This document shows positions 1 to 64,000 of a stretch of 64,000 bases of DNA, piece by piece. A program made the position numbers and the translations under genes. Under the pieces are notes generated by a model. That model did no database searches, was not told the DNA's origin, and was given only the letters and a program-made list of their open reading frames with translations. Source of the DNA: Candidatus Pelagisphaera phototrophica (GTDB taxonomy: Bacteria > Verrucomicrobiota > Verrucomicrobiia > Opitutales > Opitutaceae). The stretch spans positions 3,472,001-3,536,000 of the forward strand of contig NZ_CP076039.1 in the NCBI RefSeq assembly GCF_014529625.1. Reading direction: 5' to 3'. Every line of letters begins with the position of its first letter. The first letter of the stretch is position 1.

Positions 1-111
1 AAGCTTTCGTCTCTGGCTTAATCATAAGCACAGAATATTGGGAATATCTCTTGGGGAGATCAAGTGCGGACGTTAACAGATTTTGTCCGGCTTTAATGGA
101 GCGGCGTCGAG

Positions 112-603
112 CTACTCCTTCACGTTTGTCTTGTGGTACTCTTCCGAGAAAAGTCGGATCATGCGATCCACCGTTTGGAGGATTGCTTCGGGACGATTGG
201 CAACCCCGATCGACTCACGCTCCCAAGTGCTCAACGCCATTGAAACCTTTGTGTCTTTGGGGCGTTCCAGCATCGCCATCTCACGCAGCTTCAAGGTGAC
301 CGAGTAGACGTGACTAGGACCTTGAGCACGAGCAATATGAACACCGACCTCAAGGAAAGGTCGACCGGGAATCTTATCCAGCTCCGAGGAAGACAGTACT
401 TCAACCTGCAGTTCGTCCAGCCTGTGATAGGCATATTCCCTCAGTCTAGACTGATCCAGATCGAGCCGATTCGAACGAATACTCATAGGCGCGACCTCCA
501 GACCGACTCCTTTGATTCCCTGGAGCAGGTCTTCACTAAAATCCATCCCTGCACTGGAAAACCCGCTTAATAGCGCAAGTGAGACTGTTACGATCCATTT
601 CAT
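112..603 (-). CDS. Secreted hypothetical protein
   Basis: A 163-residue protein that begins with a clear Sec signal peptide (MKWIVTVSLALLSGFSSAG), so it is probably periplasmic. The mature part has alternating charged and hydrophobic stretches, no cysteine pair and no catalytic motif that I recognise. Its pattern (a 'rleeyayhrl' helix, a central beta-rich 'PFLEVGVHI' stretch, and a C-terminal 'F..EYHKTN' helix) recalls small exported proteins of unknown function that are common in Gram-negative bacteria, but that is only an impression. It stands alone, divergent from the helicase gene to its right. The function is unknown; the reading frame is convincing because of the signal peptide and stop-free length. 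Confidence 0.7.
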   Translation of the reverse strand: MKWIVTVSLALLSGFSSAGMDFSEDLLQGIKGVGLEVAPMSIRSNRLDLDQSRLREYAYHRLDELQVEVLSSSELDKIPGRPFLEVGVHIARAQGPSHVYSVTLKLREMAMLERPKDTKVSMALSTWERESIGVANRPEAILQTVDRMIRLFSEEYHKTNVKE

Positions 604-694
604 CCCAATCGTGTTAAACGGCTAGAATACTCTAATATTAAGCGTAGCACTACCGATCCAAAGCTACCTAAGATCAATTCGCCGCCAGCGGGGC

Positions 695-3085
695 TTGATA
701 TTCAGGGTCAGCCCGACCAGCGTTTCATCGATGGAAATCGACTCTGATTTAAAAGTAGCTACTATTAGTGTTGGCGAGTTCGCCCGATTTTCACCGTTTA
801 CTCAAAGGAACGATCCCCTTGGATTTGGCAATTGGCGTGCCGCAGCGGGTCAGCAGTGGCATAAGGAAATTCAGAACCGAGCAGACTCTGAGGGGTTCTC
901 CAATGAACAGTCCATCAAAGGAGATGTGGAATGGCGGGGCTGGACGTTAAGGCTCAACGGCCGGATCGATCAAATTCGCTCCCAGAAAGATCGAACCCAT
1001 CTACGCGAGATTAAAACCGTAACCACCCCCCTCCCTCTGAGACCCGAGGAGGTTTCCTCTCGATTCAAAAGCTATTGCATTCAGTTGCTGACCTATCGCG
1101 AGCTCTTGAATCGGATCGAGGCGCAGCCGACCGGTAGCGTTGACCTCGACCTCTTCTTGATCGAACTCGGTTCCGGCATCACCCAAAGCCTCTTGCTGGA
1201 CGAGCGCTTTGACACCCTAGTCGTCGATCAACTGGACGTCTTGGCCGACTATCTCGACCGAAAGCTCGAACGCTTGTCTAGGCTCCGGGCACTCCGATTT
1301 AAACCCGCCTACGAAACACCCCGACCGGGACAGGAAACCATCCAAGAGGATCTCAATCAGGCGTTTGAACGTTCACCCATCGGTTGCCTTGAAGCTCCAA
1401 CTGGCTATGGGAAAACGGGAGTCGCCTGGGAATTCGCGTTGAATCGTCTCGCCACCGGACAGGTTGAGCGAATCGTATATCTGACGAGCAAATCGACCGG
1501 GCAAATCGAAGCCGCAGAAAGGCTCGACGCCCTTCTGACCGATCAGTCAGCCGCTTCATATTGGCAAATCCGAAACAAGGCAGAACACTGTGTGAACGTG
1601 GAATTTCGATGCTCCACCAAAACCTGTTCCTACCTATCGGACCTTGAAGAGAAATGGGGGCGGTCTGCGTTAGAGCCTATGTTCCTCTCTACCGCCAAAC
1701 CGATTTCAATCGATGTGCTCAAAGAAACAAGTGCTGCTGCCGGAATCTGCCCCTACGAAACCATGCGTACCGCCTTGGGCTACCGAGATATCTGGATAGG
1801 CGACTACAACTATCTCTTTTCAGCTAACAGCAGCCGACTTCTCGCCGATCAGCCCGACTTCGATCCAGCCCGCACTTTCCTGATTATCGACGAGGCCCAC
1901 AACCTTCCCTCCCGGATTGAATCCAATTTAAGCAAAGAGCTTAGCGCACTATCCTTGAACGGACTTATCGAAGAGCTCTCCGAAATCGGAGCGGGCCACA
2001 AGATCCACAAATCCCTCACCAATCTCGTTAACGAGTGCTTGGCCTATCGGAAGGGAGATGTTCTCACACTGAGGCAACTCGACGACTTGACGGATCTATT
2101 GCTCGAACTGATCAACATGCTCTCCACGGACCCCCTGCCCTACGAGTCGATCACTCCCGAAGCTCTCGATACGCTTTGGTCGCTGTCTTCTGGATCTACC
2201 GCGCTCAAAGAAAGTGCGAGTCGGTACATCGCCTGGATCCCGCAGAACGGACTGATAAGGATCACCTGCATTGATCCATCACAGGAAATCCGTGAAACGC
2301 TGACCCAGTTTAAAGAATGTCTCATGCTTTCAGCCACTTTCCAGCCGATCGACGGATTTTTAGAGCAATGCGGACTCGCCGATCAACTCACTCCTCCTCA
2401 ACAAGTCGCTCCACCCGCGCAATGGCTCGAGGGTGCCTACAACATAGCGATCGACACACGCATAGATACCCGATTCAAGAGTCGAAAAAATGGGGAGGCT
2501 CTAACGGCGGCGACCATTGCTAAATTAGCTGAGAGGCATTCCCCCATCGTCGTCTTTTTCCCTTCCTATGCGTATGCGCAATCTCTCTATGAGGCGATCG
2601 CGATTGACTATCCGTTTTACCGGATCGCTATGCAAAGCAGAGGAAAGGGGGAAAGCCTTTCAAGCCGTGCTGAGTTCATCGACGAAGCCATGCGCTTCCA
2701 TGATATTATCTTTCTAACACTAGGCTCTAGCTTCGCAGAAGGGATAGACATGATTGGCGGAAAAATCGACGCTGCCATCGTAGTCAGCCCAGCCCTTCCG
2801 GAAGTGAATGCCATTCAGCAGGCTAAGCGCGACTACTATCAAAGCAAAAAGCTTGACGGATTTGAGCGAGCCTATTTACAACCTGGTATCCAAAAAGTGA
2901 ATCAAGCTCTTGGCCGTCTCGTCAGAGCTCCTGGACAAAAGGTAAAGGTTCTTCTGCATTGCCAGCGCTATGCGGAACGGAGAACAAAATCACTACTGGC
3001 TGATCAATATCAAAACTGTCAATACATCTTCAAAGATGAAGACCTGGAGAGATGGATCGAGGAAGAGCCCATTTTGAAAACCTAG
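695..3085 (+). CDS. PD-(D/E)XK nuclease-XPD/DinG-like helicase fusion
   Basis: A 796-residue predicted superfamily 2 DNA helicase of the XPD/DinG group with a Cas4/RecB-like nuclease domain in front. Residues about 85-110 hold the nuclease core (GRIDQI, then REIKT, giving the D...E-x-K pattern). Walker A APTGYGKT is near residue 235 and the DEAH box (IIDEAHNLP) near 398. Four cysteines between them (near 299, 306, 311 and 352) are placed like the XPD iron-sulfur ligands. Motif VI (QALGRLVRAP) lies near the C-terminus. It probably unwinds and trims damaged or branched DNA. The open frame starts at a TTG; ATG 731, twelve codons later, is equally possible, and neither has a good ribosome binding site. 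A perfect hairpin follows at 3152. Confidence 0.88.
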   Translation: MIFRVSPTSVSSMEIDSDLKVATISVGEFARFSPFTQRNDPLGFGNWRAAAGQQWHKEIQNRADSEGFSNEQSIKGDVEWRGWTLRLNGRIDQIRSQKDRTHLREIKTVTTPLPLRPEEVSSRFKSYCIQLLTYRELLNRIEAQPTGSVDLDLFLIELGSGITQSLLLDERFDTLVVDQLDVLADYLDRKLERLSRLRALRFKPAYETPRPGQETIQEDLNQAFERSPIGCLEAPTGYGKTGVAWEFALNRLATGQVERIVYLTSKSTGQIEAAERLDALLTDQSAASYWQIRNKAEHCVNVEFRCSTKTCSYLSDLEEKWGRSALEPMFLSTAKPISIDVLKETSAAAGICPYETMRTALGYRDIWIGDYNYLFSANSSRLLADQPDFDPARTFLIIDEAHNLPSRIESNLSKELSALSLNGLIEELSEIGAGHKIHKSLTNLVNECLAYRKGDVLTLRQLDDLTDLLLELINMLSTDPLPYESITPEALDTLWSLSSGSTALKESASRYIAWIPQNGLIRITCIDPSQEIRETLTQFKECLMLSATFQPIDGFLEQCGLADQLTPPQQVAPPAQWLEGAYNIAIDTRIDTRFKSRKNGEALTAATIAKLAERHSPIVVFFPSYAYAQSLYEAIAIDYPFYRIAMQSRGKGESLSSRAEFIDEAMRFHDIIFLTLGSSFAEGIDMIGGKIDAAIVVSPALPEVNAIQQAKRDYYQSKKLDGFERAYLQPGIQKVNQALGRLVRAPGQKVKVLLHCQRYAERRTKSLLADQYQNCQYIFKDEDLERWIEEEPILKT

Positions 3086-3151
3086 CATTCGCTACCCATT
3101 CAAGCAGAAATCGCGTAACATCATCAACTGCCAGTTGCGCATTCCATATCA

Positions 3152-3175
3152 GTCCCAAGAGGAAAATCTTGGGAC
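3152..3175. repeat. Perfect 9-bp hairpin after the helicase gene
   Basis: Arms GTCCCAAGA (3152-3160) and TCTTGGGAC (3167-3175) are perfect reverse complements around a GGAAAA loop. There is no T-run on either side, so it is not a typical intrinsic terminator. It may still act as a 3' end or RNA-stability element for the helicase mRNA. The rest of 3086-3342 shows no gene. Confidence 0.5.
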
Positions 3176-3342
3176 ACGCGTGAACCAATGCCTTGCCAAA
3201 GAAGAAAAATGGCTGCTGCAATGCCTATTCTAATTTTTTGGACACTCTCTAAGCAAAGAATCCGACATCTTTCATTTCATTTTCATTCGCCAAATTTCAT
3301 TAGTTCACACATCGCCGACCCCCTTTGCAGTCACTTTCAGAA

Positions 3343-4440
3343 ATGCGAATTATCTCAAAAGTCACCCTCACTTCCCTCGTTTTTACCGGCAGCCTCTTCG
3401 GTGCCCTGAATTATCAGGAATCGAATGATCTGGCTTCCGTGGAAGCAGAGGACTGCGCTTCTCAAGCGCTCGACTCGGTTAGGCACTGGTAAGTCATCCA
3501 CGAAGGCTATGCGGGCCCCAGCGCTCAGGTCCGCGACCGAAATCATGCCAGCTCCGCAAACAGCAAAGCCTACTTGGAGATTTTGCCTTACACACGGACA
3601 ACTCATTCGGACCAGTTGATTTCCGGATTCAATTTTTCAAATACTCCCGGCAAAATGGGTATTTCGTCGTACAACGTCTTTTTCCATTCTCCCGGCAAAT
3701 ATACAGTCTGGGTTCGGGTGTTTAGCACCAGAGCCGAGGAAAATGGCCTCCACATGGGGATTGATGGCACCTGGCCCAGAAGCGGGCAACGCATTCAGCT
3801 TTGACCGAGCAAGTACCAGTGGACCTGGTCCTCAGCCCAGAGAGTTCCTGAAAATCACTGCAGCACAAATGGCACTGGATAAATCATCAATCCGGAGGCC
3901 GGAATGCACACGATACATTGCTCGATGCGGGAAGATGGATTCGAACTCGACAAGTTCATCTTGGCCTTAGATGAAAACTACCAACCGCATGGGGAAGAGC
4001 TGTTGGCTACTTTTACGGAACCCGAGTCATATGCTTAACCCAATGAACATTCAGAGGGAACCTTCCACCCAATGTTCCTGAAGGCTAAAGTCGTATTCAA
4101 AATAACCGCCGTCGACGGATTCGTCCCCTACTACGTCGACAAGGTTTGAGGAGCATTGGCAATCAATGCAGCGAACGAGGCCTACCGAGCGAAGTTCGCC
4201 GCCACTCAGCATAAATTTTCAGGCGAGAAAAGGACCTACATTCTAACCTTATACACGATGCAAGATACTGATGGGAAAACTGAATACATTGTAACGATCA
4301 ATGGCGAAAAAGTTCCTAAGACAACGAATATCCCCAGCAAAATCGACTACTCCATACATGAACGGCACGCCGCAAAGGACGTAGAGCTAAGACACGACGA
4401 CATCATCCAAGTAGCCTTCCATGCCCCACCAACGGATTGA
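3343..4440 (+). pseudogene. Decayed exported carbohydrate-binding-like protein
   Basis: Reading from ATG 3343 gives one continuous frame with a signal peptide (MRIISKVTLTSLVFTGSLFG) and protein-like sequence broken by five stops: TAA 3490, TGA 3802, TAA 3880, TAA 4036 and TGA 4147. The conceptual product contains EAEDCAS, AYLEILP, FHSPGKYTVWVRVFST and SMREDGFELDKFIL. From memory this resembles exported proteins of Planctomycetes and Verrucomicrobia that carry a carbohydrate-binding-like region ahead of a beta-rich C-terminal domain. The C-terminal part survives as a 94-codon open stretch (4156-4440). Beyond 4440 a +1 shift (reading AYARGRWR) seems to carry the last conserved residues. The first stop sits where a Tyr codon (TAY) is expected after Trp. 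I judge it non-functional. Confidence 0.75.
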
Positions 4441-4638
4441 TTTCAGAAGGCGACCCTACCGCCTACGCTCGCGGGCGCTGGAGGCGAAATCATGCTGATC
4501 AAGGCAAAGCCGCACTGAGAATCTCACGGTCAATCGCATTAGATTTACCGAAGAGCAGATTGGCCGAGATCGTCTCTTTTCACTTTTTCCAATCCTTTTG
4601 CTTTACCTGCGACCGTCCTAGCTCCTATCAAGAAGGCC

Positions 4639-5175
4639 GTGACGGTACGTAAAACCATCTCTTTCCAGGAAGTAGACGCGGCAATCGCCAAGATTGCTTC
4701 AGAAATCGCGGCGACTCACAAGCGGACGGACAACCTCGTTCTCGCGGCAATCGCCAATGGCGGCATCGAATTGACCGAGATCCTCCATGATCGCCTCTCT
4801 GCCGATCACAATATCCAAACCTTCAAAGCCGTAGTCGATATTTCGTTCTATCGCGACGACATCGGGGCCAATCCAATCGCAAAAGAGGTCGAAGCGACTG
4901 AGCTCGCCCAAAACCCAGAGGATGCGACCATCATTCTGGTCGACGATGTCCTCTTCACCGGTAGAAGTGTTCGGGCCGCCCTTTCTGAGATTCATGCTCT
5001 CGGACGGCCCAAAAAAATCGAGCTGACTACCTTGGTGGATCGAGGCAATCGAATTCTTCCCATACAGTCAGACTACATCGGTCTCATGGAGCCGACCACG
5101 CTCGATGAGAAGGTGGTGGTTCAACTAACACCCAACAATCTTGCGAAGTCGCATATTGACATTCTCAATTCATAG
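4639..5175 (+). CDS. pyrR: PyrR, pyrimidine operon regulator/uracil phosphoribosyltransferase
   Basis: A 178-residue protein of the type I phosphoribosyltransferase fold. It has the PRPP-binding loop ILVDDVLFTGRSV (residues about 100-112) and the PyrR-specific stretches SFYRDD and LVDRGNRILPI. PyrR binds pyr mRNA leaders when UMP is high and also makes UMP from uracil and PRPP. The start is GTG 4639, preceded by AGAAGG at very short spacing. It is the first gene of pyrR-pyrB-pyrC; only 6 bp separate it from pyrB, which fits joint transcription. I could not find a clear anti-terminator/terminator pair or PyrR-binding loop in 4441-4638, so whether it regulates this operon by attenuation is open. 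Confidence 0.93.
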   Translation: MTVRKTISFQEVDAAIAKIASEIAATHKRTDNLVLAAIANGGIELTEILHDRLSADHNIQTFKAVVDISFYRDDIGANPIAKEVEATELAQNPEDATIILVDDVLFTGRSVRAALSEIHALGRPKKIELTTLVDRGNRILPIQSDYIGLMEPTTLDEKVVVQLTPNNLAKSHIDILNS

Positions 5176-5181
5176 CGCTGG

Positions 5182-6135
5182 ATGGCCACTTCAGGTATGC
5201 CTTGGTTTCGCAAAGACCTGATCTCAACCGAAGAACTCTCCCCAGAAGAGATCCAAACGGTATTTAAAACCACCGCGGCGTTTAAGAAAATTCTCGGCAG
5301 AAAGACGGCTAAAACGCCGCCGCTCCGAGGAAAAACCGTCGTCAACCTCTTCTTCGAGAACAGCACTCGCACCCGAGTCGCGTTCGAAATGGCCGCCACT
5401 AAACTCAGCGCGGACGTCATGTCGCTAGACATGAAGACCAGCAGCACCTCCAAAGGGGAAACACTGCGGGACACGGTGGAGAACATTCATGCGCTCGCCG
5501 CAGACATGATAGTGATCCGCCATTCCGCCCCCGGATCCGCTGCCTACATTTCTAAAGTGCTCGACATTCCGGTGCTCAACGCCGGCGACGGCGCCCATGA
5601 GCATCCGACTCAAGCCCTGCTCGACTGTTTTACGCTACACGAGAAGTTTGGATCACTGAAAGGACTGAAAATCGCCATTCTGGGTGACATTCTCTACAGT
5701 CGCGTCGCTCGATCCAACCTATGGGCCATGACTAAACTGGGAGCAGAAGTCACCCTCGTCGGGCCCGCTACTCTTGTGCCACGGGAGTTTGAGCAGTTTG
5801 GCGTCACGGTTTCGCACGACTTGAAGTCAGCGCTGGCTGACAAAGATGCCGTCATGCTCCTTCGTATACAGCATGAACGACAAAATGCATCCGCATTTCC
5901 CTCTATAAACGAGTACACTCGAATGTTTGGCCTCAACAAAACCCGTCTTTCCTGGCTCAAGGAAAACGCTGTCATCATGCATCCGGGTCCTATCAACCGC
6001 GGGGTCGAAATCGATTCTGAGCTAGCCGACTCGCCCCAATCAGTAATCCTCGGACAGGTCACCAATGGGCTCGCTACCCGCATGGCATGCCTCTATCTCT
6101 GTTCGGGAGGCAAGGCGGAGACCTTGACGGGATAG
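5182..6135 (+). CDS. pyrB: Aspartate carbamoyltransferase catalytic subunit
   Basis: A 317-residue enzyme joining carbamoyl phosphate and aspartate to N-carbamoyl-aspartate, the committed step of pyrimidine synthesis. The carbamoyl-phosphate site FFENSTRTR lies near residues 55-63, followed by SKGETLRDT, the DGAHEHPTQ loop, GDILYSRVARSN, and the aspartate-side HPGPINRGVE and QVTNGLATRM. Length and motif order are those of the bacterial catalytic chain. No pyrI regulatory chain follows; instead pyrC begins 31 bp downstream. This leaves open whether the enzyme is a simple trimer or forms a complex with the dihydroorotase-like protein, as happens in some bacteria. Confidence 0.97.
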   Translation: MATSGMPWFRKDLISTEELSPEEIQTVFKTTAAFKKILGRKTAKTPPLRGKTVVNLFFENSTRTRVAFEMAATKLSADVMSLDMKTSSTSKGETLRDTVENIHALAADMIVIRHSAPGSAAYISKVLDIPVLNAGDGAHEHPTQALLDCFTLHEKFGSLKGLKIAILGDILYSRVARSNLWAMTKLGAEVTLVGPATLVPREFEQFGVTVSHDLKSALADKDAVMLLRIQHERQNASAFPSINEYTRMFGLNKTRLSWLKENAVIMHPGPINRGVEIDSELADSPQSVILGQVTNGLATRMACLYLCSGGKAETLTG

Positions 6136-6166
6136 TAATGAAATATCCGCTTCCTAAAGTTAAACA

Positions 6167-7465
6167 ATGAGCCAGGTCACATGGATAAAAGGGGGCCGTG
6201 TCATCGACCCGAAAATCGAACGCGATGAAATTTCCGACATTTTCATATCGAATGGCAAAATCATCGACCGGCCTTCCCGTGAGACCCTAGCCAAGGCGGA
6301 CACGATTGACGCGACTGGATTGGTGGCTTCTCCTGGACTGGTCGATCTTCATGTTCATTTTCGCGTCCCTGGCGAAACTCACAAGGAAACCATTTTCTCG
6401 GGTACTAGCTCTGCCGCAACTGGCGGTTTTACAAGCGTCGTGTGCATGCCTAACACCAGTCCGCCGGCTGATACGGCAGGTACTATCCAATACATAAAGG
6501 ACGCCGTTGGCCGCGAGTCGATCGTCCACGTCTTCCCTACAGCCTGTATCACGGTCGGATCAGAGGGCGAACGCCTCGCTCCCACCGGATCGCTCCGCGA
6601 TGCGGGAGCCGTCGCCATTTCTGACGGCGGAAAATGCCTGCAAAATAGTGGACTCATGCGCCGTGCCGTTGAATACGCCAATATGTTCAACATGCCAGTC
6701 ATCGACCATTGCGAAGACTATTCTCTTTCGGCCAATGGGGTCATGAACGAAGGCCTTGTATCCACGAAGTTGGGACTTAGAGGGAACCCAGCTGAAGCCG
6801 AGGACATCATGGTTTCCAGAGATGTCATATTGTCGGCCAAGACGGGAGCCCACATTCACATTCAACACGTGAGTTCAAGAAATGCGATAGACATCATTCG
6901 GAGGGCCAAATCGCGTGGAGTAAACATTTCCGCAGAGGCCACGCCTCACCATATGTGTTTTTCCGAACTCGAAGTTAGCGACTTCAACACGAACTTCAAA
7001 ATGAACCCTCCTCTGCGCTCAGAGGAGGATCGGCTTGCGATTCTCGAAGGTCTCGAAGACGGAACCATTGACTGCATCGCCAGTGGCCACGCCCCTCACA
7101 CCGATTACGAAAAGGACGTCGAATTTGACTATGCTCCTAATGGCGTGATTGGCCTCGAGACGGCATTGGGTGCGACTTTGAACCAACTTTATCATAGCAA
7201 ACGCCTGGACCTACCGAGAACCCTTTCCCTTCTTACTTATCAACCTGCTCAAATATTAAATTTGAATAAGGGGACTTTGGAAATCGGGGCCGATGCGGAT
7301 GTCACGCTCTTCGATCCCGAATGCGAATGGACACCCCAATCCAATAGCTTCCAAAGTAAATCAAGCAATTCGCCCTGGATTAACCGGACCTTAAAAGGGA
7401 AAGTAATCCAAACCTTTGTATCCGGAAAATTGGTATTCGATAAGGGAAAGATCCTAAGCTCTTAG
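6167..7465 (+). CDS. pyrC: Dihydroorotase, class I type, with altered active site
   Basis: A 432-residue amidohydrolase-fold protein of the dihydroorotase family, which closes carbamoyl-aspartate to dihydroorotate. Visible are the metal motif VDLHVHFR (near 61-63), CMPNTSP, SDGGK (bridging Asp region), the third and fourth metal histidines in DHCED and IQHVSS, AEATPHH, and IASGHAPHT. In active class I enzymes the last motif reads T/S-D-H-A-P-H, whose Asp is a metal ligand and catalytic base. Here residue 307 is Gly (GGC, 7085-7087). It therefore may be a non-catalytic partner of PyrB, as known for some PyrC' proteins, or it may use another residue. All other metal ligands appear intact. It is the last gene of the pyr operon and meets a convergent gene 5 bp later. 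Confidence 0.9.
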   Translation: MSQVTWIKGGRVIDPKIERDEISDIFISNGKIIDRPSRETLAKADTIDATGLVASPGLVDLHVHFRVPGETHKETIFSGTSSAATGGFTSVVCMPNTSPPADTAGTIQYIKDAVGRESIVHVFPTACITVGSEGERLAPTGSLRDAGAVAISDGGKCLQNSGLMRRAVEYANMFNMPVIDHCEDYSLSANGVMNEGLVSTKLGLRGNPAEAEDIMVSRDVILSAKTGAHIHIQHVSSRNAIDIIRRAKSRGVNISAEATPHHMCFSELEVSDFNTNFKMNPPLRSEEDRLAILEGLEDGTIDCIASGHAPHTDYEKDVEFDYAPNGVIGLETALGATLNQLYHSKRLDLPRTLSLLTYQPAQILNLNKGTLEIGADADVTLFDPECEWTPQSNSFQSKSSNSPWINRTLKGKVIQTFVSGKLVFDKGKILSS

Positions 7466-7469
7466 CGAT

Positions 7470-8531
7470 TTAACGTCCGCGACCACCACCGCCCGGTCCT
7501 CCGCGACCACCGCCTTGAAATCCGCCAAAGCCGCCCCGATTAAACCCAACTCGACCGTCCGTCGGCATAGGATTCTCAAGCACCTGTTGAGCCTGCCGGT
7601 AATCGCGTTCGCGTTCGGAGACTTGCTGTGCCGCCAGACTCGCCAACTGTGCCTCGTTAAGCACTTTTGAAGCCTGCTCCAAAAGCATCGCATCATAGAT
7701 TTTCCGCTCCTGGTAGTAAGTATCGACAACTTCTTTTGTGAGCTGGATATCGTTGTCTCCACGCCCCCGCCCTCGGTTTTCCTTGATATCTACCGTGTAT
7801 TCAAAATCTTTATCCACGTTTGCAAACGCGTTGACTAGGCGTTCAGCTTGTCGCTCGTTAAGCGGTGTGTCCGTATAACTCAATGAACGCTCGAAATTCT
7901 CCACATCTCCCCGATATTCGAGCGTATTCGTATATTGGGCCAGTTTTTTAGCATCTTCTTCTCCCAACAACCCATTGATATCGCCTGATAAAAGGACCAT
8001 TTGATTGGAATAATCCTCCCTAAGCGCTTTTCGCTCCTCATCGCTAGCCGCTGAAGCCCGTAGTCCCGCCTCCATGCGTAGCAAAGTGCGCTCAGCCATC
8101 AACGTTTTGAGGGCATCAAGCTCCTCGGGGGGAAGATTCAGTTGCTTGAAAAAGTCGGCATACCCTCGGTCAAGGCGCTGCATTTGCCTTTCAATCATAT
8201 CCATTCTCAACTCAGGATCTTCAAAGGCTTCCAGCGCGCGAGCCAGCTGGGCGGCTCTCACCTCTCGCCGACGCTCCATGATTTCTTCCCGAGTCAGGTT
8301 TTCAAATTCCTCAAACCGACCTCCTCTCTCCCGAGCTTCGGGCGTGGGTACCTCCACTGCCGCAACCGTTTCAGTCTCTTTACCTTCCGCAACTTTCATT
8401 GGGGCTTCCAGCATGCTTGAAGCATCGGCGAGCTGGCGCTTAAGCCTTTGGTTCTCCATATTTAAGAAGCCGGAGTAACCCGCTAATGCGATTGCGAGAA
8501 CGGACAGAAATGCGATAGGCAGACGCTTCAT
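7470..8531 (-). CDS. Membrane-anchored coiled-coil protein with Gly/Arg-rich tail
   Basis: I do not recognise the family. From ATG 8531 the product is 353 residues: an N-terminal hydrophobic segment (RLPIAFLSVLAIALAGYSGF) that may be a signal or anchor, then highly charged, mostly helical sequence rich in Glu, Arg and Leu, and a C-terminal tail of about 35 residues made of Gly, Arg and Phe (GGFGGFQGGGRGGPGGGGRGR type). An upstream in-frame start at 8609 would add 26 residues before the signal, which is unlikely. RG-rich tails often bind RNA or other acidic partners, but with an export signal it may instead interact with the envelope. It is divergent from uppS and convergent with pyrC. Confidence 0.7.
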   Translation of the reverse strand: MKRLPIAFLSVLAIALAGYSGFLNMENQRLKRQLADASSMLEAPMKVAEGKETETVAAVEVPTPEARERGGRFEEFENLTREEIMERRREVRAAQLARALEAFEDPELRMDMIERQMQRLDRGYADFFKQLNLPPEELDALKTLMAERTLLRMEAGLRASAASDEERKALREDYSNQMVLLSGDINGLLGEEDAKKLAQYTNTLEYRGDVENFERSLSYTDTPLNERQAERLVNAFANVDKDFEYTVDIKENRGRGRGDNDIQLTKEVVDTYYQERKIYDAMLLEQASKVLNEAQLASLAAQQVSERERDYRQAQQVLENPMPTDGRVGFNRGGFGGFQGGGRGGPGGGGRGR

Positions 8532-8716
8532 TTTGTTTAAAATAATTCGGATAGTTTGAAAAGCGGGGTTTGGACGAGTCACCCTCCCTCGCGCTGAAAA
8601 CGAATACAATTAGGAAATAGTTACACATCAACCGGTCTGACTATCTAGCGATAAACCCTTGCAATATCCAGAGAGGCTTAAGATTCTTCCCTCTTTCTGA
8701 AATTGGCGACTATTCC

Positions 8717-9472
8717 ATGACCGAAAACGCGTCGAAGTACAACGGCCCCGACCACATTGGCATCATTATGGATGGAAATGGCCGCTGGGCCCAGTCCCAG
8801 GGACTTTCTCGGATTAAGGGTCATCGGCAAGGCGTTGAAACGTGCCCGCGGATAATTGAAGCCTGCCAAGAACTGGATATCCACTATCTGACACTTTACG
8901 CGTTTTCCGCTGAAAACTGGAAACGCCCCGAATCCGAAGTAAACGCTCTCATGGAATTGCTGGAGCTCTTCCTCATGAACGAGACGGAAACGCTGGTGAA
9001 GCAACGAGTACGCTTGCACGCAATTGGCCGGGTAGAAGACCTTCCCGCTCGGCCGCGAGCCGTGCTCAAGAAGGCGATGGACGTCACCCGAAAATTCGAC
9101 GAATGGCATTTAACCCTAGCCCTAAACTACAGTTCTCGCAACGAGATCGTGGACGCCACCAAATCGATTGCCGCCAAAGTAGCTGCCGGGAAACTCGATC
9201 CAAAAGACTTGGACTGGGAAACGATTTCAAATCACCTCTACACTAAGGAGATGCCGGATCCAGATTTGATTGTTCGCACTTCAGGAGAAACGCGACTGAG
9301 CAACTTCCTACTCATGCAAAGCGCCTACGCGGAATTTTATTTTACTGCAACCTGCTGGCCTGACTTCACCAAAACACACCTTGAGGAAGCGATTAGTTAC
9401 TACAACAATCGTGAAAGACGTTTTGGTCGGACAGGAGAGCAGATAGACGTTGAAGCGAGCCTGTCTTTCTGA
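8717..9472 (+). CDS. uppS: Isoprenyl transferase (undecaprenyl diphosphate synthase)
   Basis: A 251-residue cis-prenyltransferase that extends farnesyl diphosphate with isopentenyl diphosphate to the C55 carrier lipid used for peptidoglycan and O-antigen. The catalytic Asp is in GIIMDGNGRWA (residues about 16-26). LTLYAFSAENWKRP and the C-terminal RTSGE...SNFLLMQ..YAE.YF block complete the family signature. It opens the operon uppS-cdsA-dxr-rseP-ispG; the 185 bp to the divergent gene at 8531 should hold the promoter. The order uppS-cdsA-dxr-rseP is widely conserved in bacteria. Confidence 0.96.
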   Translation: MTENASKYNGPDHIGIIMDGNGRWAQSQGLSRIKGHRQGVETCPRIIEACQELDIHYLTLYAFSAENWKRPESEVNALMELLELFLMNETETLVKQRVRLHAIGRVEDLPARPRAVLKKAMDVTRKFDEWHLTLALNYSSRNEIVDATKSIAAKVAAGKLDPKDLDWETISNHLYTKEMPDPDLIVRTSGETRLSNFLLMQSAYAEFYFTATCWPDFTKTHLEEAISYYNNRERRFGRTGEQIDVEASLSF

Positions 9473-9493
9473 TCGGACTCGCCCTTTGATACC

Positions 9494-10330
9494 GTGACGA
9501 AGAGAATTATCAGTACGCTTGTCCTTTGGATCGTCACGATCATATGTTTCTTCTATATCGGGCCTGATGCGGCTGTTTGGCTACTGGCGGTGCTCGCGCT
9601 TTCATCGCAATACGAGTTTTATAGCCTGTTGGAGAAAATGGGGCGAAGGCCCTTTAAGAAATTCGGAATCTTTCTGGGCGGGGTCATTATTTTTGCCCCC
9701 TACTACGCCAATAAGTTAGAGCTCAGCCATGCCGAGGGAGTTCAGTCTGGAATCATCGCAGTCACGATTGTCGCCTGCTGCCTGAGAATCTTTCGCGAGC
9801 GCCAAGTCGCTGAGCGAATCGAAACCCTAGGCTCCACCCTCCTCGGACTGATCTACGTACCCTTTATGCTGGGCTTTCTGGTTCGCATGATCGAGCTACC
9901 TGGGGACCCGAAGCAAGGTTTGATGCTCGTCGTGTGGCTCGTAGTGACCGCGAAATTTACGGACGTCGGAGCCCTCTTGGTTGGAAAGGCCTTCGGGCGG
10001 CATGCCATGTCACCCATCACCAGTCCGAAAAAAACTTGGGAAGGAGCCATTGGCGGCTGCCTTGTCTCTATTGGGCTCGGCTTTTCACTCACCTTTTTCG
10101 CCCAAGAATACTATCCTCCATTTTTCACGCCCTTGTGGGGCACTCTTCTTGCGCTGCCAATCGCGGTCATTTCCATCATTTCAGATCTCGTCGAAAGCAT
10201 GCTCAAACGCATGGCTGATCAAAAAGACTCAGGCTCATCCATTCCGGGCATTGGGGGATCCTTCGATTTGACGGATTCTCTAATTCTCGCTGCTCCTACC
10301 GGATATTTGTTTTTCGGGTTCCTCACTTAG
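9494..10330 (+). CDS. cdsA: Phosphatidate cytidylyltransferase
   Basis: A 278-residue inner-membrane enzyme with about eight hydrophobic segments. It makes CDP-diacylglycerol from phosphatidate and CTP for phospholipid synthesis. The C-terminal signature region is present (SMLKRMADQKD then PGIGGSFDLTDS, residues about 236-260). It differs from the usual PGHGG..DR.D at two places: Ile for His and Leu for Arg. The two Asp residues of the D-x-x-D metal site are kept. The start is GTG 9494, 21 bp after uppS. dxr follows after 7 bp, so the three genes are probably cotranscribed. Confidence 0.93.
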   Translation: MTKRIISTLVLWIVTIICFFYIGPDAAVWLLAVLALSSQYEFYSLLEKMGRRPFKKFGIFLGGVIIFAPYYANKLELSHAEGVQSGIIAVTIVACCLRIFRERQVAERIETLGSTLLGLIYVPFMLGFLVRMIELPGDPKQGLMLVVWLVVTAKFTDVGALLVGKAFGRHAMSPITSPKKTWEGAIGGCLVSIGLGFSLTFFAQEYYPPFFTPLWGTLLALPIAVISIISDLVESMLKRMADQKDSGSSIPGIGGSFDLTDSLILAAPTGYLFFGFLT

Positions 10331-10337
10331 TTTCGAA

Positions 10338-11507
10338 ATGGGACAACGCTCGAAAATCGTGCTGCTCGGGGCCACTGGCTCCATCGGCTCCAGCGCCCTG
10401 AAAGTAATTCGCAAGCACTCAGATCGCCTTGAATTGGTTGGAATCGCGGCTAACCGAAATGTCGATCAACTTGCCGCGATCGCAAAAGAGTTCGGGGTAC
10501 CCGAAGTGTGCCTTTTCGATCCCGACGCCTGGAAGCAAGCAGAGGACGCGAACGCCTTTCCAGTAAGTGTCAACCTCACCTGCGGTGAAGAAGGACTCTG
10601 CCATCTGGCGACCTTACCCGGTTGCCATACGGTATTGATTGCAGTTGTCGGTACTCGAGGCCTCATGCCAGCTCTCGCCGCTCTCGAGGCCGGCCACACC
10701 CTCGCTGTGGCGAGCAAAGAGATCCTTGTGCTCGCAGGAAAGTTCATCGTTGAAGCCGCTCGAAAATCGAAAGTCGAGATACTGCCGGTCGACAGTGAAC
10801 ACAATGCTCTCTTTCAATGCCTTCAAGGGATTCGACCCAGTCACATTTCAAAATTGATACTGACAGGATCTGGGGGAAGTTTCCGCGATCTTCCGATTGA
10901 GAGGCTCAATTCAGTGACTCTGGAGAAGGCTCTTCAGCACCCAAATTGGGACATGGGCCCCAAAGTCACGATCGACTCTGCGACTATGGCGAACAAAGGG
11001 CTAGAAATGATCGAAGCCAAGTGGCTCTTTGGAATGCAGCCCGAACAAGTCGACGTCGTCATCCACACCCAAAGTATCGTACATTCCATGGTCGAATGCA
11101 TTGACGGTTCCATAATCGCCCAAATGAGTCCGCCCGATATGACCTTCGCCATACAGCACACGCTTTTGTACCCGGATCGAGGAGAACCTGTTGCGAATAA
11201 ACTGGATTTTTCCCAAGCCCTCGCACTCGACTTTCGACCTCCCGATATCGGTCGCTACCCTTGCCTCGAACTGGCGAGAGCCTGCATGAAGGCGGATGGG
11301 GCGGCTCCAGGAATCTTCAACGCCGCAAACGAGGTCGCAGTGGAAGCATTCACCCGGAAACGTATTAAATTTATTGAAATCGCTAAAATCGTGGCGAAAA
11401 CGCTGGAAACGATTGATAATAGTGAACCTGTTACGATAGATGAAGTCTTGGAATATGACAGCCAAGCGAGAGTCATCGCCTCTCAACTCGTAGATCAAAC
11501 ACCGTAA
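10338..11507 (+). CDS. dxr: 1-deoxy-D-xylulose 5-phosphate reductoisomerase
   Basis: A 389-residue enzyme converting DXP to methylerythritol phosphate with NADPH, the first committed MEP-pathway step. Motifs in order: the NADPH loop GATGSIGSSAL (residues about 10-20), ASKEILVLAG, the metal and substrate site LPVDSEHNA, GSGGSFRD, HPNWDMGPKVTIDSATMANKG, and QSIVHSMVE. The stop codon overlaps the ATG of rseP by one base (TAATG), indicating translational coupling. ispG, a later MEP-pathway gene, lies further down the same operon. Confidence 0.97.
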   Translation: MGQRSKIVLLGATGSIGSSALKVIRKHSDRLELVGIAANRNVDQLAAIAKEFGVPEVCLFDPDAWKQAEDANAFPVSVNLTCGEEGLCHLATLPGCHTVLIAVVGTRGLMPALAALEAGHTLAVASKEILVLAGKFIVEAARKSKVEILPVDSEHNALFQCLQGIRPSHISKLILTGSGGSFRDLPIERLNSVTLEKALQHPNWDMGPKVTIDSATMANKGLEMIEAKWLFGMQPEQVDVVIHTQSIVHSMVECIDGSIIAQMSPPDMTFAIQHTLLYPDRGEPVANKLDFSQALALDFRPPDIGRYPCLELARACMKADGAAPGIFNAANEVAVEAFTRKRIKFIEIAKIVAKTLETIDNSEPVTIDEVLEYDSQARVIASQLVDQTP

Positions 11508-12961
11508 TGGAAAATCTTTTTAGCATAATATCCGATTGGGCCTGGGCCGCGCTTATGGTCGTACTCTTTTTTGGAGGCTCCATTTTCGTTCATGAACTGG
11601 GCCACTTCCTCGCCGCCAAATGGAGAGGACTTCATATTGAACGATTTTCGATTGGGTTTGGCCCCCGTCTGTTTGGCTGGAAAAAGGACGGTATCGACTA
11701 CCGTGTCTCCCTTCTTCCACTCGGTGGCTACGTGGCGCTCCCTCAACTCGCTGATATGAAAGGGATAGAGGGGGAAAACTCGGTTGATCTTATCGAGCTG
11801 CCTCCGATTTCCTACGCCTCCAAAGTTATAGTGTCAGTCGCCGGCGCGGTTTTCAATATTCTTTTCGCCCTCGTACTCGGCCTTATACTCTGGTTCACGG
11901 GAGTCGAAAGGGAAGAAGCGACGACGATCGGAGCCATTTCTGATAAAATCGAAATTCGAGAAGGTGAATTCGTAGAGAATCCCGCCATGGCTGCTGGCCT
12001 TAGAATCGGCGATAAGATTCTCAGCATCGATGGCGAGGAAATCAGATCTTTTGAAGACATATTCATAAGCATCGCTCTTGGTTCAGGGGTTACAGAAGAC
12101 GGCAAACGCAAGGCCATAATTACGTATCTAAGAAATGGGGAGGTTTTCACGACAAACGTAAATCCCGTCCTCAACCCTGATCACGAATTGCGCATGATCG
12201 GGATCAATCCGAATCGGACGACTTACCTGTCTAGTTTAACCGAGGGCTTTCCCGCCAAGGAAGCCGGACTTTTTCCGGGAGACACCATTAAGAAAATTGA
12301 TGGCGTAACGATCTACGGTCCCCAGCACTTAACTACAGTTATCCGTGAGTCCCAAGGCACGCCGCTTCGATTCACTATCGAAAGGGAAGGATCTGAAGGA
12401 ATCGAGACGATGGAGATCGTCGTCACTCCGGTCTTGTCGAAATTCAACCTTTCCGAGGAACAGTTTTATGCAATTGGAGCAGGCCTGGGAGCCATGATCG
12501 AACGCTACACCGCTCACATCAACCCTATCGCACTGTCTATCGACGTGGTAAAACGTACCTACCAGACTTTGAGATCACTCATAAGCCAAGGTTCTGATGC
12601 CAAGCTAAAGGACATGTCCGGACCTGTTGGAATCACCAACATTATCGTTAAAACTGCAGCGATCGGCATCGTTAGAGTCATGGAGATCGCGCTCATGATC
12701 AACATCAGCCTCGCCATATTCAACCTACTCCCAATACCGGTTCTCGACGGTGGGCACATCGCGTTTGCCACAATCGCCAAGATAACCGGAAAACCCATAC
12801 CGCCCAATTTCGCTGCCACGATCCAAGGAAGCTTCATGATATTGCTTTTCTCGTTCATGCTGTACGTCACATTCCATGACGTCGGCAGACTCTTTACGAG
12901 AGAGCCGGAAACCAACAGCCAACCTGTCAGACTGATAAAGGTTGAAGACGCTCCGGCATAG
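11507..12961 (+). CDS. rseP: RIP metalloprotease RseP (site-2 protease)
   Basis: A 484-residue intramembrane zinc protease. HELGH at residues 29-33 lies in the first membrane segment, and the second zinc-binding motif (NLLPIPVLDGGH) is near residue 407. Between them are two PDZ-like regions (around AAGLRIGDKILSIDGE and EAGLFPGDTIKKIDG). RseP cuts membrane-bound anti-sigma factors and leftover signal peptides. Its place between dxr and ispG is typical of many bacteria, which have this envelope protease in the isoprenoid/phospholipid operon. The protein is about 30 residues longer than E. coli RseP, mostly in the periplasmic part. Confidence 0.95.
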   Translation: MENLFSIISDWAWAALMVVLFFGGSIFVHELGHFLAAKWRGLHIERFSIGFGPRLFGWKKDGIDYRVSLLPLGGYVALPQLADMKGIEGENSVDLIELPPISYASKVIVSVAGAVFNILFALVLGLILWFTGVEREEATTIGAISDKIEIREGEFVENPAMAAGLRIGDKILSIDGEEIRSFEDIFISIALGSGVTEDGKRKAIITYLRNGEVFTTNVNPVLNPDHELRMIGINPNRTTYLSSLTEGFPAKEAGLFPGDTIKKIDGVTIYGPQHLTTVIRESQGTPLRFTIEREGSEGIETMEIVVTPVLSKFNLSEEQFYAIGAGLGAMIERYTAHINPIALSIDVVKRTYQTLRSLISQGSDAKLKDMSGPVGITNIIVKTAAIGIVRVMEIALMINISLAIFNLLPIPVLDGGHIAFATIAKITGKPIPPNFAATIQGSFMILLFSFMLYVTFHDVGRLFTREPETNSQPVRLIKVEDAPA

Positions 12962-12987
12962 ATGGCCGAATCGACGCATTGTATTCA

Positions 12988-15012
12988 ATGAGTTCCTATT
13001 GCTCGTCTCGATTCGCTACGATCCGACGACCCAGTCGCGAAGTATCTGTCGGAGAGATCGGAGTTGGGGGAATCAATCCCGTCCGAGTTCAGTCGATGAC
13101 GACGACAAACACTCAGGACGTCGAGGCTACTGTTAAGCAGGCTATTGATCTCGCCGAAGCGGGATGCGAGATCATCCGCATAACAGCCCCCAACAAGAGT
13201 GCGGCTCGAGCCCTAAAAGACATCCACACCCAATTTCGGGCCGCCGGATTCAGCAATCCCCTCGTGGCCGATATTCATTTCCTTCCTTCAGCAGCGATGG
13301 AGGCCATTGAGCACGTTGAGAAAGTACGAGTGAACCCCGGTAATTATGCGGACAACAAGAAGTTCGCGGTTAGGGAATATTCAGACAGCCAATACAACGA
13401 GGAACTCGACCGTCTCCACGAGGGTTTTTCACCGCTAGTAATCAGGGCAAAGCAACTGGGTAGATCATTGCGCATAGGAACCAACCATGGTTCTCTTTCC
13501 GACCGCATCATGAATCGATACGGGGACACCCCTCTTGGAATGGTCGAATCCGCGCTCGAGTTTCTACAAATCGGCGAAACTCACGGGTTCTACGACATGA
13601 TCCTTTCCATGAAATCGAGCAACCCAAAGGTGATGATCGAAGCCTACCGTCTGCTCGTCGACCGTATGAATGCTGAAAAAATGGATTACCCATTACATCT
13701 CGGGGTCACTGAAGCAGGTGACGGTGAGGATGGACGCATCAAAAGCACGATAGGTATTGGTAGCTTACTTACAGATGGACTGGGCGATACTATTCGCGTT
13801 TCACTAACTGAAGACCCTGTCTTCGAGATTCCAGTAGCGGAAGCCATAGCCAGAAAAGCAATGGACCATTGGGTCAACGGTAATATCGATTCCCAAGAAC
13901 CCGATTCTATCGACCCCTATCATTACAAAAGGCGCCACACGAACGCATTCACATTGGGAAAGGACTTAAAAGTGGGTCCTGAAGCGCCACCCACCGTGTT
14001 CACCTACAGCACAATTCCCCTCTCCGAGATTGATCAACTGGAGTCCTTCATCAATAAGGAAGCCCCCTTGCTGGCGGACACGCCAATCGAAGGTCTGTGT
14101 TTCAAAATTAGCAGCGTGGACGAAATCGTTAACCTTGAAACAGTCCTCAAATCGATCGGAGACCAGATCCAGCTCTTGGTTGTTGAAGTCTCTTGCGAGA
14201 TCGAGCTTGGGTCACTCTCCAGATCTCTTCCCCAATCCGGCATACCACTCGCTTTGGTTCGGGATTTCGAAGACAGTGCCTTTGACGAATACAAGCGGTT
14301 CGTGCGAGTCTGTTACGATTATGGAGCGATTCCAATCGCCGGGCTGAGTCCAAACTCGGTCGACGGAATCTTTTCAGAGTCGGCCGACAATCTAATTGTT
14401 ACGTTAAGATCGAACCTAGTCGCTGAGAGGCCAAGCCATCACGTAGGATTGTATCGGCAGCTTGCGGAACGATTGAAGCATTGGCGCAACGCCTCACCTG
14501 TTTGGATCCGAAATCAGGCTCAATCGAAATTTAATTCTCCTTCCTTTCTGGACCGACTCCTAGATGCGAGCAACCTCACCGGAAGCCTCCTGTGTGACGG
14601 AATCGGCGATATCATAAGTATAGAGTCTGAAAAAGATTTCGTTCGATCTACAAAACTTGCCTACAACGTACTACAAGGCGCGGGCGCCCGAATCTCGAAA
14701 ACGGAATTTGTCGCCTGCCCTAGCTGTGGCCGAACCCTCTTTGATCTGCAGTCTACCACTCAACGTATTAGAGAAAAAACCGGGCACCTGAAAGGAGTCA
14801 AAATTGCGATCATGGGCTGTATCGTAAATGGCCCTGGGGAAATGGCAGACGCGGACTTTGGCTATGTGGGTGGAGCGCCGGCAAAGATTAATCTCTACGT
14901 AGGGAAGCAATGCGTCCAGTACAACATACCTCAATCCGAAGCAGACGACCGTCTAATCAAGCTGATCAAAAAGCATAATAAATGGGTCGATCCGGAACCG
15001 GTCGCAAGTTGA
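12988..15012 (+). CDS. ispG: 4-hydroxy-3-methylbut-2-enyl diphosphate synthase, long type
   Basis: A 674-residue IspG that reduces MEcPP to HMBPP in the MEP pathway. The N-terminal TIM barrel starts at SVGEIGVGG and includes VQSMTTT, ADIHF and VRVNPGN. The C-terminal 4Fe-4S domain has CPSCGRT and MGCIVNGPGE. Between them lies an extra region of roughly 250 residues (about 300-550), the three-domain arrangement known from plants, Chlamydiae and Bacteroidetes and unlike the short proteobacterial enzyme. I prefer ATG 12988 to the TTG nine bases earlier. It follows rseP after 26 bp and is probably the last gene of the uppS operon. Confidence 0.94.
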   Translation: MSSYCSSRFATIRRPSREVSVGEIGVGGINPVRVQSMTTTNTQDVEATVKQAIDLAEAGCEIIRITAPNKSAARALKDIHTQFRAAGFSNPLVADIHFLPSAAMEAIEHVEKVRVNPGNYADNKKFAVREYSDSQYNEELDRLHEGFSPLVIRAKQLGRSLRIGTNHGSLSDRIMNRYGDTPLGMVESALEFLQIGETHGFYDMILSMKSSNPKVMIEAYRLLVDRMNAEKMDYPLHLGVTEAGDGEDGRIKSTIGIGSLLTDGLGDTIRVSLTEDPVFEIPVAEAIARKAMDHWVNGNIDSQEPDSIDPYHYKRRHTNAFTLGKDLKVGPEAPPTVFTYSTIPLSEIDQLESFINKEAPLLADTPIEGLCFKISSVDEIVNLETVLKSIGDQIQLLVVEVSCEIELGSLSRSLPQSGIPLALVRDFEDSAFDEYKRFVRVCYDYGAIPIAGLSPNSVDGIFSESADNLIVTLRSNLVAERPSHHVGLYRQLAERLKHWRNASPVWIRNQAQSKFNSPSFLDRLLDASNLTGSLLCDGIGDIISIESEKDFVRSTKLAYNVLQGAGARISKTEFVACPSCGRTLFDLQSTTQRIREKTGHLKGVKIAIMGCIVNGPGEMADADFGYVGGAPAKINLYVGKQCVQYNIPQSEADDRLIKLIKKHNKWVDPEPVAS

Positions 15013-15163
15013 CTTGCGCGGGCTCAATCCGGGTTTACAAAGATTCATTCGATGCAGAATCGCATTTGAGAACTGTTCGGACAAAGATTGGCTGCTCCAC
15101 CGGAAAGAATTGAAATTGCGTTACGCACGTCTCTCGCAATCATTCAGATTTCCCTGATTCTCC

Positions 15164-16015
15164 ATGGAACTGTCCTCACAGGCATTTATTGGCATCGATG
15201 GCGGGGGCTCACATACGCGCGCACTCGCGATTGATGCCCAAGCGCGCCCCTTGGAGTCATACACCGTTTCCGGCTGCAACCCTCACAATATAGGTTTCTT
15301 GCACGCGGGAGATCGAATTAATGAAGCAGTTTCTCATACGCTGGAATCACTTAATGCTAACGTGACTGAAATTCGATCGGTATTCTGCGGGGTCGCCGGA
15401 ATTCGAAACAGCGAAGAACAGGCCGAGCTGGCAAAGTCACTCTCTCGATTTCAATGGGCATGCAACGGAGTCTTGAAGATCGATCACGATCTTTCCATAG
15501 CCTACGAGGCAGCTTTAGGCGATCTGCCGGGAATCTGCCTTATCGCGGGAACTGGGGCGGCCGGCATCGCCAAAGGCGATACAGGGGAATTCCATTCAGC
15601 TAGCAATCGACTTCCCAACGGTTACGAACCAGGAAGTGGATACGGAGTCGGGATGGATGCCATCAATGCAGGGATTGTCGAGGCCACCTCGGATTCACGC
15701 GATGAGATCTCAAATATTGCCCAATCCGTTATCAGTCTTTCCCACGAAGGGAATTTGCAAGCTCGCAGAATCATAGATATAAATACCGACTCCCTCATTC
15801 AGCTAATAGCCAAAATTCGTGCCCAGTCAGGGCTAGATGAAGATTTTTCGATTGTGATTACCGGTGGCCTCGGAGGCTCCGAAACGCTCTACCGCATGTT
15901 GATCGTGGAGAAAATAACCGCTCTATTTCCGCAAGCAAAAATCCACGCCCCTCGCATGGCCCCTGTAGAGGCCGCAGCGGTTTTTGCCCTGCGAAATTCG
16001 AAAGCTGAATTCTAG
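15164..16015 (+). CDS. BadF/BadG/BcrA/BcrD family ATPase, GlcNAc kinase-like
   Basis: A 283-residue protein of the ASKHA sugar-kinase/actin fold. The first phosphate loop (GIDGGGSHTRALAID) is at residues about 8-22, the second (AGTGAAGIAKG) near 128, and a glycine-rich adenosine region (TGGLGGSE) near 233. Relatives phosphorylate N-acetylglucosamine released during cell-wall recycling, or act as activators of radical enzymes. The absence of a cysteine cluster favours the sugar-kinase role, but the substrate cannot be read from the sequence. It stands alone, 151 bp after ispG. Confidence 0.85.
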   Translation: MELSSQAFIGIDGGGSHTRALAIDAQARPLESYTVSGCNPHNIGFLHAGDRINEAVSHTLESLNANVTEIRSVFCGVAGIRNSEEQAELAKSLSRFQWACNGVLKIDHDLSIAYEAALGDLPGICLIAGTGAAGIAKGDTGEFHSASNRLPNGYEPGSGYGVGMDAINAGIVEATSDSRDEISNIAQSVISLSHEGNLQARRIIDINTDSLIQLIAKIRAQSGLDEDFSIVITGGLGGSETLYRMLIVEKITALFPQAKIHAPRMAPVEAAAVFALRNSKAEF

Positions 16016-16046
16016 CATCGATTGACCTGCAAAAGAGCGACTATTA

Positions 16047-16778
16047 CTAATCTCTGCTGCCCCCTAACATGCTTAGTAGGTAGATTAAGTAGCTGAGAGA
16101 GCTTACAAACGCAGCGACATAGGTCAACGCCGCCGCATTGAGCGTCTTTTCCACTCCGACCATTTCATCATTTCCGAGGATACCCAAGGCAACCAACTCC
16201 TTCTTGGCTCTCGCACTAGCGTCATACTCGACCGGCAAAGTAATCAGCTGAAACAAAGTAAGAACCACATAACATAGAATGCCGAGTTTGAGAAGGGTAA
16301 GGCTGAACGCCCCACCGATGATGAAAAACGAGCCAATCATAACGAAAGGCAGCACGCTCGAGGCAATGTTCGTAATAGGCACTAAGGCCATTCGAGCTTT
16401 CAATGCCCCATAGCCAATCTTGTGCTGAACCGCGTGGCCCGCTTCATGGGCAGCCACTCCTAAAGCCGCCAAACTCGAACCGTTATAGTTCTCCTCACTC
16501 AGAGCCAGCTTTTTGCCAATTGGGTCGTAATGATCCGTTAAGTGCCCCCGAACTTGAATGATCTTAACATCCGATATTCCGGCGTTTCTCATTACCGCTG
16601 CCGCGGCTTCGGCTCCTGTGATTCGGCCACGAGAAGGCACCCTAGCGTACTTGTTGTAAGTTGAGGACACCTTGGATTGCGCCCACATAGCCAAAATGAA
16701 TGTGGGGACGATGAAAATGAGGTAGCCCATAATCGAGCCTCCTCCTCCGGGATAAATTGCTAAGGTGTCTATGCTCAT
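16047..16778 (-). CDS. YugP-like membrane zinc metallopeptidase
   Basis: A membrane protein with the zinc motif HEAGHAVQH near residue 110. There is a hydrophobic N-terminal segment (GYLIFIVPTFILAMWAQ) and at least two further membrane spans after the zinc site (SSVLPFVMIGSFFIIGGAF; LGILCYVVLTLFQLITLPV). This layout and the length (243 residues from ATG 16778) match the YugP/PF04298 family, whose substrates are unknown. Starts at 16796 (MEIRN) or 16835 are possible but would put charged residues before the membrane segment. It lies downstream of the M3 peptidase on the same strand. Confidence 0.88.
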   Translation of the reverse strand: MSIDTLAIYPGGGGSIMGYLIFIVPTFILAMWAQSKVSSTYNKYARVPSRGRITGAEAAAAVMRNAGISDVKIIQVRGHLTDHYDPIGKKLALSEENYNGSSLAALGVAAHEAGHAVQHKIGYGALKARMALVPITNIASSVLPFVMIGSFFIIGGAFSLTLLKLGILCYVVLTLFQLITLPVEYDASARAKKELVALGILGNDEMVGVEKTLNAAALTYVAAFVSSLSYLIYLLSMLGGSRD

Positions 16779-17062
16779 AAAATTTCTAATCTCCATCCTT
16801 CCACAGAAAGCAAAGAGCATTCCAAGTTCCAGCAAAGAGTATCGTCCGAGACGATTTTTACTAACTCATTGAAAATGTACGCCTTAGACCCATTGAATTC
16901 GTAATCTAGCCAGTCAGAGAAGCGTCTAAGAAGGAGACAGCCCGTGACAAACAAACAGAAAGCGCCAGTCCTGCAGCCGAAGCCTCTATAGCAAAGTAGC
17001 AGAAATTTCAAAATGGATAGCCCAAGGAGAAGTGAAGACCCCATTTTCTGACCGATTGCCAA
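16775..17062 (-). CDS. Possible small membrane protein, doubtful
   Basis: A 95-codon open frame with two short hydrophobic stretches (SSLLLGLSILKFLLLCY; GAFCLFVTGCLLL) and an unusual six cysteines. Its TGA overlaps the preferred ATG of the YugP-like gene (ATGA), which would allow translational coupling, and it fills most of the 343 bp between that gene and the M3 peptidase. I recognise no family and see no ribosome binding site, so it may be a chance open frame. Confidence 0.22.
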   Translation of the reverse strand: MAIGQKMGSSLLLGLSILKFLLLCYRGFGCRTGAFCLFVTGCLLLRRFSDWLDYEFNGSKAYIFNELVKIVSDDTLCWNLECSLLSVEGWRLEIL

Positions 17063-17121
17063 AACGTTGAAGACCTGTTTTCAAAGTGGATCGCGAAAGA
17101 GTGTGGATGGGGAAGGCAGTC

Positions 17122-19194
17122 CTAGGCGAGTCCGCAACGTTTCAGCAACGCCTCCGGCTCAGGTTCCCGACCCATAAAGCCTTTAAAAAGCTCCATCGGA
17201 TCGCGTGAATTTCCCTTTGACAAAATGTTTTCCCGAAAGGATCCGCCGGTTTCGCGGTTGAATACACCTTCTTTTTCGAACCGAGTAAACGCGTCCGCAT
17301 CGAGCACTTCGGCCCATTTGTAAGAATAGTAGCCTGCAGCATAACCAACGGGGCTTGAGAATAAGTGACTAAATCGGCGCACGAGCGTCGGAGGTTGCGT
17401 TTTCAGAGGAATGGAATAGGAATCAATCTCCTGCCTGATTTTCCCATCAAGATCGCCCTCGTAATAATTTTCTGGATGCAAGTGCATTTCCAAATCCATT
17501 TTACCGAGTGACAATTGGCGCATCGTCATAATGCCTGAATTAAAATTACGGGCGGCGACCATTTTATCGAACAACTCATCTGGAATAGCTAAACCCGTCT
17601 CATGGTGTCGTGCGAAAAGATCGAGGCTTTCACGGTTCCAGCACCAGTTTTCCATGATTTGGGATGGAAGCTCTACAAAGTCCCAAGCTACGTTCACTCC
17701 TGAAAGCGATTTGATTTCTATGTTTCCCAGCAGGTGGTGAAGCAGATGCCCGAATTCGTGAAAAACGGTTTCGACTTCATCGTGAGTGAGCAACGCGGGC
17801 CGGTCACCAATCGGAGCAGTCATGTTACCGCAAATCAATCCAACGTGTGGCTCCCTAGATTTTTCCCCATTACTTGGCAATCCTGTATCAAGAAAATTCA
17901 TCCAGGCTCCGCCTCGCTTTTCTTCACGAGGATGCCAATCAGCGTAGAAGTAGCCGAGCAACTCCCCCGAATCGTCACGCAGATCGTAAACTTTCACCTC
18001 TTTGTGCCATCCGTTTGCTCCCTTGTGGTCTCTAATCTTAACCGCAAAAAGCCTCTCAGCAATTTCGAACATTCCGCTGAGCACTTTATCGATCGGGAAG
18101 TAAGGCCGCAACGATTCTTCGTCAAAGTCGTATTTTTGCTGACGGAGTTTCTCTGCCCAGTAGGTCGTATTCCAAGGCTCCAGACGATCTTTGGGCTCAC
18201 CCGTTTTCTGGGCTACGAAGCTCTCCAGTTCATCGATCTCTTGATCAAAGGCTGCTTTGGCCTTTTTGTGAAGATCCTCTACAAATTGAAGGGCTCGAGA
18301 TCCCGTCTTGGCCATCCGACGCTGTAGCGTGCTGTCCGCAAAATTGTCTTTGCCGATTAGAGAGGCTTTCTCTGCCCTCAATTTCAGGATATCTCTAATA
18401 AGATCAGTATTATCGTGGGGCTCTTTAAGCCCGATTTGCGAGGAGGCCTCTTGGATCTCCTTACGTAAACTCTCGTCGTCTGCGAACTTTAGAATCGGAA
18501 GTAATGAAGGAGCATGCAGCGTAAACCGCCAAACCGGTTTCTCTTCCGATCCAAGTTTCTTGGACTGGGCACTTTGCGAGGCTGCCTGTCTTGCGGATTC
18601 CGGCAGTCCAGCCAATCTTGCTTCATCTTCTACAAGGAGCTCAAACGCGTTGGTTGCGTCGAGTACGTTTTCGGAGAACTTCTGCGTCTTCTGCGCCAAC
18701 TCCTTGTTGATCTCCTCTAATCGGCCTTTACTCGCCTTATCCAAGTCCGATCCCGCCTGCACGAAGTCAGCGGTCGTCTCGTCGAAAAATCGCTTCTGGA
18801 TCCCCGCTAATTCCTTCGCTTCCGGCTTTTCCAAAAACCCTTTGATAGCATTCCACAAGCGAGGGTTTAAGGGAATTCCGCTATTAAATTCGGTCACACT
18901 GGGAAGCATCTTGTTATAGGCTTCGCGAAGCTCTTTGGAATCCTTAACGGACGTCATATGATCTACGCGCCCCCAAGCTCTCGACAACATCTGTCCCGCG
19001 TTTTCCAAGGCCATGAAGGTGTTTTCAAAGGTCGCTTCGTCCGATTCAACAAGGCAGATGGCCTCAACCTCCGCTTTTGCCAATTCCAGGGCGGACTCGA
19101 TCTCTGACTCTATCCGGTCGGGTGTTAATTCATCCCAATCGATGAGCTTGGCAGCATTTAGAAGTCCTTTTTCGTTCCCCATAGTCTTTCCCAA
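17122..19194 (-). CDS. prlC: M3 family oligopeptidase (oligopeptidase A-like)
   Basis: A 690-residue zinc oligopeptidase of the thimet/oligopeptidase A family, which degrades short peptides, including cleaved signal peptides, in the cytoplasm. The zinc site FHEFGHLLHHLLG is near residue 480, followed by SQIMENWCW with the third-ligand region and the C-terminal YAAGYYSYKWAEVLDADAF block typical of the family. Length matches the usual 680 residues. The start could also be the second Met (MGNEK), four codons in. There is no signal peptide. Confidence 0.95.
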   Translation of the reverse strand: MGKTMGNEKGLLNAAKLIDWDELTPDRIESEIESALELAKAEVEAICLVESDEATFENTFMALENAGQMLSRAWGRVDHMTSVKDSKELREAYNKMLPSVTEFNSGIPLNPRLWNAIKGFLEKPEAKELAGIQKRFFDETTADFVQAGSDLDKASKGRLEEINKELAQKTQKFSENVLDATNAFELLVEDEARLAGLPESARQAASQSAQSKKLGSEEKPVWRFTLHAPSLLPILKFADDESLRKEIQEASSQIGLKEPHDNTDLIRDILKLRAEKASLIGKDNFADSTLQRRMAKTGSRALQFVEDLHKKAKAAFDQEIDELESFVAQKTGEPKDRLEPWNTTYWAEKLRQQKYDFDEESLRPYFPIDKVLSGMFEIAERLFAVKIRDHKGANGWHKEVKVYDLRDDSGELLGYFYADWHPREEKRGGAWMNFLDTGLPSNGEKSREPHVGLICGNMTAPIGDRPALLTHDEVETVFHEFGHLLHHLLGNIEIKSLSGVNVAWDFVELPSQIMENWCWNRESLDLFARHHETGLAIPDELFDKMVAARNFNSGIMTMRQLSLGKMDLEMHLHPENYYEGDLDGKIRQEIDSYSIPLKTQPPTLVRRFSHLFSSPVGYAAGYYSYKWAEVLDADAFTRFEKEGVFNRETGGSFRENILSKGNSRDPMELFKGFMGREPEPEALLKRCGLA

Positions 19195-19293
19195 TGAATC
19201 CCTATCGACACCGGATCAACAAGGTTGTTTTTAAAAATTGCGGGATTTTTCTACCTCGCGCCTGCTTCTTTAGTAAAACACGCGACCGCGTTC

Positions 19294-19863
19294 TCAGATC
19301 TCTTGCTTAGATCTTTCGATATATTTACGGCTCCGAACCCAAAGCGAGCCTCCTTTTTCAGCCCATTCATCCGCCAATACTGCCCAACGCTCGTGGTCCC
19401 GCCACTCGCCTCCGATGTTCAAGTATTTGGGCGAAACCCCTTCTTTTCTCAAACCAAGACGACGGGCTAACGCGATTGAATTCGTATTCGTAGGCTGGAT
19501 ATTGATCTCTAGCCGATGCAGCCCCAAAGACCCGAATGCCTGGTCGAAACCCAAAGCCAGTCCTTCGGTCAAGTAGCCCCTCCCAGTGCAGCCCTGATAC
19601 CCCCAGTAGCCGACGAACGCTCCGTTCATTGCTCCACGAATAATTTCACTGAAATTCACAGCTCCGACAATTTCGTCGTCACGCTTCCGGCAAACGAAAT
19701 ACCCTTCGTAGCGATCCTCTCCGAGCCTGTCTAGGTAAGCCTCATACCCAGCTTGAGTTGTCATCGGATAGACCCAAGGGCGGTGCAGCGAAAGACTCTC
19801 TCGGTTCTTTTCGATAAATGCTTCCGCGTCGGCAGCTCTGGGTTCACGAACATAAACTCTCAT
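19294..19863 (-). CDS. GNAT acetyltransferase, RimJ/RimL type
   Basis: A 189-residue protein of the GCN5-related acetyltransferase fold, closest in pattern to RimJ/RimL enzymes, which acetylate N-termini of ribosomal and other proteins. Supporting stretches are MRVYVREPRAADAEAF at the start, GAFVGYWGYQGCTGRGYLTEGL (split acetyl-CoA loop region) and HRLEINIQPTNTNSIALARRLGLRKEG, the classical C-terminal helix-strand unit. I chose ATG 19863 over the open-frame start 18 bp upstream because the fold begins at once. The acceptor substrate is unknown. Confidence 0.9.
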   Translation of the reverse strand: MRVYVREPRAADAEAFIEKNRESLSLHRPWVYPMTTQAGYEAYLDRLGEDRYEGYFVCRKRDDEIVGAVNFSEIIRGAMNGAFVGYWGYQGCTGRGYLTEGLALGFDQAFGSLGLHRLEINIQPTNTNSIALARRLGLRKEGVSPKYLNIGGEWRDHERWAVLADEWAEKGGSLWVRSRKYIERSKQEI

Positions 19864-19983
19864 TTTTCTGGCCCATTCCATTCAAGGAACCAATCTTCTC
19901 CCACGTACGACTATTGCCTAATACCAGTATACAAAGCAAAGTAATATTGAAACCCAAACCTTAACCCGCCTTTATCCGAAGCC

Positions 19984-21012
19984 GTGCAACCACCAAGATC
20001 CGCCGAAGCGCTACGATACCACAAATTCGGAGATCCATTCGAAACACTTTCACACGAGACAATTGCCCTCGATCCTCCAAAACCGGGATTTGTGACGCTA
20101 AAAATATTGGCCGTCCCTATCAATCCTGCCGACTTCGGAAGAATTAATGGCACTTATGGCAAGCTTTCAAATTTACCAGGAACAGGAGGAATCGAGGGCG
20201 TGGGGGAAGTGGTCGAAACCGGAAGCAATGACGGTGCCTTTTCAGCCGGTGCACGGGTCCTGTTTGCAGGAAAACCCAGTTCCTGGCAAACCTATGCCCT
20301 CGCTAGCGAAGACCAAGTCTACCCGGCCCCTGAGACACTCGACGATCTCCAAGCCTCAATGTTCTGGGTCAATCCCGCGACCGCCTGGAGAATGATGCAC
20401 GACTTCGCAACACTCGAGCCCGGTGACTGGATAGTCCAGAATGCAGCAACCTCTGCCGTGGGTAAACTTGTGATCCAGTTTGCTTCCCAATTGGGGGTCA
20501 AAACAGCGAATATTGTGCGCGATCCTGATACCGCAGAGGGGCTTCGAAATCTAGGAGCGACTCTCGTCCTAAAGGACGACAAGGAGGCGGCAAAGCGAAT
20601 CCAGAGCCAGACCGAGTCTTCAAAAGTTAAGCTGGGCCTAAATGCAGTGGGCGGAAAAAGCTCCCTCACGATCTGCAAATGCCTTTCAAACAAAGCCACC
20701 CTCGTAACGTATGGAGGAATGGACCGACAACCGGCGACTTTCCCCACCCGCTACCTGATATTCAATGACTTGTCACTAAGAGGGTTCTGGGTAAGCGAAT
20801 GGTATCGAAATGCGAGTCGAGCCACAATCGAGGGAATGCATTCGGAGATCGCTCAGAAAATGGACGCAGGGAACATACGCACGGACATCGAGGCCACTTA
20901 TTCCCTCAAGGATTGGAAAGCAGCTCTCGAACATTCGCTTCGACCCGGCAAAACCGGCAAAGTGGTTTTCCATATGGGAAAGTCGAAATCTACCGATTCA
21001 ATCGAACCATAG
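19984..21012 (+). CDS. MDR-family oxidoreductase, trans-2-enoyl-CoA reductase-like
   Basis: A 342-residue medium-chain dehydrogenase/reductase without structural or catalytic zinc cysteines. The N-terminal substrate domain (ALRYHKFGDP, PINPADFGRINGTYG) and the NADPH fold (NAATSAVGKLVIQFASQLG, residues about 155-173) match the mitochondrial enoyl reductase (MECR/ETR1) subgroup, which reduces trans-2-enoyl thioesters. Its role here may be fatty acid synthesis or detoxification of conjugated carbonyls. The start is GTG 19984. It is divergent from the GNAT gene and 56 bp ahead of dciA. Confidence 0.88.
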   Translation: MQPPRSAEALRYHKFGDPFETLSHETIALDPPKPGFVTLKILAVPINPADFGRINGTYGKLSNLPGTGGIEGVGEVVETGSNDGAFSAGARVLFAGKPSSWQTYALASEDQVYPAPETLDDLQASMFWVNPATAWRMMHDFATLEPGDWIVQNAATSAVGKLVIQFASQLGVKTANIVRDPDTAEGLRNLGATLVLKDDKEAAKRIQSQTESSKVKLGLNAVGGKSSLTICKCLSNKATLVTYGGMDRQPATFPTRYLIFNDLSLRGFWVSEWYRNASRATIEGMHSEIAQKMDAGNIRTDIEATYSLKDWKAALEHSLRPGKTGKVVFHMGKSKSTDSIEP

Positions 21013-21068
21013 ACCAAGGCCACATTCCCCTCGACACCAATAGGCACAGAGCTATCTAAGATTAGGAC

Positions 21069-21449
21069 ATGGCGAACAAGCCGTACAAATTTTCCCGACA
21101 GGCTGAAAACCTTATCGCCAACTTGCGGGGCGTCCCGGAAAACTATAGTCCCATCGTTCGTGAAACCGTCGACATGGGCTCGGTTTTCGACAATATCCTA
21201 ACTCGCTACAAGATTGGAATCGACTCTCTGGAAGACCAGATCCGCGAGAAGTGGACCAAGATCGTCGGGCTGGAAAACGCGGGGCACTGCAACCCCGTTC
21301 GAATTGAGCGGGAAAAGACCCTTGTGATTGCAGTATCCAATCCTATTATACGCCAAGAACTTCAATTTAATCAAGCGATCATTCTCAAAAACCTGAAGTC
21401 GCTGAAATACGGAGACCAGATCCGCTACCTCGTCTTTCGTTCAGGCTAG
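21069..21449 (+). CDS. dciA: DUF721/DciA-like replication protein
   Basis: A 126-residue protein matching the DUF721 family: VFDNILTRYKIG, then W.KIVG with H.NPVRI, a LVIAVSNPIIRQELQF strand-helix, and I..LRYLVFR at the end. DciA proteins load or assist the replicative helicase DnaB in bacteria that lack DnaC. No other replication gene is beside it, so the assignment rests on the domain alone. It begins 56 bp after the MDR gene and is followed 128 bp later by glnD. Confidence 0.85.
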   Translation: MANKPYKFSRQAENLIANLRGVPENYSPIVRETVDMGSVFDNILTRYKIGIDSLEDQIREKWTKIVGLENAGHCNPVRIEREKTLVIAVSNPIIRQELQFNQAIILKNLKSLKYGDQIRYLVFRSG

Positions 21450-21577
21450 AGTTCCAAAGGAGTCTACCATGCTAAACTCGGATCAGTATCCTAGCGATCA
21501 CTCAGCGAATCCTCGCTAAACGCGATTTCACTCGCAAGCAATTCCAGGATAGGTTTTTGGATAAAGGAACCTCCTTC

Positions 21578-24421
21578 ATGGCAAATCCACAGTTACTCTT
21601 AAAGCGCATTCGCTCACATGCCGAAAAAGGTCTCTCCTTCAACGGGAATACCAGCGATGAGGCGAAGCTCAAAGCGTGCCGCGAATTTTACGAGAAGGAA
21701 ACGGAGTCCGTAAAGAATCTCCATCGAGAGGGAGCCCCGGGGCGGGAAGTCGTTCGGTCGCTCACCGCCATCGTCGATTCAATGATTCAAGCCCTCTCTA
21801 AAACGGCCTTCGCGGAGTTTAAAGCTCGGTCAAACGAAGAGAGCCAACTGGCAATTTCAGTCGTAGCAATTGGCGGCTACGGACGCTCAGAGCTATGTCC
21901 CTTGAGTGATGTGGACCTCATGTTCCTCTATCCCAGTAAAACCAGCGCCAGCACGCTAAAATCCGCCCAAGAGTTTATCGTGCAAAGAATTCTCTATGTC
22001 CTCTGGGACCTAGGTCTTAAAGTGGGCCATTCATCCCGTACCGTCGACGACGCGTTTGCCGAGGCTCGCAAAGACATCCAAACCAAGACGGCGCTCTTGG
22101 AATCCAGACTCATTTATGGTTCTCAAACACTCTTCGCGGGGTTTGAGAGCTCCTACAACCTGTTTTACCGCAAAGAGGATCCCAAAGCCTACATTAGACA
22201 ACGCCTGGTCGATCAACGCGAACGTCGTAGCAGAAATGGGGATTCCGTTTTCGTTCAAGAACCGGACATCAAAAGCGGCGTCGGAGGGCTGCGCTGCTAC
22301 CACAATACTTTGTGGATGGCGAAGGTCCGTCTGAATGTCACCAAGGTTGAAGGGCTTGGGGAGCAAAATTACCTGAGAAAGAGCGAATTGTCAGAATTCA
22401 AGACGGCCTACGATTTTCTCCTTCGAGTACGCAACGAACTCCACTTCCGAAGCAAGCGCCCTACCGATCTCCTGTCGCTCGAGACACAACCCAAAGTGGC
22501 CTATCGGCTCGGCTATCGGGAACGGAATCTCCTGGCCCGCGTCGAGCTGTTCATGAGGGACTACTACCGTCACGCAGCCAACATTCATCGACTGTCGAAA
22601 ACGGTTGAGAATCGCTTGTCGTTGAATTCAGAAGCAGATACTGGAATCAACCCCCTGAAGTCAATGAAGAGCTTTCTCAATGCCCGGAGAAAAGAGCGCG
22701 TAAAGCGGGAGGACGGCTTCATTCTCCGCGGTCGCGAAATTAGCTTCGAGGACAAGGAGGTTTTTAAGGAGGATCCCGTAAGGCTTCTGCGGGTTTTCCG
22801 AATTGCTCAAAAGCACGAACTAGAACTCGATTTCGAATTGAGCTCCGTGATACGAGACTCCCTGAACCTAATCGACGACAATGTCAGATGTTCAGATAGG
22901 GCGAACTCCAGTTTTCTCGCCATTTTGCAGGAGAGCGGAAAGGTCTACAAAATTCTCTCGCTCATGCATGAACACCGCGTTCTGGGAAAGTTTGTGCCGG
23001 AATGGGACCGGCTTACCTGCCTCGTTCAGCACGAGTACTACCATCGCTTTACCGCCGATGAGCACACGCTTCACACTATCCGGGAATTCGACTATGCATA
23101 CACTCACTCCGATCCGATTTACGAGCGGTATCGCAAAGAAATTAGTGAGCTTCGATTTCCAAACCTTCTCTACCTGATTCTCTTTCTCCACGACATCGGG
23201 AAAGGCAAATCGATAAAGGGACATGCGGAGATTGGGCTGGAAATCGCGGAACCGATACTCGAGCGAATGGGAATCGCCGAGGAACAGTGCGTCATCATTC
23301 GATTCGTCATCAAGAACCACTTGCAAATGGCGCGTTTCTGGCAACGCCACGATATCGATGATCCCGATACAGCCCGCGTTTTTGCCGACCAAATGGAAAC
23401 GAGCGAAAATCTACGTCTCCTTTTTATCCATACGTTTTGCGATGCACGTGGAACGGCAAAAGGACTTTGGAATCAATACAAAGACAGTCTGCACGCGACT
23501 CTCTTCAATGGGGCGATGGCCTCACTGAAAGCGGATGGCAAAATCGAGGAAAGCTATAAGCTGCACAAGAAATCGGTGCGGCAAGCGATTCTCAAAGTCG
23601 GAATTGAGGGAATTCCCGATGAAGAGATATCGGCCCATTTCGACAAACTGCCTGATCGGTATTTTCTCATTACTGAACCCAAAGAGATCATGCTACACAT
23701 TGCGATGATCAATCGGCTATTTCGGGAACTCACGCAAGCGGAATCCCTTGAATCACTCGCTCCCGTAATCAACCTCAAAGAGGATTCCAAAGAACACCTA
23801 TTGGTCATCAATGTCATAACTTGGGACCGACCGGGCCTCTTCCACAAGCTCGCGGGAGCTCTAAACGTGGCCGGCTACAGCATTTTACGGGTAAAGGCCG
23901 CCTCTCGCAAAGACAATATAGCGATCGACACTTTTCTAGTGGTTGAGAATCACACGAAGATGCGTACCGAAGGCGATGCGACAATGATATTCGAGGAGTG
24001 CGTCAAAGATGCCCTTATCAGAGGGACGGATTTACACCCTGTCCTCCACAGCATCTTCAATAGATTGACGAAGAACATTCTGCACAAGATTGAAAATCCT
24101 CTTGCCGAAGCCTTTCCCACCCATGTTTCAGCCTACAACGATCAGGATCTCGAAAGAATCATTCTAGAGGTCCAAACGTCCGACAGTCTTGGACTGCTGT
24201 ATGCGATATCTAAATGCGTTTTCGAACAGGGGTTCACAATTGTGTTTGCCCGAATCAATACAGAGCGTGAAATGGCAGTAGACACTTTCTACTTGGAACC
24301 AATTGGGTCTGAAAGAACTCCAGATGAGGATGAGCTAAACGCTCTGAAAGAGAAAGTCCTCGGTGTTATTGCAACTGAGCGACAGCCCGCAGAAAATGAA
24401 GCATCCACCAGCACCCAATAA
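21578..24421 (+). CDS. glnD: [Protein-PII] uridylyltransferase/uridylyl-removing enzyme
   Basis: A 947-residue nitrogen sensor that adds UMP to PII proteins when glutamine is low and removes it when high. Domains in order: nucleotidyltransferase (GGYGRSELCPLSDVDLMFL, near 100-118), a GlnD-specific helical region, the HD hydrolase (LFLHDIGKGKSIKGH, near 535), and two C-terminal ACT domains (starting near HLLVINVITWDRPGLF and LERIILEVQTSDSLGLL) that sense glutamine. ATG 21578 with GGA nine bases before it is preferred to a TTG at 21557. Its 3' end overlaps the sulfatase start by 26 bp. No PII gene is in the window. Confidence 0.95.
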   Translation: MANPQLLLKRIRSHAEKGLSFNGNTSDEAKLKACREFYEKETESVKNLHREGAPGREVVRSLTAIVDSMIQALSKTAFAEFKARSNEESQLAISVVAIGGYGRSELCPLSDVDLMFLYPSKTSASTLKSAQEFIVQRILYVLWDLGLKVGHSSRTVDDAFAEARKDIQTKTALLESRLIYGSQTLFAGFESSYNLFYRKEDPKAYIRQRLVDQRERRSRNGDSVFVQEPDIKSGVGGLRCYHNTLWMAKVRLNVTKVEGLGEQNYLRKSELSEFKTAYDFLLRVRNELHFRSKRPTDLLSLETQPKVAYRLGYRERNLLARVELFMRDYYRHAANIHRLSKTVENRLSLNSEADTGINPLKSMKSFLNARRKERVKREDGFILRGREISFEDKEVFKEDPVRLLRVFRIAQKHELELDFELSSVIRDSLNLIDDNVRCSDRANSSFLAILQESGKVYKILSLMHEHRVLGKFVPEWDRLTCLVQHEYYHRFTADEHTLHTIREFDYAYTHSDPIYERYRKEISELRFPNLLYLILFLHDIGKGKSIKGHAEIGLEIAEPILERMGIAEEQCVIIRFVIKNHLQMARFWQRHDIDDPDTARVFADQMETSENLRLLFIHTFCDARGTAKGLWNQYKDSLHATLFNGAMASLKADGKIEESYKLHKKSVRQAILKVGIEGIPDEEISAHFDKLPDRYFLITEPKEIMLHIAMINRLFRELTQAESLESLAPVINLKEDSKEHLLVINVITWDRPGLFHKLAGALNVAGYSILRVKAASRKDNIAIDTFLVVENHTKMRTEGDATMIFEECVKDALIRGTDLHPVLHSIFNRLTKNILHKIENPLAEAFPTHVSAYNDQDLERIILEVQTSDSLGLLYAISKCVFEQGFTIVFARINTEREMAVDTFYLEPIGSERTPDEDELNALKEKVLGVIATERQPAENEASTSTQ

Positions 24422-26171
24422 GTCTCCCGTTGGAATCTTAATCTATATTTGTATTCTGATCTGCAGTGCATCGATAGAGGCCCGCCCACCCAATATCGTC
24501 GTCATTATGACCGATGACCAAGGTTGGGGCGACCTTAGTATCAATGGAAACAAGAATTTGGATACTCCAAATATTGACCGGTTGGCAGATGAGGGGATCA
24601 CACTGGAGAATTTCTACGTCTGCCAAGTCTGCGCACCAACTAGGGCTGAGTTCCTTACCGGTCGTTACTACCCTAGGACAGGAGTAAGCGGTGTCTCTAC
24701 TGGACAGGGGCGCCTAAACTACGACGAAACCACCATTGCCGATGTGTTCAAGAAAGCCGGTTACGCCACAGGAGCCTTTGGCAAATGGCACAACGGCACC
24801 CAGCCCCCATATCACCCAATCAATCGCGGATTCGACCAGTATTACGGATTCACTTCGGGACACTGGGGCTACTATTTCAGTCCGCCCCTCGACCATAATG
24901 GCCAAAGAGTCCGGGGGAAAGGCTACGTTGTCGACGACTTTACCAGTAAGGCCATCGAGTTTATCGAAACGAATAAGGAATCCCCATTCTTCTGCTACGT
25001 TCCTTACAACACGCCCCACTCCCCCATGGTGATATCGGACCGGTTCTACGGAAAATTTCGGGACGCAGACCCGGAAATGCGCAACCGTGATCCCGAAGAG
25101 GAGGATCTTATGATGACCCGCGCCGCCCTGGCCATGTGCGAGAACATCGATTGGAATGTGGGTAGGATCTTGGCAAAACTGGGAGAACTGGAAATCGACA
25201 ACAACACCATCGTAATCTTCTTCTCTGACAACGGTCCCAACTCATTGCGATGGAATGGTGACATGAAAGGCCGAAAAGGAGCCATCGACGAAGGAGGTGT
25301 GCGTTCACCTTTTTTTATTCGCTGGCCCAATGAAATCCCTGCGGGAGAGTCGATCGAAGAAATCTCTGGGGCTATCGACCTGCTCCCTACTTTGGCTGAA
25401 CTTGCAAGCATCCCCGCTATCTCAAAGTACCCCCTCGACGGACGAAGCATTCGCCCACTGCTTTTGGGTGAGGCAAGGCAATGGGAGCCGCGACCCATTT
25501 TCTCGATTAAGAACAATCAGGTGAGCGTTCGATCGCAGCGCTTCCGGTTAGACAACAATGGGCAGTTGTTCGACATCGAGGCGGATAGAGGGCAACGGCG
25601 AAACGTAGCGGACAAGTATCCGGAAATCGTCAAGGAACTTTCCTCCCAGTCCCGACAGCACTTGAAGGATATGCAATCGGAGTTCGATAAGTACCGAGAC
25701 CGCCCATTTACAGTCGGCTATGCGAAATCAACGACTCTACCCGCTCGTGACGGTACTCCCCACGGTGAAATTAAACGCAGCTCGAAAGCCCCGAACAATT
25801 CTTTTTTTACCCATTGGAAGCGTACTGACGATTCAATCACATGGACTGTCGAGATAGGGAAATCCAAGGAGTATGAAGCCATACTCCACTACACTTGCGT
25901 ATCTGGAAACGAAGGTTCGACCATTCAACTCTCCTCGACCAACGGAGGAGCGACTCAAACGAATATCCTCGAAGCCTTCGATCCTCCTCTTTACGACAAG
26001 TCGATCGAGCGTATGGCCCAATCCCACTACTTTGTTAAAGAATTTAAGGCGATCAGCCTCGGAACAATTTCTTTGAGCGAGGGACGAGCCACCCTGGCGT
26101 TGAAAGCAACCCAGATCCCTGGCGACACCGCCATCGACGTCCACTCGATTGACCTCATCCAACTGGACTGA
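24396..26171 (+). CDS. Exported sulfatase, arylsulfatase A type
   Basis: A 591-residue secreted sulfatase. A signal peptide (IGILIYICILICSASIEA-type core) precedes the first metal site NIVVIMTDDQGWGD. CAPTR near residue 82 is the C-x-P-x-R motif whose cysteine becomes formylglycine. FGKWHNG, FFCYVPYNTPH and IVIFFSDNGPN supply further active-site residues. The last roughly 150 residues form a beta-rich domain often seen in planctomycete and verrucomicrobial sulfatases. It probably removes sulfate from algal or mucin glycans in the periplasm. Its ATG lies inside the 3' end of glnD in another frame, so it may be translated by coupling, an odd pairing. Confidence 0.94.
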   Translation: MKHPPAPNKSPVGILIYICILICSASIEARPPNIVVIMTDDQGWGDLSINGNKNLDTPNIDRLADEGITLENFYVCQVCAPTRAEFLTGRYYPRTGVSGVSTGQGRLNYDETTIADVFKKAGYATGAFGKWHNGTQPPYHPINRGFDQYYGFTSGHWGYYFSPPLDHNGQRVRGKGYVVDDFTSKAIEFIETNKESPFFCYVPYNTPHSPMVISDRFYGKFRDADPEMRNRDPEEEDLMMTRAALAMCENIDWNVGRILAKLGELEIDNNTIVIFFSDNGPNSLRWNGDMKGRKGAIDEGGVRSPFFIRWPNEIPAGESIEEISGAIDLLPTLAELASIPAISKYPLDGRSIRPLLLGEARQWEPRPIFSIKNNQVSVRSQRFRLDNNGQLFDIEADRGQRRNVADKYPEIVKELSSQSRQHLKDMQSEFDKYRDRPFTVGYAKSTTLPARDGTPHGEIKRSSKAPNNSFFTHWKRTDDSITWTVEIGKSKEYEAILHYTCVSGNEGSTIQLSSTNGGATQTNILEAFDPPLYDKSIERMAQSHYFVKEFKAISLGTISLSEGRATLALKATQIPGDTAIDVHSIDLIQLD

Positions 26172-26324
26172 GATTAAAAAATTGGAGTTCCCAAAGATGA
26201 AACTCCTCAGATTACCCCAAAACTAGCTAAAAAACTGATAATTAGCCAATTGTTGTCACACTTCAATAGATATTATTTGCCAAATTGGATTCGATTTGGA
26301 GAACGGATACACTGACCCAATCCA

Positions 26325-26759
26325 TTGGAGAATCTGAAAATATCAACTAAGGCTTTAATCATAAGGGATAACAGTATTCTTGTAGTCAAAAAATCGCCTG
26401 AGTGTAGCCAGAAATATTATACACTCCCTGGTGGTACGCAGAAAGCCGAAGAAACGCTACATAGATCGCTTGCGAGGGAGGTTTTCGAGGAAACGGGCGC
26501 TACCATCGATATCGAGGAACTGATTTGGACAAGCGAGCGGAGGATCCAGCCAAAAAGTAAACAGGAACGGATCACTCACAAAATTGAGTACATTTTTCGG
26601 TGTTTCATTAAAGATGGATACAAGGCGAGAATGGGTCCTATTCCAGATTCTAATCAAACCGGTGTACGCTGGCTGAGCATCGAAAAACTGGAACAATATC
26701 GAATCGCGCCCAAGAGACTGCGGGCCACTCTGAACGATTTACTTTTGAAGTTGGACTAA
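26325..26759 (+). CDS. Nudix hydrolase
   Basis: A 144-residue Nudix-fold protein. The Nudix box runs from GGTQKAEETLHRSLAREVFEE to TGA (residues about 38-61), fitting G-x5-E-x7-R-E-x-x-E-E-x-G and thus Mg-dependent hydrolysis of a nucleoside diphosphate linked to another group. The substrate cannot be told. The start is a TTG (26325); no ATG lies near. It stands alone in AT-richer sequence between the sulfatase and ydbH, and a hairpin-forming repeat follows it. Confidence 0.85.
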   Translation: MENLKISTKALIIRDNSILVVKKSPECSQKYYTLPGGTQKAEETLHRSLAREVFEETGATIDIEELIWTSERRIQPKSKQERITHKIEYIFRCFIKDGYKARMGPIPDSNQTGVRWLSIEKLEQYRIAPKRLRATLNDLLLKLD

Positions 26760-26761
26760 TT

Positions 26762-26803
26762 ACTTTCGGTTGGAGTAACGCCAACAATTGTTGGTACGAA
26801 AGT
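26762..26803. repeat. Nested inverted repeat after the Nudix gene
   Basis: Arms ACTTTCG (26762-26768) and CGAAAGT (26797-26803) enclose the perfect 14-base palindrome CCAACAATTGTTGG (26781-26794) and a GTTGG that can pair with its first half. Two alternative stems are possible. There is no strong T-run, so it is at best a weak terminator for the Nudix gene. It could also be a protein-binding site. Confidence 0.4.
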
Positions 26804-26914
26804 TCTCTCGAATACAATTTTGGAGAGATTGGGTAGAAATTAGAGAATCCCCGCTGAACAAGGGAACAATTCCTTATCGCCTAACGACGCCGTACTTCTA
26901 TCCTACCTACGAGA

Positions 26915-29842
26915 ATGAACTCCAAACGGAAAGGACAGCTATCTCAGATACTCGTTCGTGGAGCGCTCTTTGGCCTCACCTGCTTAGGTGGTGTCGTCCT
27001 CGGAGTCTATCTAGCACGAATTCAAATTGCTCACTTTCTGGCAGAGAATGCCCTGACCGAAACGGGTATTGACGAAGCACGCTTTGAATGGGATCGACTC
27101 GATTCTAACATTTGCACGCTCACGGATATCTTCATAAAATCCGACTCCTATACTCTAAGCGTTAAGCGGCTCGAGCTCAGCTACAATCTCAAAGATGTCT
27201 GGGAAAAAAGGGAGTTGAAATCGATTCAACTTAAAGGGGTTGAACTTTACTACGATCTTACCGGTCCCTCTACGGTGGATCTTCTGGAAATCGATACCCT
27301 TATCAAAAATGGCATCCCCTTTCCCCTGCAATCCGTTACGATTGAAGACGCGATGGTCATACTTCGAACGGATCTAGGGGAAACCAAATTCGATCTGCAT
27401 CTCGCCCTTAGTCAGGCTGGAGGTTCGGATATTCGAGGCGAGGCCAAAGTGGCAACTGAGACCGAATCCATCTCCCTCGATCTTTCTATCTCCGACCGTA
27501 TTCGCGGTTCGATTCAAGCGACCGTTTTAGATCTCGAATCCACACTGGCTGCAAACGGAATCGAATGGAAAGGTGCTCTGCCATTTTCACAAGAAGACGC
27601 TATTCAGCTAACCAGCGCATCAATCGATACCTATATCGTTTTCCACGGCATCACACTTGAATCGGCATCCGTCTCGGCAAACTTGGGCCCTTTATTGGTC
27701 CGAGACTTTGATCTGGATGCGGATATCAAAAAAGTACAGGTATCTCTTGACCTGCTCGGAAATGAAGTTCGCAATATTGAGTCGAACATTTTCCTTGGTA
27801 GCCTTAGCTATGATCAGTTATTTGTATCTGACACTCAAGTACAGATTTTTTCATTAGACCTTAGTGACCTTCTCATCAAGGTACCCGATACGCAGTGGGA
27901 ATCTACGAACGGCGAAAATGGAGTATTCTCAATCGTTGCGACTCCCGTTTTAAACGATGAATACTCAATCGAAAGCTATTCTGGTGAATTGTCTTTCAGT
28001 GAACTGCATAGCGACTCCTTCAATCTTGCTCCCTTCGACATTGCCTTCAAAGGAGATCTAGAATCGGCCACCGCGTCCCTCGGAAATCTTGTGACCCAGG
28101 CGATGCCATGGTTGGTAATTGAAAACTTGAAAACCACGATCGAAGGACTTACCACTGAATCTCCCCAAATCGAAGCCTCCGCCGCAATCGTTTCGAAGGA
28201 ACTCCCATCTTTTCATCAAAAACCGCCTCTAACGGGCAGGTGGAATCTGCAAGCCAGTCTATCGCACGGGCTCGATAAACAAAAAGCCAGCGTCACCATT
28301 ACCCCGGAAGAGGTAACCAGAATCGCGAGCCTACCTTTCGCAACTCTATACGGGACCGCCCTACTCCGAGCCGACCTAGACTATTGGCCCACAGACAACC
28401 AGGCGACTCTGGCCCTGAATTTGACCGCCGCCGAACTAGCAACGGATTTTGATGACTGGTCAATTCAAGGAGGCAAGGCTTCCCTTTCTATCTCAACCGA
28501 ACCAGTCGATTTGCTCCTGATGGGGAAACACATCAACAACACCCCCGCACTGATTGAGTACGCGGCTCCCTTGACGAAATACGAATTCAACCTTCAAGGA
28601 TCCGAACTTAACGGTCCATCGGACCTGGTAGTGCAATGGTTTTCAGCCGGAATCCGTTCATTAGGCCCTCTCCCATCATCACCGATACACTCCCGACTCG
28701 AGCTCGGAGCCGGCATTATTCAACTGGGAACCGAAACAGTAAATCAGTTCTCACTAGATTCTGAAATCAAGGGATCCTGTAATTTCTTTGAAACTAATAC
28801 AAGCGCTGCGCTCCTTCTCGAAAACGAACCGGTTTCAATCAGTCTGGAACAGTCTGTGGAATCGGGTACTAGGGAATTTGTATCCAAAGGAAAATACGAG
28901 ATTAAGGGAATCCATCTCGTCAGTTCTGATATTCTCGCTCGTCACCTGCCCACACTGAAAGGTTCATCCGTTTCTGCAAAGATCACACTCAATGGCGAGA
29001 CTCAGGCCAAGGGGAAGTCTTGGGATGCCTCCATGCATATTCAACTGCGGGAGGGAGGGCTCCGATTGCCTTCGCAAGAGCTAACGATCGATTCCGTTCG
29101 AACCGATGTCAATTTTCCCTCAATCCTCAGCTCAACTACTTCTCCTTCCCAAACAATCGCGGCGGATCGGATTACGATCGGGGATATTGAAGCCACTCAA
29201 ATTGAATCGGCTTTCATGATCGCTAACGGGTCCCAACTCTCAGTTGAAAACGCCGGGTTATCGATCTTTGAGGGCCGAGTCACTCTTGATCCCTTCACAA
29301 TCTCTACCACAGATCCAAAGGCGGACTTACTCATACACTTCGATCGCCTCTCGATAACTCCCGCGATTACGATGCTTGATTTTTTTGATGGATACGTGAG
29401 CGGTCGACTAAACGGAACGCTGCCAATCCGCATCGAAGATGGATACCCTATTCTCGGCGAGGGATATCTCAAACTGGATCCTAGTGAGCCGGCTGAGTTA
29501 TCCTACAACGCCACCGGTCTCTTCACCGATAAAGGCTCTGATCCGCTCGCGAAGAAAACGCTAGGGGACAAGTTGCTCGAACGCCTGGAACTTGAGCCGA
29601 ACGCTTTGCTAGAAGATGCTTTGGAAAGCCTTACCATCCAAAAACTGCGACTCGATCTGTTCAACAAGAACCTGCCAAATACTCCGATGCGAATACAACT
29701 CGAGGGAACCGCTGATACCGGGGATACACAAATTCCGCTAAACATCACTACCAATGTAAACGGAACCCAAGCGGAATTGCTCAATTTCCTCACCCGGCTG
29801 GACTCGCTCGGTCTCATCGCCGACCAAGAACCTAACCAATAG
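26915..29842 (+). CDS. ydbH: YdbH-like intermembrane phospholipid transport protein
   Basis: A 975-residue protein with one N-terminal membrane anchor (GALFGLTCLGGVVLGVYLA) followed by a very long, beta-rich periplasmic part. This is the AsmA-like/TamB-like layout of bridge proteins that carry lipids between inner and outer membrane. The C-terminal block DGYVSGRLNGTLPIRIEDGYPILGEG is the conserved end of the YdbH family. The next two genes are ynbE- and ydbL-like, as in E. coli, which strongly supports the assignment. In E. coli YdbH acts with the lipoprotein YnbE to form a continuous bridge and YdbL modulates it. Confidence 0.9.
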   Translation: MNSKRKGQLSQILVRGALFGLTCLGGVVLGVYLARIQIAHFLAENALTETGIDEARFEWDRLDSNICTLTDIFIKSDSYTLSVKRLELSYNLKDVWEKRELKSIQLKGVELYYDLTGPSTVDLLEIDTLIKNGIPFPLQSVTIEDAMVILRTDLGETKFDLHLALSQAGGSDIRGEAKVATETESISLDLSISDRIRGSIQATVLDLESTLAANGIEWKGALPFSQEDAIQLTSASIDTYIVFHGITLESASVSANLGPLLVRDFDLDADIKKVQVSLDLLGNEVRNIESNIFLGSLSYDQLFVSDTQVQIFSLDLSDLLIKVPDTQWESTNGENGVFSIVATPVLNDEYSIESYSGELSFSELHSDSFNLAPFDIAFKGDLESATASLGNLVTQAMPWLVIENLKTTIEGLTTESPQIEASAAIVSKELPSFHQKPPLTGRWNLQASLSHGLDKQKASVTITPEEVTRIASLPFATLYGTALLRADLDYWPTDNQATLALNLTAAELATDFDDWSIQGGKASLSISTEPVDLLLMGKHINNTPALIEYAAPLTKYEFNLQGSELNGPSDLVVQWFSAGIRSLGPLPSSPIHSRLELGAGIIQLGTETVNQFSLDSEIKGSCNFFETNTSAALLLENEPVSISLEQSVESGTREFVSKGKYEIKGIHLVSSDILARHLPTLKGSSVSAKITLNGETQAKGKSWDASMHIQLREGGLRLPSQELTIDSVRTDVNFPSILSSTTSPSQTIAADRITIGDIEATQIESAFMIANGSQLSVENAGLSIFEGRVTLDPFTISTTDPKADLLIHFDRLSITPAITMLDFFDGYVSGRLNGTLPIRIEDGYPILGEGYLKLDPSEPAELSYNATGLFTDKGSDPLAKKTLGDKLLERLELEPNALLEDALESLTIQKLRLDLFNKNLPNTPMRIQLEGTADTGDTQIPLNITTNVNGTQAELLNFLTRLDSLGLIADQEPNQ

Positions 29843-29961
29843 GCCATGCTGGAATCTAACAATCTTTAAACAATAATCCCCTCGCAATCCGAACTCTAAA
29901 GCAGCATTCTAGTCAAATATTCTGAATACGGTTCTAACGGGAGCCGTCCTACTCGAAAATC

Positions 29962-30171
29962 ATGAAAATCGATACTCGCTCCGTCGCAAAGTTCGCCCTC
30001 GCGTCTGCTATACTCCTTGGCCTTTCCGGCTGTATCAGCATAAAGACGCATAGCTCATTCGAGCCGATTTTCATGACGCTCGATGTCAACCTAAAGGTGC
30101 AGCTTCAAAAGGAGCTTTCGGACGTGTTCGGCGATATCGACAGTGCATCAACTTCCGTCTCAGATTCCTAA
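29962..30171 (+). CDS. ynbE: YnbE-like lipoprotein
   Basis: A 69-residue lipoprotein: charged start, hydrophobic segment and lipobox LSGC (Cys28). The mature part ends in a short beta-strand region (EPIFMTLDVNLKVQLQKEL) that resembles YnbE, whose strands extend the YdbH groove at the outer membrane. It lies between ydbH and ydbL, 119 bp after the first and 20 bp before the second, and belongs to the same predicted operon. The short length fits the family. Confidence 0.85.
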   Translation: MKIDTRSVAKFALASAILLGLSGCISIKTHSSFEPIFMTLDVNLKVQLQKELSDVFGDIDSASTSVSDS

Positions 30172-30191
30172 TTTCCAACGTTATCAATAAG

Positions 30192-30578
30192 ATGAAAATA
30201 CCCAGCTGGACCCTTATCTTTACCATTGCCTCAGTCACTATCGGGCTCGTGCCTCAAAACGCAATGGCTCAAAATAACGAAGTGTCGATCAAGCAACGGA
30301 TGCTTGAAAGAATCGCAAGCGTCGATGCCTTGAAACTCAGCGGTTCGGTCGGGGAGAACAACAAGGGGTTTCTGGAACAAAGAGCGATTCTCAACCCTGC
30401 TCAAACAAAAACCATGAATGATGAGAACAGCGACCGCAAGGCGTTGTACACCATTCTCGCAAACCGGCTCGGGCTTTCCGTGGCGGTCGTGGGACAAGGC
30501 AGAGCTGAATCGATTCGCGAAAAATCCGCCCCAGGCGTCTGGGCACAGCAACCTAGCGGACAGTGGTCTAAGAAGTAA
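30192..30578 (+). CDS. ydbL: YdbL-like (DUF1318) periplasmic protein
   Basis: A 128-residue exported protein with a signal peptide ending near QNAMA. The mature sequence matches DUF1318/YdbL: IKQRM..R...VDALK..G.VGENNKGFLE.R, then ENSDRKALYTILA, and AESIREKSAPGVWAQ.PSGQW at the C-terminus. YdbL accompanies YdbH and YnbE in lipid transport and is thought to regulate or assist the bridge. It closes the cassette and converges on the SCO1-like gene 42 bp away. Confidence 0.88.
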   Translation: MKIPSWTLIFTIASVTIGLVPQNAMAQNNEVSIKQRMLERIASVDALKLSGSVGENNKGFLEQRAILNPAQTKTMNDENSDRKALYTILANRLGLSVAVVGQGRAESIREKSAPGVWAQQPSGQWSKK

Positions 30579-30620
30579 GGCCCAAATTCGGGTGCTTCAC
30601 ACCATCGGCGACGGAAAAGG

Positions 30621-31286
30621 CTAATGCTCTTCCAGGAGTGTTTTCACATCGTCGATAATACGTTTCATATCGACGGTCATCACACCGTTGTAGACGCCTC
30701 GAATCCTACCGAGTCTATCGATGAGGAAAACTTTTTCAGTATGGAGAAAGCTCTCTCCCACATTTTCTATCGGGGACCCCGCATCGTCAGCAAAATATGA
30801 GTCTCTTGCTAAACTGTATATCGATTCCTTCTCTCCTGTTAAAAGGTGCCAAATATCTCCCGATATTCCGTGCTTAGCTTCGTACTCCTTTAGCAAGGAA
30901 ACCGAATCGTAATCTGGAGTTACCGAATGGGACAGGATCTTAATCTCCTCATTCCCCTTAAACGCGGCCTGAACCCGCTTTAAGTTTCCAGTCATGGTCG
31001 AGCAAATACCTGGACACGTAGTGAAGAAGAAATTCGCTAGGTAGAGCTTTCCCCTAAGCGACTCCCGTCCCACTAAATGGCCATTTTGATCAATAAGTTC
31101 AAAGTCGGCGATACGGTGAAATCCTTCCGCTCCTCCTTGATCTTCGCCAAGCCATTTTGGAGTTAGGCTAGGTTCGCTAAAGAAGGGAATCGACGATTGA
31201 AGATCGGAATCTTCAGCCAAACTGGAGATCGATCCAACTAAAGACAGGACTACGACCCATATTTTCACTCCGAAATTGTTACGCAT
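30621..31286 (-). CDS. SCO1/SenC family copper protein
   Basis: A 221-residue exported protein of the thioredoxin-like SCO family. A signal peptide (VKIWVVVLSLVGSISSLA) is followed by the copper motif FFFTTCPGICSTM (C-x3-C, near residue 95) and the downstream histidine in FLHTEKVFLID, the third copper ligand. SCO proteins deliver copper or electrons to the CuA centre of cytochrome c oxidase. Its start overlaps the end of the MORN-like gene by 22 bp, so it is the last gene of the operon YHYH-MORN-SCO. No oxidase subunit is in the window. Confidence 0.92.
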   Translation of the reverse strand: MRNNFGVKIWVVVLSLVGSISSLAEDSDLQSSIPFFSEPSLTPKWLGEDQGGAEGFHRIADFELIDQNGHLVGRESLRGKLYLANFFFTTCPGICSTMTGNLKRVQAAFKGNEEIKILSHSVTPDYDSVSLLKEYEAKHGISGDIWHLLTGEKESIYSLARDSYFADDAGSPIENVGESFLHTEKVFLIDRLGRIRGVYNGVMTVDMKRIIDDVKTLLEEH

Positions 31287-31813
31287 CGCTTAGAACCAAT
31301 AATCCCGTACCGGCGTCCATTCTTGACGACGTAATTTGCCCGAACCCGTCCATCCGCCTCCCACATTTGCTGGGACCCCACTTCTTCGCCGTTTTCATAA
31401 TGTAACAACGAGTAATGGCTCCCATCCGAATACCACTGTTTACAGCTCCCATGGTAGTTGCCATGCGAAAAATTTAATTGAAACCTCAATTTTCCATTCT
31501 CAAACCATCCGAGATGCTCTCCCTCTTTTCGGTTTTCGCGGTAGTAGCGCTTTTCTTTTAATTGGCCGTTTTCGTACCAGCTCGAGTAAAGCCCTTCACG
31601 TTTTCCGTTATCCCAGAGAGTCTCAGACTGCAAGCTACCCTCGCTATAGTATTCGCGAGTAATTCCAGAATAAGGCACTCCACCTTGCACCATCAATCCA
31701 TTGGATCTGTAAAATTCAGCGACATTAGAACCCACTAAGTCAGTATCTTCCGAGTGGATACTCAATAAGGCAGCCATAGAAGCGAAACCCAAAACGACAA
31801 GACGTAACATCAT
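31265..31813 (-). CDS. Exported MORN-like repeat protein (YwqK type)
   Basis: A 182-residue protein with a signal peptide (MLRLVVLGFASMAALLSIHS) and at least five copies of a 22-24-residue repeat of the form Y.NGQLKEKRYYRENRKEG, as in YwqK/MORN_2 proteins. Such repeats form beta-hairpin arrays and are often found in exported proteins of unknown role. The start at 31813 (MM) is chosen because it lies one base after the stop of the YHYH gene (TAG-G-ATG), implying coupling. An upstream open-frame start at 31858 would overlap that gene. The function is unknown. Confidence 0.8.
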   Translation of the reverse strand: MMLRLVVLGFASMAALLSIHSEDTDLVGSNVAEFYRSNGLMVQGGVPYSGITREYYSEGSLQSETLWDNGKREGLYSSWYENGQLKEKRYYRENRKEGEHLGWFENGKLRFQLNFSHGNYHGSCKQWYSDGSHYSLLHYENGEEVGSQQMWEADGRVRANYVVKNGRRYGIIGSKRCVTISE

Positions 31814-31814
31814 C

Positions 31815-32768
31815 CTAGTTGGTTTGCGTTCCAGGATTGCCAAAATACTCTCCACCATTCAAGTAGGGATCTGTATCCGTGAAGTGGTAGTGGTAGATTC
31901 CATCAGGAAATTCCTCAGTGGCGTGAAAGTGCCCATGATACTCATCCAATTCGGCATTGGTGACAGCTACACCATTCTCAATTGGACCATACACCGGAAA
32001 GCCATCGAGAAGTACACCTACAAGCCCATCCTTCCCTTCCAAACCAGTGAGATAGAGCGGCTCGATATGGTAATGATAAACCCCCGTATTTTGCGGGTGG
32101 CCATTAAATTGATCGAAACTGTCGATTTCATTTGTCAATGGCCGGTTCGGACCCGCGTATTGATTGAATAGAGCGACCCCGTTTATAGCGATTCCAATTG
32201 AGCCCAAATTGGTGCTGCGCTTGTTCGAGGCTTCTGCCGGATTGAGCGGAATTCTGTAAACAAAACTTTGGGAACCTATTGAATTTGGGTTTAACCGAAA
32301 GCTGCCATTCGGGCCATTGTACGCCTCATACCGATCATCTCCTTGAGAAAAGTACGGACTCGGATGGTTGGGTACATTGGAAGATTCGATCACCATAAAC
32401 TCTCCGTCTACGTACAGAGTCAGTTCCTCCGAAAACAGGTTGTAGGGAGCCGGCAATCTGTTGGCCTTCTCAGAAAGCGTTGCTCGATAAAACTGGGCTT
32501 CCGTGGTCAGGGTGACCACAAGCTCTCCTTCCCCAGACCCATCGAGAACTACCAATCCGGCCCCGCCCAATCCCTGCCACAGCTCTAAATCGTTTGAGAA
32601 TTCCACCGACCAAGTGTCATCTTTTTCCCCTTTTATCAAAAGACGCACTGCTTGGTCTTCAAGGAGCCTTTCTATTGACAATTCTGCATGCAATCCGGTG
32701 AGCCAAATTCCCAATGCACAAAGCCCGAAAACCCTGCGGAGCAGACCCAATGTACTGAAAACTCTCAA
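31815..32768 (-). CDS. YHYH domain secreted protein
   Basis: A 317-residue exported protein with a signal peptide (residues about 1-28). A beta-rich N-terminal part (SIERLLEDQAVRLLIKGE) precedes the YHYH domain: GVYHYHIEPLYLTG, LLDGFPVYGP and DGIYHYHFTDTDPY each carry the His/Tyr clusters that give the family its name. The clustered histidines suggest metal binding, but the biochemical role of the family is not known to me. It is the first gene of an operon with a MORN-like protein and a SCO1-like copper protein, which hints at copper handling. Confidence 0.88.
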   Translation of the reverse strand: MRVFSTLGLLRRVFGLCALGIWLTGLHAELSIERLLEDQAVRLLIKGEKDDTWSVEFSNDLELWQGLGGAGLVVLDGSGEGELVVTLTTEAQFYRATLSEKANRLPAPYNLFSEELTLYVDGEFMVIESSNVPNHPSPYFSQGDDRYEAYNGPNGSFRLNPNSIGSQSFVYRIPLNPAEASNKRSTNLGSIGIAINGVALFNQYAGPNRPLTNEIDSFDQFNGHPQNTGVYHYHIEPLYLTGLEGKDGLVGVLLDGFPVYGPIENGVAVTNAELDEYHGHFHATEEFPDGIYHYHFTDTDPYLNGGEYFGNPGTQTN

Positions 32769-32899
32769 TCTAATCTTCTTACCTTTCCTTTTAATGAATT
32801 TGGCTCCAATAGGATCAATCTACACCGGCCGGACACACAAACACAACGGCAACTCATTCGAAAAAATCGCGGTCCCGGATGCAACTCATTGATAGACCG

Positions 32900-32929
32900 A
32901 AAAAAAGGAGCCCTCATCGGAAGGCTCCT
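32900..32929 (-). terminator. Intrinsic terminator of the azurin gene
   Basis: On the minus strand a stem AGGAGCC...GGCTCCT (32929-32923 with 32912-32906, ten-base loop) is followed at once by a run of seven T. It lies 28 bp after the azurin stop codon. Confidence 0.85.
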
Positions 32930-32957
32930 GAATTCTTGATCGGCTTCAACGACGAGC

Positions 32958-33410
32958 TTACTTGGCCGTTATAATGCCCTTCATCAGAGCGTAGTGTCCA
33001 GGGAAGGAGCAAATGAATGCGTATTCACCTGGAGCGTCTAGCTTGAATTTGATCGTGTCGGTTTCCTTGGGACCGAGCAACCTCGTGTTAGCGACTACCT
33101 GCTCCGCCAAAGGACCTGACTGAGGAACGTATTCAGTCGCGGCTGCTGCGACCGCTCCCGCTCCGAACCCCATAACGTCCGAGCCTGGCTTGAGGATCAC
33201 CACATTGTGCCCCATCGCCGCCTTGGGCAACGCTCCCTTGTTCGTGAAAACAAGCGTTATCTCTTCCCCGGAAGGAACTTCGAACGATTTGCTATCAAAT
33301 TGCATCGTGTCATTAGCAGACAACTCTATGGTTGTTTCTGCGAGAGCGACCGAGGATAAACTGATCAGCCCAAATAACGACATTAAGGTTACTGCTAATT
33401 TTATTTTCAT
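32958..33410 (-). CDS. Azurin-family blue copper protein
   Basis: A 150-residue periplasmic cupredoxin with a signal peptide ending near SVALA. The copper ligands of azurin are visible: His in MGHNVV (near 68), then Cys-His-Met in ICSFPGHYALM near the C-terminus. It should shuttle single electrons in the periplasm, for example between cytochromes. It is a single-gene unit with its own intrinsic terminator. The 257 bp before the divergent glutathione peroxidase gene should hold both promoters. Confidence 0.95.
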   Translation of the reverse strand: MKIKLAVTLMSLFGLISLSSVALAETTIELSANDTMQFDSKSFEVPSGEEITLVFTNKGALPKAAMGHNVVILKPGSDVMGFGAGAVAAAATEYVPQSGPLAEQVVANTRLLGPKETDTIKFKLDAPGEYAFICSFPGHYALMKGIITAK

Positions 33411-33667
33411 TTGGATTATGATTTACGTTCCAACGAAACGCGGAACAATGGACACCGCTTCTGATCCTTCAAACAATAAATTGTTCCGAATAAAAACTAT
33501 CTGCAAGTAATTGATTTCGTGGGATTTAAGATTCGATTCAAAACTGGTTCAACTCCCGATTGAACATTGCCAATCCGTCCCGGCCCTCCTATACCTTTTT
33601 TCAGGCTCCTTTAAAATCACCAGACTTTACAAGGTACCCTTTTTCATATATTTTACAGAATACTGAC

Positions 33668-34210
33668 ATGACTACTAAACTTCTGCTGCTAGCTTTCGCC
33701 CTGCTCATCGCAGCCCACATCCCCCTCAGAGGAGAAATGATCTACGACATCACCGCCACCGACCTCGACAACGAAACCAGGAAGCTTGAGGAGTTCGCTG
33801 GCAAGCTCTTGCTGATTGTGAATGTCGCTTCTAAATGCGGCTTTACCGGACAGTACGAAAACCTCGAATCACTGTATCAAAAGTACAAAGACGACGGCTT
33901 GGTTGTTTTAGGATTTCCCTGCAACCAGTTTGGAGGGCAAGAACCGGGGACAAGCGAAGACATTAAGTCTTTTTGCTCGCTCACCTACGGTGTCACTTTC
34001 CCTATGTTTGAGAAAGTTGACGTCAACGGACCCAACCAACACCCCCTCTACTCCTTTCTCGCAGGGGAGAGCTCTCCTGTTAAGGGTAGAATAAAGTGGA
34101 ACTTCAGCAAGTTTTTGGTTGGGCGCGATGGAAAGATCCTCGAGCGGTTCGGCAGCATGACCAATCCCGAATCGAGCAAAATCAAGAAGGCGATCGAGGC
34201 TGCGCTTTAA
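33668..34210 (+). CDS. Exported glutathione peroxidase
   Basis: A 180-residue peroxidase of the thioredoxin fold that reduces hydroperoxides. The peroxidatic Cys is in NVASKCGFTGQY (near residue 50); GFPCNQFGGQEPG (with the catalytic Gln and second Cys) and IKWNFSKFLV (with Trp and Asn) complete the active site. Starting at ATG 33668 gives a good signal peptide (LLLLAFALLIAAHIPLRG), so the enzyme acts in the periplasm, probably with thioredoxin-like reductants. The longer open frame from 33560 would bury the signal and is less likely. Confidence 0.93.
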   Translation: MTTKLLLLAFALLIAAHIPLRGEMIYDITATDLDNETRKLEEFAGKLLLIVNVASKCGFTGQYENLESLYQKYKDDGLVVLGFPCNQFGGQEPGTSEDIKSFCSLTYGVTFPMFEKVDVNGPNQHPLYSFLAGESSPVKGRIKWNFSKFLVGRDGKILERFGSMTNPESSKIKKAIEAAL

Positions 34211-34252
34211 ACTCTGGGTTTACGTAGCCTTACTACATAGGACTGGAAGAAA

Positions 34253-34435
34253 TTGTTTCTAAGATCACTTCTAGTCTACCCCGCTTTTAGAAGAGCACTG
34301 CTCTTCCTGATTCCAGTAATAACCCTTCAAAACATTGCTGTTTTGGGTTCCGAACGGTTGAACCTCGACTCAAAATACTCTTCACTCGCCGCCGATCCAG
34401 GGCTTTTTCATTATGGAAAGATGCGGTGGCCTTGA
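34253..34435 (+). CDS. Short ORF, possible N-terminal part of a frameshifted gene
   Basis: A 60-codon frame from TTG 34253 with a hydrophobic, signal-like stretch (RRALLFLIPVITLQNIAVLG). It ends ten bases after the next open frame begins. A +1/-2 shift near 34415 would join it to the downstream 109-codon frame as one exported protein of about 165 residues. I recognise neither part, and it could be chance or a decayed gene. Confidence 0.25.
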   Translation: MFLRSLLVYPAFRRALLFLIPVITLQNIAVLGSERLNLDSKYSSLAADPGLFHYGKMRWP

Positions 34436-34755
34436 ATGAGGGCAAGATATTCCTTGCCCGCTCACACGCTCACAATCGAATACCTTATCTCACCCTAACC
34501 GCTATTCCCGGAAGTTACCATACATACCACGCCTCGGGACCTCGAATCATGATTACAGACAAGTTAACGTTAGAGCGAGATCTCAACCAAGCCGAGCAGA
34601 AAACCCAGGCAATCACTCTGGAAGAAAGGGCCATTAAGGCAGGATATGATGCTCGAATTGACAGAATTCCAATGAGAGAAAATTTCTCTCAAGAAATCGA
34701 ACGGGTCCTAAAGGAGAACGAGGACTGCCTGAAAGCGATCGAGCCAGTCGATTGA
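34426..34755 (+). CDS. Hypothetical protein, possibly a gene remnant
   Basis: A 109-codon frame from GTG 34426. The sequence is protein-like: a His/Tyr-rich start (RSHAHNRIPYLT, SYHTYHASG) and a charged helical second half (LTLERDLNQAEQKTQAITLEERAIKAGYD). No family is recognised. It may be the rest of the exported protein that begins at 34253, separated by a frameshift. It has no visible ribosome binding site. The remainder of the gap up to gpmI (34756-34907) shows nothing. Confidence 0.35.
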   Translation: MALNEGKIFLARSHAHNRIPYLTLTAIPGSYHTYHASGPRIMITDKLTLERDLNQAEQKTQAITLEERAIKAGYDARIDRIPMRENFSQEIERVLKENEDCLKAIEPVD

Positions 34756-34907
34756 ATCCAGTATCCTCACTGATTGTGGCGTCGCGTAATATTAACCCCT
34801 AATCCGTTCATTTTTATAGACTTCATTGGATCATTTTAGGAAAACGCACGATCTGCAGCCTCTAAGGTTGCTCCTAACTGATTTCCCTATCACCTGATTT
34901 AGACAAT

Positions 34908-36485
34908 ATGAACGAAGGCAAAAAACCTGTTCTCCTCGTCATTCGCGACGGCTGGGGAGCGAACCACCACAAAGAGCAAGATGCGTACAACGCAATCAAG
35001 CTCGCCGATACACCCGTTTCAGACAATTTGAGCCAAAACTGGCCCCGGACCGAGCTTGCCGCCTGCGGTCTGGACGTCGGGGTCCCCCTAGGCGTAATGG
35101 GAAACAGCGAGGTCGGACACCAGAATATCGGAGCCGGACGTATCGTTGACCAGGAGATTGTTCGCATCAACAAAGCATTTGAAACGGGATCCATTCGAGG
35201 CAACAAAGTGCTCGAAGGGGCATTCGACAGATCTAAGGATGGCGGGAAACTGCACTATATGGGAATCGTCTCGGATGCGGGGGTCCACGGCCTGCTAGAT
35301 CATCTCTACGGGCTTTTGGGAGAAGCGAAGAATGCAGGTATTGAGCAAGTCTACATACACGCCTTCACGGATGGCCGTGACACCCCGCCACACAGCGGGA
35401 AGGGTTTTATCGAGCAAATCGAAGCCAAGTGCTCTGAACTCGGTATCGGAAAGATCGCCAGTGTATGCGGCCGATTCTGGTGCATGGACCGCGACAACCG
35501 CTGGGATCGCGTTTCCAAAGCCTACAATATGCTCGTGGGCAAACGCGCGGCGGGAACCTCAACAAACGCATCCAAAGCCCTATCCGATTACTACGACAGT
35601 CCCACCAACGACTCTTCTACTGGCGACGAGTTTGTGCCCCCAACTTCGATTGTAGACGAGACCGGCAAACCGGTTGCGAATATAGGAAATGGGGACGCGG
35701 TCGTTTTCTATAACTACAGGGGGGACCGCCCCCGCGAAATCACTCGCGCGTTTATCGAGGACGAATTCAGCGAATTCGAACGAGGCGAGAAACTGGATCT
35801 TTACTACGTTGCAATGACCGAGTGGAAAAAGGGGCTTTGCGAAAACGTCATCTTTCTAAAGCCCAAGAAAATGAGCAACATTCTCGGCAACTATCTTTCG
35901 AGCCAGGGTCTGACCCAATACCGTTGTGCCGAGACCGAGAAGTATCCGCATGTTACGTTCTTCTTCAACGACTATACCGAGGAACCCTTTGAAGGTGAAG
36001 CATGGGGGCTAGCAAATAGTCCAAAAGTGGATACGTACGACGAAACCCCGGAAATGTCCGCCGAGGAAGTCAAAGAGCTCACCAAGAATGCGATTCTGTC
36101 CAGGAAGTACGATTTCGTTCTCGTGAATTTTGCCAATCCGGACATGGTCGGACACACTGGCAATATTGAAGCGGTCAAACTGGCTTGCGTGAAAGTGGAT
36201 CATTGCATAGGGGAATTGCTGGAAGCGATTGACCAGGTCAACGGTGTCGCATTGGTGACCGCAGACCACGGCAACAGCGACCAAATGTGGGACCCCGCCG
36301 TCAACGGTCCCCACACGGCTCACACTCTCAATCCCGTCGAGCTCGTCATTTATGGCAAAGATTGCGAAAACCTAAGCCTTTTTCAGGAGGACCGTCGCCT
36401 CGCAGACATCGCTCCAACTGTTTTGGAGCTTATGGGATTGGAAAAACCTGCCGAGATGACCGGAATTTCCTTGATCGTAAAATAG
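34908..36485 (+). CDS. gpmI: 2,3-bisphosphoglycerate-independent phosphoglycerate mutase
   Basis: A 525-residue glycolytic enzyme interconverting 3- and 2-phosphoglycerate with two Mn ions. The first metal Asp is in LVIRDGWG (near 14). The catalytic Ser lies in [14 protein letters not shown] (near 65). [25 protein letters not shown], and the second metal cluster in [10 protein letters not shown] and [13 protein letters not shown] follow. The order and length are those of the alkaline-phosphatase-fold GpmI. It is a single-gene unit. Confidence 0.97.
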
Positions 36486-36503
36486 CTCCGACAAGCAATC
36501 CGC

Positions 36504-36541
36504 GAGGGCACCGCACGAAACTATAACTCGCGCGTGCCCTC
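36504..36541. repeat. Inverted repeat downstream of gpmI
   Basis: GAGGGCAC (36504-36511) pairs perfectly with GTGCCCTC (36534-36541), and inner CGC/GCG extend the stem after a one-base bulge. No T-run follows on the plus strand (TAAAAAATC), so it is not a standard intrinsic terminator, though it may mark the 3' end of gpmI mRNA. Confidence 0.45.
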
Positions 36542-36569
36542 TAAAAAATCCTCCGATTCGATTTCTCCT

Positions 36570-37010
36570 TTAAGGACCGTAGACGCTATACGCGTGCTCG
36601 GGAATCACCACTTCGTTCCGAGCCTGTAGAAACTCTGTAATATCGGTCCTTTGCCGCACCGTCATCGCTTCGGAAAAGTCCGGCATCAAGGAATTGCCTT
36701 CGCTATCCGTATTGTTGGCTGCCGGCTTCCCGCTAATAACGTGTGACGGATTGATGATCTTGGTAAGGAGTTGACCATAAGTCTTGACCCGATTCACTTC
36801 ACCACCGAGCACGACATTAACTTTTCGCGGTGTCGTGAGTTCTGGCGCAAGTCCTCATCAACCACAGATTGACATTGGATACACCCAAGCTAAACGCTGT
36901 CTTACCTTTCCAGATACTGCCTTCCGGCAACCGGAACCTTAGGGGAATTTTTCTACTTATCGGACAACCGAAAAGGAGAAATACCGCCACAAGGCATATC
37001 AACCCATGCC
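36570..37010 (-). pseudogene. Ruined lipoprotein c-type cytochrome gene
   Basis: Three reading frames together spell a cytochrome c. Frame 1 has a lipoprotein signal (CLVAVFLLFGC) and PEGSIWKGKTAF, the usual stretch before the heme site. After a shift, 36883-36869 reads C-I-Q-C-Q, a C-x-x-C-H motif whose His is changed to Gln. After a second shift the last frame, open from 36812 to 36570, reads LGGEVNRVKTYGQLLTKIINPSHVI and MPDFSEAMTV, with the Met that would be the second axial ligand, and ends in VYGP. At least two frameshifts and the lost heme His make it non-functional. Residual homology is to the single-heme exported cytochromes common in marine Verrucomicrobia (from memory). Nothing else is seen up to 37206. 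Confidence 0.72.
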
Positions 37011-37206
37011 ACGCCTGGATATTGCGGTCGCAGCAAAAAAGCTGACCACATTTTTTGAAAGTCCAGTCGAGCTTATGCAGGTGATAGCTCAAGCCTGTAG
37101 CCACAATCATCTCAACTAATTTGAGAAAAGCGACCTAGCAAGTTGGCATGAGTCGCCAGCGAGCTTATCCGGTGCCGCCTATTCCGGTTAGGACCTCGAT
37201 CGCTGA

Positions 37207-37470
37207 CTACGGTTTAGTGAGAACAAACAGAATAACCACTCCGATCAAAAGCGCTATCGCCAAGACGAGCCTTTTGGTCGTGGACTTGCCTTTCGTCACC
37301 GCATTTTCCGACTCCCCAAAAGATTCTGCAGGCAAGTCCAGCCCGTCATAGACAGCATCCTCGCTCCAACCCGACTGCGGACAACTGCCACAGCTCTGGC
37401 AGGAGGCAGAACCTTCCTCCACATGTTCGCCACAGACCGGGCAATCTCCAGGAGGAACAAAGTTCTCCAC
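37207..37470 (-). CDS. Small zinc-ribbon membrane protein
   Basis: An 87-residue protein with two Cys pairs near the start (CPVCG and CQSCG), a third C in GSCPQSG, and one membrane span at the C-terminus (RLVLAIALLIGVVILFVLT). The zinc-ribbon plus tail-anchor design is common in small bacterial proteins without known role. The GTG start lies one base after the stop of the DUF1080 gene (TAG-A-GTG), so it is the last gene of the sugar operon. Its role there is unknown. Confidence 0.7.
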   Translation of the reverse strand: MENFVPPGDCPVCGEHVEEGSASCQSCGSCPQSGWSEDAVYDGLDLPAESFGESENAVTKGKSTTKRLVLAIALLIGVVILFVLTKP

Positions 37471-37471
37471 T

Positions 37472-38770
37472 CTAGTCGAGCTCCTTTACCGAAAGTCGAC
37501 GAAACCGGAAGACATGCTGAGGACCATGGGCCGCAAACCCGAGGTGCCCTTTCTTTAGCATTTTTCCCGGATGTTCACGATCATCCATATAGTCGCTTAT
37601 CTTGCTGAGATCTGTATCCAGAATTCGTACACCATTTAGCTCTACCTGAATTGTGGAGCCTTTAACAATGACTTCTTGGTAATTCCATTCCCCGGCAGTT
37701 CTCAGGTAGCCGCGATAAGCTCCCGCCATACCATAGGCGCTACCATGAGCCTGCCTTGGTTTTACCCCTGCATAGCGTTCGTGACCGTCATCGAGAATTT
37801 GAAGCTCACACATGGCGTCATAGGCAGGATTGCCTTCTCCTGTCGAACGAATCGCCAAGCCGTTGTTGCCTCCGGGGGTCATAACGAACTCGAAACGGAA
37901 GACAAAGTCGGCGAATTCGCGCTCCGTGTAAATATGCCCACCGTCGCTCCATAGTAACTCGCCGTTGGCGACAAGCTTGCCGTTCCTATCACCGAACCAA
38001 CCCTTGAGGTCGCGTCCATTGAAAATCGGCTCGAAGGCAGTCCCAAACTCCTCCCCACGCAAAATCTCGTTTGCTTCCACATCTCCAATTTCGCGAACAT
38101 AGATATTCCGCCAACGGATTTCCCCACCATGCGTTTGCAAATGGATGGGCCCCTTACTGGGCATCGGTTTGGTCTTATCGAAATAAGGATGAAAAATGGC
38201 TCCGTCAACGACCCTTTGGGCATTCAACCAAACCCAAATGCGATTACCCACGTGACGAATCTTCAGGCTATTCCATTCGCCAAAGGGCTTGTCCGCGTGA
38301 ACCAAGGGGTGCTTGCCGTTCGTATCCGCGTCTTCTTTCGGATTGTTGTACAGTCCACCCGAACCGCGATCCGCACCGTTGTCCCATTTACCCCCTTCTT
38401 TAGTCGTGTCCCAAATCTGAACTTGAGGCGATCCACGCAGGTAGATGCCGCTGTCGGCCAAGGCCACAGTCTTGTATTCAAGCATCAGTTCGATATCTCC
38501 GTAGTCGCGAACGGTCGTGGCATACGGCCCCTTTCCGTCATTGACCAATTCGCCGTTCTCCACGGTCCAGTGCTTTTTGAAATCGTCTTGCTGGTCCTTG
38601 ATCGCAGCTTGCCGGTCTTCTACCTTACGAGACTGGTGCGGATTGTCGCCGTACCAGCCGGAAAGATCTTTCCCATTGAAAAGCGGTCGAAAGCCCTCGG
38701 GCGGATTAATCTCCGATCCACTCGCGGAAAATAAGCAAAAGAAAATTAATAAAGCGGCTGTGTATCTCAT
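37472..38770 (-). CDS. Exported protein with two DUF1080 (3-keto-disaccharide hydrolase) domains
   Basis: A 432-residue exported protein (signal peptide ending near FSASG). It has two concanavalin-like DUF1080 domains: the first opens with GFRPLFNGKDLSGWYGDNPH (residues about 24-215), the second with FEPIFNGRDLKGWFGDRNG (about 243-430). Each has the typical LEYK...SGIYLRG or FEFV..GGNNGLAIR strand and a HVGNRIWVWLNA- or GSTIQVELNGV-type strand. DUF1080 proteins are now linked to hydrolysis of 3-keto-glycosides made by Gfo/Idh/MocA dehydrogenases. Two such dehydrogenases lie directly upstream; the nearer one overlaps this gene by ATGA, which supports that role. Confidence 0.92.
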   Translation of the reverse strand: MRYTAALLIFFCLFSASGSEINPPEGFRPLFNGKDLSGWYGDNPHQSRKVEDRQAAIKDQQDDFKKHWTVENGELVNDGKGPYATTVRDYGDIELMLEYKTVALADSGIYLRGSPQVQIWDTTKEGGKWDNGADRGSGGLYNNPKEDADTNGKHPLVHADKPFGEWNSLKIRHVGNRIWVWLNAQRVVDGAIFHPYFDKTKPMPSKGPIHLQTHGGEIRWRNIYVREIGDVEANEILRGEEFGTAFEPIFNGRDLKGWFGDRNGKLVANGELLWSDGGHIYTEREFADFVFRFEFVMTPGGNNGLAIRSTGEGNPAYDAMCELQILDDGHERYAGVKPRQAHGSAYGMAGAYRGYLRTAGEWNYQEVIVKGSTIQVELNGVRILDTDLSKISDYMDDREHPGKMLKKGHLGFAAHGPQHVFRFRRLSVKELD

Positions 38771-39852
38771 AGCATGTCTATTGTTTTACCCGTTCGGAAA
38801 CTCTCATCTGCCGCTAGAACGATGCGGCTAGCATTACAAGCAGCCTCTAAAAGTTCGGATACATCCAAATCTTCATTGATAGCCTTAAGAAAATACTCCT
38901 GCTCTCGGTGAAAAAGGGCGTCATGATCCGGCTCTAATTCCATAGAAACGAACTCGTCTTCCCGGGCCGAATTACCCTCCGCATCAAGCTCGCTGTGATG
39001 CACCTGCAGTCGTTCCGTTCCGGAATGGGCTTCAATCTTGGCGCTTTGCCCTTGAGCCCCGGACTTTTCCGCCACGATGGAAATGCACCCTTTCGGCCCT
39101 ATGACGTCTTTAATAAAAAATGCGTTTTCGCTCATCATGGGACCCCAGCCGGCTTCGTACCAACCGACTGAGCCGTCTTCAAAGGTCACCTGTAGGTGGG
39201 CGTAGTTGATTTTCCCTTCCGGTAATTCATCCGTCAGACGGGCTCCGATGCCTGAAACGCGCACTGGTCTCGATTTTGTCATCTGGCACATCACGTCGAC
39301 ATAGTGGACTCCGCAATCAACCACAGGCGAAATGGAGGAAGCCAAGTTTTTGTGGGTCTCCCACTGAGTGCCTGAAGACTGCTGGTTTAGATTCATCCGC
39401 ATGACTAGCGGCTTACCTAAAGTGTGCACTTTCTCTACAAACTGAATCCAGCTCGGATGGTGCCGCAAGACATAGCCTACAACCAGTTTGCGATTCACCT
39501 TTTTCGCTAGAGCAACCAACGCCTCCGCCTCCTCGATCGTTTCGGCTATTGGCTTTTCCAAGAACACGTGGCAACCCACTTCCAAGGCCAGCTTGGTATA
39601 TTCGTAGTGTGTATCCGGATATGTGGTAATACATACCACGTCCGGTTTCGTTTCTACCAACCCTTTTTCGTAACTGTCGAATCCCGGATAAGTCGCACCA
39701 AGCTCCTCCATGACTTTATTCCGAGATCCAGGACTTCTCGTGCAAATGCCTGCAATCTCAAATCCGTCTAAGCGATGGTACGCCAAAATATGGGATCTCC
39801 CCGTATTTCCCGCCCCAACACACAGTACTCGATGTTTTCTTACCTCTGACAT
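38767..39852 (-). CDS. Gfo/Idh/MocA family oxidoreductase, cytoplasmic
   Basis: A 361-residue NAD(P)-dependent dehydrogenase. The Rossmann loop RVLCVGAGNTGRSH is at residues about 8-21, and the conserved LEKPIAETIEEAEAL near 95 carries the Lys-Pro of the family. DCGVHYVDVM supplies the catalytic-region Asp and His. No signal peptide is present, so it acts in the cytoplasm. It probably oxidises or reduces a sugar or inositol hydroxyl; the exact substrate is unknown. It is the middle gene of a five-gene operon. Confidence 0.92.
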   Translation of the reverse strand: MSEVRKHRVLCVGAGNTGRSHILAYHRLDGFEIAGICTRSPGSRNKVMEELGATYPGFDSYEKGLVETKPDVVCITTYPDTHYEYTKLALEVGCHVFLEKPIAETIEEAEALVALAKKVNRKLVVGYVLRHHPSWIQFVEKVHTLGKPLVMRMNLNQQSSGTQWETHKNLASSISPVVDCGVHYVDVMCQMTKSRPVRVSGIGARLTDELPEGKINYAHLQVTFEDGSVGWYEAGWGPMMSENAFFIKDVIGPKGCISIVAEKSGAQGQSAKIEAHSGTERLQVHHSELDAEGNSAREDEFVSMELEPDHDALFHREQEYFLKAINEDLDVSELLEAACNASRIVLAADESFRTGKTIDML

Positions 39853-39861
39853 TTTTGCTTT

Positions 39862-41181
39862 CTAGAACGCTCGGTATTCGCGGCTGAGGTATTGATTAGC
39901 CTCACTCAAATTCGGTATTTCCATGGAACGGGGATTCCACGTTAGTTTCTTGCCCGGATAACGACTTGCCACCACGCCGAGTTGCAACGCCTCGCAAAGA
40001 GGTCCCCCGTAGGAGAAGGGAGATCCCGTCGATCCTTCGCCCAGACAGGCATTAACCCATTGGCCATGGTGGTCGAGCGGATCGAGTTCCGGACGAGGCA
40101 CACTTCGGATCAATTCTCTCGGAAACGTCTGGGGACCACTCATGTGTGGCATCATCAGAACCCCTTTTTCCCCAATCATCACGCAGCCCTGTTTGGGCAA
40201 TTGGAACGCACCATCCTCATTGAATCCCTCAATCCAGGAAGGGGGGCCATTCTCGCCATCGTACCACGTCCACTTGAGCGTTTTCGCTGTGTACTGTGTC
40301 GAGGGAAACTGGTATTCCGTTTTCACGCTTGTCGGATGAGCGAATCCGTTCGGCTCACGACAGTGGCTTCTCACCCATTTGGGCGAGGTTAATTCCAACG
40401 CCCGATATGGAGTATCGAAAATATGGACACCCATATCTCCCAAGGTACCCGTACCAAAGTCCAACAAGCGGCGCCACTGGCCCGGATGAAAAATCTTTTC
40501 GCGATAAAGCCGCTCTTCCGCGACTCCAAGCCACAGTCCCCAATCCAAGTTGGCCGGCACCGGATTCGTCGTCACCGGAATCAAATCATTGGACCCCCAA
40601 GACTTGTTGGACCAGACATGAACTTCGCTGATCTTTCCAACCAGCCCACTCTTGATATAATCGACCGTCATTCGCTGGCCAATGGACGCGCTGACTTGAA
40701 TTCCCATTTGCGTCACCACACCCTTTTCCTCAGCTAGGAGTCTGAGCTGGCGGTTCTCCACGACGTTGTGGGCCAGCGGCTTCTCACAATAGACATGCTT
40801 TCCCAATTCCATCGCGTGCGACGATATCGGTGCATGCATGTGGTCAGGCGTACAGACCAAAACGGCATCGATCCGGTCTCCCAGCTTGTCGAACAGTTTC
40901 CGGTAATCCCGAAACGTCTCCGCCTGAGGCACTTCAGTCGATCGTTCTGCTAAACTGTTACTATCCACGTCACACAAAGCGACGATGTCGACATTGGGCA
41001 AACGGAATAGAGAATCGAAATTACCCTTTCCCCGACCGCCAGCGCCAATCTGAGCAATCTGCAACTTGCCGTTGGGCGAACTGGCCCAGGCTACAGTCGG
41101 CAGTATCGAGAAAGCGGCGACACCACCTAATGCGTTGAGAAACTGCCTCCGACTCGATTGGGGATTTACTATGCGACTCAT
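39862..41181 (-). CDS. Gfo/Idh/MocA family oxidoreductase with Tat signal
   Basis: A 439-residue oxidoreductase that starts with a twin-arginine signal (SRRQFLNALGGVAAFSILP). It is therefore exported folded, presumably with its cofactor bound. The nucleotide loop is IAQIGAGGRGKGN (near 40), followed by the CEKPLAHNV motif and GDMGVHIFDTP. Secreted members of this family in Planctomycetes and Bacteroidetes oxidise glycosides at C3. With the exported DUF1080 protein of the same operon it could form a periplasmic glycoside-cleaving pair. Only 9 bp separate it from the next dehydrogenase. Confidence 0.93.
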   Translation of the reverse strand: MSRIVNPQSSRRQFLNALGGVAAFSILPTVAWASSPNGKLQIAQIGAGGRGKGNFDSLFRLPNVDIVALCDVDSNSLAERSTEVPQAETFRDYRKLFDKLGDRIDAVLVCTPDHMHAPISSHAMELGKHVYCEKPLAHNVVENRQLRLLAEEKGVVTQMGIQVSASIGQRMTVDYIKSGLVGKISEVHVWSNKSWGSNDLIPVTTNPVPANLDWGLWLGVAEERLYREKIFHPGQWRRLLDFGTGTLGDMGVHIFDTPYRALELTSPKWVRSHCREPNGFAHPTSVKTEYQFPSTQYTAKTLKWTWYDGENGPPSWIEGFNEDGAFQLPKQGCVMIGEKGVLMMPHMSGPQTFPRELIRSVPRPELDPLDHHGQWVNACLGEGSTGSPFSYGGPLCEALQLGVVASRYPGKKLTWNPRSMEIPNLSEANQYLSREYRAF

Positions 41182-41196
41182 ATCGTTAAAAGCTTT

Positions 41197-42414
41197 CTAT
41201 TCAGTTTCTGCGGGCTTCACGTCGGGCACTTTAAAGAAAATTGCAAACATGACAATTACGATCGCCGCCATTCCGGCCGGCATCAACCAGATCGCTTTCC
41301 AATCATGGATAAAAGTGCCGGCCGCGATTTCAGTCTCGTAAGCCTTCACCACATATCCAGATATTTTAGTCCCGATCAGCAGGCCCAATCCATAAGTGAT
41401 CAAGGCGATAAAGCCTTGGGCACTGGCTCTCAGGTTTTTAGGGGCCACATTATCGACATGGATATGGCCCGCCACGAAAAAGAAATCGTAGCAAATTCCG
41501 TGGAGCAAGATTCCGGCGTAAAACATAAAAACGAGGCTGTCCGAATTGCCCATGGCAAAAAGAATGTAGCGGACAAACCAGGCCAGCATCCCAAACAAGA
41601 GCATTTTCTTGACCCCTAGACGGGCGAGGAAAAACGGCATGAGGAGCATAAAGCCGATCTCCGACATTTGCCCGAGAGTCATTTTGCCCGCTGCATTCTC
41701 AAACCCGGATTCGTTTAAGAACAAATTCGTAAAATTGTAGTAGAAGGCGAGCGGGACGCATATGAAAAGCGAGCCGATGGCGAAAATCGCAAAGGAACGA
41801 TCCTTCAACATGGACAACGCATCCAAGTTCAGAACATCCCGAACAGTAACTTTCTTATCAGAAGACTGAGGAGGCGTCCACGGCAGAAAGAAGGAAAACA
41901 AACCCAGTGCTGCTGATGCCCCTGCGGCAATCTTCATGGGGATCGAAGTGTTCTCGATCCCCAAACTCCCCACCAATAGACCCGCGGCAATCCAACCGAT
42001 AGTTCCTAAAACCCGAATCGCGGGAAACTGCTTTCCAGTATCTTCCATTTGGGCAAACGATATCATGTTCACCAAGGCCAAGGTGGGATTGTAGGCCAAC
42101 GCATAGACAAAGAGCATCCAGAACAACGTCGATGGGTCCGTAATCGAAGCACTGAAATAAAGAATCACCGCCCCAACCAGATGGCAAAATCCGAGCACCC
42201 GCTCGGCATTGAAAAAGCGGTCCGCAATCATTCCCACAAAGAAGGGGGCGATTAATGCGCCCCATGGCATGGTGGCGTAAGCATCCCCTATCTCAGCGCC
42301 GTCGAAGGAAAGACCCTGGCTTAGGTAGGTTCCTAAAGTCACAAACCAAGCTCCCCAAACGAAGAACTGGAGGAACATCATCGCGGACAACTGTATACGT
42401 ACGGTGGATTTCAT
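41197..42414 (-). CDS. MFS carrier, nucleoside:H+ symporter type
   Basis: A 405-residue membrane protein with about 12 hydrophobic spans. Its start (QLSAMMFLQFFVWGAWFVTLGTYL) and the loop after span 2 (GMIADRFFNAERVLG) are typical of the nucleoside:H+ symporter (NupG-like) branch of the major facilitator superfamily. In Verrucomicrobia and Planctomycetes such carriers are commonly found beside Gfo/Idh/MocA genes. It is the first gene of the operon and is 16 bp from the Tat-dependent oxidoreductase. The transported compound is therefore more likely a sugar or cyclitol than a nucleoside, but that is inference. Confidence 0.9.
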   Translation of the reverse strand: MKSTVRIQLSAMMFLQFFVWGAWFVTLGTYLSQGLSFDGAEIGDAYATMPWGALIAPFFVGMIADRFFNAERVLGFCHLVGAVILYFSASITDPSTLFWMLFVYALAYNPTLALVNMISFAQMEDTGKQFPAIRVLGTIGWIAAGLLVGSLGIENTSIPMKIAAGASAALGLFSFFLPWTPPQSSDKKVTVRDVLNLDALSMLKDRSFAIFAIGSLFICVPLAFYYNFTNLFLNESGFENAAGKMTLGQMSEIGFMLLMPFFLARLGVKKMLLFGMLAWFVRYILFAMGNSDSLVFMFYAGILLHGICYDFFFVAGHIHVDNVAPKNLRASAQGFIALITYGLGLLIGTKISGYVVKAYETEIAAGTFIHDWKAIWLMPAGMAAIVIVMFAIFFKVPDVKPAETE

Positions 42415-42832
42415 ATTCTAAGGGGCAGTATTTGGGAGAAAAACCTGAATCGTGCAGCTTTTTGTCCGCCTGTCTACTCAACGTTCGCAACTTTCGTTCA
42501 AAATGTTCTAGAACTATTTCATTTTTCAAATCCCTCAATTTGATAGATCAATCGTAAAAGTATACCATTCCGACTTCCATAAAAGCCTAACCGCTCATGA
42601 ACGTTGCTCCCGTGCACCGGTAGCCCCGTAACTGAGCAGACAAAATTCCGCTTTTCAATCTACGTCGAATCGAGGTGATTCCTGATGACTCTGCCCGTAA
42701 ACATTATTACTTATTCTGGATACAAAAAAAGAGAATGCGCATTACGCATTTCATGGATCAATACCTTCTTTGAATTGCTCGCTTAAAACAGTCAGATCAC
42801 TCAGGCGGCACCCAAATTCCCGGGTCAATTCC
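42415..42832. other. Gene-free stretch upstream of the sugar operon
   Basis: 418 bp without a credible gene on either strand. It should contain the promoter of the MFS-led operon at its left end. Apart from the terminator-like hairpin at 42724-42750 I see no repeat or RNA gene. Confidence 0.4.
42724..42750 (-). terminator. Possible minus-strand intrinsic terminator
   Basis: On the minus strand AATGCG and CGCATT (42750-42745 and 42739-42734) form a six-base stem with loop TAATG, followed after CTC by seven T. It lies 83 bp beyond the relic at 42833-43102 and may be what is left of that gene's terminator. Confidence 0.4.
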
Positions 42833-43102
42833 TCAAATTACGGATACTGCTTTGTCTTCAAGCGAGGACAATGGGAAATCAAAGCGGATCACCATGGTTA
42901 TGATCAAGGCAATGGGAAATCCAATCAGCAAAACCAGAGTCACCAGTCGCGACGTTCATTCGGGAATCCCCAACTGCGGAAGCACCGCCGCCGAAAACTG
43001 GATGGCGATCCACGCCACCACCGCTTAGGTGCTCCCCACCCCCATGACCTTTCGACGCTTCAGCTCCGCCCAGTAGGATCTACCGTTTTGTGGCGAGGCC
43101 AC
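42833..43102 (-). pseudogene. Relic of a membrane-anchored TPR/TolB-type protein
   Basis: From GTG 43102 one frame of 90 codons reads RSYWAELKRRKV, then AVVAWIAIQFSAAVLPQLGIPE, then LVTLVLLIGFPIALIITMVI, and ends at 42833. This is the N-terminal segment (F-x-A-E-L-K-R-R-x-V...AVVAW...GFPIALI) found before adenylate-cyclase-like, TolB or TPR domains in many Gram-negative bacteria. Two internal stops interrupt it: TAA (43027-43025) where Tyr is expected, and TGA (42958-42956) where Trp is expected after LGIPE. The large C-terminal domains are absent. It is therefore the remnant of a once longer gene. Confidence 0.7.
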
Positions 43103-43429
43103 CGGGTCGGTTTTTGGGTTATCTAGGGTGGGAAAGTCGGATATGAGCGGATTCAATAGGAGAGTAACGCCAATCGCTAGAGAAAACCCTGTAACTCTTC
43201 AAGCCCGTGAGTCTCTGTTTGTAAGGACGAAACCAAGGGACCCCAGAGATGAGGCCGAGGCTCTTCCGGTTTTAGGCGCCAATCGAAATTCCCCACTCCT
43301 CAAGCAATCCATCCAAACCCAAGGCCCCAAAGACTGACAAAGGAGCATTATCTATAGGATTAGGAATCACCGTCCAGTCACCCGACTCTCAGGATTGACT
43401 GGAAACGGAAATAGATCCTGCTTTGCCGA
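43103..43429. other. Gene-free stretch beside metY
   Basis: 327 bp holding only short open frames. A 38-codon stop-free frame on the minus strand (43388-43272) looks mildly protein-like but has no start codon or recognisable motif. It may be more debris of the neighbouring relic. Confidence 0.35.
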
Positions 43430-44713
43430 CTAGGCCAGCGCCTTCGCCAGAGCCTGGTCGATATCGACGATGATATCGTCTATGTGCTCGATCCCTACGG
43501 AAAGACGCACCAGCTCGGGAGTAATGCCTCCCGCTTTCTGGGCTTCCGCTGAAAGCTGGCTATGGGTGGTAGTCGCAGGATGGATGGCTAGGCTTTTGGC
43601 GTCGCCCACATTGGCCAGATGGCTGAACAGCTCGAGCGAATCGATGAACTTCGATCCGGCTGCGGCACCACCATTAATTCCAAATATCACCATGGCACCG
43701 CCTTTGCCGTCCAAATACTTATCCGCCAAGGCACCACTCTTATTGTCATTAAGGCCCGGATACCTTACCCATTCGACTCCCTCCTTGTCATCTAAATGGT
43801 TAGCCACTGCTTTGGCGTTGGAACAATGACGCTCCATCCGCAACGGGAGGGTTTCTATCCCTTGCAAAAACATCCACGCATTGTCTGGAGAAATACAGGC
43901 CCCCAAGTTGCGCAAAGGAACGGTGCGCATCCTAAGGATGAACGCTAGTGGAGCCAAGGGCTCAGGAAGGTCGTGCCCCCAACGCAATCCGTGGTAGGAG
44001 GAGTCTGGATTGTCATACAAGGGGAATTTTCCGTTGGCCCAATTGAATTTACCTGAGTCAACGACAACCCCGCCTATCCCGTTGCCATGACCGCCAAACC
44101 ATTTGGTCAACGAATGCACGACTATATCCGCGCCGAACTCTATCGGGCGTGTCAGATAAGGCGTCGAAAACGTGGAGTCGACAATTAGAGGGATCCCATT
44201 GTCATGGGCGATCTTGGCAATCGCCTCGAGGTCGGAAATCTCGATGCCGGGATTACTAACGGTTTCGCAAAACAGCGCCTTGGTGTTCTCATCGATCGCT
44301 GAGGCGAAATTTGCGGGATCGGAAGGATCAACAAACTTGGTCGTGATACCCAAATCTGGAAGAATGTCGTTAAATTGTGTATACGTTCCGCCATACAGGT
44401 TGTTGGCCGACACGATATTGTCGCCCGCTTTCGCCACGTTGATGATCGAATAGAAAATTGCCGAGGTACCCGAACTGACCGCCAGAGCCGCTGCACCCCC
44501 TTCGAGCTGAGCGACCCTCTGCTCCAGCACATCCTGAGTCGGGTTCATAATTCGCGAGTAGATGTTTCCGAGCTCCTTCAGCGCAAAGAGATTAGCAGCG
44601 TGCTCGGTGCTATCGAAAACGAAGGAGGAGGTCCGGTAAACCGGGACTCCACGTGAGTGAGTCGTGGGATCCGGTGCCTGACCGGCGTGAAGGCATTGTG
44701 TTTCGAGTTTCAT
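43430..44713 (-). CDS. metY: O-acetylhomoserine sulfhydrylase (MetY type)
   Basis: A 427-residue PLP enzyme of the Cys/Met metabolism family that makes homocysteine from O-acetylhomoserine and sulfide. Features in order: TQCLHAGQAPDPTTHSRGVPVYRTSSF at the start, YSRIMNPTQDVLEQR, ALAVSSGTSAI, SANNLYGGTY, and the PLP lysine in VVHSLTKWFGGHG (near 207). The long insert and 427-residue length favour MetY over cystathionine gamma-synthase. Related enzymes use O-succinylhomoserine. It is divergent from the TonB receptor; I see no SAM riboswitch in the 233 bp between them. Confidence 0.94.
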   Translation of the reverse strand: MKLETQCLHAGQAPDPTTHSRGVPVYRTSSFVFDSTEHAANLFALKELGNIYSRIMNPTQDVLEQRVAQLEGGAAALAVSSGTSAIFYSIINVAKAGDNIVSANNLYGGTYTQFNDILPDLGITTKFVDPSDPANFASAIDENTKALFCETVSNPGIEISDLEAIAKIAHDNGIPLIVDSTFSTPYLTRPIEFGADIVVHSLTKWFGGHGNGIGGVVVDSGKFNWANGKFPLYDNPDSSYHGLRWGHDLPEPLAPLAFILRMRTVPLRNLGACISPDNAWMFLQGIETLPLRMERHCSNAKAVANHLDDKEGVEWVRYPGLNDNKSGALADKYLDGKGGAMVIFGINGGAAAGSKFIDSLELFSHLANVGDAKSLAIHPATTTHSQLSAEAQKAGGITPELVRLSVGIEHIDDIIVDIDQALAKALA

Positions 44714-44863
44714 TAAGGACTGACTTTTGAGGTTGGTTTTCTGCTTCTATGTACCAATACGAAAATTTGACGACGCACTATGAAAAGAGTTTACAGAGTC
44801 GACCAGTCCAAAGTTCACAAACCTTGTTAGGTCCTACTACAATCACACTCTTATTGCTTATTT

Positions 44864-44887
44864 AGTCTCATTATTGATAATGAGACT
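44864..44887. promoter_or_regulatory. Perfect 11-bp inverted repeat (Fur-box-like), IR1
   Basis: AGTCTCATTAT (44864-44874) and ATAATGAGACT (44877-44887) are perfect reverse complements around TG and are followed by TTTTT. The AT-rich TGATAATGA core recalls Fur half-sites and lies 60 bp before a FecA-like receptor gene, so it may be an iron-responsive operator. It could also be a hairpin in the leader RNA. Confidence 0.6.
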
Positions 44888-44890
44888 TTT

Positions 44891-44921
44891 TCTCAAAAAG
44901 CTACTTGACGGCTTTTTGAGA
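44891..44921. promoter_or_regulatory. Second perfect 11-bp inverted repeat, IR2
   Basis: TCTCAAAAAGC (44891-44901) and GCTTTTTGAGA (44911-44921) are perfect reverse complements around a nine-base loop that contains TTGACG, a good -35 match. The repeat lies three bases after IR1 and shares its TCTCA/TGAGA ends. The right arm of IR1 can also pair with the left arm of IR2 (TGAGA with TCTCA, and CTTTTT with AAAAAG). The set can therefore form mutually exclusive stems like an attenuator. Confidence 0.6.
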
Positions 44922-44946
44922 TTTAGTTTCAACTAGATCTTATCAA

Positions 44947-47253
44947 ATGAAAATGGATCTCAACTTTAAGTTCTCAATCGCTCTATTGGGAGGACTTTGC
45001 CTTTCCTTCGATGCCGTTGCACAGGAAGATGAACCACTCGACGTTGCCCATCTGGAGCCTCTTTCGATCATTGGCTCGCGTGAAGATCTCTTCAGCACTA
45101 CTGGATCTGGATATGTCATCGATCATGACTTGATTCAAACCCATGGATACGCAGATATAAACCAAGCTCTCAAACAAGTTCCTGGGGTCTATTTGCGAAC
45201 TGAGGACGGCCATGGCCTTTTCCCCAATATCAGTCTTCGCGGGGTGGACCCAAGCCGAATGTCCAAACTCACCTACATGGAAGACGGGATACTAGCAGCG
45301 CCGTCTTCCTACTCCGCTCCATCCGCGTACTACACGCCCACGGTGGGCCGTATGATTGGTCTGGAAGTCTTGAAAGGCTCAAGTCAAATTCAACACGGAC
45401 CGCACACTACCGGGGGTGTCATCAACTATCTCTCCACACCCATTCCCCACCATAAATCGAGTTACCTGCGCTTCTCGTATGGAACAGAAAATGACACGCG
45501 ACTACATCTATGGACGGGCGACCGCGTCGACTCATCCGCCGGTGAATTCGGCTATTTAGTAGAAACCTACTATCGGGAAACCGATGGGTTCAAGTCTATC
45601 GATTCGACTGCCGGTTTCGATGGATCTTCCAGAGGCACGGGATTCCAAAATCACGACTCAATGCTTAAGCTGAGCTGGTCACCCAAAACGGAAAACCGCC
45701 AGTACTTTGAACTTAAGACCGGGTACATGGACAAGAATGCCGACGAAACCTATCTAGGGCTTTCAACCACGGACTTCCTTAAGAATCGGAATCGACGCTA
45801 TGCGGCTTCTCGTGACGACAACATCGATACGCAGCATTTCAGGAACTACCTACGCTATTCCGTCGCCCTCAGCGACAACGCTTCTTTATCCGCAACCGCC
45901 TACTACAATGCCTTCAATCGGAACTGGTACAAGCTGAAGGAAATTAAAGACATCGATTCCGATGGAGACGGTTTCATCGACAGCACACCCACCGTTCTGC
46001 TCTATCAGGCACTCGCAGGCATCGACGACAACAAGCCTCTGGAGGTGCTACAAGGAATACGAGCGGGCCAGTACGAGTATCGCAACAACAACCGCGGCTA
46101 CATCGCCAAAGGAGTTCAAGCGACGCTTAATGTCGATTTCGACGCAGGGGAAACCGTCCACCATCTCCTCGTCGGAACTCGATTCCATCAAGACCAAGTG
46201 AGGCGCTTCCAGGACGACGTCCAATACTTTCAGGATTCTTCTGGAGCAATCACATCGACGGTATCGGACGGACCCGGAAGCGGAGGCAACCGTTTGCAGG
46301 AATCTGAAGCTACCGCTCTTTTCATAGAAGACACAATCCGTCTTGGAAGATTCTCCATCATACCAGGGCTCCGATACGAGCGTATCGACTACCGCTATAT
46401 AGACTTTGAAAATAACGGAGACAATATTCCGACTGGAGATGCTTCACGAACACTAGACATCTTCGCCCCAGGAATCGGATTCAGCTACCAGAGCGACGAG
46501 AGCTCGAACCTTTTTGCCGGAATCTACCGCGGCTTCTCCGTCCCAGGTCCCCGGTCCGCTTCCCGTCCCGGCCGGCAACTTGACGAGGAGACCAGCATCA
46601 GTTTCGAAACCGGTATCCGCTTCGACAACTCCAAAGGGATCTATGCAGAGCTTGTGGGATTCAATACCCATCTTGACGATCTCGCAACTATCGACAACAT
46701 CGCAACCGGTACCAGTAATCCTCAAAACATTGGGGAAGCGCGATCTCGCGGCGTAGAAGCCATATTCGGTTGGGACCTAACCGCTAAGGGCACATTCGAA
46801 TTTAAAGCTCCCATCTCGGTGAGCGCCACTTATACTGATGCCACATTCAAATCCAACTCCACCGACGTCAACGCCGAGTCTATTTTCGCTGGAGCCGTGA
46901 TCGGAAACGCTTTCCCGTACGTTCCAGAATGGCAGCTCAATCTCGCCGCCAACCTCGAGTTCGATACATTTAGGTTGTCAGCAAATCTCAATTACACTGA
47001 CAGCACCTTCGGCAGCGGCTCCAATTCCATGCAAGAGCTCGACCCCTCAGGCAGTCCAGATGCCCGCTTTGGACTGATTGAAAGTCAATTCATTGTAGAC
47101 CTGTCCGTCAATTACTTCATCAACGAACACGCAGAAGCGTTCGTGAACGTAACCAATCTTCTTGATGAGCAGAGCCTCGCGGGACGCCTCACCGATGGCC
47201 CTCGTCCCAATGCGCCTCGACAAGCGAGCATCGGTATGGGTCTTCGATTCTAA
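44947..47253 (+). CDS. TonB-dependent outer-membrane receptor, FecA-like
   Basis: A 768-residue outer-membrane receptor with signal peptide (residues 1-25, ending at DAVAQ). The plug domain covers about 40-165: INQALKQVPGVYLRTEDG, NISLRGVDPSRMSK, YMEDGI, and LEVLKGSSQIQHGPHTTGGVINY. A 22-strand barrel follows and ends in the terminal Phe of GMGLRF. The plug resembles the ferric citrate receptor FecA more than SusC-type sugar receptors, but no FecA signalling extension is present, so no sigma/anti-sigma pair is expected. Energy could come from ExbB-ExbD at 50144. Two inverted repeats precede the gene. It overlaps the convergent methyltransferase gene by 4 bp. Confidence 0.95.
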   Translation: MKMDLNFKFSIALLGGLCLSFDAVAQEDEPLDVAHLEPLSIIGSREDLFSTTGSGYVIDHDLIQTHGYADINQALKQVPGVYLRTEDGHGLFPNISLRGVDPSRMSKLTYMEDGILAAPSSYSAPSAYYTPTVGRMIGLEVLKGSSQIQHGPHTTGGVINYLSTPIPHHKSSYLRFSYGTENDTRLHLWTGDRVDSSAGEFGYLVETYYRETDGFKSIDSTAGFDGSSRGTGFQNHDSMLKLSWSPKTENRQYFELKTGYMDKNADETYLGLSTTDFLKNRNRRYAASRDDNIDTQHFRNYLRYSVALSDNASLSATAYYNAFNRNWYKLKEIKDIDSDGDGFIDSTPTVLLYQALAGIDDNKPLEVLQGIRAGQYEYRNNNRGYIAKGVQATLNVDFDAGETVHHLLVGTRFHQDQVRRFQDDVQYFQDSSGAITSTVSDGPGSGGNRLQESEATALFIEDTIRLGRFSIIPGLRYERIDYRYIDFENNGDNIPTGDASRTLDIFAPGIGFSYQSDESSNLFAGIYRGFSVPGPRSASRPGRQLDEETSISFETGIRFDNSKGIYAELVGFNTHLDDLATIDNIATGTSNPQNIGEARSRGVEAIFGWDLTAKGTFEFKAPISVSATYTDATFKSNSTDVNAESIFAGAVIGNAFPYVPEWQLNLAANLEFDTFRLSANLNYTDSTFGSGSNSMQELDPSGSPDARFGLIESQFIVDLSVNYFINEHAEAFVNVTNLLDEQSLAGRLTDGPRPNAPRQASIGMGLRF

Positions 47254-48443
47254 GCATCGCCTTTTGGGTCGATTTGTGGACTCGCATACTTCGGATTTCG
47301 AGTGCCCGCGTACATTTCGTACTCCAGCAGCCGACACTCAATAGGTCCGTTGTAGAATTCGATCTTTCGCCGGGTCTTCAGACCTACTCGTTTGGCCAAT
47401 CCTCGATTGCCGGTAAACACATACCCCCAATAGCCAGCGCATTTTTGCTTAAAGAAGTCCCCTATTTCCTGATACGTCGGAATTAGTTTCTGCTCCTCGC
47501 CCATTCGGTCACCGTACTCGGGATTGAAAATTAAAACTCCCGGACCTTCCGGTACTCGCGTTCGTTTAAAATCGCACACATCGAATTCAATCAGATGTTC
47601 GACTCCAGCAAATTCCGCGTTTCTTAGGGCTGCCTCAATCGCAGCCGGATCACGATCCGTCGCAATGATGGGGAAACCCAATCGATCGGATCCTTTGGTC
47701 TTCAACTCGGCTCGAATTTTCTCGAAATCGCTTACCCGATAACCCTCTAAATGCATGAAGGCGAAGTTGTCTCGCAACAGTCCCGACGTCTTTCCCAAAG
47801 CCCACAAGGCCGCTTCAATCGCAAGGGTACCACTACCGCACATGGGATTCACCAGCGGTGAAGCCCTATCCCATCGCGTCGCCCTCAAAACCGATGCCGC
47901 TAAGTTCTCACGCATGGGAGCTTTCCCTGGACTAACCCGGTAGCCACGATTACTGATCGGCACTCCCGACAAATCCAAATAGATGCAAACCTCCTCTTCA
48001 TGCCAGTACAGAAATATCATCGCCCGGTCCGAGTCATTGCCAGTGTCTGGCCGCCTTCCCCGCTTTTCTCGTATCCGGTCAACCAATGCGTCCTTCAGCC
48101 GCAAACCAGCGAAATTGGTATTTCGGATCGTATCGTTCCGAATGGAGGAACCAATTGAGACATATCCATCTGCGGGTATCCACGTCTCCCAAGGTAGACG
48201 AACGGATCTTTTATAAAGCTGATCCCCATTGTTCGCTTCAAATTCTGCGACCTGCCATAAAACACGTAAACCAGTCCGTAAGAGCAAATTCAGCCTCATA
48301 CAGTCTACCATATTCCCTTTAGTAAAGACGCCCGCTGGAGCTTCCCTTATAACGGGAAAGCCAAGCTCTTCAAGTTCGTCCCTCAAATAGGAAGAACACG
48401 CTTTCGGACACGTGACGAGTATGGTATTCAAAGATGAAAGCAT
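47250..48443 (-). CDS. THUMP-domain rRNA methyltransferase, RlmL-like
   Basis: A 397-residue SAM-dependent RNA methyltransferase. The N-terminal THUMP region (LNTILVTCPKACSSYLRDELEELG) binds RNA. DLSGVPISNRGYRV, then the SAM loop VNPMCGSGTLAIEAAL (near residue 195), and the catalytic NPEYGDRMG (N-P-x-Y, near 305) follow. This is the layout of the RlmL half of E. coli RlmKL and of YpsC, which make m2G in 23S rRNA. The RlmK half is missing. NPEY in place of the usual NPPY is a small oddity. The gene is alone on its strand and tail-to-tail with the receptor. Confidence 0.92.
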   Translation of the reverse strand: MLSSLNTILVTCPKACSSYLRDELEELGFPVIREAPAGVFTKGNMVDCMRLNLLLRTGLRVLWQVAEFEANNGDQLYKRSVRLPWETWIPADGYVSIGSSIRNDTIRNTNFAGLRLKDALVDRIREKRGRRPDTGNDSDRAMIFLYWHEEEVCIYLDLSGVPISNRGYRVSPGKAPMRENLAASVLRATRWDRASPLVNPMCGSGTLAIEAALWALGKTSGLLRDNFAFMHLEGYRVSDFEKIRAELKTKGSDRLGFPIIATDRDPAAIEAALRNAEFAGVEHLIEFDVCDFKRTRVPEGPGVLIFNPEYGDRMGEEQKLIPTYQEIGDFFKQKCAGYWGYVFTGNRGLAKRVGLKTRRKIEFYNGPIECRLLEYEMYAGTRNPKYASPQIDPKGDA

Positions 48444-48495
48444 AGACCTAGTTGGTGAAGAATCCTTGAGCTCTATCGATTTGCAAAATGGAACG

Positions 48496-49322
48496 CTAGA
48501 GAAGATACGGAACGGTTAAAGGGCCTTCCGGCAATAACGCGACTGTAGCATCACTCCCAACTCTATCCAATTCTATCTCTAAAGAATCCTGCAAAGATTT
48601 AACGGGTGTCAAATGTGCTTTTCGGACTTCATTGGCTTCCAATTTCGAGAAGATACCTACGCAGGCTTTTGTGCAGATGAGAGCCTGAAGCTGAACTTGC
48701 CACTGATCAAACATTGAAAATCCCGGCTGCCGAATCGTATCCAATAAAGCTTCTGGACTCGGGTAATCAAAAAGCAATTTACGATAGCTGCCATGGTCCG
48801 GAAATCCGTCTGAACATTCAGATGCAAACAAGATCAGGCCACCCTCCTCTACGATCTGGGCTGCGGCTGACGTACCTTTGACCAACTGATACAGATTTTG
48901 GTCCAACGGGTAGCCGTTGTTACTCGTAATCACAATCTGGAATGGCCTTTTGCAACCGATCATCGCACTCTCTTTCACATAATCGCAATTAGCTCCTCAG
49001 GCGTATTTCCCCGGTGAGATCCGGTTCCGTTGATAATAACCACATTCTCCTTAGCCACGTGATCGATGGCCTCCATGAGCCAAAGCAAAACGCGGTGACT
49101 GGGGAAGGGCCTGGTGGCGTCAGGAATCAGGATGGCTACCCGATCACCTGATTCGATCGATTCCTTCAGTGGGTTTGCCCCAATCGGAGAATCGCAAGCC
49201 TGAAAAAAAGCCCCCTTCTCATCATCCAGACCGGCGACGAAGCGAGGCTCTAACACCGTCGTATTGATTCCGCTCAAATCGAGTTCGACCTGGGTTTTTC
49301 CAAAAGGGAGACTCACATTCAC
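48496..49322 (-). pseudogene. Lactate racemase-like larA gene with its centre deleted
   Basis: Two open frames give the two ends of one LarA (DUF2088) protein. The first (49322-48975, 115 codons) reads up to INGTGSHRGNTPEELIAIM, the N-terminal domain including the HR pair. The second (48978-48496, 160 codons, GTG start) resumes at CKRPFQIVITSNNGYPLDQNLYQLVKG, a motif that lies well downstream in complete proteins of about 420 residues. About 150 residues are missing, including the lysine that holds the nickel-pincer cofactor and a nickel-binding histidine. The junction also shifts frame. The pieces overlap by four bases (ATGA-like, ATGTGA) and might still be translated, but lactate racemase activity is not credible. 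Confidence 0.72.
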
Positions 49323-49369
49323 CTTATCAATCTCGCACCTCTGAAACGTGGATTCAATGCTTTAGCTAC

Positions 49370-49398
49370 AAAAAAACACCTGCCGTAAATGGCAGGCG
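49370..49398 (-). terminator. Intrinsic terminator after the cytochrome b562-like gene
   Basis: On the minus strand CGCCTGCC and GGCAGGTG form an eight-pair stem (one wobble) with a six-base loop, followed by TTTTTTT. It lies 31 bp after the stop of the gene at 49430. Confidence 0.85.
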
Positions 49399-49429
49399 TT
49401 ACAAGATTGTTTCAGAGAATGAGCGACGA

Positions 49430-49876
49430 CTAGTCGTCTTCCGGCTTGTACTTTTCGTGGCCGTGCTTGCGAGCGTCATTGATCTTAGCTACAATCTCTT
49501 CCGCTCCTGCATTGTCGCCTGATTTCAAGGCAGCTTCGAGCTGGCTAATCAAGCCTGTTGTCCGCTTCATCGCCTTTTGGTAACCTTCCATGAACTTCTT
49601 CTTCTCATCGCCGGAAAGATCGCCCGCGAGAATTGGAGTCAGTTTGGCCGATTCTTGAGCCGCTTTCTTTACTTTCGCTACTAAGGCAAGGGTCGACTCG
49701 TTCTTTGAGGAATCCTTGATTTGTCTGCGTATCGAGCGCCAGGCCTTGTTCATCGCACTCATTTCGTCTTCGAGAGCGGTGTGGTGATGCTCCCCATCTT
49801 CATGGCTATTTGCTTCTACAAAAGGAACATACGCCAAAAGCATCGAGAGAGTTAGAATGAGAGATCTTTTTTTCAT
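49430..49876 (-). CDS. Cytochrome b562-like periplasmic protein
   Basis: A 148-residue exported protein with a signal peptide (LILTLSMLLAYVPFVEA). The mature part resembles the four-helix cytochrome b562: LEDEMSAMNKAWRSI near its start, where the Met would be one axial heme ligand, and a last helix ending in ARKHGHEKYKPED, where a His before K-Y would be the other. A His-rich patch (GEHHHT) follows the signal. Heme binding is inferred from the placement of these residues. It is a single-gene unit with its own terminator. Confidence 0.75.
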   Translation of the reverse strand: MKKRSLILTLSMLLAYVPFVEANSHEDGEHHHTALEDEMSAMNKAWRSIRRQIKDSSKNESTLALVAKVKKAAQESAKLTPILAGDLSGDEKKKFMEGYQKAMKRTTGLISQLEAALKSGDNAGAEEIVAKINDARKHGHEKYKPEDD

Positions 49877-50143
49877 AGATTATTATACAACTAGATTTAG
49901 AGAGATAACCCTTGAAATGGAGTTCAAGTTACAACCATTTGTCAACGAGGTTTGCCCTCCGATAGCCCATGGATCGACTATTGAGTCGAATTTCTTCTAT
50001 GAGTTATACAACTTCAGGCTAATTTGGACTTATAAACCGTAAGTTAGTTCCCCTATTTACGCCTTCTCTGGCATGAGAATACCCCGTTCATTCCGAAAGG
50101 GAGCACTAAATATTCCCGCAGGGTCTTCGAGCGAGCCGTCTCC

Positions 50144-50539
50144 TTATCTCGATTGTATCCGGATCTTACTAAGTCCATTTAACCGGCAGGCATCCATAAC
50201 ATCCGTGATCGTCTGCAAAGGAGTCAAATTGTGAGCCTTTATAAGCACCGGGACATCATTTGAAATCTCCGAAACCCTCGAAAGCACAGCCTGAAGATCG
50301 TCCATCGGTACCGGCTGGTTTTCCAAAAATATCTGACCACCCTCGTCTATTCCCACCAAAATACGTTCTGGATAGTCATTGCGCCCGGCAGATTCGATCT
50401 TCGGGAGGGTTAAATTCAAGGTCGTCATTTCCTTGAACTGCATACTAACGAGAAAAAAGAATATCAATATTGTCAATACATCCATTAAGGGGATGATATT
50501 GATATTCGCCTTGTTCCGCCTGCGAGCGAGTAGACTCAT
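50144..50539 (-). CDS. exbD: ExbD/TolR family biopolymer transport protein
   Basis: A 131-residue protein: short basic cytoplasmic start, one membrane span with the functional Asp (INIIPLMDVLTILIFFFLVSM), then a periplasmic domain. This is the ExbD/TolR layout; with ExbB it turns proton flow into motion of TonB or TolA. Its ATG overlaps the end of exbB by four bases. No tonB or tolA gene is adjacent, so TonB and Tol roles cannot be told apart, although a TonB receptor lies 3 kb away. Confidence 0.93.
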   Translation of the reverse strand: MSLLARRRNKANINIIPLMDVLTILIFFFLVSMQFKEMTTLNLTLPKIESAGRNDYPERILVGIDEGGQIFLENQPVPMDDLQAVLSRVSEISNDVPVLIKAHNLTPLQTITDVMDACRLNGLSKIRIQSR

Positions 50540-51093
50540 GAATCTTCGAGGCCCATTTGCTCGAGCAAAGACTCGAACTGCACGGCATAGGTTTCAACGC
50601 GCCGCTGCAAGTAGCCGTTGGCAATTAGACAGGGAATTGCTACGGCGAGTCCAATCACGGTTGTGGTGAGGGCCAAGGCAATCCCCTGCGTGAATGCGGA
50701 GGGGTCCGGCATCCCCGTATCCAGAGAAACATTTCCAAAAACTTGGACAAGACCCGTTACTGTTCCCAACAACCCCAGCAAAGGAGCCGCCCCGATAATG
50801 ATCTCTAAAAAAACGAATCCACGCTCCATACGATTTACTTCCAGACGAGCATATGCTTTTACCGCCCCGCTATCTTGGGAATGACGCTTCCAATAGGCAA
50901 TCACGCGACCAAGAGACGAGTTTCCGCCGCCATCAGATGGACTTCCTTCCACGATTCCCTCAACGATGTGGTTGGGAATGATCGCCGCACGGCGCAACGC
51001 AAACATGCGTTCAAATATAATAAAGCACCCGACAATGGAACACACCATGAGTGGATAGACGAAAATACCGGCTCCTTTGAGAATATCTATCAT
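50536..51093 (-). CDS. exbB: ExbB/TolQ family proton channel protein
   Basis: A 185-residue membrane protein with three spans: IFVYPLMVCSIVGCFIIFERM at the start, and the MotA/TolQ/ExbB domain LEIIIGAAPLLGLLGTVTGLVQVF followed by IALALTTTVIGLAVAIPCLIA. The GLLGTVTG motif is the hallmark of the family. It is the stator partner of the ExbD encoded next. The gene is shorter than E. coli ExbB (244), lacking the N-terminal extension. It starts the exbB-exbD operon. Confidence 0.94.
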   Translation of the reverse strand: MIDILKGAGIFVYPLMVCSIVGCFIIFERMFALRRAAIIPNHIVEGIVEGSPSDGGGNSSLGRVIAYWKRHSQDSGAVKAYARLEVNRMERGFVFLEIIIGAAPLLGLLGTVTGLVQVFGNVSLDTGMPDPSAFTQGIALALTTTVIGLAVAIPCLIANGYLQRRVETYAVQFESLLEQMGLEDS

Positions 51094-51253
51094 GCTTTCA
51101 CTAAGTTACTGAAGTCTGATAAGGGATGATTAAATGACCCATATTACCAATCCTTGTTCAAACGCAAGTTCGCCCTAGACCAAAATACGAATGGATCCCA
51201 ATTCCCGCCCGTTTATGTGCCAGTAATCTAAACAACTCTTTCTTCCATAAAAT

Positions 51254-51280
51254 ACGCGAGACCTAGAACAGGTCCCGCGT
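51254..51280 (-). terminator. Intrinsic terminator of leuCD
   Basis: An 11-bp stem (ACGCGGGACCT with AGGTCTCGCGT on the minus strand, one G-U pair, five-base loop) followed by ATTTTAT. It lies 25 bp after the leuD stop. The wobble pair is good only in the minus-strand RNA, which fits its direction. Confidence 0.75.
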
Positions 51281-51304
51281 TTAAAAATTAACGATGATCT
51301 TCAA

Positions 51305-51907
51305 CTACGGAGCCATGTAGGGCAATCCAGCCACTAATTTCGCGACTTCCGGCTCCCCTTCCGTCAACTCGCCGATCATGTCCCACTTGCCCTCACTGAG
51401 GGCCTTGCGAGCCGATTCTCTTACCACAGCGGTCAGATTCTGGTCACCAAAACGAATACGTTCGTTCTCAACATCCAGAGTGATTTCCAGGGAAGGATCC
51501 GCCTCAATTGCAGCGGCCATCGTCCGAATGTCTTCTTTCGTCACGCAAAAACACGGAATGCCCAGAGTGGCGCAGTTGCCAAAAAAGATCTCTGCATAGC
51601 TCTCAGCGACAAGGCCTCGGAAACCGTAACGGTAGAGAGCCTGGGGCGCGTGCTCACGGGAGCTACCGCAACCAAAATTCTCGCCTGAAAGCAGTATAGT
51701 CGAGTCGCTGAATCGACTATCGTTTAGCGGGTGATCCTTGTCACTTCCGTCTTCGTTCTTACGCACGTCGTAGAAGAGGTACTCGCCGAGTCCGTCAAAT
51801 GTAACGCACTTCATGAAACGAGCCGGGATAATTCGGTCCGTGTCGATTTCATTTCCAGCGACATAGACGCCTTTGCCGCTTACTTGTGTGATTTTTTCTA
51901 ATGCCAT
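51305..51907 (-). CDS. leuD: 3-isopropylmalate dehydratase small subunit
   Basis: A 200-residue aconitase-type swivel subunit. With LeuC it isomerises 2- to 3-isopropylmalate in leucine synthesis. NEIDTDRIIPARFMK near the start, LLSGENFGCGSSREHAPQAL (the substrate-binding loop, near 67-86) and FFGNCATLGIPC are the family marks. It begins 21 bp after leuC and is followed by an intrinsic terminator. leuA and leuB are not in the window. Confidence 0.96.
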   Translation of the reverse strand: MALEKITQVSGKGVYVAGNEIDTDRIIPARFMKCVTFDGLGEYLFYDVRKNEDGSDKDHPLNDSRFSDSTILLSGENFGCGSSREHAPQALYRYGFRGLVAESYAEIFFGNCATLGIPCFCVTKEDIRTMAAAIEADPSLEITLDVENERIRFGDQNLTAVVRESARKALSEGKWDMIGELTEGEPEVAKLVAGLPYMAP

Positions 51908-51928
51908 CTTATCTTAGTTTTTCCCAAT

Positions 51929-53353
51929 TTAAGCGTTCGCCAGTTCACCGACCCCGAACACCTCGCGAGCATCGGCAATCTCTCCTTTAATCGCAGCTGC
52001 GGCTACCATTACCGGACTCATCAATACCGTTCGACCAGTCGGGCTACCTTGGCGCCCCTTGAAATTCCGATTGCTCGAGCTAGCGCTCAACTGGTCACCG
52101 ATAAGCTTGTCCGGATTCATCGCCAAACACATCGAGCAACCCGCCCCGCGCCATTCGAAACCGGCATTTTCAAACACTGTGTGCAAGCCCTTCTCGCGGC
52201 ATATTAAGTCCACCACTTGCGAACCGGGTACCGCAATCGCCTTAACGCCCTCGGCCACTTTTTGACCGTCCAAGTATTTCGCCACTTCTTCAAAGTCCGA
52301 CAGACGCCCATTGGTACAAGAACCTATGAAACAAATATCCACTTTCGTACCATTGATAGGCGCGCCAGCAGGCAACTTCATATACTCTAGGGCTTCCGCA
52401 ACGAGAGCCTTGTCCTTTTCCGCAGACCCTTCTACGGTAGGTACACTCTCTACTACTGAAATCGCCTGCTCGGGATTGATGCCCCATGTGACGGTTGGAG
52501 CAATGTCCGCCGCATCGAATTCCACGACGTCGTCGTATTCACAATCCGGATCGCTCGCAAAAGACCTCCAACGCTCCACCGCAGCATCCCATTCGTCGCC
52601 CGACGGCGAATAGGGGCGGCCTTTCAAGTACTCGAACGTTTTCTCGTCCGGATTGACGTATCCTGCACGGGCGCCACCTTCAATAGACATGTTGCAAACC
52701 GTCATGCGCTCCTCCATGGAAAAGTTGTCGAATGCCGATCCACCATATTCGTACGCAAAGCCGGTTCCCCCTTTTACTCCTAGCTTTCGGATGATGTGCA
52801 AGATGACGTCTTTGGCATAAACGCCGGGGTGTAGCTCACCGTTCACATTGATTCGACGAACCTTGAGTTTAGCTAACGCCATTGTCTGGGTGGCGAGCAA
52901 GTCACGAATCTGGGTAGTTCCAATTCCGAAGGCGATCGCCCCAAACGCTCCGTGCGTCGAGGTGTGAGAATCGCCACAAGCAATCGTGGTTCCGGGCTGC
53001 GTTATGCCTTGCTCGGGTCCCACCACGTGCACGATCCCTTGCTTTCCGCTCGGCAGGTCAAAGAAAGTCACTCCGTTTTCCTCGCAATTGCGGCGCAACT
53101 CCCGGATCATCGCATCGGCCAGCGGATCCGCGAATGGCTCCTGGCGTTGGTCGGTCGGTACGATATGGTCTACCGTAGCGAACGTACGATGCGGATAAGC
53201 GACTTTCAAATTGAGATCGCGCAACATGCCAAAGGCCTGCGGACTCGTAACCTCATGGATGAGATGAGTTCCGATAAGCAATTGCGTTTGACCGTTCGAC
53301 AGCGTTTTGACCGCATGCGCGTCCCATACTTTTTCGAATAATGACTGGCTCAT
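51929..53353 (-). CDS. leuC: 3-isopropylmalate dehydratase large subunit
   Basis: A 474-residue 4Fe-4S hydro-lyase subunit. Evidence: [10 protein letters not shown] near residue 60, [34 protein letters not shown], and the three cluster cysteines in IGSCTNGR and [23 protein letters not shown] near the end binds substrate. The length is normal for LeuC. It opens the leuC-leuD operon; the adjacent AraC-type regulator gene is on the same strand upstream but is separated by 89 bp and is not an obvious leucine regulator. Confidence 0.97.
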
Positions 53354-53442
53354 TTTTTAAAACTAAAGATTGATTTTCCTAAACGATCCACCCTGTCGCA
53401 CTTTCAGGCAAGTTAGATTCTCAGTTCTCCGACATCGACGAA

Positions 53443-54315
53443 CTAGGGCTGCACAGGCTCGGAATTGAGCTCTTTTCGATAGGAACGAGGCGTAACGCCA
53501 AGCCTCTTTTTAAACTGCCGATTGAATGCGCTTACGTTTCTAAAACCACTTTCGCTGGCTATTTTAGAAACGGGCATGTGCCGACGCGCCCCTAACAGTG
53601 TTGCTGCGTGCCGCACTCGAATCACCGCCAAATAGTCCGCCAGTTTCTGCCCGCTTGCCCTTCGGAAGAACCTTGAAAACGAGTTCGGCTCCATCCCCAC
53701 CAGCTGGGCGAGAGCGTTTCGTTCAACCCTTGAACTAAAATGATCCTCTAGATAGTGATAAACTCGTTTTAATCGGGCCCGATCCTTAGCACTTCTACCA
53801 GCTAGCTTCTCTTCTTCAAAGACTTGCCAGCCATCCACATTTGAAAGAAGGTCGAGCAAGGCGTGGGTTCGAGCGATCCGGAGCATTCCCTTCGCGCCTA
53901 GTATTGTCTTCAATCGCGCTTCGATGCGCTGATAAGCTTGAAGGCGAACATGACCCCCTTGACCTATCCTCTTCAGATAGGCTCGCACACCCGCCGCCTC
54001 TTCGAGTTCTAGAAAGTCAGTGGAAAGCGCTTGGATCGGAATCTGAATGACAAGACCCGAAATAGGAACCGATTGCCCTCCCCTGGTTTCCGCTTTCCAA
54101 AACCTCAACGTACCAGCCCTTACATAGACGATCGTTCCTGGTCCAAAGGTGGCCTCTGAAGAGCCAATTTGAAAATTTCCGCTTCCTCGAGTGATAAGAA
54201 CCAGTTCATCACGATCATTTGCGTGCAAGGTGTCTGCAAAAACCTGTCTATCAACGTTGTAAATCAATATCGACGCTTTCTTAACATTCAAATCAGGCCG
54301 CGTATTGAAAATCAT
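53443..54315 (-). CDS. AraC family transcriptional regulator with cupin sensor
   Basis: A 290-residue regulator. The first about 100 residues form a cupin-like sensor (DELVLITRGSGNFQIG, GPGTIVYVRAG). The C-terminal 100 residues carry two helix-turn-helix motifs of the AraC/XylS type (RNALAQLVGMEPNSFSRFFRRASG and PVSKIASESGFRNVSAFNRQFKKRLGVTPRSYRK). It probably senses a small molecule such as a sugar. No obvious target gene adjoins it. AT-rich inverted repeats just upstream of its start may be its own operator. Confidence 0.94.
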   Translation of the reverse strand: MIFNTRPDLNVKKASILIYNVDRQVFADTLHANDRDELVLITRGSGNFQIGSSEATFGPGTIVYVRAGTLRFWKAETRGGQSVPISGLVIQIPIQALSTDFLELEEAAGVRAYLKRIGQGGHVRLQAYQRIEARLKTILGAKGMLRIARTHALLDLLSNVDGWQVFEEEKLAGRSAKDRARLKRVYHYLEDHFSSRVERNALAQLVGMEPNSFSRFFRRASGQKLADYLAVIRVRHAATLLGARRHMPVSKIASESGFRNVSAFNRQFKKRLGVTPRSYRKELNSEPVQP

Positions 54316-54332
54316 TACAGAAAACTATTAAT

Positions 54333-54372
54333 TTATAACCCCTAGGCCTAAACCTATACTTTTAGGTTATAA
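54333..54372. promoter_or_regulatory. Candidate operator upstream of the AraC-type gene
   Basis: TTATAACC (54333-54340) and GGTTATAA (54365-54372) are perfect reverse complements. Inside them AACCTA (54351-54356) and TAGGTT (54363-54368) form a second inverted pair. They lie 18-57 bp before the start codon at 54315, where autoregulation sites are common. Binding is not shown. Confidence 0.45.
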
Positions 54373-54409
54373 TTTTATTATAATAACAGATTTCCATCCG
54401 ACAACGACC

Positions 54410-54441
54410 AAAAAAGCGAGTACCCTCAAAGAGGTACCCGC
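54410..54441 (-). terminator. Intrinsic terminator of cysK
   Basis: On the minus strand GCGGGTACC and GGTACTCGC form a nine-pair stem (one G-U) with an eight-base loop and are followed by TTTTTT. It lies 31 bp after the cysK stop. Confidence 0.85.
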
Positions 54442-54471
54442 CAAATTCATTTAATCTGCTATGGCTCGATT

Positions 54472-55431
54472 TTACGAGACGACTGCCCCATTAGCGGCTT
54501 CTCGAGCAGCTTCTCCTAGAGGCGTGCTGATGTAACGCTCGCTGCTACTTGCGGCAACCGTTACAATTCGCTTCCCGGCCATTTCGGGTCTCTTCGCTAA
54601 TTCTATTGCCGCCCAAATCGTCGCCCCTGAAGAAATGCCAACGCTGAGCCCGTCCTTCAATGCTGCGGCCCTAGCGGTGGCAAACGCATCATCGTTCTCT
54701 ACTTTAATGACATCGTCTATTATACCCGTATTGCAATTTCTGGGGATAAAGCCCGCGCCGATTCCCTGAATTTTGTGCGGCCCTGGATTGCCGCCCGAGA
54801 TGACAGGGCTATTTACCGGCTCGACCGCAACCGCCATCATGCTACGCCGACTTTTGATTACCTCTGAAACTCCGGTGATAGTCCCTCCTGTTCCAACCCC
54901 CGAAACAAATGCGTCTATCTCCCCGGCTGTAGCGTCCCAAATTTCCTCAGCGGTTGTGCGACGGTGGATCTCTGGGTTAGCCAGGTTCTCGAACTGCTGG
55001 GGCATAAACGCCTTATCTCCAATTTCCGCTACTAGCTCTTGGGCTCGAGCGATGGCTCCCAGCATTCCTTTGGGCCCCTGAGTCAAAACGAGTTCAGCGC
55101 CTAACATATTTAGCAGAATGCGACGTTCCATCGACATCGTCTCTGGCATGGTGAGGATGAGTCGATAGCCTTTAGCGGCAGCAATGAACGCCAGGGCGAT
55201 CCCTGTATTCCCCGAAGTGGGCTCGATAATCACTCCATCTTGGGTGAGTTTTCCCGCCTTTTCGGCCGCTTCGATCATGGCGTTTCCGATTCGGTCCTTA
55301 ACGCTTGAGAGTGGGTTGAAATATTCGCATTTAACGTAAATCTCCGCATCCAGACCTTCCGCTAACGCGTTCAGTTTTATCAAGGGCGTGTTACCTATCG
55401 CCGCCGTTACATTCGGGTACATCTTTGCCAT
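54472..55431 (-). CDS. cysK: Cysteine synthase A
   Basis: A 319-residue PLP enzyme that makes cysteine from O-acetylserine and sulfide. IGNTPLIKLN near residue 14, the PLP lysine in NPLSSVKDRIGNAMI (near 46), EPTSGNTGIALA, and the phosphate loop SGVGTGGTITG (near 180) are diagnostic. GISSGATIWAA completes the site. ATG 55431 is chosen because a strong GGAGGG lies five bases ahead of it; the open frame extends 28 codons further upstream without support. It is a single-gene unit with its own intrinsic terminator. Confidence 0.96.
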   Translation of the reverse strand: MAKMYPNVTAAIGNTPLIKLNALAEGLDAEIYVKCEYFNPLSSVKDRIGNAMIEAAEKAGKLTQDGVIIEPTSGNTGIALAFIAAAKGYRLILTMPETMSMERRILLNMLGAELVLTQGPKGMLGAIARAQELVAEIGDKAFMPQQFENLANPEIHRRTTAEEIWDATAGEIDAFVSGVGTGGTITGVSEVIKSRRSMMAVAVEPVNSPVISGGNPGPHKIQGIGAGFIPRNCNTGIIDDVIKVENDDAFATARAAALKDGLSVGISSGATIWAAIELAKRPEMAGKRIVTVAASSSERYISTPLGEAAREAANGAVVS

Positions 55432-55530
55432 GTTCCCTCCATTTATCTGCTTCTTGCCTACGTAAGTCAATCTTCTAGAGCTAGAATTTCCAACCCAAAC
55501 CGAGGTCATCTGCACAACTGTTTCGAGGTT

Positions 55531-56898
55531 TCAACTGCGTCCTAAAACCAGTTTTAGCGCGTCATCAAGTTTGGGATACAAATACCGATATCCTGCTTCG
55601 AGCAGACCTTTCGGCTCCGCACGGCAACTGGACAGGAGCCCTTCTTCGGCAAACTCGCCAATCGCAGCCTTAAGCAATGGAGCAGGGACGCTAAAAAAGG
55701 CTGGCCTTCGCAACACTGACGCCAGTGTCTTGCCGAAGGACTTGTTCCGCTCAGGATTCGGGGACACCAAATTATACGCACCCGATTCACCTTTCAGCAT
55801 CAGATGATGTACGGCCGCAATCCAATCTTCCAAAGCGATCCAAGACATCCATTGATCTCCTGAACCAAAAGACCCTCCTAACCCAAGCTTAAAAGGAGGA
55901 AGCATTTTCCGTAACGCCCCATCTCCGGCATCCAAAACAATTCCAGTCCTAAGACCGATCACACGATCGACAAACTCGCTGCCCAAACTGGCCTCCGCCT
56001 CCCAGTCCTTACACACTTCTGCTAGGAAACCGTTGCCCGAGCCATCGGCTTCATTGACCAGCCGGTCTCCGCAATCACCGTAGTACCCAACGGCCGAACC
56101 GGAAATGAAAACCTTTGCAGGTCGATCCATTTTCTTCATCGCACCCACCAGCAATTTCGTGGAATTAATCCGGCTGGCACGAATCTGTTTCTTGAGGGCA
56201 TCGTTCCATCTGCCCGCTCCGAGGTTTTCGCCCGCTAGATGTATGATGGCATCAAAACCGTTCAATCGGTTTACATCAATGCTCCCATTTTCGGGATCCC
56301 AACCGAAATCACCCTGGCGAGGGTTTCTTGACAACACGGATACTGAATGGCCCTGGCCTTTAAGAAAGTTTGCTAACCGACTCCCAATGAACCCATACCC
56401 ACCCGAAATGAGGACATTGAATTTTGGATAGCTGCGATACGCATTCCATGCCGCTAGATCATTTCTGGTAACGTCATGCCGATAACGAAAGACTCGCTCC
56501 AGGTCCGATGCTACAAACCGCCCTCCAAACAACGCTCCCAGTTTCCCAGCGGGCAATGAATAGTCGATTGAGTCAGTCAGGCGACATTGATGGGAATCGA
56601 CTTCCGAAAACTCATGCCGGTGTATCCATTTTTCAAAGGGTCCCTTCAATTGGGAATCAACAAAGAAAGAGTCCTCAAGCCCATCTGTAATCTGAGCGAT
56701 CCAATCGGTAGAGATGCCCAAACGCTTCAAGCGAATATGAATATTGGCCCCTTTCTCAATTCCTCCTCTTCGGGATAAAATGTCCATTGACTGCCACGGA
56801 GGAATCAGCCGTTCGAAGGCTCCTTCACGCCCATGCCATCGGTACAGCTCTTCCGCCGTGCAAGGAATTGCGGTTATCTTCTGGTATTGGGCCATCAC
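55531..56898 (-). CDS. TIGR01777 family epimerase with N-terminal SRPBCC domain
   Basis: A 455-residue two-domain protein. The first about 150 residues match the SRPBCC/START-like fold (ERLIPPWQSMDILSR, IEKGANIHIRLKRLG), then a short-chain-dehydrogenase-type nucleotide fold begins with LISGGYGFIGSRLANFLK. GADAIIHLAGENLG-type, VFISGSAVGYYGD and PFKLGLGGSFGSGDQWMSWI are the TIGR01777 (YfcH-like) marks. The SRPBCC-TIGR01777 fusion is known in several phyla; its reaction is not established. It follows glgA after 34 bp on the same strand and may be cotranscribed with it. Confidence 0.9.
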   Translation of the reverse strand: MMAQYQKITAIPCTAEELYRWHGREGAFERLIPPWQSMDILSRRGGIEKGANIHIRLKRLGISTDWIAQITDGLEDSFFVDSQLKGPFEKWIHRHEFSEVDSHQCRLTDSIDYSLPAGKLGALFGGRFVASDLERVFRYRHDVTRNDLAAWNAYRSYPKFNVLISGGYGFIGSRLANFLKGQGHSVSVLSRNPRQGDFGWDPENGSIDVNRLNGFDAIIHLAGENLGAGRWNDALKKQIRASRINSTKLLVGAMKKMDRPAKVFISGSAVGYYGDCGDRLVNEADGSGNGFLAEVCKDWEAEASLGSEFVDRVIGLRTGIVLDAGDGALRKMLPPFKLGLGGSFGSGDQWMSWIALEDWIAAVHHLMLKGESGAYNLVSPNPERNKSFGKTLASVLRRPAFFSVPAPLLKAAIGEFAEEGLLSSCRAEPKGLLEAGYRYLYPKLDDALKLVLGRS

Positions 56899-56932
56899 CT
56901 TTCCTTTCCCATGAACCGAGCCAATGCCGAAT

Positions 56933-58372
56933 TTATAGAGATTCCGAATACAAGTTCTCGTATTCCTTCACCACATTCGTCCAGGAAAAGTCCTTCAACA
57001 TACCATTCCGTCTAATTTTTTCCATGGTGTCATTTGAAGAGAAGAGCTCAAGTGAGTAATTCAGAGCTTTGTCAAATTCTTTCAATTCAGGCTGAAAGAG
57101 CAGTCCCGTTCCCGTTTCTTCATTCTCGCGAATATCCACCACCGTATCGTGCAACCCGCCTACATCCGAAGCCAAAGGCGGCGTTCCATACCGCTGACTG
57201 TACATCTGATTGAGTCCGCAGGGTTCGAAAATCGATGGCATTAGATAGAAATCAGAGCCCGCCTCGACTAGATGGGACAATCCCTCGTCAAGAACCATAC
57301 AAACTCCAATTATTTTCGGATGCGACTTGGCCCACCGTTTCAAAGCCCGCTCATAAAAAGGATCCCCCATTCCGAGCACCACGAGTCGACAATCATTTTC
57401 GACAAAGAAGCTCATCTGCTTTAGGATGAAGTCCAAGCCCTTTTGCTCGGTTAACCGACAGACAATTCCGTAAACCGGTTTTTCCGTATCTGACAGTCCA
57501 ACTGTATCCAGCAGCTTTTTACGGCATACTTTCTTCCCAGCGAGATTCTTCGACGAATAATTGGTCGGCAGGAACGCATCCGTCTCTGGATTCCACACAT
57601 CGTAATCAATTCCATTTTTGATTCCCACGAGGTCCTCCTCACGCACTGTTAAGGCCCCCTCCATTCCGCTTCCGAAATCTGATGTTAGTATCTCTTTAGC
57701 GTAGTTTGGACTTACGGTCAGAATCTTGTCAGCGAAAAAGATACCTCCCTTAATCATGCTGATCTGTTCGTAAAACTCAATTCCGTCTAACTCGTTGAAT
57801 TCATCAGGAAGATTTGTAAATCGAAACGAGCCACTGGGAAACAAGCCCTGAAACGCAAGGTTGTGAATCGAAAAGAACGTCTTAAGCGCGAGTGAAATAC
57901 CATGCTCCTGCTCCACTGTTCGTAGAAAGAGGGGCGCCAAGCCTGTTTGCCAATCGTGGCAGTGAAATATATCCGCCTTAAGCTCAAGGACATGCATCGC
58001 TTCTACAATTGCCTTGCAAAACCAAATGAAGCGCCTATCGTTATCGCTATAGTCGCGGTTCGCACTTCCGTAAGGATTTGAGCGATCGAAGAACTCGTCA
58101 CAACGAATGATATACAATGTCTGGCGTTTTCCAATTGGCACCGCGTACACTTCTCCTCTGAGAAATTCGTCACCCAGCTCAACCTGAAGAACCACCTTGA
58201 GCTTGGCTTTCGAAAACACCGGGGACTCTAGGATCTTTCGATATCCTGGAATAAAAAAAGAGATGTCGTGACCGAAACGAGACAGAGACTTGCAAAGAGC
58301 ACCCGTAACGTCAGCCAGTCCTCCCGTCTTTAGATAGGGAAACATCTCGCTTGCCGCATGAACAATTTTCAT
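56933..58372 (-). CDS. glgA: Glycogen synthase (ADP-glucose)
   Basis: A 479-residue GT5 glycosyltransferase that extends alpha-1,4-glucan from ADP-glucose. The substrate motif KTGGLADVTGAL is at residues about 15-26. FHCHDWQTGLAPLF, FSIHNLAFQG, and the C-terminal catalytic block MPSIFEPCGLNQMYSQRYGTPP are all present. The start lies 58 bp from the divergent rnr gene. No glgB or glgC is near, so the glycogen genes are dispersed in this genome. Confidence 0.96.
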   Translation of the reverse strand: MKIVHAASEMFPYLKTGGLADVTGALCKSLSRFGHDISFFIPGYRKILESPVFSKAKLKVVLQVELGDEFLRGEVYAVPIGKRQTLYIIRCDEFFDRSNPYGSANRDYSDNDRRFIWFCKAIVEAMHVLELKADIFHCHDWQTGLAPLFLRTVEQEHGISLALKTFFSIHNLAFQGLFPSGSFRFTNLPDEFNELDGIEFYEQISMIKGGIFFADKILTVSPNYAKEILTSDFGSGMEGALTVREEDLVGIKNGIDYDVWNPETDAFLPTNYSSKNLAGKKVCRKKLLDTVGLSDTEKPVYGIVCRLTEQKGLDFILKQMSFFVENDCRLVVLGMGDPFYERALKRWAKSHPKIIGVCMVLDEGLSHLVEAGSDFYLMPSIFEPCGLNQMYSQRYGTPPLASDVGGLHDTVVDIRENEETGTGLLFQPELKEFDKALNYSLELFSSNDTMEKIRRNGMLKDFSWTNVVKEYENLYSESL

Positions 58373-58430
58373 CTTTCGAGAATTTTTAAATGAAGTACGG
58401 GCGAATCCAATCTAATTCTAAACCCAATAA

Positions 58431-60704
58431 ATGAAACTGAGAGAACAAATAATAGCGCTGTTACAAGCGGAGGACTACATTCCTCAAAGCAAAAACGAAA
58501 TTTCCCAAGCCCTAGGCCTCGCAAAGAAAGATCGACGCAAGTTAGACTTCGAACTTCGAGGCCTTCTTGGCCAAGGAGACATCTTAATTATCAAGGGCGA
58601 CCGCTACTGTATTCCCAGCGATGCCAATCTGCTAACGGGCTCGATTCGATTTCGCCAGAAAGGGAACGCCTTTGTCCTTCCTGACAAGATTAAGAGCGGA
58701 AATCCAATCGATCCGATTGAGGTCGACGCTACGGATACAGGCGTCTCCATGCATGGGGATCGTGTGGTAATTCGGATATACGACCAGCATACACCACCCA
58801 AAATCAAGGGCCGCCGGAAACAGAAGCCTGCGCTGTATCCCGACAGGCTGAGAGGCCGTGTCATTCGTATCCAAGAACGGGCGAGAGATACGATCGTAGG
58901 AAATCTGCAAAAGACGCGCTTTTTCTACTACGTCGTTCCAGATGATCCTCGACTCTTCCACGATATCTATGTTCCCGATCCTAAAAATTCAAAGATTAAG
59001 CCTAAACCCAAAGTGGGTAGCAAGGTCGTGGTTAAACTTCATGAATGGAAACAAAGACACGTAAACCCGGAAGGTGAAATCATCCTTAATCTCGGCGGAA
59101 CTCATGAGCCACAGGCCGAACTCATGTCGATCCTCCACAAATACGATCTCAATCCAGATTTCCCTCAAAGCGTCATGAATGAGGCCAAGGCCATACCCCA
59201 AACGGTTGGCAAAAGCCAATTGAAAGGGCGGGAGGATCTGAGGGACGTATTCACTTTCACGATCGACCCCGATGACGCCAAGGACTTCGACGATGCTCTG
59301 TCGCTAGAGACCGTTTCAGGCAGCCTGCTCCGTATCGGAATCCACATCGCGGACGTGGGCGCTTACGTACAGCCAAACTCGCAATTGGATAAAGAGGCGC
59401 ACAAAAGAGGAAACTCCACTTATCTAGTGGGGACGGTTATACCCATGCTCCCGCACGCGCTTTCCAATGGGGTTTGCAGTTTAAAAGAAGATGTCGACCG
59501 CCTAACAAAATCTGTCTTTCTAACCTTCACTAAAGGAGGAAAGCTCAAGAGTACCGAATTTTCCAATACTGTAATCAGAAGCAACAAAAGACTAACCTAC
59601 AAACAAGCCTACACTCTCTTGTTCAATGATGATCTCACAGTAGCCCGGAATCTAAAGCTCCCACCCACCCATCAGACGGGATCAACGGGAAGAGCTCTTT
59701 CGGAACTGAAACAATCTGAGCTTGCTCAACTTCAGAGCTCGATTCGATCGCTCTGGAATGTCGCATCCAAAATGCGTTATGAGAGAATGCGAGCGGGCAG
59801 CCTTGATCTCGATATGAGCGAAACTAAAATCTTCGTCGACAAAGACGGATTTGCAGACCGGCTAGAGAAGGTTGTCAACGACGAGAGCCACCAACTCATT
59901 GAAGAGTTCATGCTTGCGGCTAACGAAGCGGTAGCGAAAGCCATGCGCGATGCGAACCTGCCCTGTCTCTATCGAACGCACGACGATCCTGACGAAGAAA
60001 GGCTAAATGAGCTTCGCGAATATCTCGCAACCTTTGGTGTAACAGTGGCCGATCTAAATGTACGTTCGGAAGTAGTGAAGCTAATCCAAATCCTGGATAA
60101 TCACCCTCAAGGGCATATACTGAAAACCCAGCTTCTTAGGTCCTTGAAGAAAGCTTGCTATCGCTCGACTCCAGACGGGCACTATGGACTTAACAAAAAG
60201 GACTATTGCCACTTCACCTCCCCTATTCGCCGCTATTCAGATCTAGTGGTACACCGAGTCTTCAACTACTTTCTAGTGAAAGTAAAAGGCCATGAATCCT
60301 TGGCAGGAGCTCTACCCCAAACGAATATAGCTCGAGCCAACGCCCTCGCTGAACACTTGAGTCTAACTGAAGTAAACAGCACCGAAGCGGAACGGGAATC
60401 CGTGAAGGTCAAGCTGCTGGAGTTCTTTGAACAAGAAATCGAAAAACCGAAAAAATCCCAATTCACCGCAGTTATCACTGAGGTTAGAAATCACGGGATG
60501 TTCATCGAACTTGTAGAGTCCAACGCTTTCGGTATGGTCCATATCTCCACGCTAAAAGACGATTTATACCGGGTGGACAATAGCGGCACGGCTATCATCG
60601 GGAGAAGGACCCGGAAAAAATACCGGGTCGGACAAAAAGTGAACGTGCTCGTGCATCGAGTAGACCGATTTAAGCGGCAGGTTGACTTCCGAGTTTCCGG
60701 CTGA
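58431..60704 (+). CDS. rnr: Ribonuclease R
   Basis: A 757-residue exoribonuclease that degrades structured RNA from the 3' end. An N-terminal winged-helix region (LLQAEDYIPQSKNEISQALG) and cold-shock-like domains precede the RNB catalytic domain, with the metal-binding Asp cluster FTIDPDDAKDFDDALSLE near residue 278. HLSLTEVNSTEAERESVK and a C-terminal S1 domain (FTAVITEVRNHGMFIELVE) follow. The order and length are those of RNase R rather than RNase II. It is divergent from glgA. Confidence 0.96.
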   Translation: MKLREQIIALLQAEDYIPQSKNEISQALGLAKKDRRKLDFELRGLLGQGDILIIKGDRYCIPSDANLLTGSIRFRQKGNAFVLPDKIKSGNPIDPIEVDATDTGVSMHGDRVVIRIYDQHTPPKIKGRRKQKPALYPDRLRGRVIRIQERARDTIVGNLQKTRFFYYVVPDDPRLFHDIYVPDPKNSKIKPKPKVGSKVVVKLHEWKQRHVNPEGEIILNLGGTHEPQAELMSILHKYDLNPDFPQSVMNEAKAIPQTVGKSQLKGREDLRDVFTFTIDPDDAKDFDDALSLETVSGSLLRIGIHIADVGAYVQPNSQLDKEAHKRGNSTYLVGTVIPMLPHALSNGVCSLKEDVDRLTKSVFLTFTKGGKLKSTEFSNTVIRSNKRLTYKQAYTLLFNDDLTVARNLKLPPTHQTGSTGRALSELKQSELAQLQSSIRSLWNVASKMRYERMRAGSLDLDMSETKIFVDKDGFADRLEKVVNDESHQLIEEFMLAANEAVAKAMRDANLPCLYRTHDDPDEERLNELREYLATFGVTVADLNVRSEVVKLIQILDNHPQGHILKTQLLRSLKKACYRSTPDGHYGLNKKDYCHFTSPIRRYSDLVVHRVFNYFLVKVKGHESLAGALPQTNIARANALAEHLSLTEVNSTEAERESVKVKLLEFFEQEIEKPKKSQFTAVITEVRNHGMFIELVESNAFGMVHISTLKDDLYRVDNSGTAIIGRRTRKKYRVGQKVNVLVHRVDRFKRQVDFRVSG

Positions 60705-60787
60705 CCCATTTCGCCGCGATGTCATCTCTGAGCGACCTATTGAAACGAGACCTTGCTCCAATGACAGTTTTCTCGCGGCGTTCTTAG

Positions 60788-61363
60788 ATGATTCGAACTC
60801 GCAATCAAAAAGGACCCTCGACAGTTTTTCTGCGCATGCAGCACTATAACTATCAGGATACGTTCAAACAGCTATTCGAAACGGCGGTTTCCCAATTCGA
60901 GAGAGGCAATAGGGATAAAGACTCCTACTTCTCCAATGACGAACAGTCACAAATCGTAGCGAATGGCTGGCGAATTCAAGATTTTTTCGACTACGCTGAA
61001 GACCTCAACCAATGGGGAGAGCCTACCTATGAGATCGCTCAGTCGATCGAGCAAGTTCGTCGAGAGTACTTCCTGCACAAGCTGGATGGAAAATCCTCAT
61101 CGAACCAAGTCTCTGTATCTGAACTTCCCGCAAAGTCTGATTCGCTCGGAGGTATCACTTGGCTACCTAGGATCCTACCCAAAGCCCGCGGCAAGCTCCT
61201 AGGCGAGCTGCCAGACGAGATCATGTACTGCTGTGGCGGCGACAGACACTTTCTGGAAACGCACGACATCCATCCATCCGAATTTTTGCGCGTTGTTTGG
61301 GCAAACTGGGACAACGACCACGGCGTCCTCGAATTCGTCAAGTCCCGCAGCTCCGCAATCTAG
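60788..61363 (+). CDS. DUF5069 domain protein
   Basis: A 191-residue soluble protein. The second half is a DUF5069 domain: TWLPRILPKARGKLLGELPDE, MYCCGGDRHFL and SEFLRVVWANWDNDHGVLEFV. The first half is charged and helical (FKQLFETAVSQFERGN, FFDYAEDLNQWGEPTYEIAQ). The function of the family is unknown to me. The start is uncertain: ATG 60788 gives the full frame, ATG 60836 would remove 16 basic residues; neither has a clear ribosome binding site. It lies 83 bp after rnr. Confidence 0.8.
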   Translation: MIRTRNQKGPSTVFLRMQHYNYQDTFKQLFETAVSQFERGNRDKDSYFSNDEQSQIVANGWRIQDFFDYAEDLNQWGEPTYEIAQSIEQVRREYFLHKLDGKSSSNQVSVSELPAKSDSLGGITWLPRILPKARGKLLGELPDEIMYCCGGDRHFLETHDIHPSEFLRVVWANWDNDHGVLEFVKSRSSAI

Positions 61364-61473
61364 GCGAGTGCTCGCGTAGTCGCCCCTATAAGACAGCCGC
61401 CGCAGAGCTAGCCCTCAGACGGCCGAAAATCAAATAGGATACCTCCTTTACAGTGAGACTAACCGGCATACAG

Positions 61474-62943
61474 CTACTCTATTTCGACGGCCATGTACCG
61501 GTAGAATCCTTCGATGTAAACGAAGAGAGCGACTTTCGTTCCAGACTCGAGGAGCTTTTTCGCGTCCCTCACGGTATACACCGCTTCCCCTTTAATCTTC
61601 TCGATCACCATACCAGCGACTAGTTGGCGGGCGTAGGGGCTTTCGGGCGAAACGCTTGTAACGACGAGTCCGCTCTCAACTTCATCGCCAATCTGGTACT
61701 TCTGTTTCAGTTCATCGCTTAACGGCGCGGCCTCTATACCTTCCAGCAGTTCCCGGTCTCGAGATCCACCAACGGAGGCTTGTCCTTGTGGCTTCCTTTC
61801 ACCGAGCACCACATCCGTCTTAAAGTATTTTTCATCTCTATATAGCGTAAGCTCTACCGAAGACCCTGGAGATTTGGCAGCAATCTTCAGGCGCAAATCA
61901 CTCGCAGACTGTACTTCGTCCTCAATAATCTTCACAACGACGTCGCCCACTTGCAAACCAGCCTCGTCGGCTGGAGATCCTGGGATCACATGGTTCACCA
62001 AGGCTCCTTTTGTGTCCGAAAGCCCCATCGCTTCAACCAAATCACTATCTAACGGCTGGATACCAACCCCCAAAAACCCGCGAGACACGGAACCCTCCTC
62101 AACCAGGCTAACCATCACATTGTGGGACAAAACCGTTGGAATCGCAAATCCGATCCCTATGTTTCCGCTGCTTCTTCCATCCGTTAGGATTAGCGTATTA
62201 ATTCCGATTAGCCTCCCTTCAGCATCAACCAATGCTCCACCGGAGTTTCCCTGGTTGATCGACGCATCCGTTTGTATAAAATTCTCGAATCCATCCTCGA
62301 TCATACCCAATCCGTCCCGACCTTTGGCAGACACGATACCCATAGTCACTGTTTGGCCGACTCCAAGTGGGTTGCCGATCGCGAAAACTACGTCCCCCAC
62401 TTCTATCTGATCGCTATCCGCCAGTACTGCAAAAGGGAGTTCCTCTTTACTCTCCACTTTGAGTACAGCGACGTCTGTTTGCGGATCGGTCCCCACGACT
62501 TTCGCCTCAAGCACTCGACCACCCTGCAGGCTGACCGTAACCTCACTCGCATCCTCTACTACATGATTGTTTGTAAGGATGTATCCATCATTTGAAACAA
62601 TGACACCGGACCCCTGCCCTTGAACTTCCCTTTGCCTCGGCATCTGGCCTTCCCCGAAGAATCTCCAGAAGGGATCGTTTTGCAATTGGCTGCTTGTGTC
62701 CATCACGCGAGTCGATGAAATATTAACAACGGCAGGACGCGCTTTCGACAAGGATTCCGAATAGCTCACAACAGCACTCGTTGAGCTTCGATCGAGTGGC
62801 TCACGATTGATCTTCACCTTATCGGCAATCGAGTCCTCTCCAAATAAGGTTGAGACAAGTGAAACGGCAATAGCGGTCATAGTCGCCAAGCGAATACTTT
62901 CCATATTCTTAGATCTTATTTCCATAATTTCTGACTTTGACAC
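61474..62943 (-). CDS. degP: Do-family serine protease (DegP/DegQ type)
   Basis: A 489-residue periplasmic protease/chaperone. A signal-like segment (ATMTAIAVSLVSTLFG) precedes a trypsin-like domain with the triad His in LTNNHVVEDA, Asp in TDVAVLKV and Ser in NQGNSGGALVD. Two PDZ domains follow (around GFLGVGIQPL and near VTSVSPESPYARQL). It degrades misfolded envelope proteins. The open frame starts at 62943 but Met codons at 62925 and 62904 would give a more compact signal peptide. It lies 39 bp after lpxD, so envelope building and quality control are linked in one unit. Confidence 0.94.
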   Translation of the reverse strand: MSKSEIMEIRSKNMESIRLATMTAIAVSLVSTLFGEDSIADKVKINREPLDRSSTSAVVSYSESLSKARPAVVNISSTRVMDTSSQLQNDPFWRFFGEGQMPRQREVQGQGSGVIVSNDGYILTNNHVVEDASEVTVSLQGGRVLEAKVVGTDPQTDVAVLKVESKEELPFAVLADSDQIEVGDVVFAIGNPLGVGQTVTMGIVSAKGRDGLGMIEDGFENFIQTDASINQGNSGGALVDAEGRLIGINTLILTDGRSSGNIGIGFAIPTVLSHNVMVSLVEEGSVSRGFLGVGIQPLDSDLVEAMGLSDTKGALVNHVIPGSPADEAGLQVGDVVVKIIEDEVQSASDLRLKIAAKSPGSSVELTLYRDEKYFKTDVVLGERKPQGQASVGGSRDRELLEGIEAAPLSDELKQKYQIGDEVESGLVVTSVSPESPYARQLVAGMVIEKIKGEAVYTVRDAKKLLESGTKVALFVYIEGFYRYMAVEIE

Positions 62944-62982
62944 TTAACCGTGCCAATGGTTTCCGAGCATACAACGAATAAT

Positions 62983-64000
62983 CTATGAGGATAATTGCCC
63001 CAATTGTGATTCCAAGCGCTGAACCCGCTTGAAAAGCTCCGGCAACTTGCGCTGCACCACGGTAATACGCTGATATGCGTTCAGCGGAATAGCAGGTGTG
63101 CCTCCAGATACACTGTTTTGGGGAAGATCCGAGAAGGCTGCCGCGCAACCGGCAAGTTTGGATCCTTGCCCAATCGTTAGGTGGCCCGAGGCTCCCGCAC
63201 GACCCCCAAAGACGACAAAGTCTTCAATCGTCGTACTGCCGGCGATACCAACCTGGGCGCAAAGAATACAGTGCTTCCCGATGCTAACGTTGTGCCCGAC
63301 CTGCACATGATTGTCGATTTTGGTACCTTGCCCCACAAAAGTAGCCCCCAACCTACCACGATCGATCGACGAATTGGCCCCAATTTCTACATCAGAATCC
63401 AATTCTACCCAGCCCAGGTGAGGGATTTTCTCGTGCTGTTGACCATTGAATTCATAGCCAAACCCATCCGCGCCTAGAACCACCCCTGCATGTAAACGAA
63501 CACGGTCTCCAATTTTAGTGTCCCGCAGAATACTGACATTTGAGGAAATCCAGCAATCTGCTCCAATACTTGCGCCATCGTCTATCACGGTACCCGCATG
63601 TATCTGCGTGTTCGGGCCGACTTTGACACCGCCACCGACCACACAGAAGGGTCCTAGGTAGGCGGTCTCGTCGACTTCGGCTGTGGAATCAACGATCGAA
63701 GAGGCGTGTAGGCCGCCTGGCTTGCGAGGCCAGAGGGATTGGGCGATCGACTCACAAGCCCGAGCTAGAGCTAAATTCGGGTGCTTAACTTTGAGGAAAA
63801 GCTGGTTCTGCTGCGGACTTAGCTGACAATCTTCTGGCACAAAAACAACACTCGCTTTCGTTTTCTCCAAATCCGGCACGTACTTCGCCAGACTCAAAAA
63901 AGAGAGGTCCCCATCTATTGCTTCTTTGAGAGTCGCAACGCCATGGACACATTGCCCATCGAAAGCGCCCGCTTCCTCAACTGATTCCGCGCTGGCTCTA
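62983..64000 (-). CDS. lpxD: UDP-3-O-acylglucosamine N-acyltransferase, partial at window edge
   Basis: LpxD adds the N-linked hydroxyacyl chain in lipid A synthesis. The product is a left-handed beta helix made of hexapeptide repeats (AYLGPFCVVGGGVKVG, NTQIHAGTVIDDGASIG and onward). VGHNVSIGKHCILCAQVGIAG carries the catalytic His. The first in-frame start inside the window is TTG 63897, but the frame stays open and LpxD-like to base 64000 (VATLKEAIDGDLSFLSLAKY is the usual N-terminal uridine-binding domain), so the true start lies outside. It proves an LPS-making, Gram-negative host. degP follows on the same strand. Confidence 0.95.
   Translation of the reverse strand, partial: RASAESVEEAGAFDGQCVHGVATLKEAIDGDLSFLSLAKYVPDLEKTKASVVFVPEDCQLSPQQNQLFLKVKHPNLALARACESIAQSLWPRKPGGLHASSIVDSTAEVDETAYLGPFCVVGGGVKVGPNTQIHAGTVIDDGASIGADCWISSNVSILRDTKIGDRVRLHAGVVLGADGFGYEFNGQQHEKIPHLGWVELDSDVEIGANSSIDRGRLGATFVGQGTKIDNHVQVGHNVSIGKHCILCAQVGIAGSTTIEDFVVFGGRAGASGHLTIGQGSKLAGCAAAFSDLPQNSVSGGTPAIPLNAYQRITVVQRKLPELFKRVQRLESQLGQLSS

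Follow-up and report, generated by a model that had tools for sequence, protein, structure and literature searches.

A tandem Fur-type operator probably accounts for two adjacent inverted repeats before a TonB-dependent receptor gene in Candidatus Pelagisphaera phototrophica

Two adjacent inverted repeats, IR1 and IR2, lie between divergent metY-like and TonB-dependent receptor genes in the window, the 64,000-nucleotide stretch of Candidatus Pelagisphaera phototrophica DNA that we analysed (Table 1; positions are those of the window). We consider it highly probable that the element containing them serves the receptor gene as a tandem Fur-type operator, which would place that gene under ordinary iron control. 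Two dyads of the 7-1-7 form would flank the probable -35 element of the receptor promoter. Under iron-rich conditions, a metal-charged dimeric repressor of the Fur family would sit on both dyads and block RNA polymerase; on iron shortage, the repressor would leave and the receptor would be made. The two dyads, their recurrence across the order, their geometry around TTGAC, the lack of the element in genomes without the receptor, and the similar boxes before iron genes are all computed results. From the sequence we infer that Fur would be the protein bound and that repression would be the direction of control.

The two repeats are not due to chance. Their perfect arms and the three-base gap between them lie where an initial annotation of this DNA had placed them, and the window holds no other perfect inverted repeat with arms of at least 11 bases and a loop of 2–12 bases. 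Five shuffles of the whole window held 1, 2, 0, 0, and 0 such repeats, and 1000 shuffles of the intergenic sequence (44714-44946) produced none. No second copy of this whole intergenic region was found in the genome. The cross-pairing of the second arm of IR1 with the first arm of IR2 (TGAGA/TCTCA, CTTTTT/AAAAAG) and the location of TTGACG in the IR2 loop, both pointed out in the initial annotation, are likewise present in the sequence.

Table 1. Coordinates of the receptor element, its neighbouring genes, and two Fur paralogues of the same genome.
Feature	Position	Strand	Description
IR1	arms 44864-44874 / 44877-44887		24-bp palindrome, perfect 11-base arms, loop 2
IR2	arms 44891-44901 / 44911-44921		perfect 11-bp arms, loop 9
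IR1 left part, TTGCTTATTTAGTCTCATTATTG	conserved stretch 44854-44876		genus-level extension
Upstream Fur-type box, ATGAGACTTTTTCTCAA	44880-44896		IR1 right arm and IR2 left arm
Downstream Fur-type box, TTGAGATTTAGTTTCAA	44916-44932		IR2 right arm and AGTTTCA
Possible third box, ATGAAAATGGATCTCAA	44947-44963		over the receptor start codon; 2/14 mismatches in core 44948-44962
Probable -35, TTGACG	44905-44910	+	between the upstream and downstream boxes
TonB-dependent receptor	44947-47253	+	768 aa, plug and barrel; Pfam PF07715, PF00593
metY-like O-acetylhomoserine sulfhydrylase	43430-44713	-	divergent; TIGR01326, 628.8 bits (cut-off 495.1)
Fur paralogue closest to PRK09462	G000:C1:2705297-2705644		
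Fourth Fur paralogue	G000:C1:1377182-1377541		

Our genus set held 11 genomes, five of which (our own, G002, G004, G005, and G007) contain the receptor together with its upstream region; G003 was left out because its contig begins inside the gene. In the four relatives with the receptor, the block 44854-44931 is 85–94% identical to the window, compared to 42–68% for the adjoining intergenic flank. IR1 and IR2 appear to be mostly pieces of two adjacent binding sites and not functional units themselves. The tandem operator that the initial annotation had offered as one reading is supported, but the dyads had been cut in the wrong register. What is conserved is the dyad in which the right arm of IR1 faces the left arm of IR2, which had been listed as an alternative "2:3" pairing, and, 36 bp away, the dyad formed by the right arm of IR2 and AGTTTCA. 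The outer TCTCAA/TTGAGA of IR2 are thereby half-sites of two different boxes, and because such facing half-sites are complementary, IR2 would be largely a by-product of neighbouring boxes, lengthened in our species by pairs that relatives have not kept. Four of its inner five pairs are disrupted in one or more relatives, and no stem is kept there.

The core of the upstream box consists of TGAGACT and TTTCTCA around a single T (TGAGACTTTTTCTCA, 44881-44895). It differs from the order-wide core at 2 of 14 letters in the window, G005, and G007, and at 3 in G002 and G004. The downstream core (TGAGATTTAGTTTCA, 44917-44931) fits the order-wide pattern without a mismatch in the window, G005, G004, and G007 and with one mismatch in G002; genome-wide pattern searches found no other 0-mismatch place in our own genome. 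Compared with the classical E. coli-type 7-1-7 consensus (TGATAATnATTATCA), each box agrees at 10 of 14 letters. The possible third box is also found in G005 and G007 and is absent from the lists for G002 and G004; it may be a coding coincidence only.

Boxes of this kind recur before receptor homologues throughout the order. Our search of the order gave 48 genomes with a receptor match, with G098 omitted (its gene is split over two contigs) and G023 and G032, at roughly 30% identity, compared by eye only. The pattern TTGAGAYTnARTYTCAA was present at 3 or fewer mismatches in 50 of 51 regions upstream of receptor homologues (0 mismatches in 5 regions, 1 in 15, 2 in 16, and 3 in 14), and the upstream region in G084 had no box at this threshold. 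Shuffles matched at 2.5%, permuted palindromes at 0.7%, and the reversed pattern in none of the 51. The pattern was drafted with eleven of these regions already known to us; of the 40 unseen ones, 39 match. The 7-1-7 dyads, such as TTGAGACTGAGTTTCAA, extend to other families of the order, and at least two non-overlapping boxes are found in 36 of the 50 regions. A further half-site lies 6 bp beyond the box, with at least 5 of 6 letters, for 21 of 50 boxes and for 3.4% of controls. We used this extension test in place of the excess of pairs at a 6-bp offset (71 pairs), which is inflated because the pattern overlaps itself at 6. At the downstream box of the window, the extension half-site matches at only 3 of 6 letters. 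Relatives of the receptor at 98% and 85% identity occur in named records, MAGs labelled uncultured Opitutaceae bacterium and Verrucomicrobiia bacterium.

The order-wide regions also suggest where the promoter lies. TTGAC falls within -45 to +50 of the start of the best box in 41 of the 50 regions, and nine other words of the same composition do so in 0–18. The three most frequent of these are CTTGA (18), CAGTT (13), and ACTTG (11); CTTGA and ACTTG overlap CTTGAC, and CAGTT may fall inside a box. Being the reverse complement of TTGAC, with a different composition, a tenth control word, GTCAA (1 of 50), stands outside the nine. A box starts 23–25 bases upstream of TTGAC in 19 of the 41 regions, including the window. 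Given this recurring nearness and spacing, TTGAC is probably the -35 element, with one box upstream of it and the other over the rest of the promoter, which favours the suggestion in the initial annotation of a tandem operator over a promoter with TTGACG as its -35. Within the genus, TTGAC is invariant in the five members with the receptor and reads TTAAC in G006, which has only a receptor remnant. When the regions were aligned on TTGAC, no clear column signal for a -10 element was seen, perhaps because the distances between box and TTGAC differ. As to the exact transcription start, a position about 35 bases after TTGAC would make the receptor mRNA almost leaderless, with neither repeat as part of the RNA.

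Profile matches confirm the earlier naming of the two genes as a TonB-dependent receptor and a divergent metY-like gene. FecA chains (1pnz and 1kmo, about 87 bits) are the only solved chains that match the receptor at E <= 0.001, and the receptor scores under the NCBIfam cut-offs for the FecA equivalog (103.5 vs 1100 bits) and the TonB-siderophore receptor (163.6 vs 223.5). Its Pfam domain list contains no STN signalling domain. The initial annotation had allowed for control of either gene or both, and in our comparisons the element follows the receptor and not metY. G001, G009, and G010 have metY (protein 90–92% identical) and no element. The receptor search gave no match in G001 or G009 and only a remote match elsewhere in G010 (E 7e-4), and the 450 bp beyond metY in these three genomes contain no box at fewer than 4/14 mismatches. 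The distance from metY to an rlmL-like gene is 687 bp in G001, where a 134-codon frame lies between them, 265 bp in G009, and 113 bp in G010. G008 has an rlmL-like gene within 1 kb of a partial metY match that contains one stop, and the element was not found there.

In G006, only a C-terminal remnant of the receptor gene remains between an intact metY and the rlmL-like gene (L164, G006:C12:160000-163000, at about 1510-1900), inside a 299-kb contig, and the receptor ATG is changed. The metY frame is intact and its DNA is 95% identical to that of the window. The element is 84% identical, compared to 85% for the flank, and the half-site changes fall mainly in the left arm of IR1 (four), with a single change each in TTGAC and the downstream box and an intact upstream box. 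Loss of constraint would therefore be visible in the element as a whole, not in both boxes. Nearer to metY, the intergenic region holds a CGCACTATGAAAAGAGTTT-like sequence (44779-44797) that is conserved in four of five genus members, the exception being G007; it may be the promoter of metY or a site for its control.

Similar boxes occur elsewhere in the genome. A search with TTGAGAHTnADTYTCAA at up to 2 mismatches returned 33 forward and 33 reverse rows, compared to 14 and 9 for the reversed pattern (a 2–4x excess), and these rows correspond to 48 distinct places. By a simple ORF caller, 33 of them are inside predicted genes, one overlaps the receptor start, and 14 are outside genes. Among the latter, two precede the receptor, one feoA-feoB, one the fur-sufC-sufB-sufD operon, one the gene of a TonB_C (TonB-like) protein, and two a TonB-plug protein; seven have no evident iron link. 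The boxes before feoA-feoB, the suf operon, and the TonB_C gene have 2 mismatches each, and those away from the receptor have 1–2 in general. The site at G000:C1:3668421 is within a frame found around 3668343. Two box-like sites with similar surroundings (L048 and L056, G000:C1:564737-564932) lie 179 bp apart before one TonB-plug protein.

A second search covered five genomes of other families at 1 mismatch or fewer and gave 11 forward and 14 reverse rows, compared to 1 and 0 for the control. These amount to 15 distinct places, seven of them before the receptor and one, a perfect box in G219, before feoA-feoB. Two are near DUF3450 genes, in G037 and in G119, where the DUF3450 match is under the curated cut-off and 0.7 kb away; DUF3450 genes are often found in TonB/ExbB operons. 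Another place precedes a phosphonate-type ABC binding protein, and the remaining four, including one perfect box (G119:C223), are inside genes or have no evident link. Together with the 7-1-7 dyads, the boxes before iron genes support the Fur-like character that the initial annotation had suspected.

Four proteins of our own genome exceed the PF01475 cut-off of the Fur family, two of which are listed in Table 1. One Fur-family gene (L095, G000:C1:1836000-1841000) is the first gene of an operon that continues with an ABC ATPase (SufC-like by eye) and two SufBD proteins; a box core starts 40 bp before its start, and its best NCBIfam score is to IrrA, below the cut-off. Another (L094, G000:C1:2572100-2574300) lies directly before a katG-looking peroxidase gene and scores best with PerR, again below the cut-off. 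Our results point to iron Fur or a close paralogue as the regulator that would bind the boxes.

The initial annotation had offered an RNA switch as the other possibility, in which IR1 and IR2 would act as mutually exclusive leader hairpins that decide between termination and read-through. The mutually exclusive pairings do exist, both stems fit a simple terminator rule, and predicted folding is strong: the fold of 44840-44950 has z = -5.05, matched by 0 of 200 shuffles, and the genus comparison gave z = -6.19 for the window and -3.77 for G005. However, folding weakens to -2.02 in G002, -1.32 in G004, and -2.46 in G007. For G005 and G002, the predicted folds retain the IR1 hairpin and a shortened IR2, but the IR1 hairpin is gone from the minimum-energy folds of G004 and G007. 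Paired cells on the alignment reach 81.8% for IR1 and 82.8% for IR2, compared to at most 56.1% in slid controls; such an excess is expected, given that the structure was drawn from one of the rows. Out of 11 pairs, IR1 has lost 0 in G005, 1 in G002, 4 in G004, and 2 in G007, and IR2 has lost 1, 2, 3 (two of them gaps), and 4, respectively. These losses are one-sided: the covariation check on the aligned metY-receptor intergenic regions found no pair with compensatory changes in either repeat across six species, a sample of limited power. Nor are the T-runs stable. The TTTTT that follows IR1 persists in G005, G007, and G006 and reads ACTTT in G002 and GCTTT in G004 (broken in two of five relatives), and the TTTA after IR2 becomes TTCA in G005 and G007, TCCA in G002, and TTGA in G004 (altered in four of five). 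A promoter-like site at 44814-44843, the sole match of a simple promoter scan, would put both repeats into RNA, but we dropped it as the receptor promoter because it is at chance level (one found, 0.9 expected) and lies in the unconserved flank. An Rfam search of the intergenic region returned sub-threshold matches only, the best of them far under the gathering scores. On this evidence, an attenuator or riboswitch is very unlikely.

A closer competitor, still clearly the less probable one, is an operator of the same anatomy that serves a different Fur-superfamily metalloregulator (Irr-, PerR-, Zur-, or Mur-like). Such regulators bind related boxes, the genome has four paralogues, and the paralogue whose own promoter carries a box scores best, though below the cut-off, with IrrA. 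PerR and Fur boxes are discussed in PMC3293774. Several box neighbours are nevertheless iron genes (feoA-feoB, the suf operon, the TonB-dependent receptor, and the TonB-like gene), and among the boxes looked at, we met no zinc or manganese system. We find it very unlikely that the element also controls metY divergently or that IR1 alone is the site of a second, sulfur-related regulator. The 24-bp palindrome of IR1, kept with changes in five genus members, is not fully explained by the two boxes, which speaks for such a role. Yet metY does without the element in three genomes, and the G006 element is no better kept than the flank beside an intact metY. A genome search for the IR1 core near iron or sulfur genes, proposed in the initial annotation, yielded besides IR1 only four places at 2–3 mismatches, all inside predicted genes, and we rejected the core as a regulon motif. 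Some observations count against the tandem operator itself: G006, without a working receptor, keeps the upstream box intact and the downstream box with one change; the upstream boxes of G002 and G004 have 3/14 mismatches; G084 has no box; the fit to the classical consensus is 10 of 14 letters in each box; no clear -10 element was seen; the downstream box of the window lacks a good 6-bp extension; most places in our own genome are inside predicted genes, with 1–2 mismatches away from the receptor and only a 2–4x excess over the reversed pattern; and some good boxes have no evident iron link.

The left half of IR1, which is altered in G006, is dispensable for the two boxes, and the right half is part of the upstream box. 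Because TGATAAT, the classical Fur half-site, lies at 44875-44881, 6 bp before TGAGACT, the simplest reading of the left half would be an extended Fur array with further half-sites. It is rather unlikely, though in line with G006 (receptor lost, most changes in the left half, two boxes nearly intact), that the left half works separately, whether as a second promoter (TTGCTT, 16 bp, GATAAT, with its -10 inside the Fur array) or as the site of a second dimeric regulator sharing TGAGACT. If so, the receptor would be under two-input control through one shared half-site.

The Fur box, or iron box, was reportedly cast in the 7-1-7 form by Baichoo and Helmann in 2002. The putative operator differs from that box in having TGAGAYT per half in place of the classical TGATAAT (10 of 14 letters match), in having two boxes 36 bp apart that flank the -35, and in the extra upstream palindromic half-site, which is confined to our genus. 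It is similar in placing 15-bp inverted repeats at a TonB-dependent receptor promoter, in the similar boxes before feoA-feoB and the suf operon, and in the 6-bp overlapping half-sites that are frequent in relatives. The 7-1-7 form is described in PMC3293774, as are overlapping Fur dimers, with which the 6-bp half-site extensions are in line. The receptor resembles the ferric dicitrate receptor FecA in its solved-structure matches and differs from it in falling far short of the equivalog cut-off and in the N-terminal signalling domain, for which the domain list gave no match. For a receptor without that domain, FecI/FecR-type control is presumably not to be expected. Trp-type attenuators share with the element arms able to pair in two ways; unlike them, it shows no compensatory stem changes, its T-runs are not conserved, and its alternative pairing coincides with a conserved DNA dyad.

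The literature that we searched, outside which most subscription journals lie, held no description of Fur boxes or of a Fur regulon in Verrucomicrobia or Opitutaceae; the papers that matched appear to deal with a chlamydial effector and with gut iron homeostasis. The element would thus be a known kind of operator in a lineage for which we found no description in that literature. The idea of an RNA switch gives way to a plain, testable operator, and the order, which includes records labelled Opitutaceae and Verrucomicrobiia, gains a Fur-type box consensus with a recurring TTGAC geometry. The case also carries a caution: adjacent half-sites of different protein binding sites can yield perfect hairpins.
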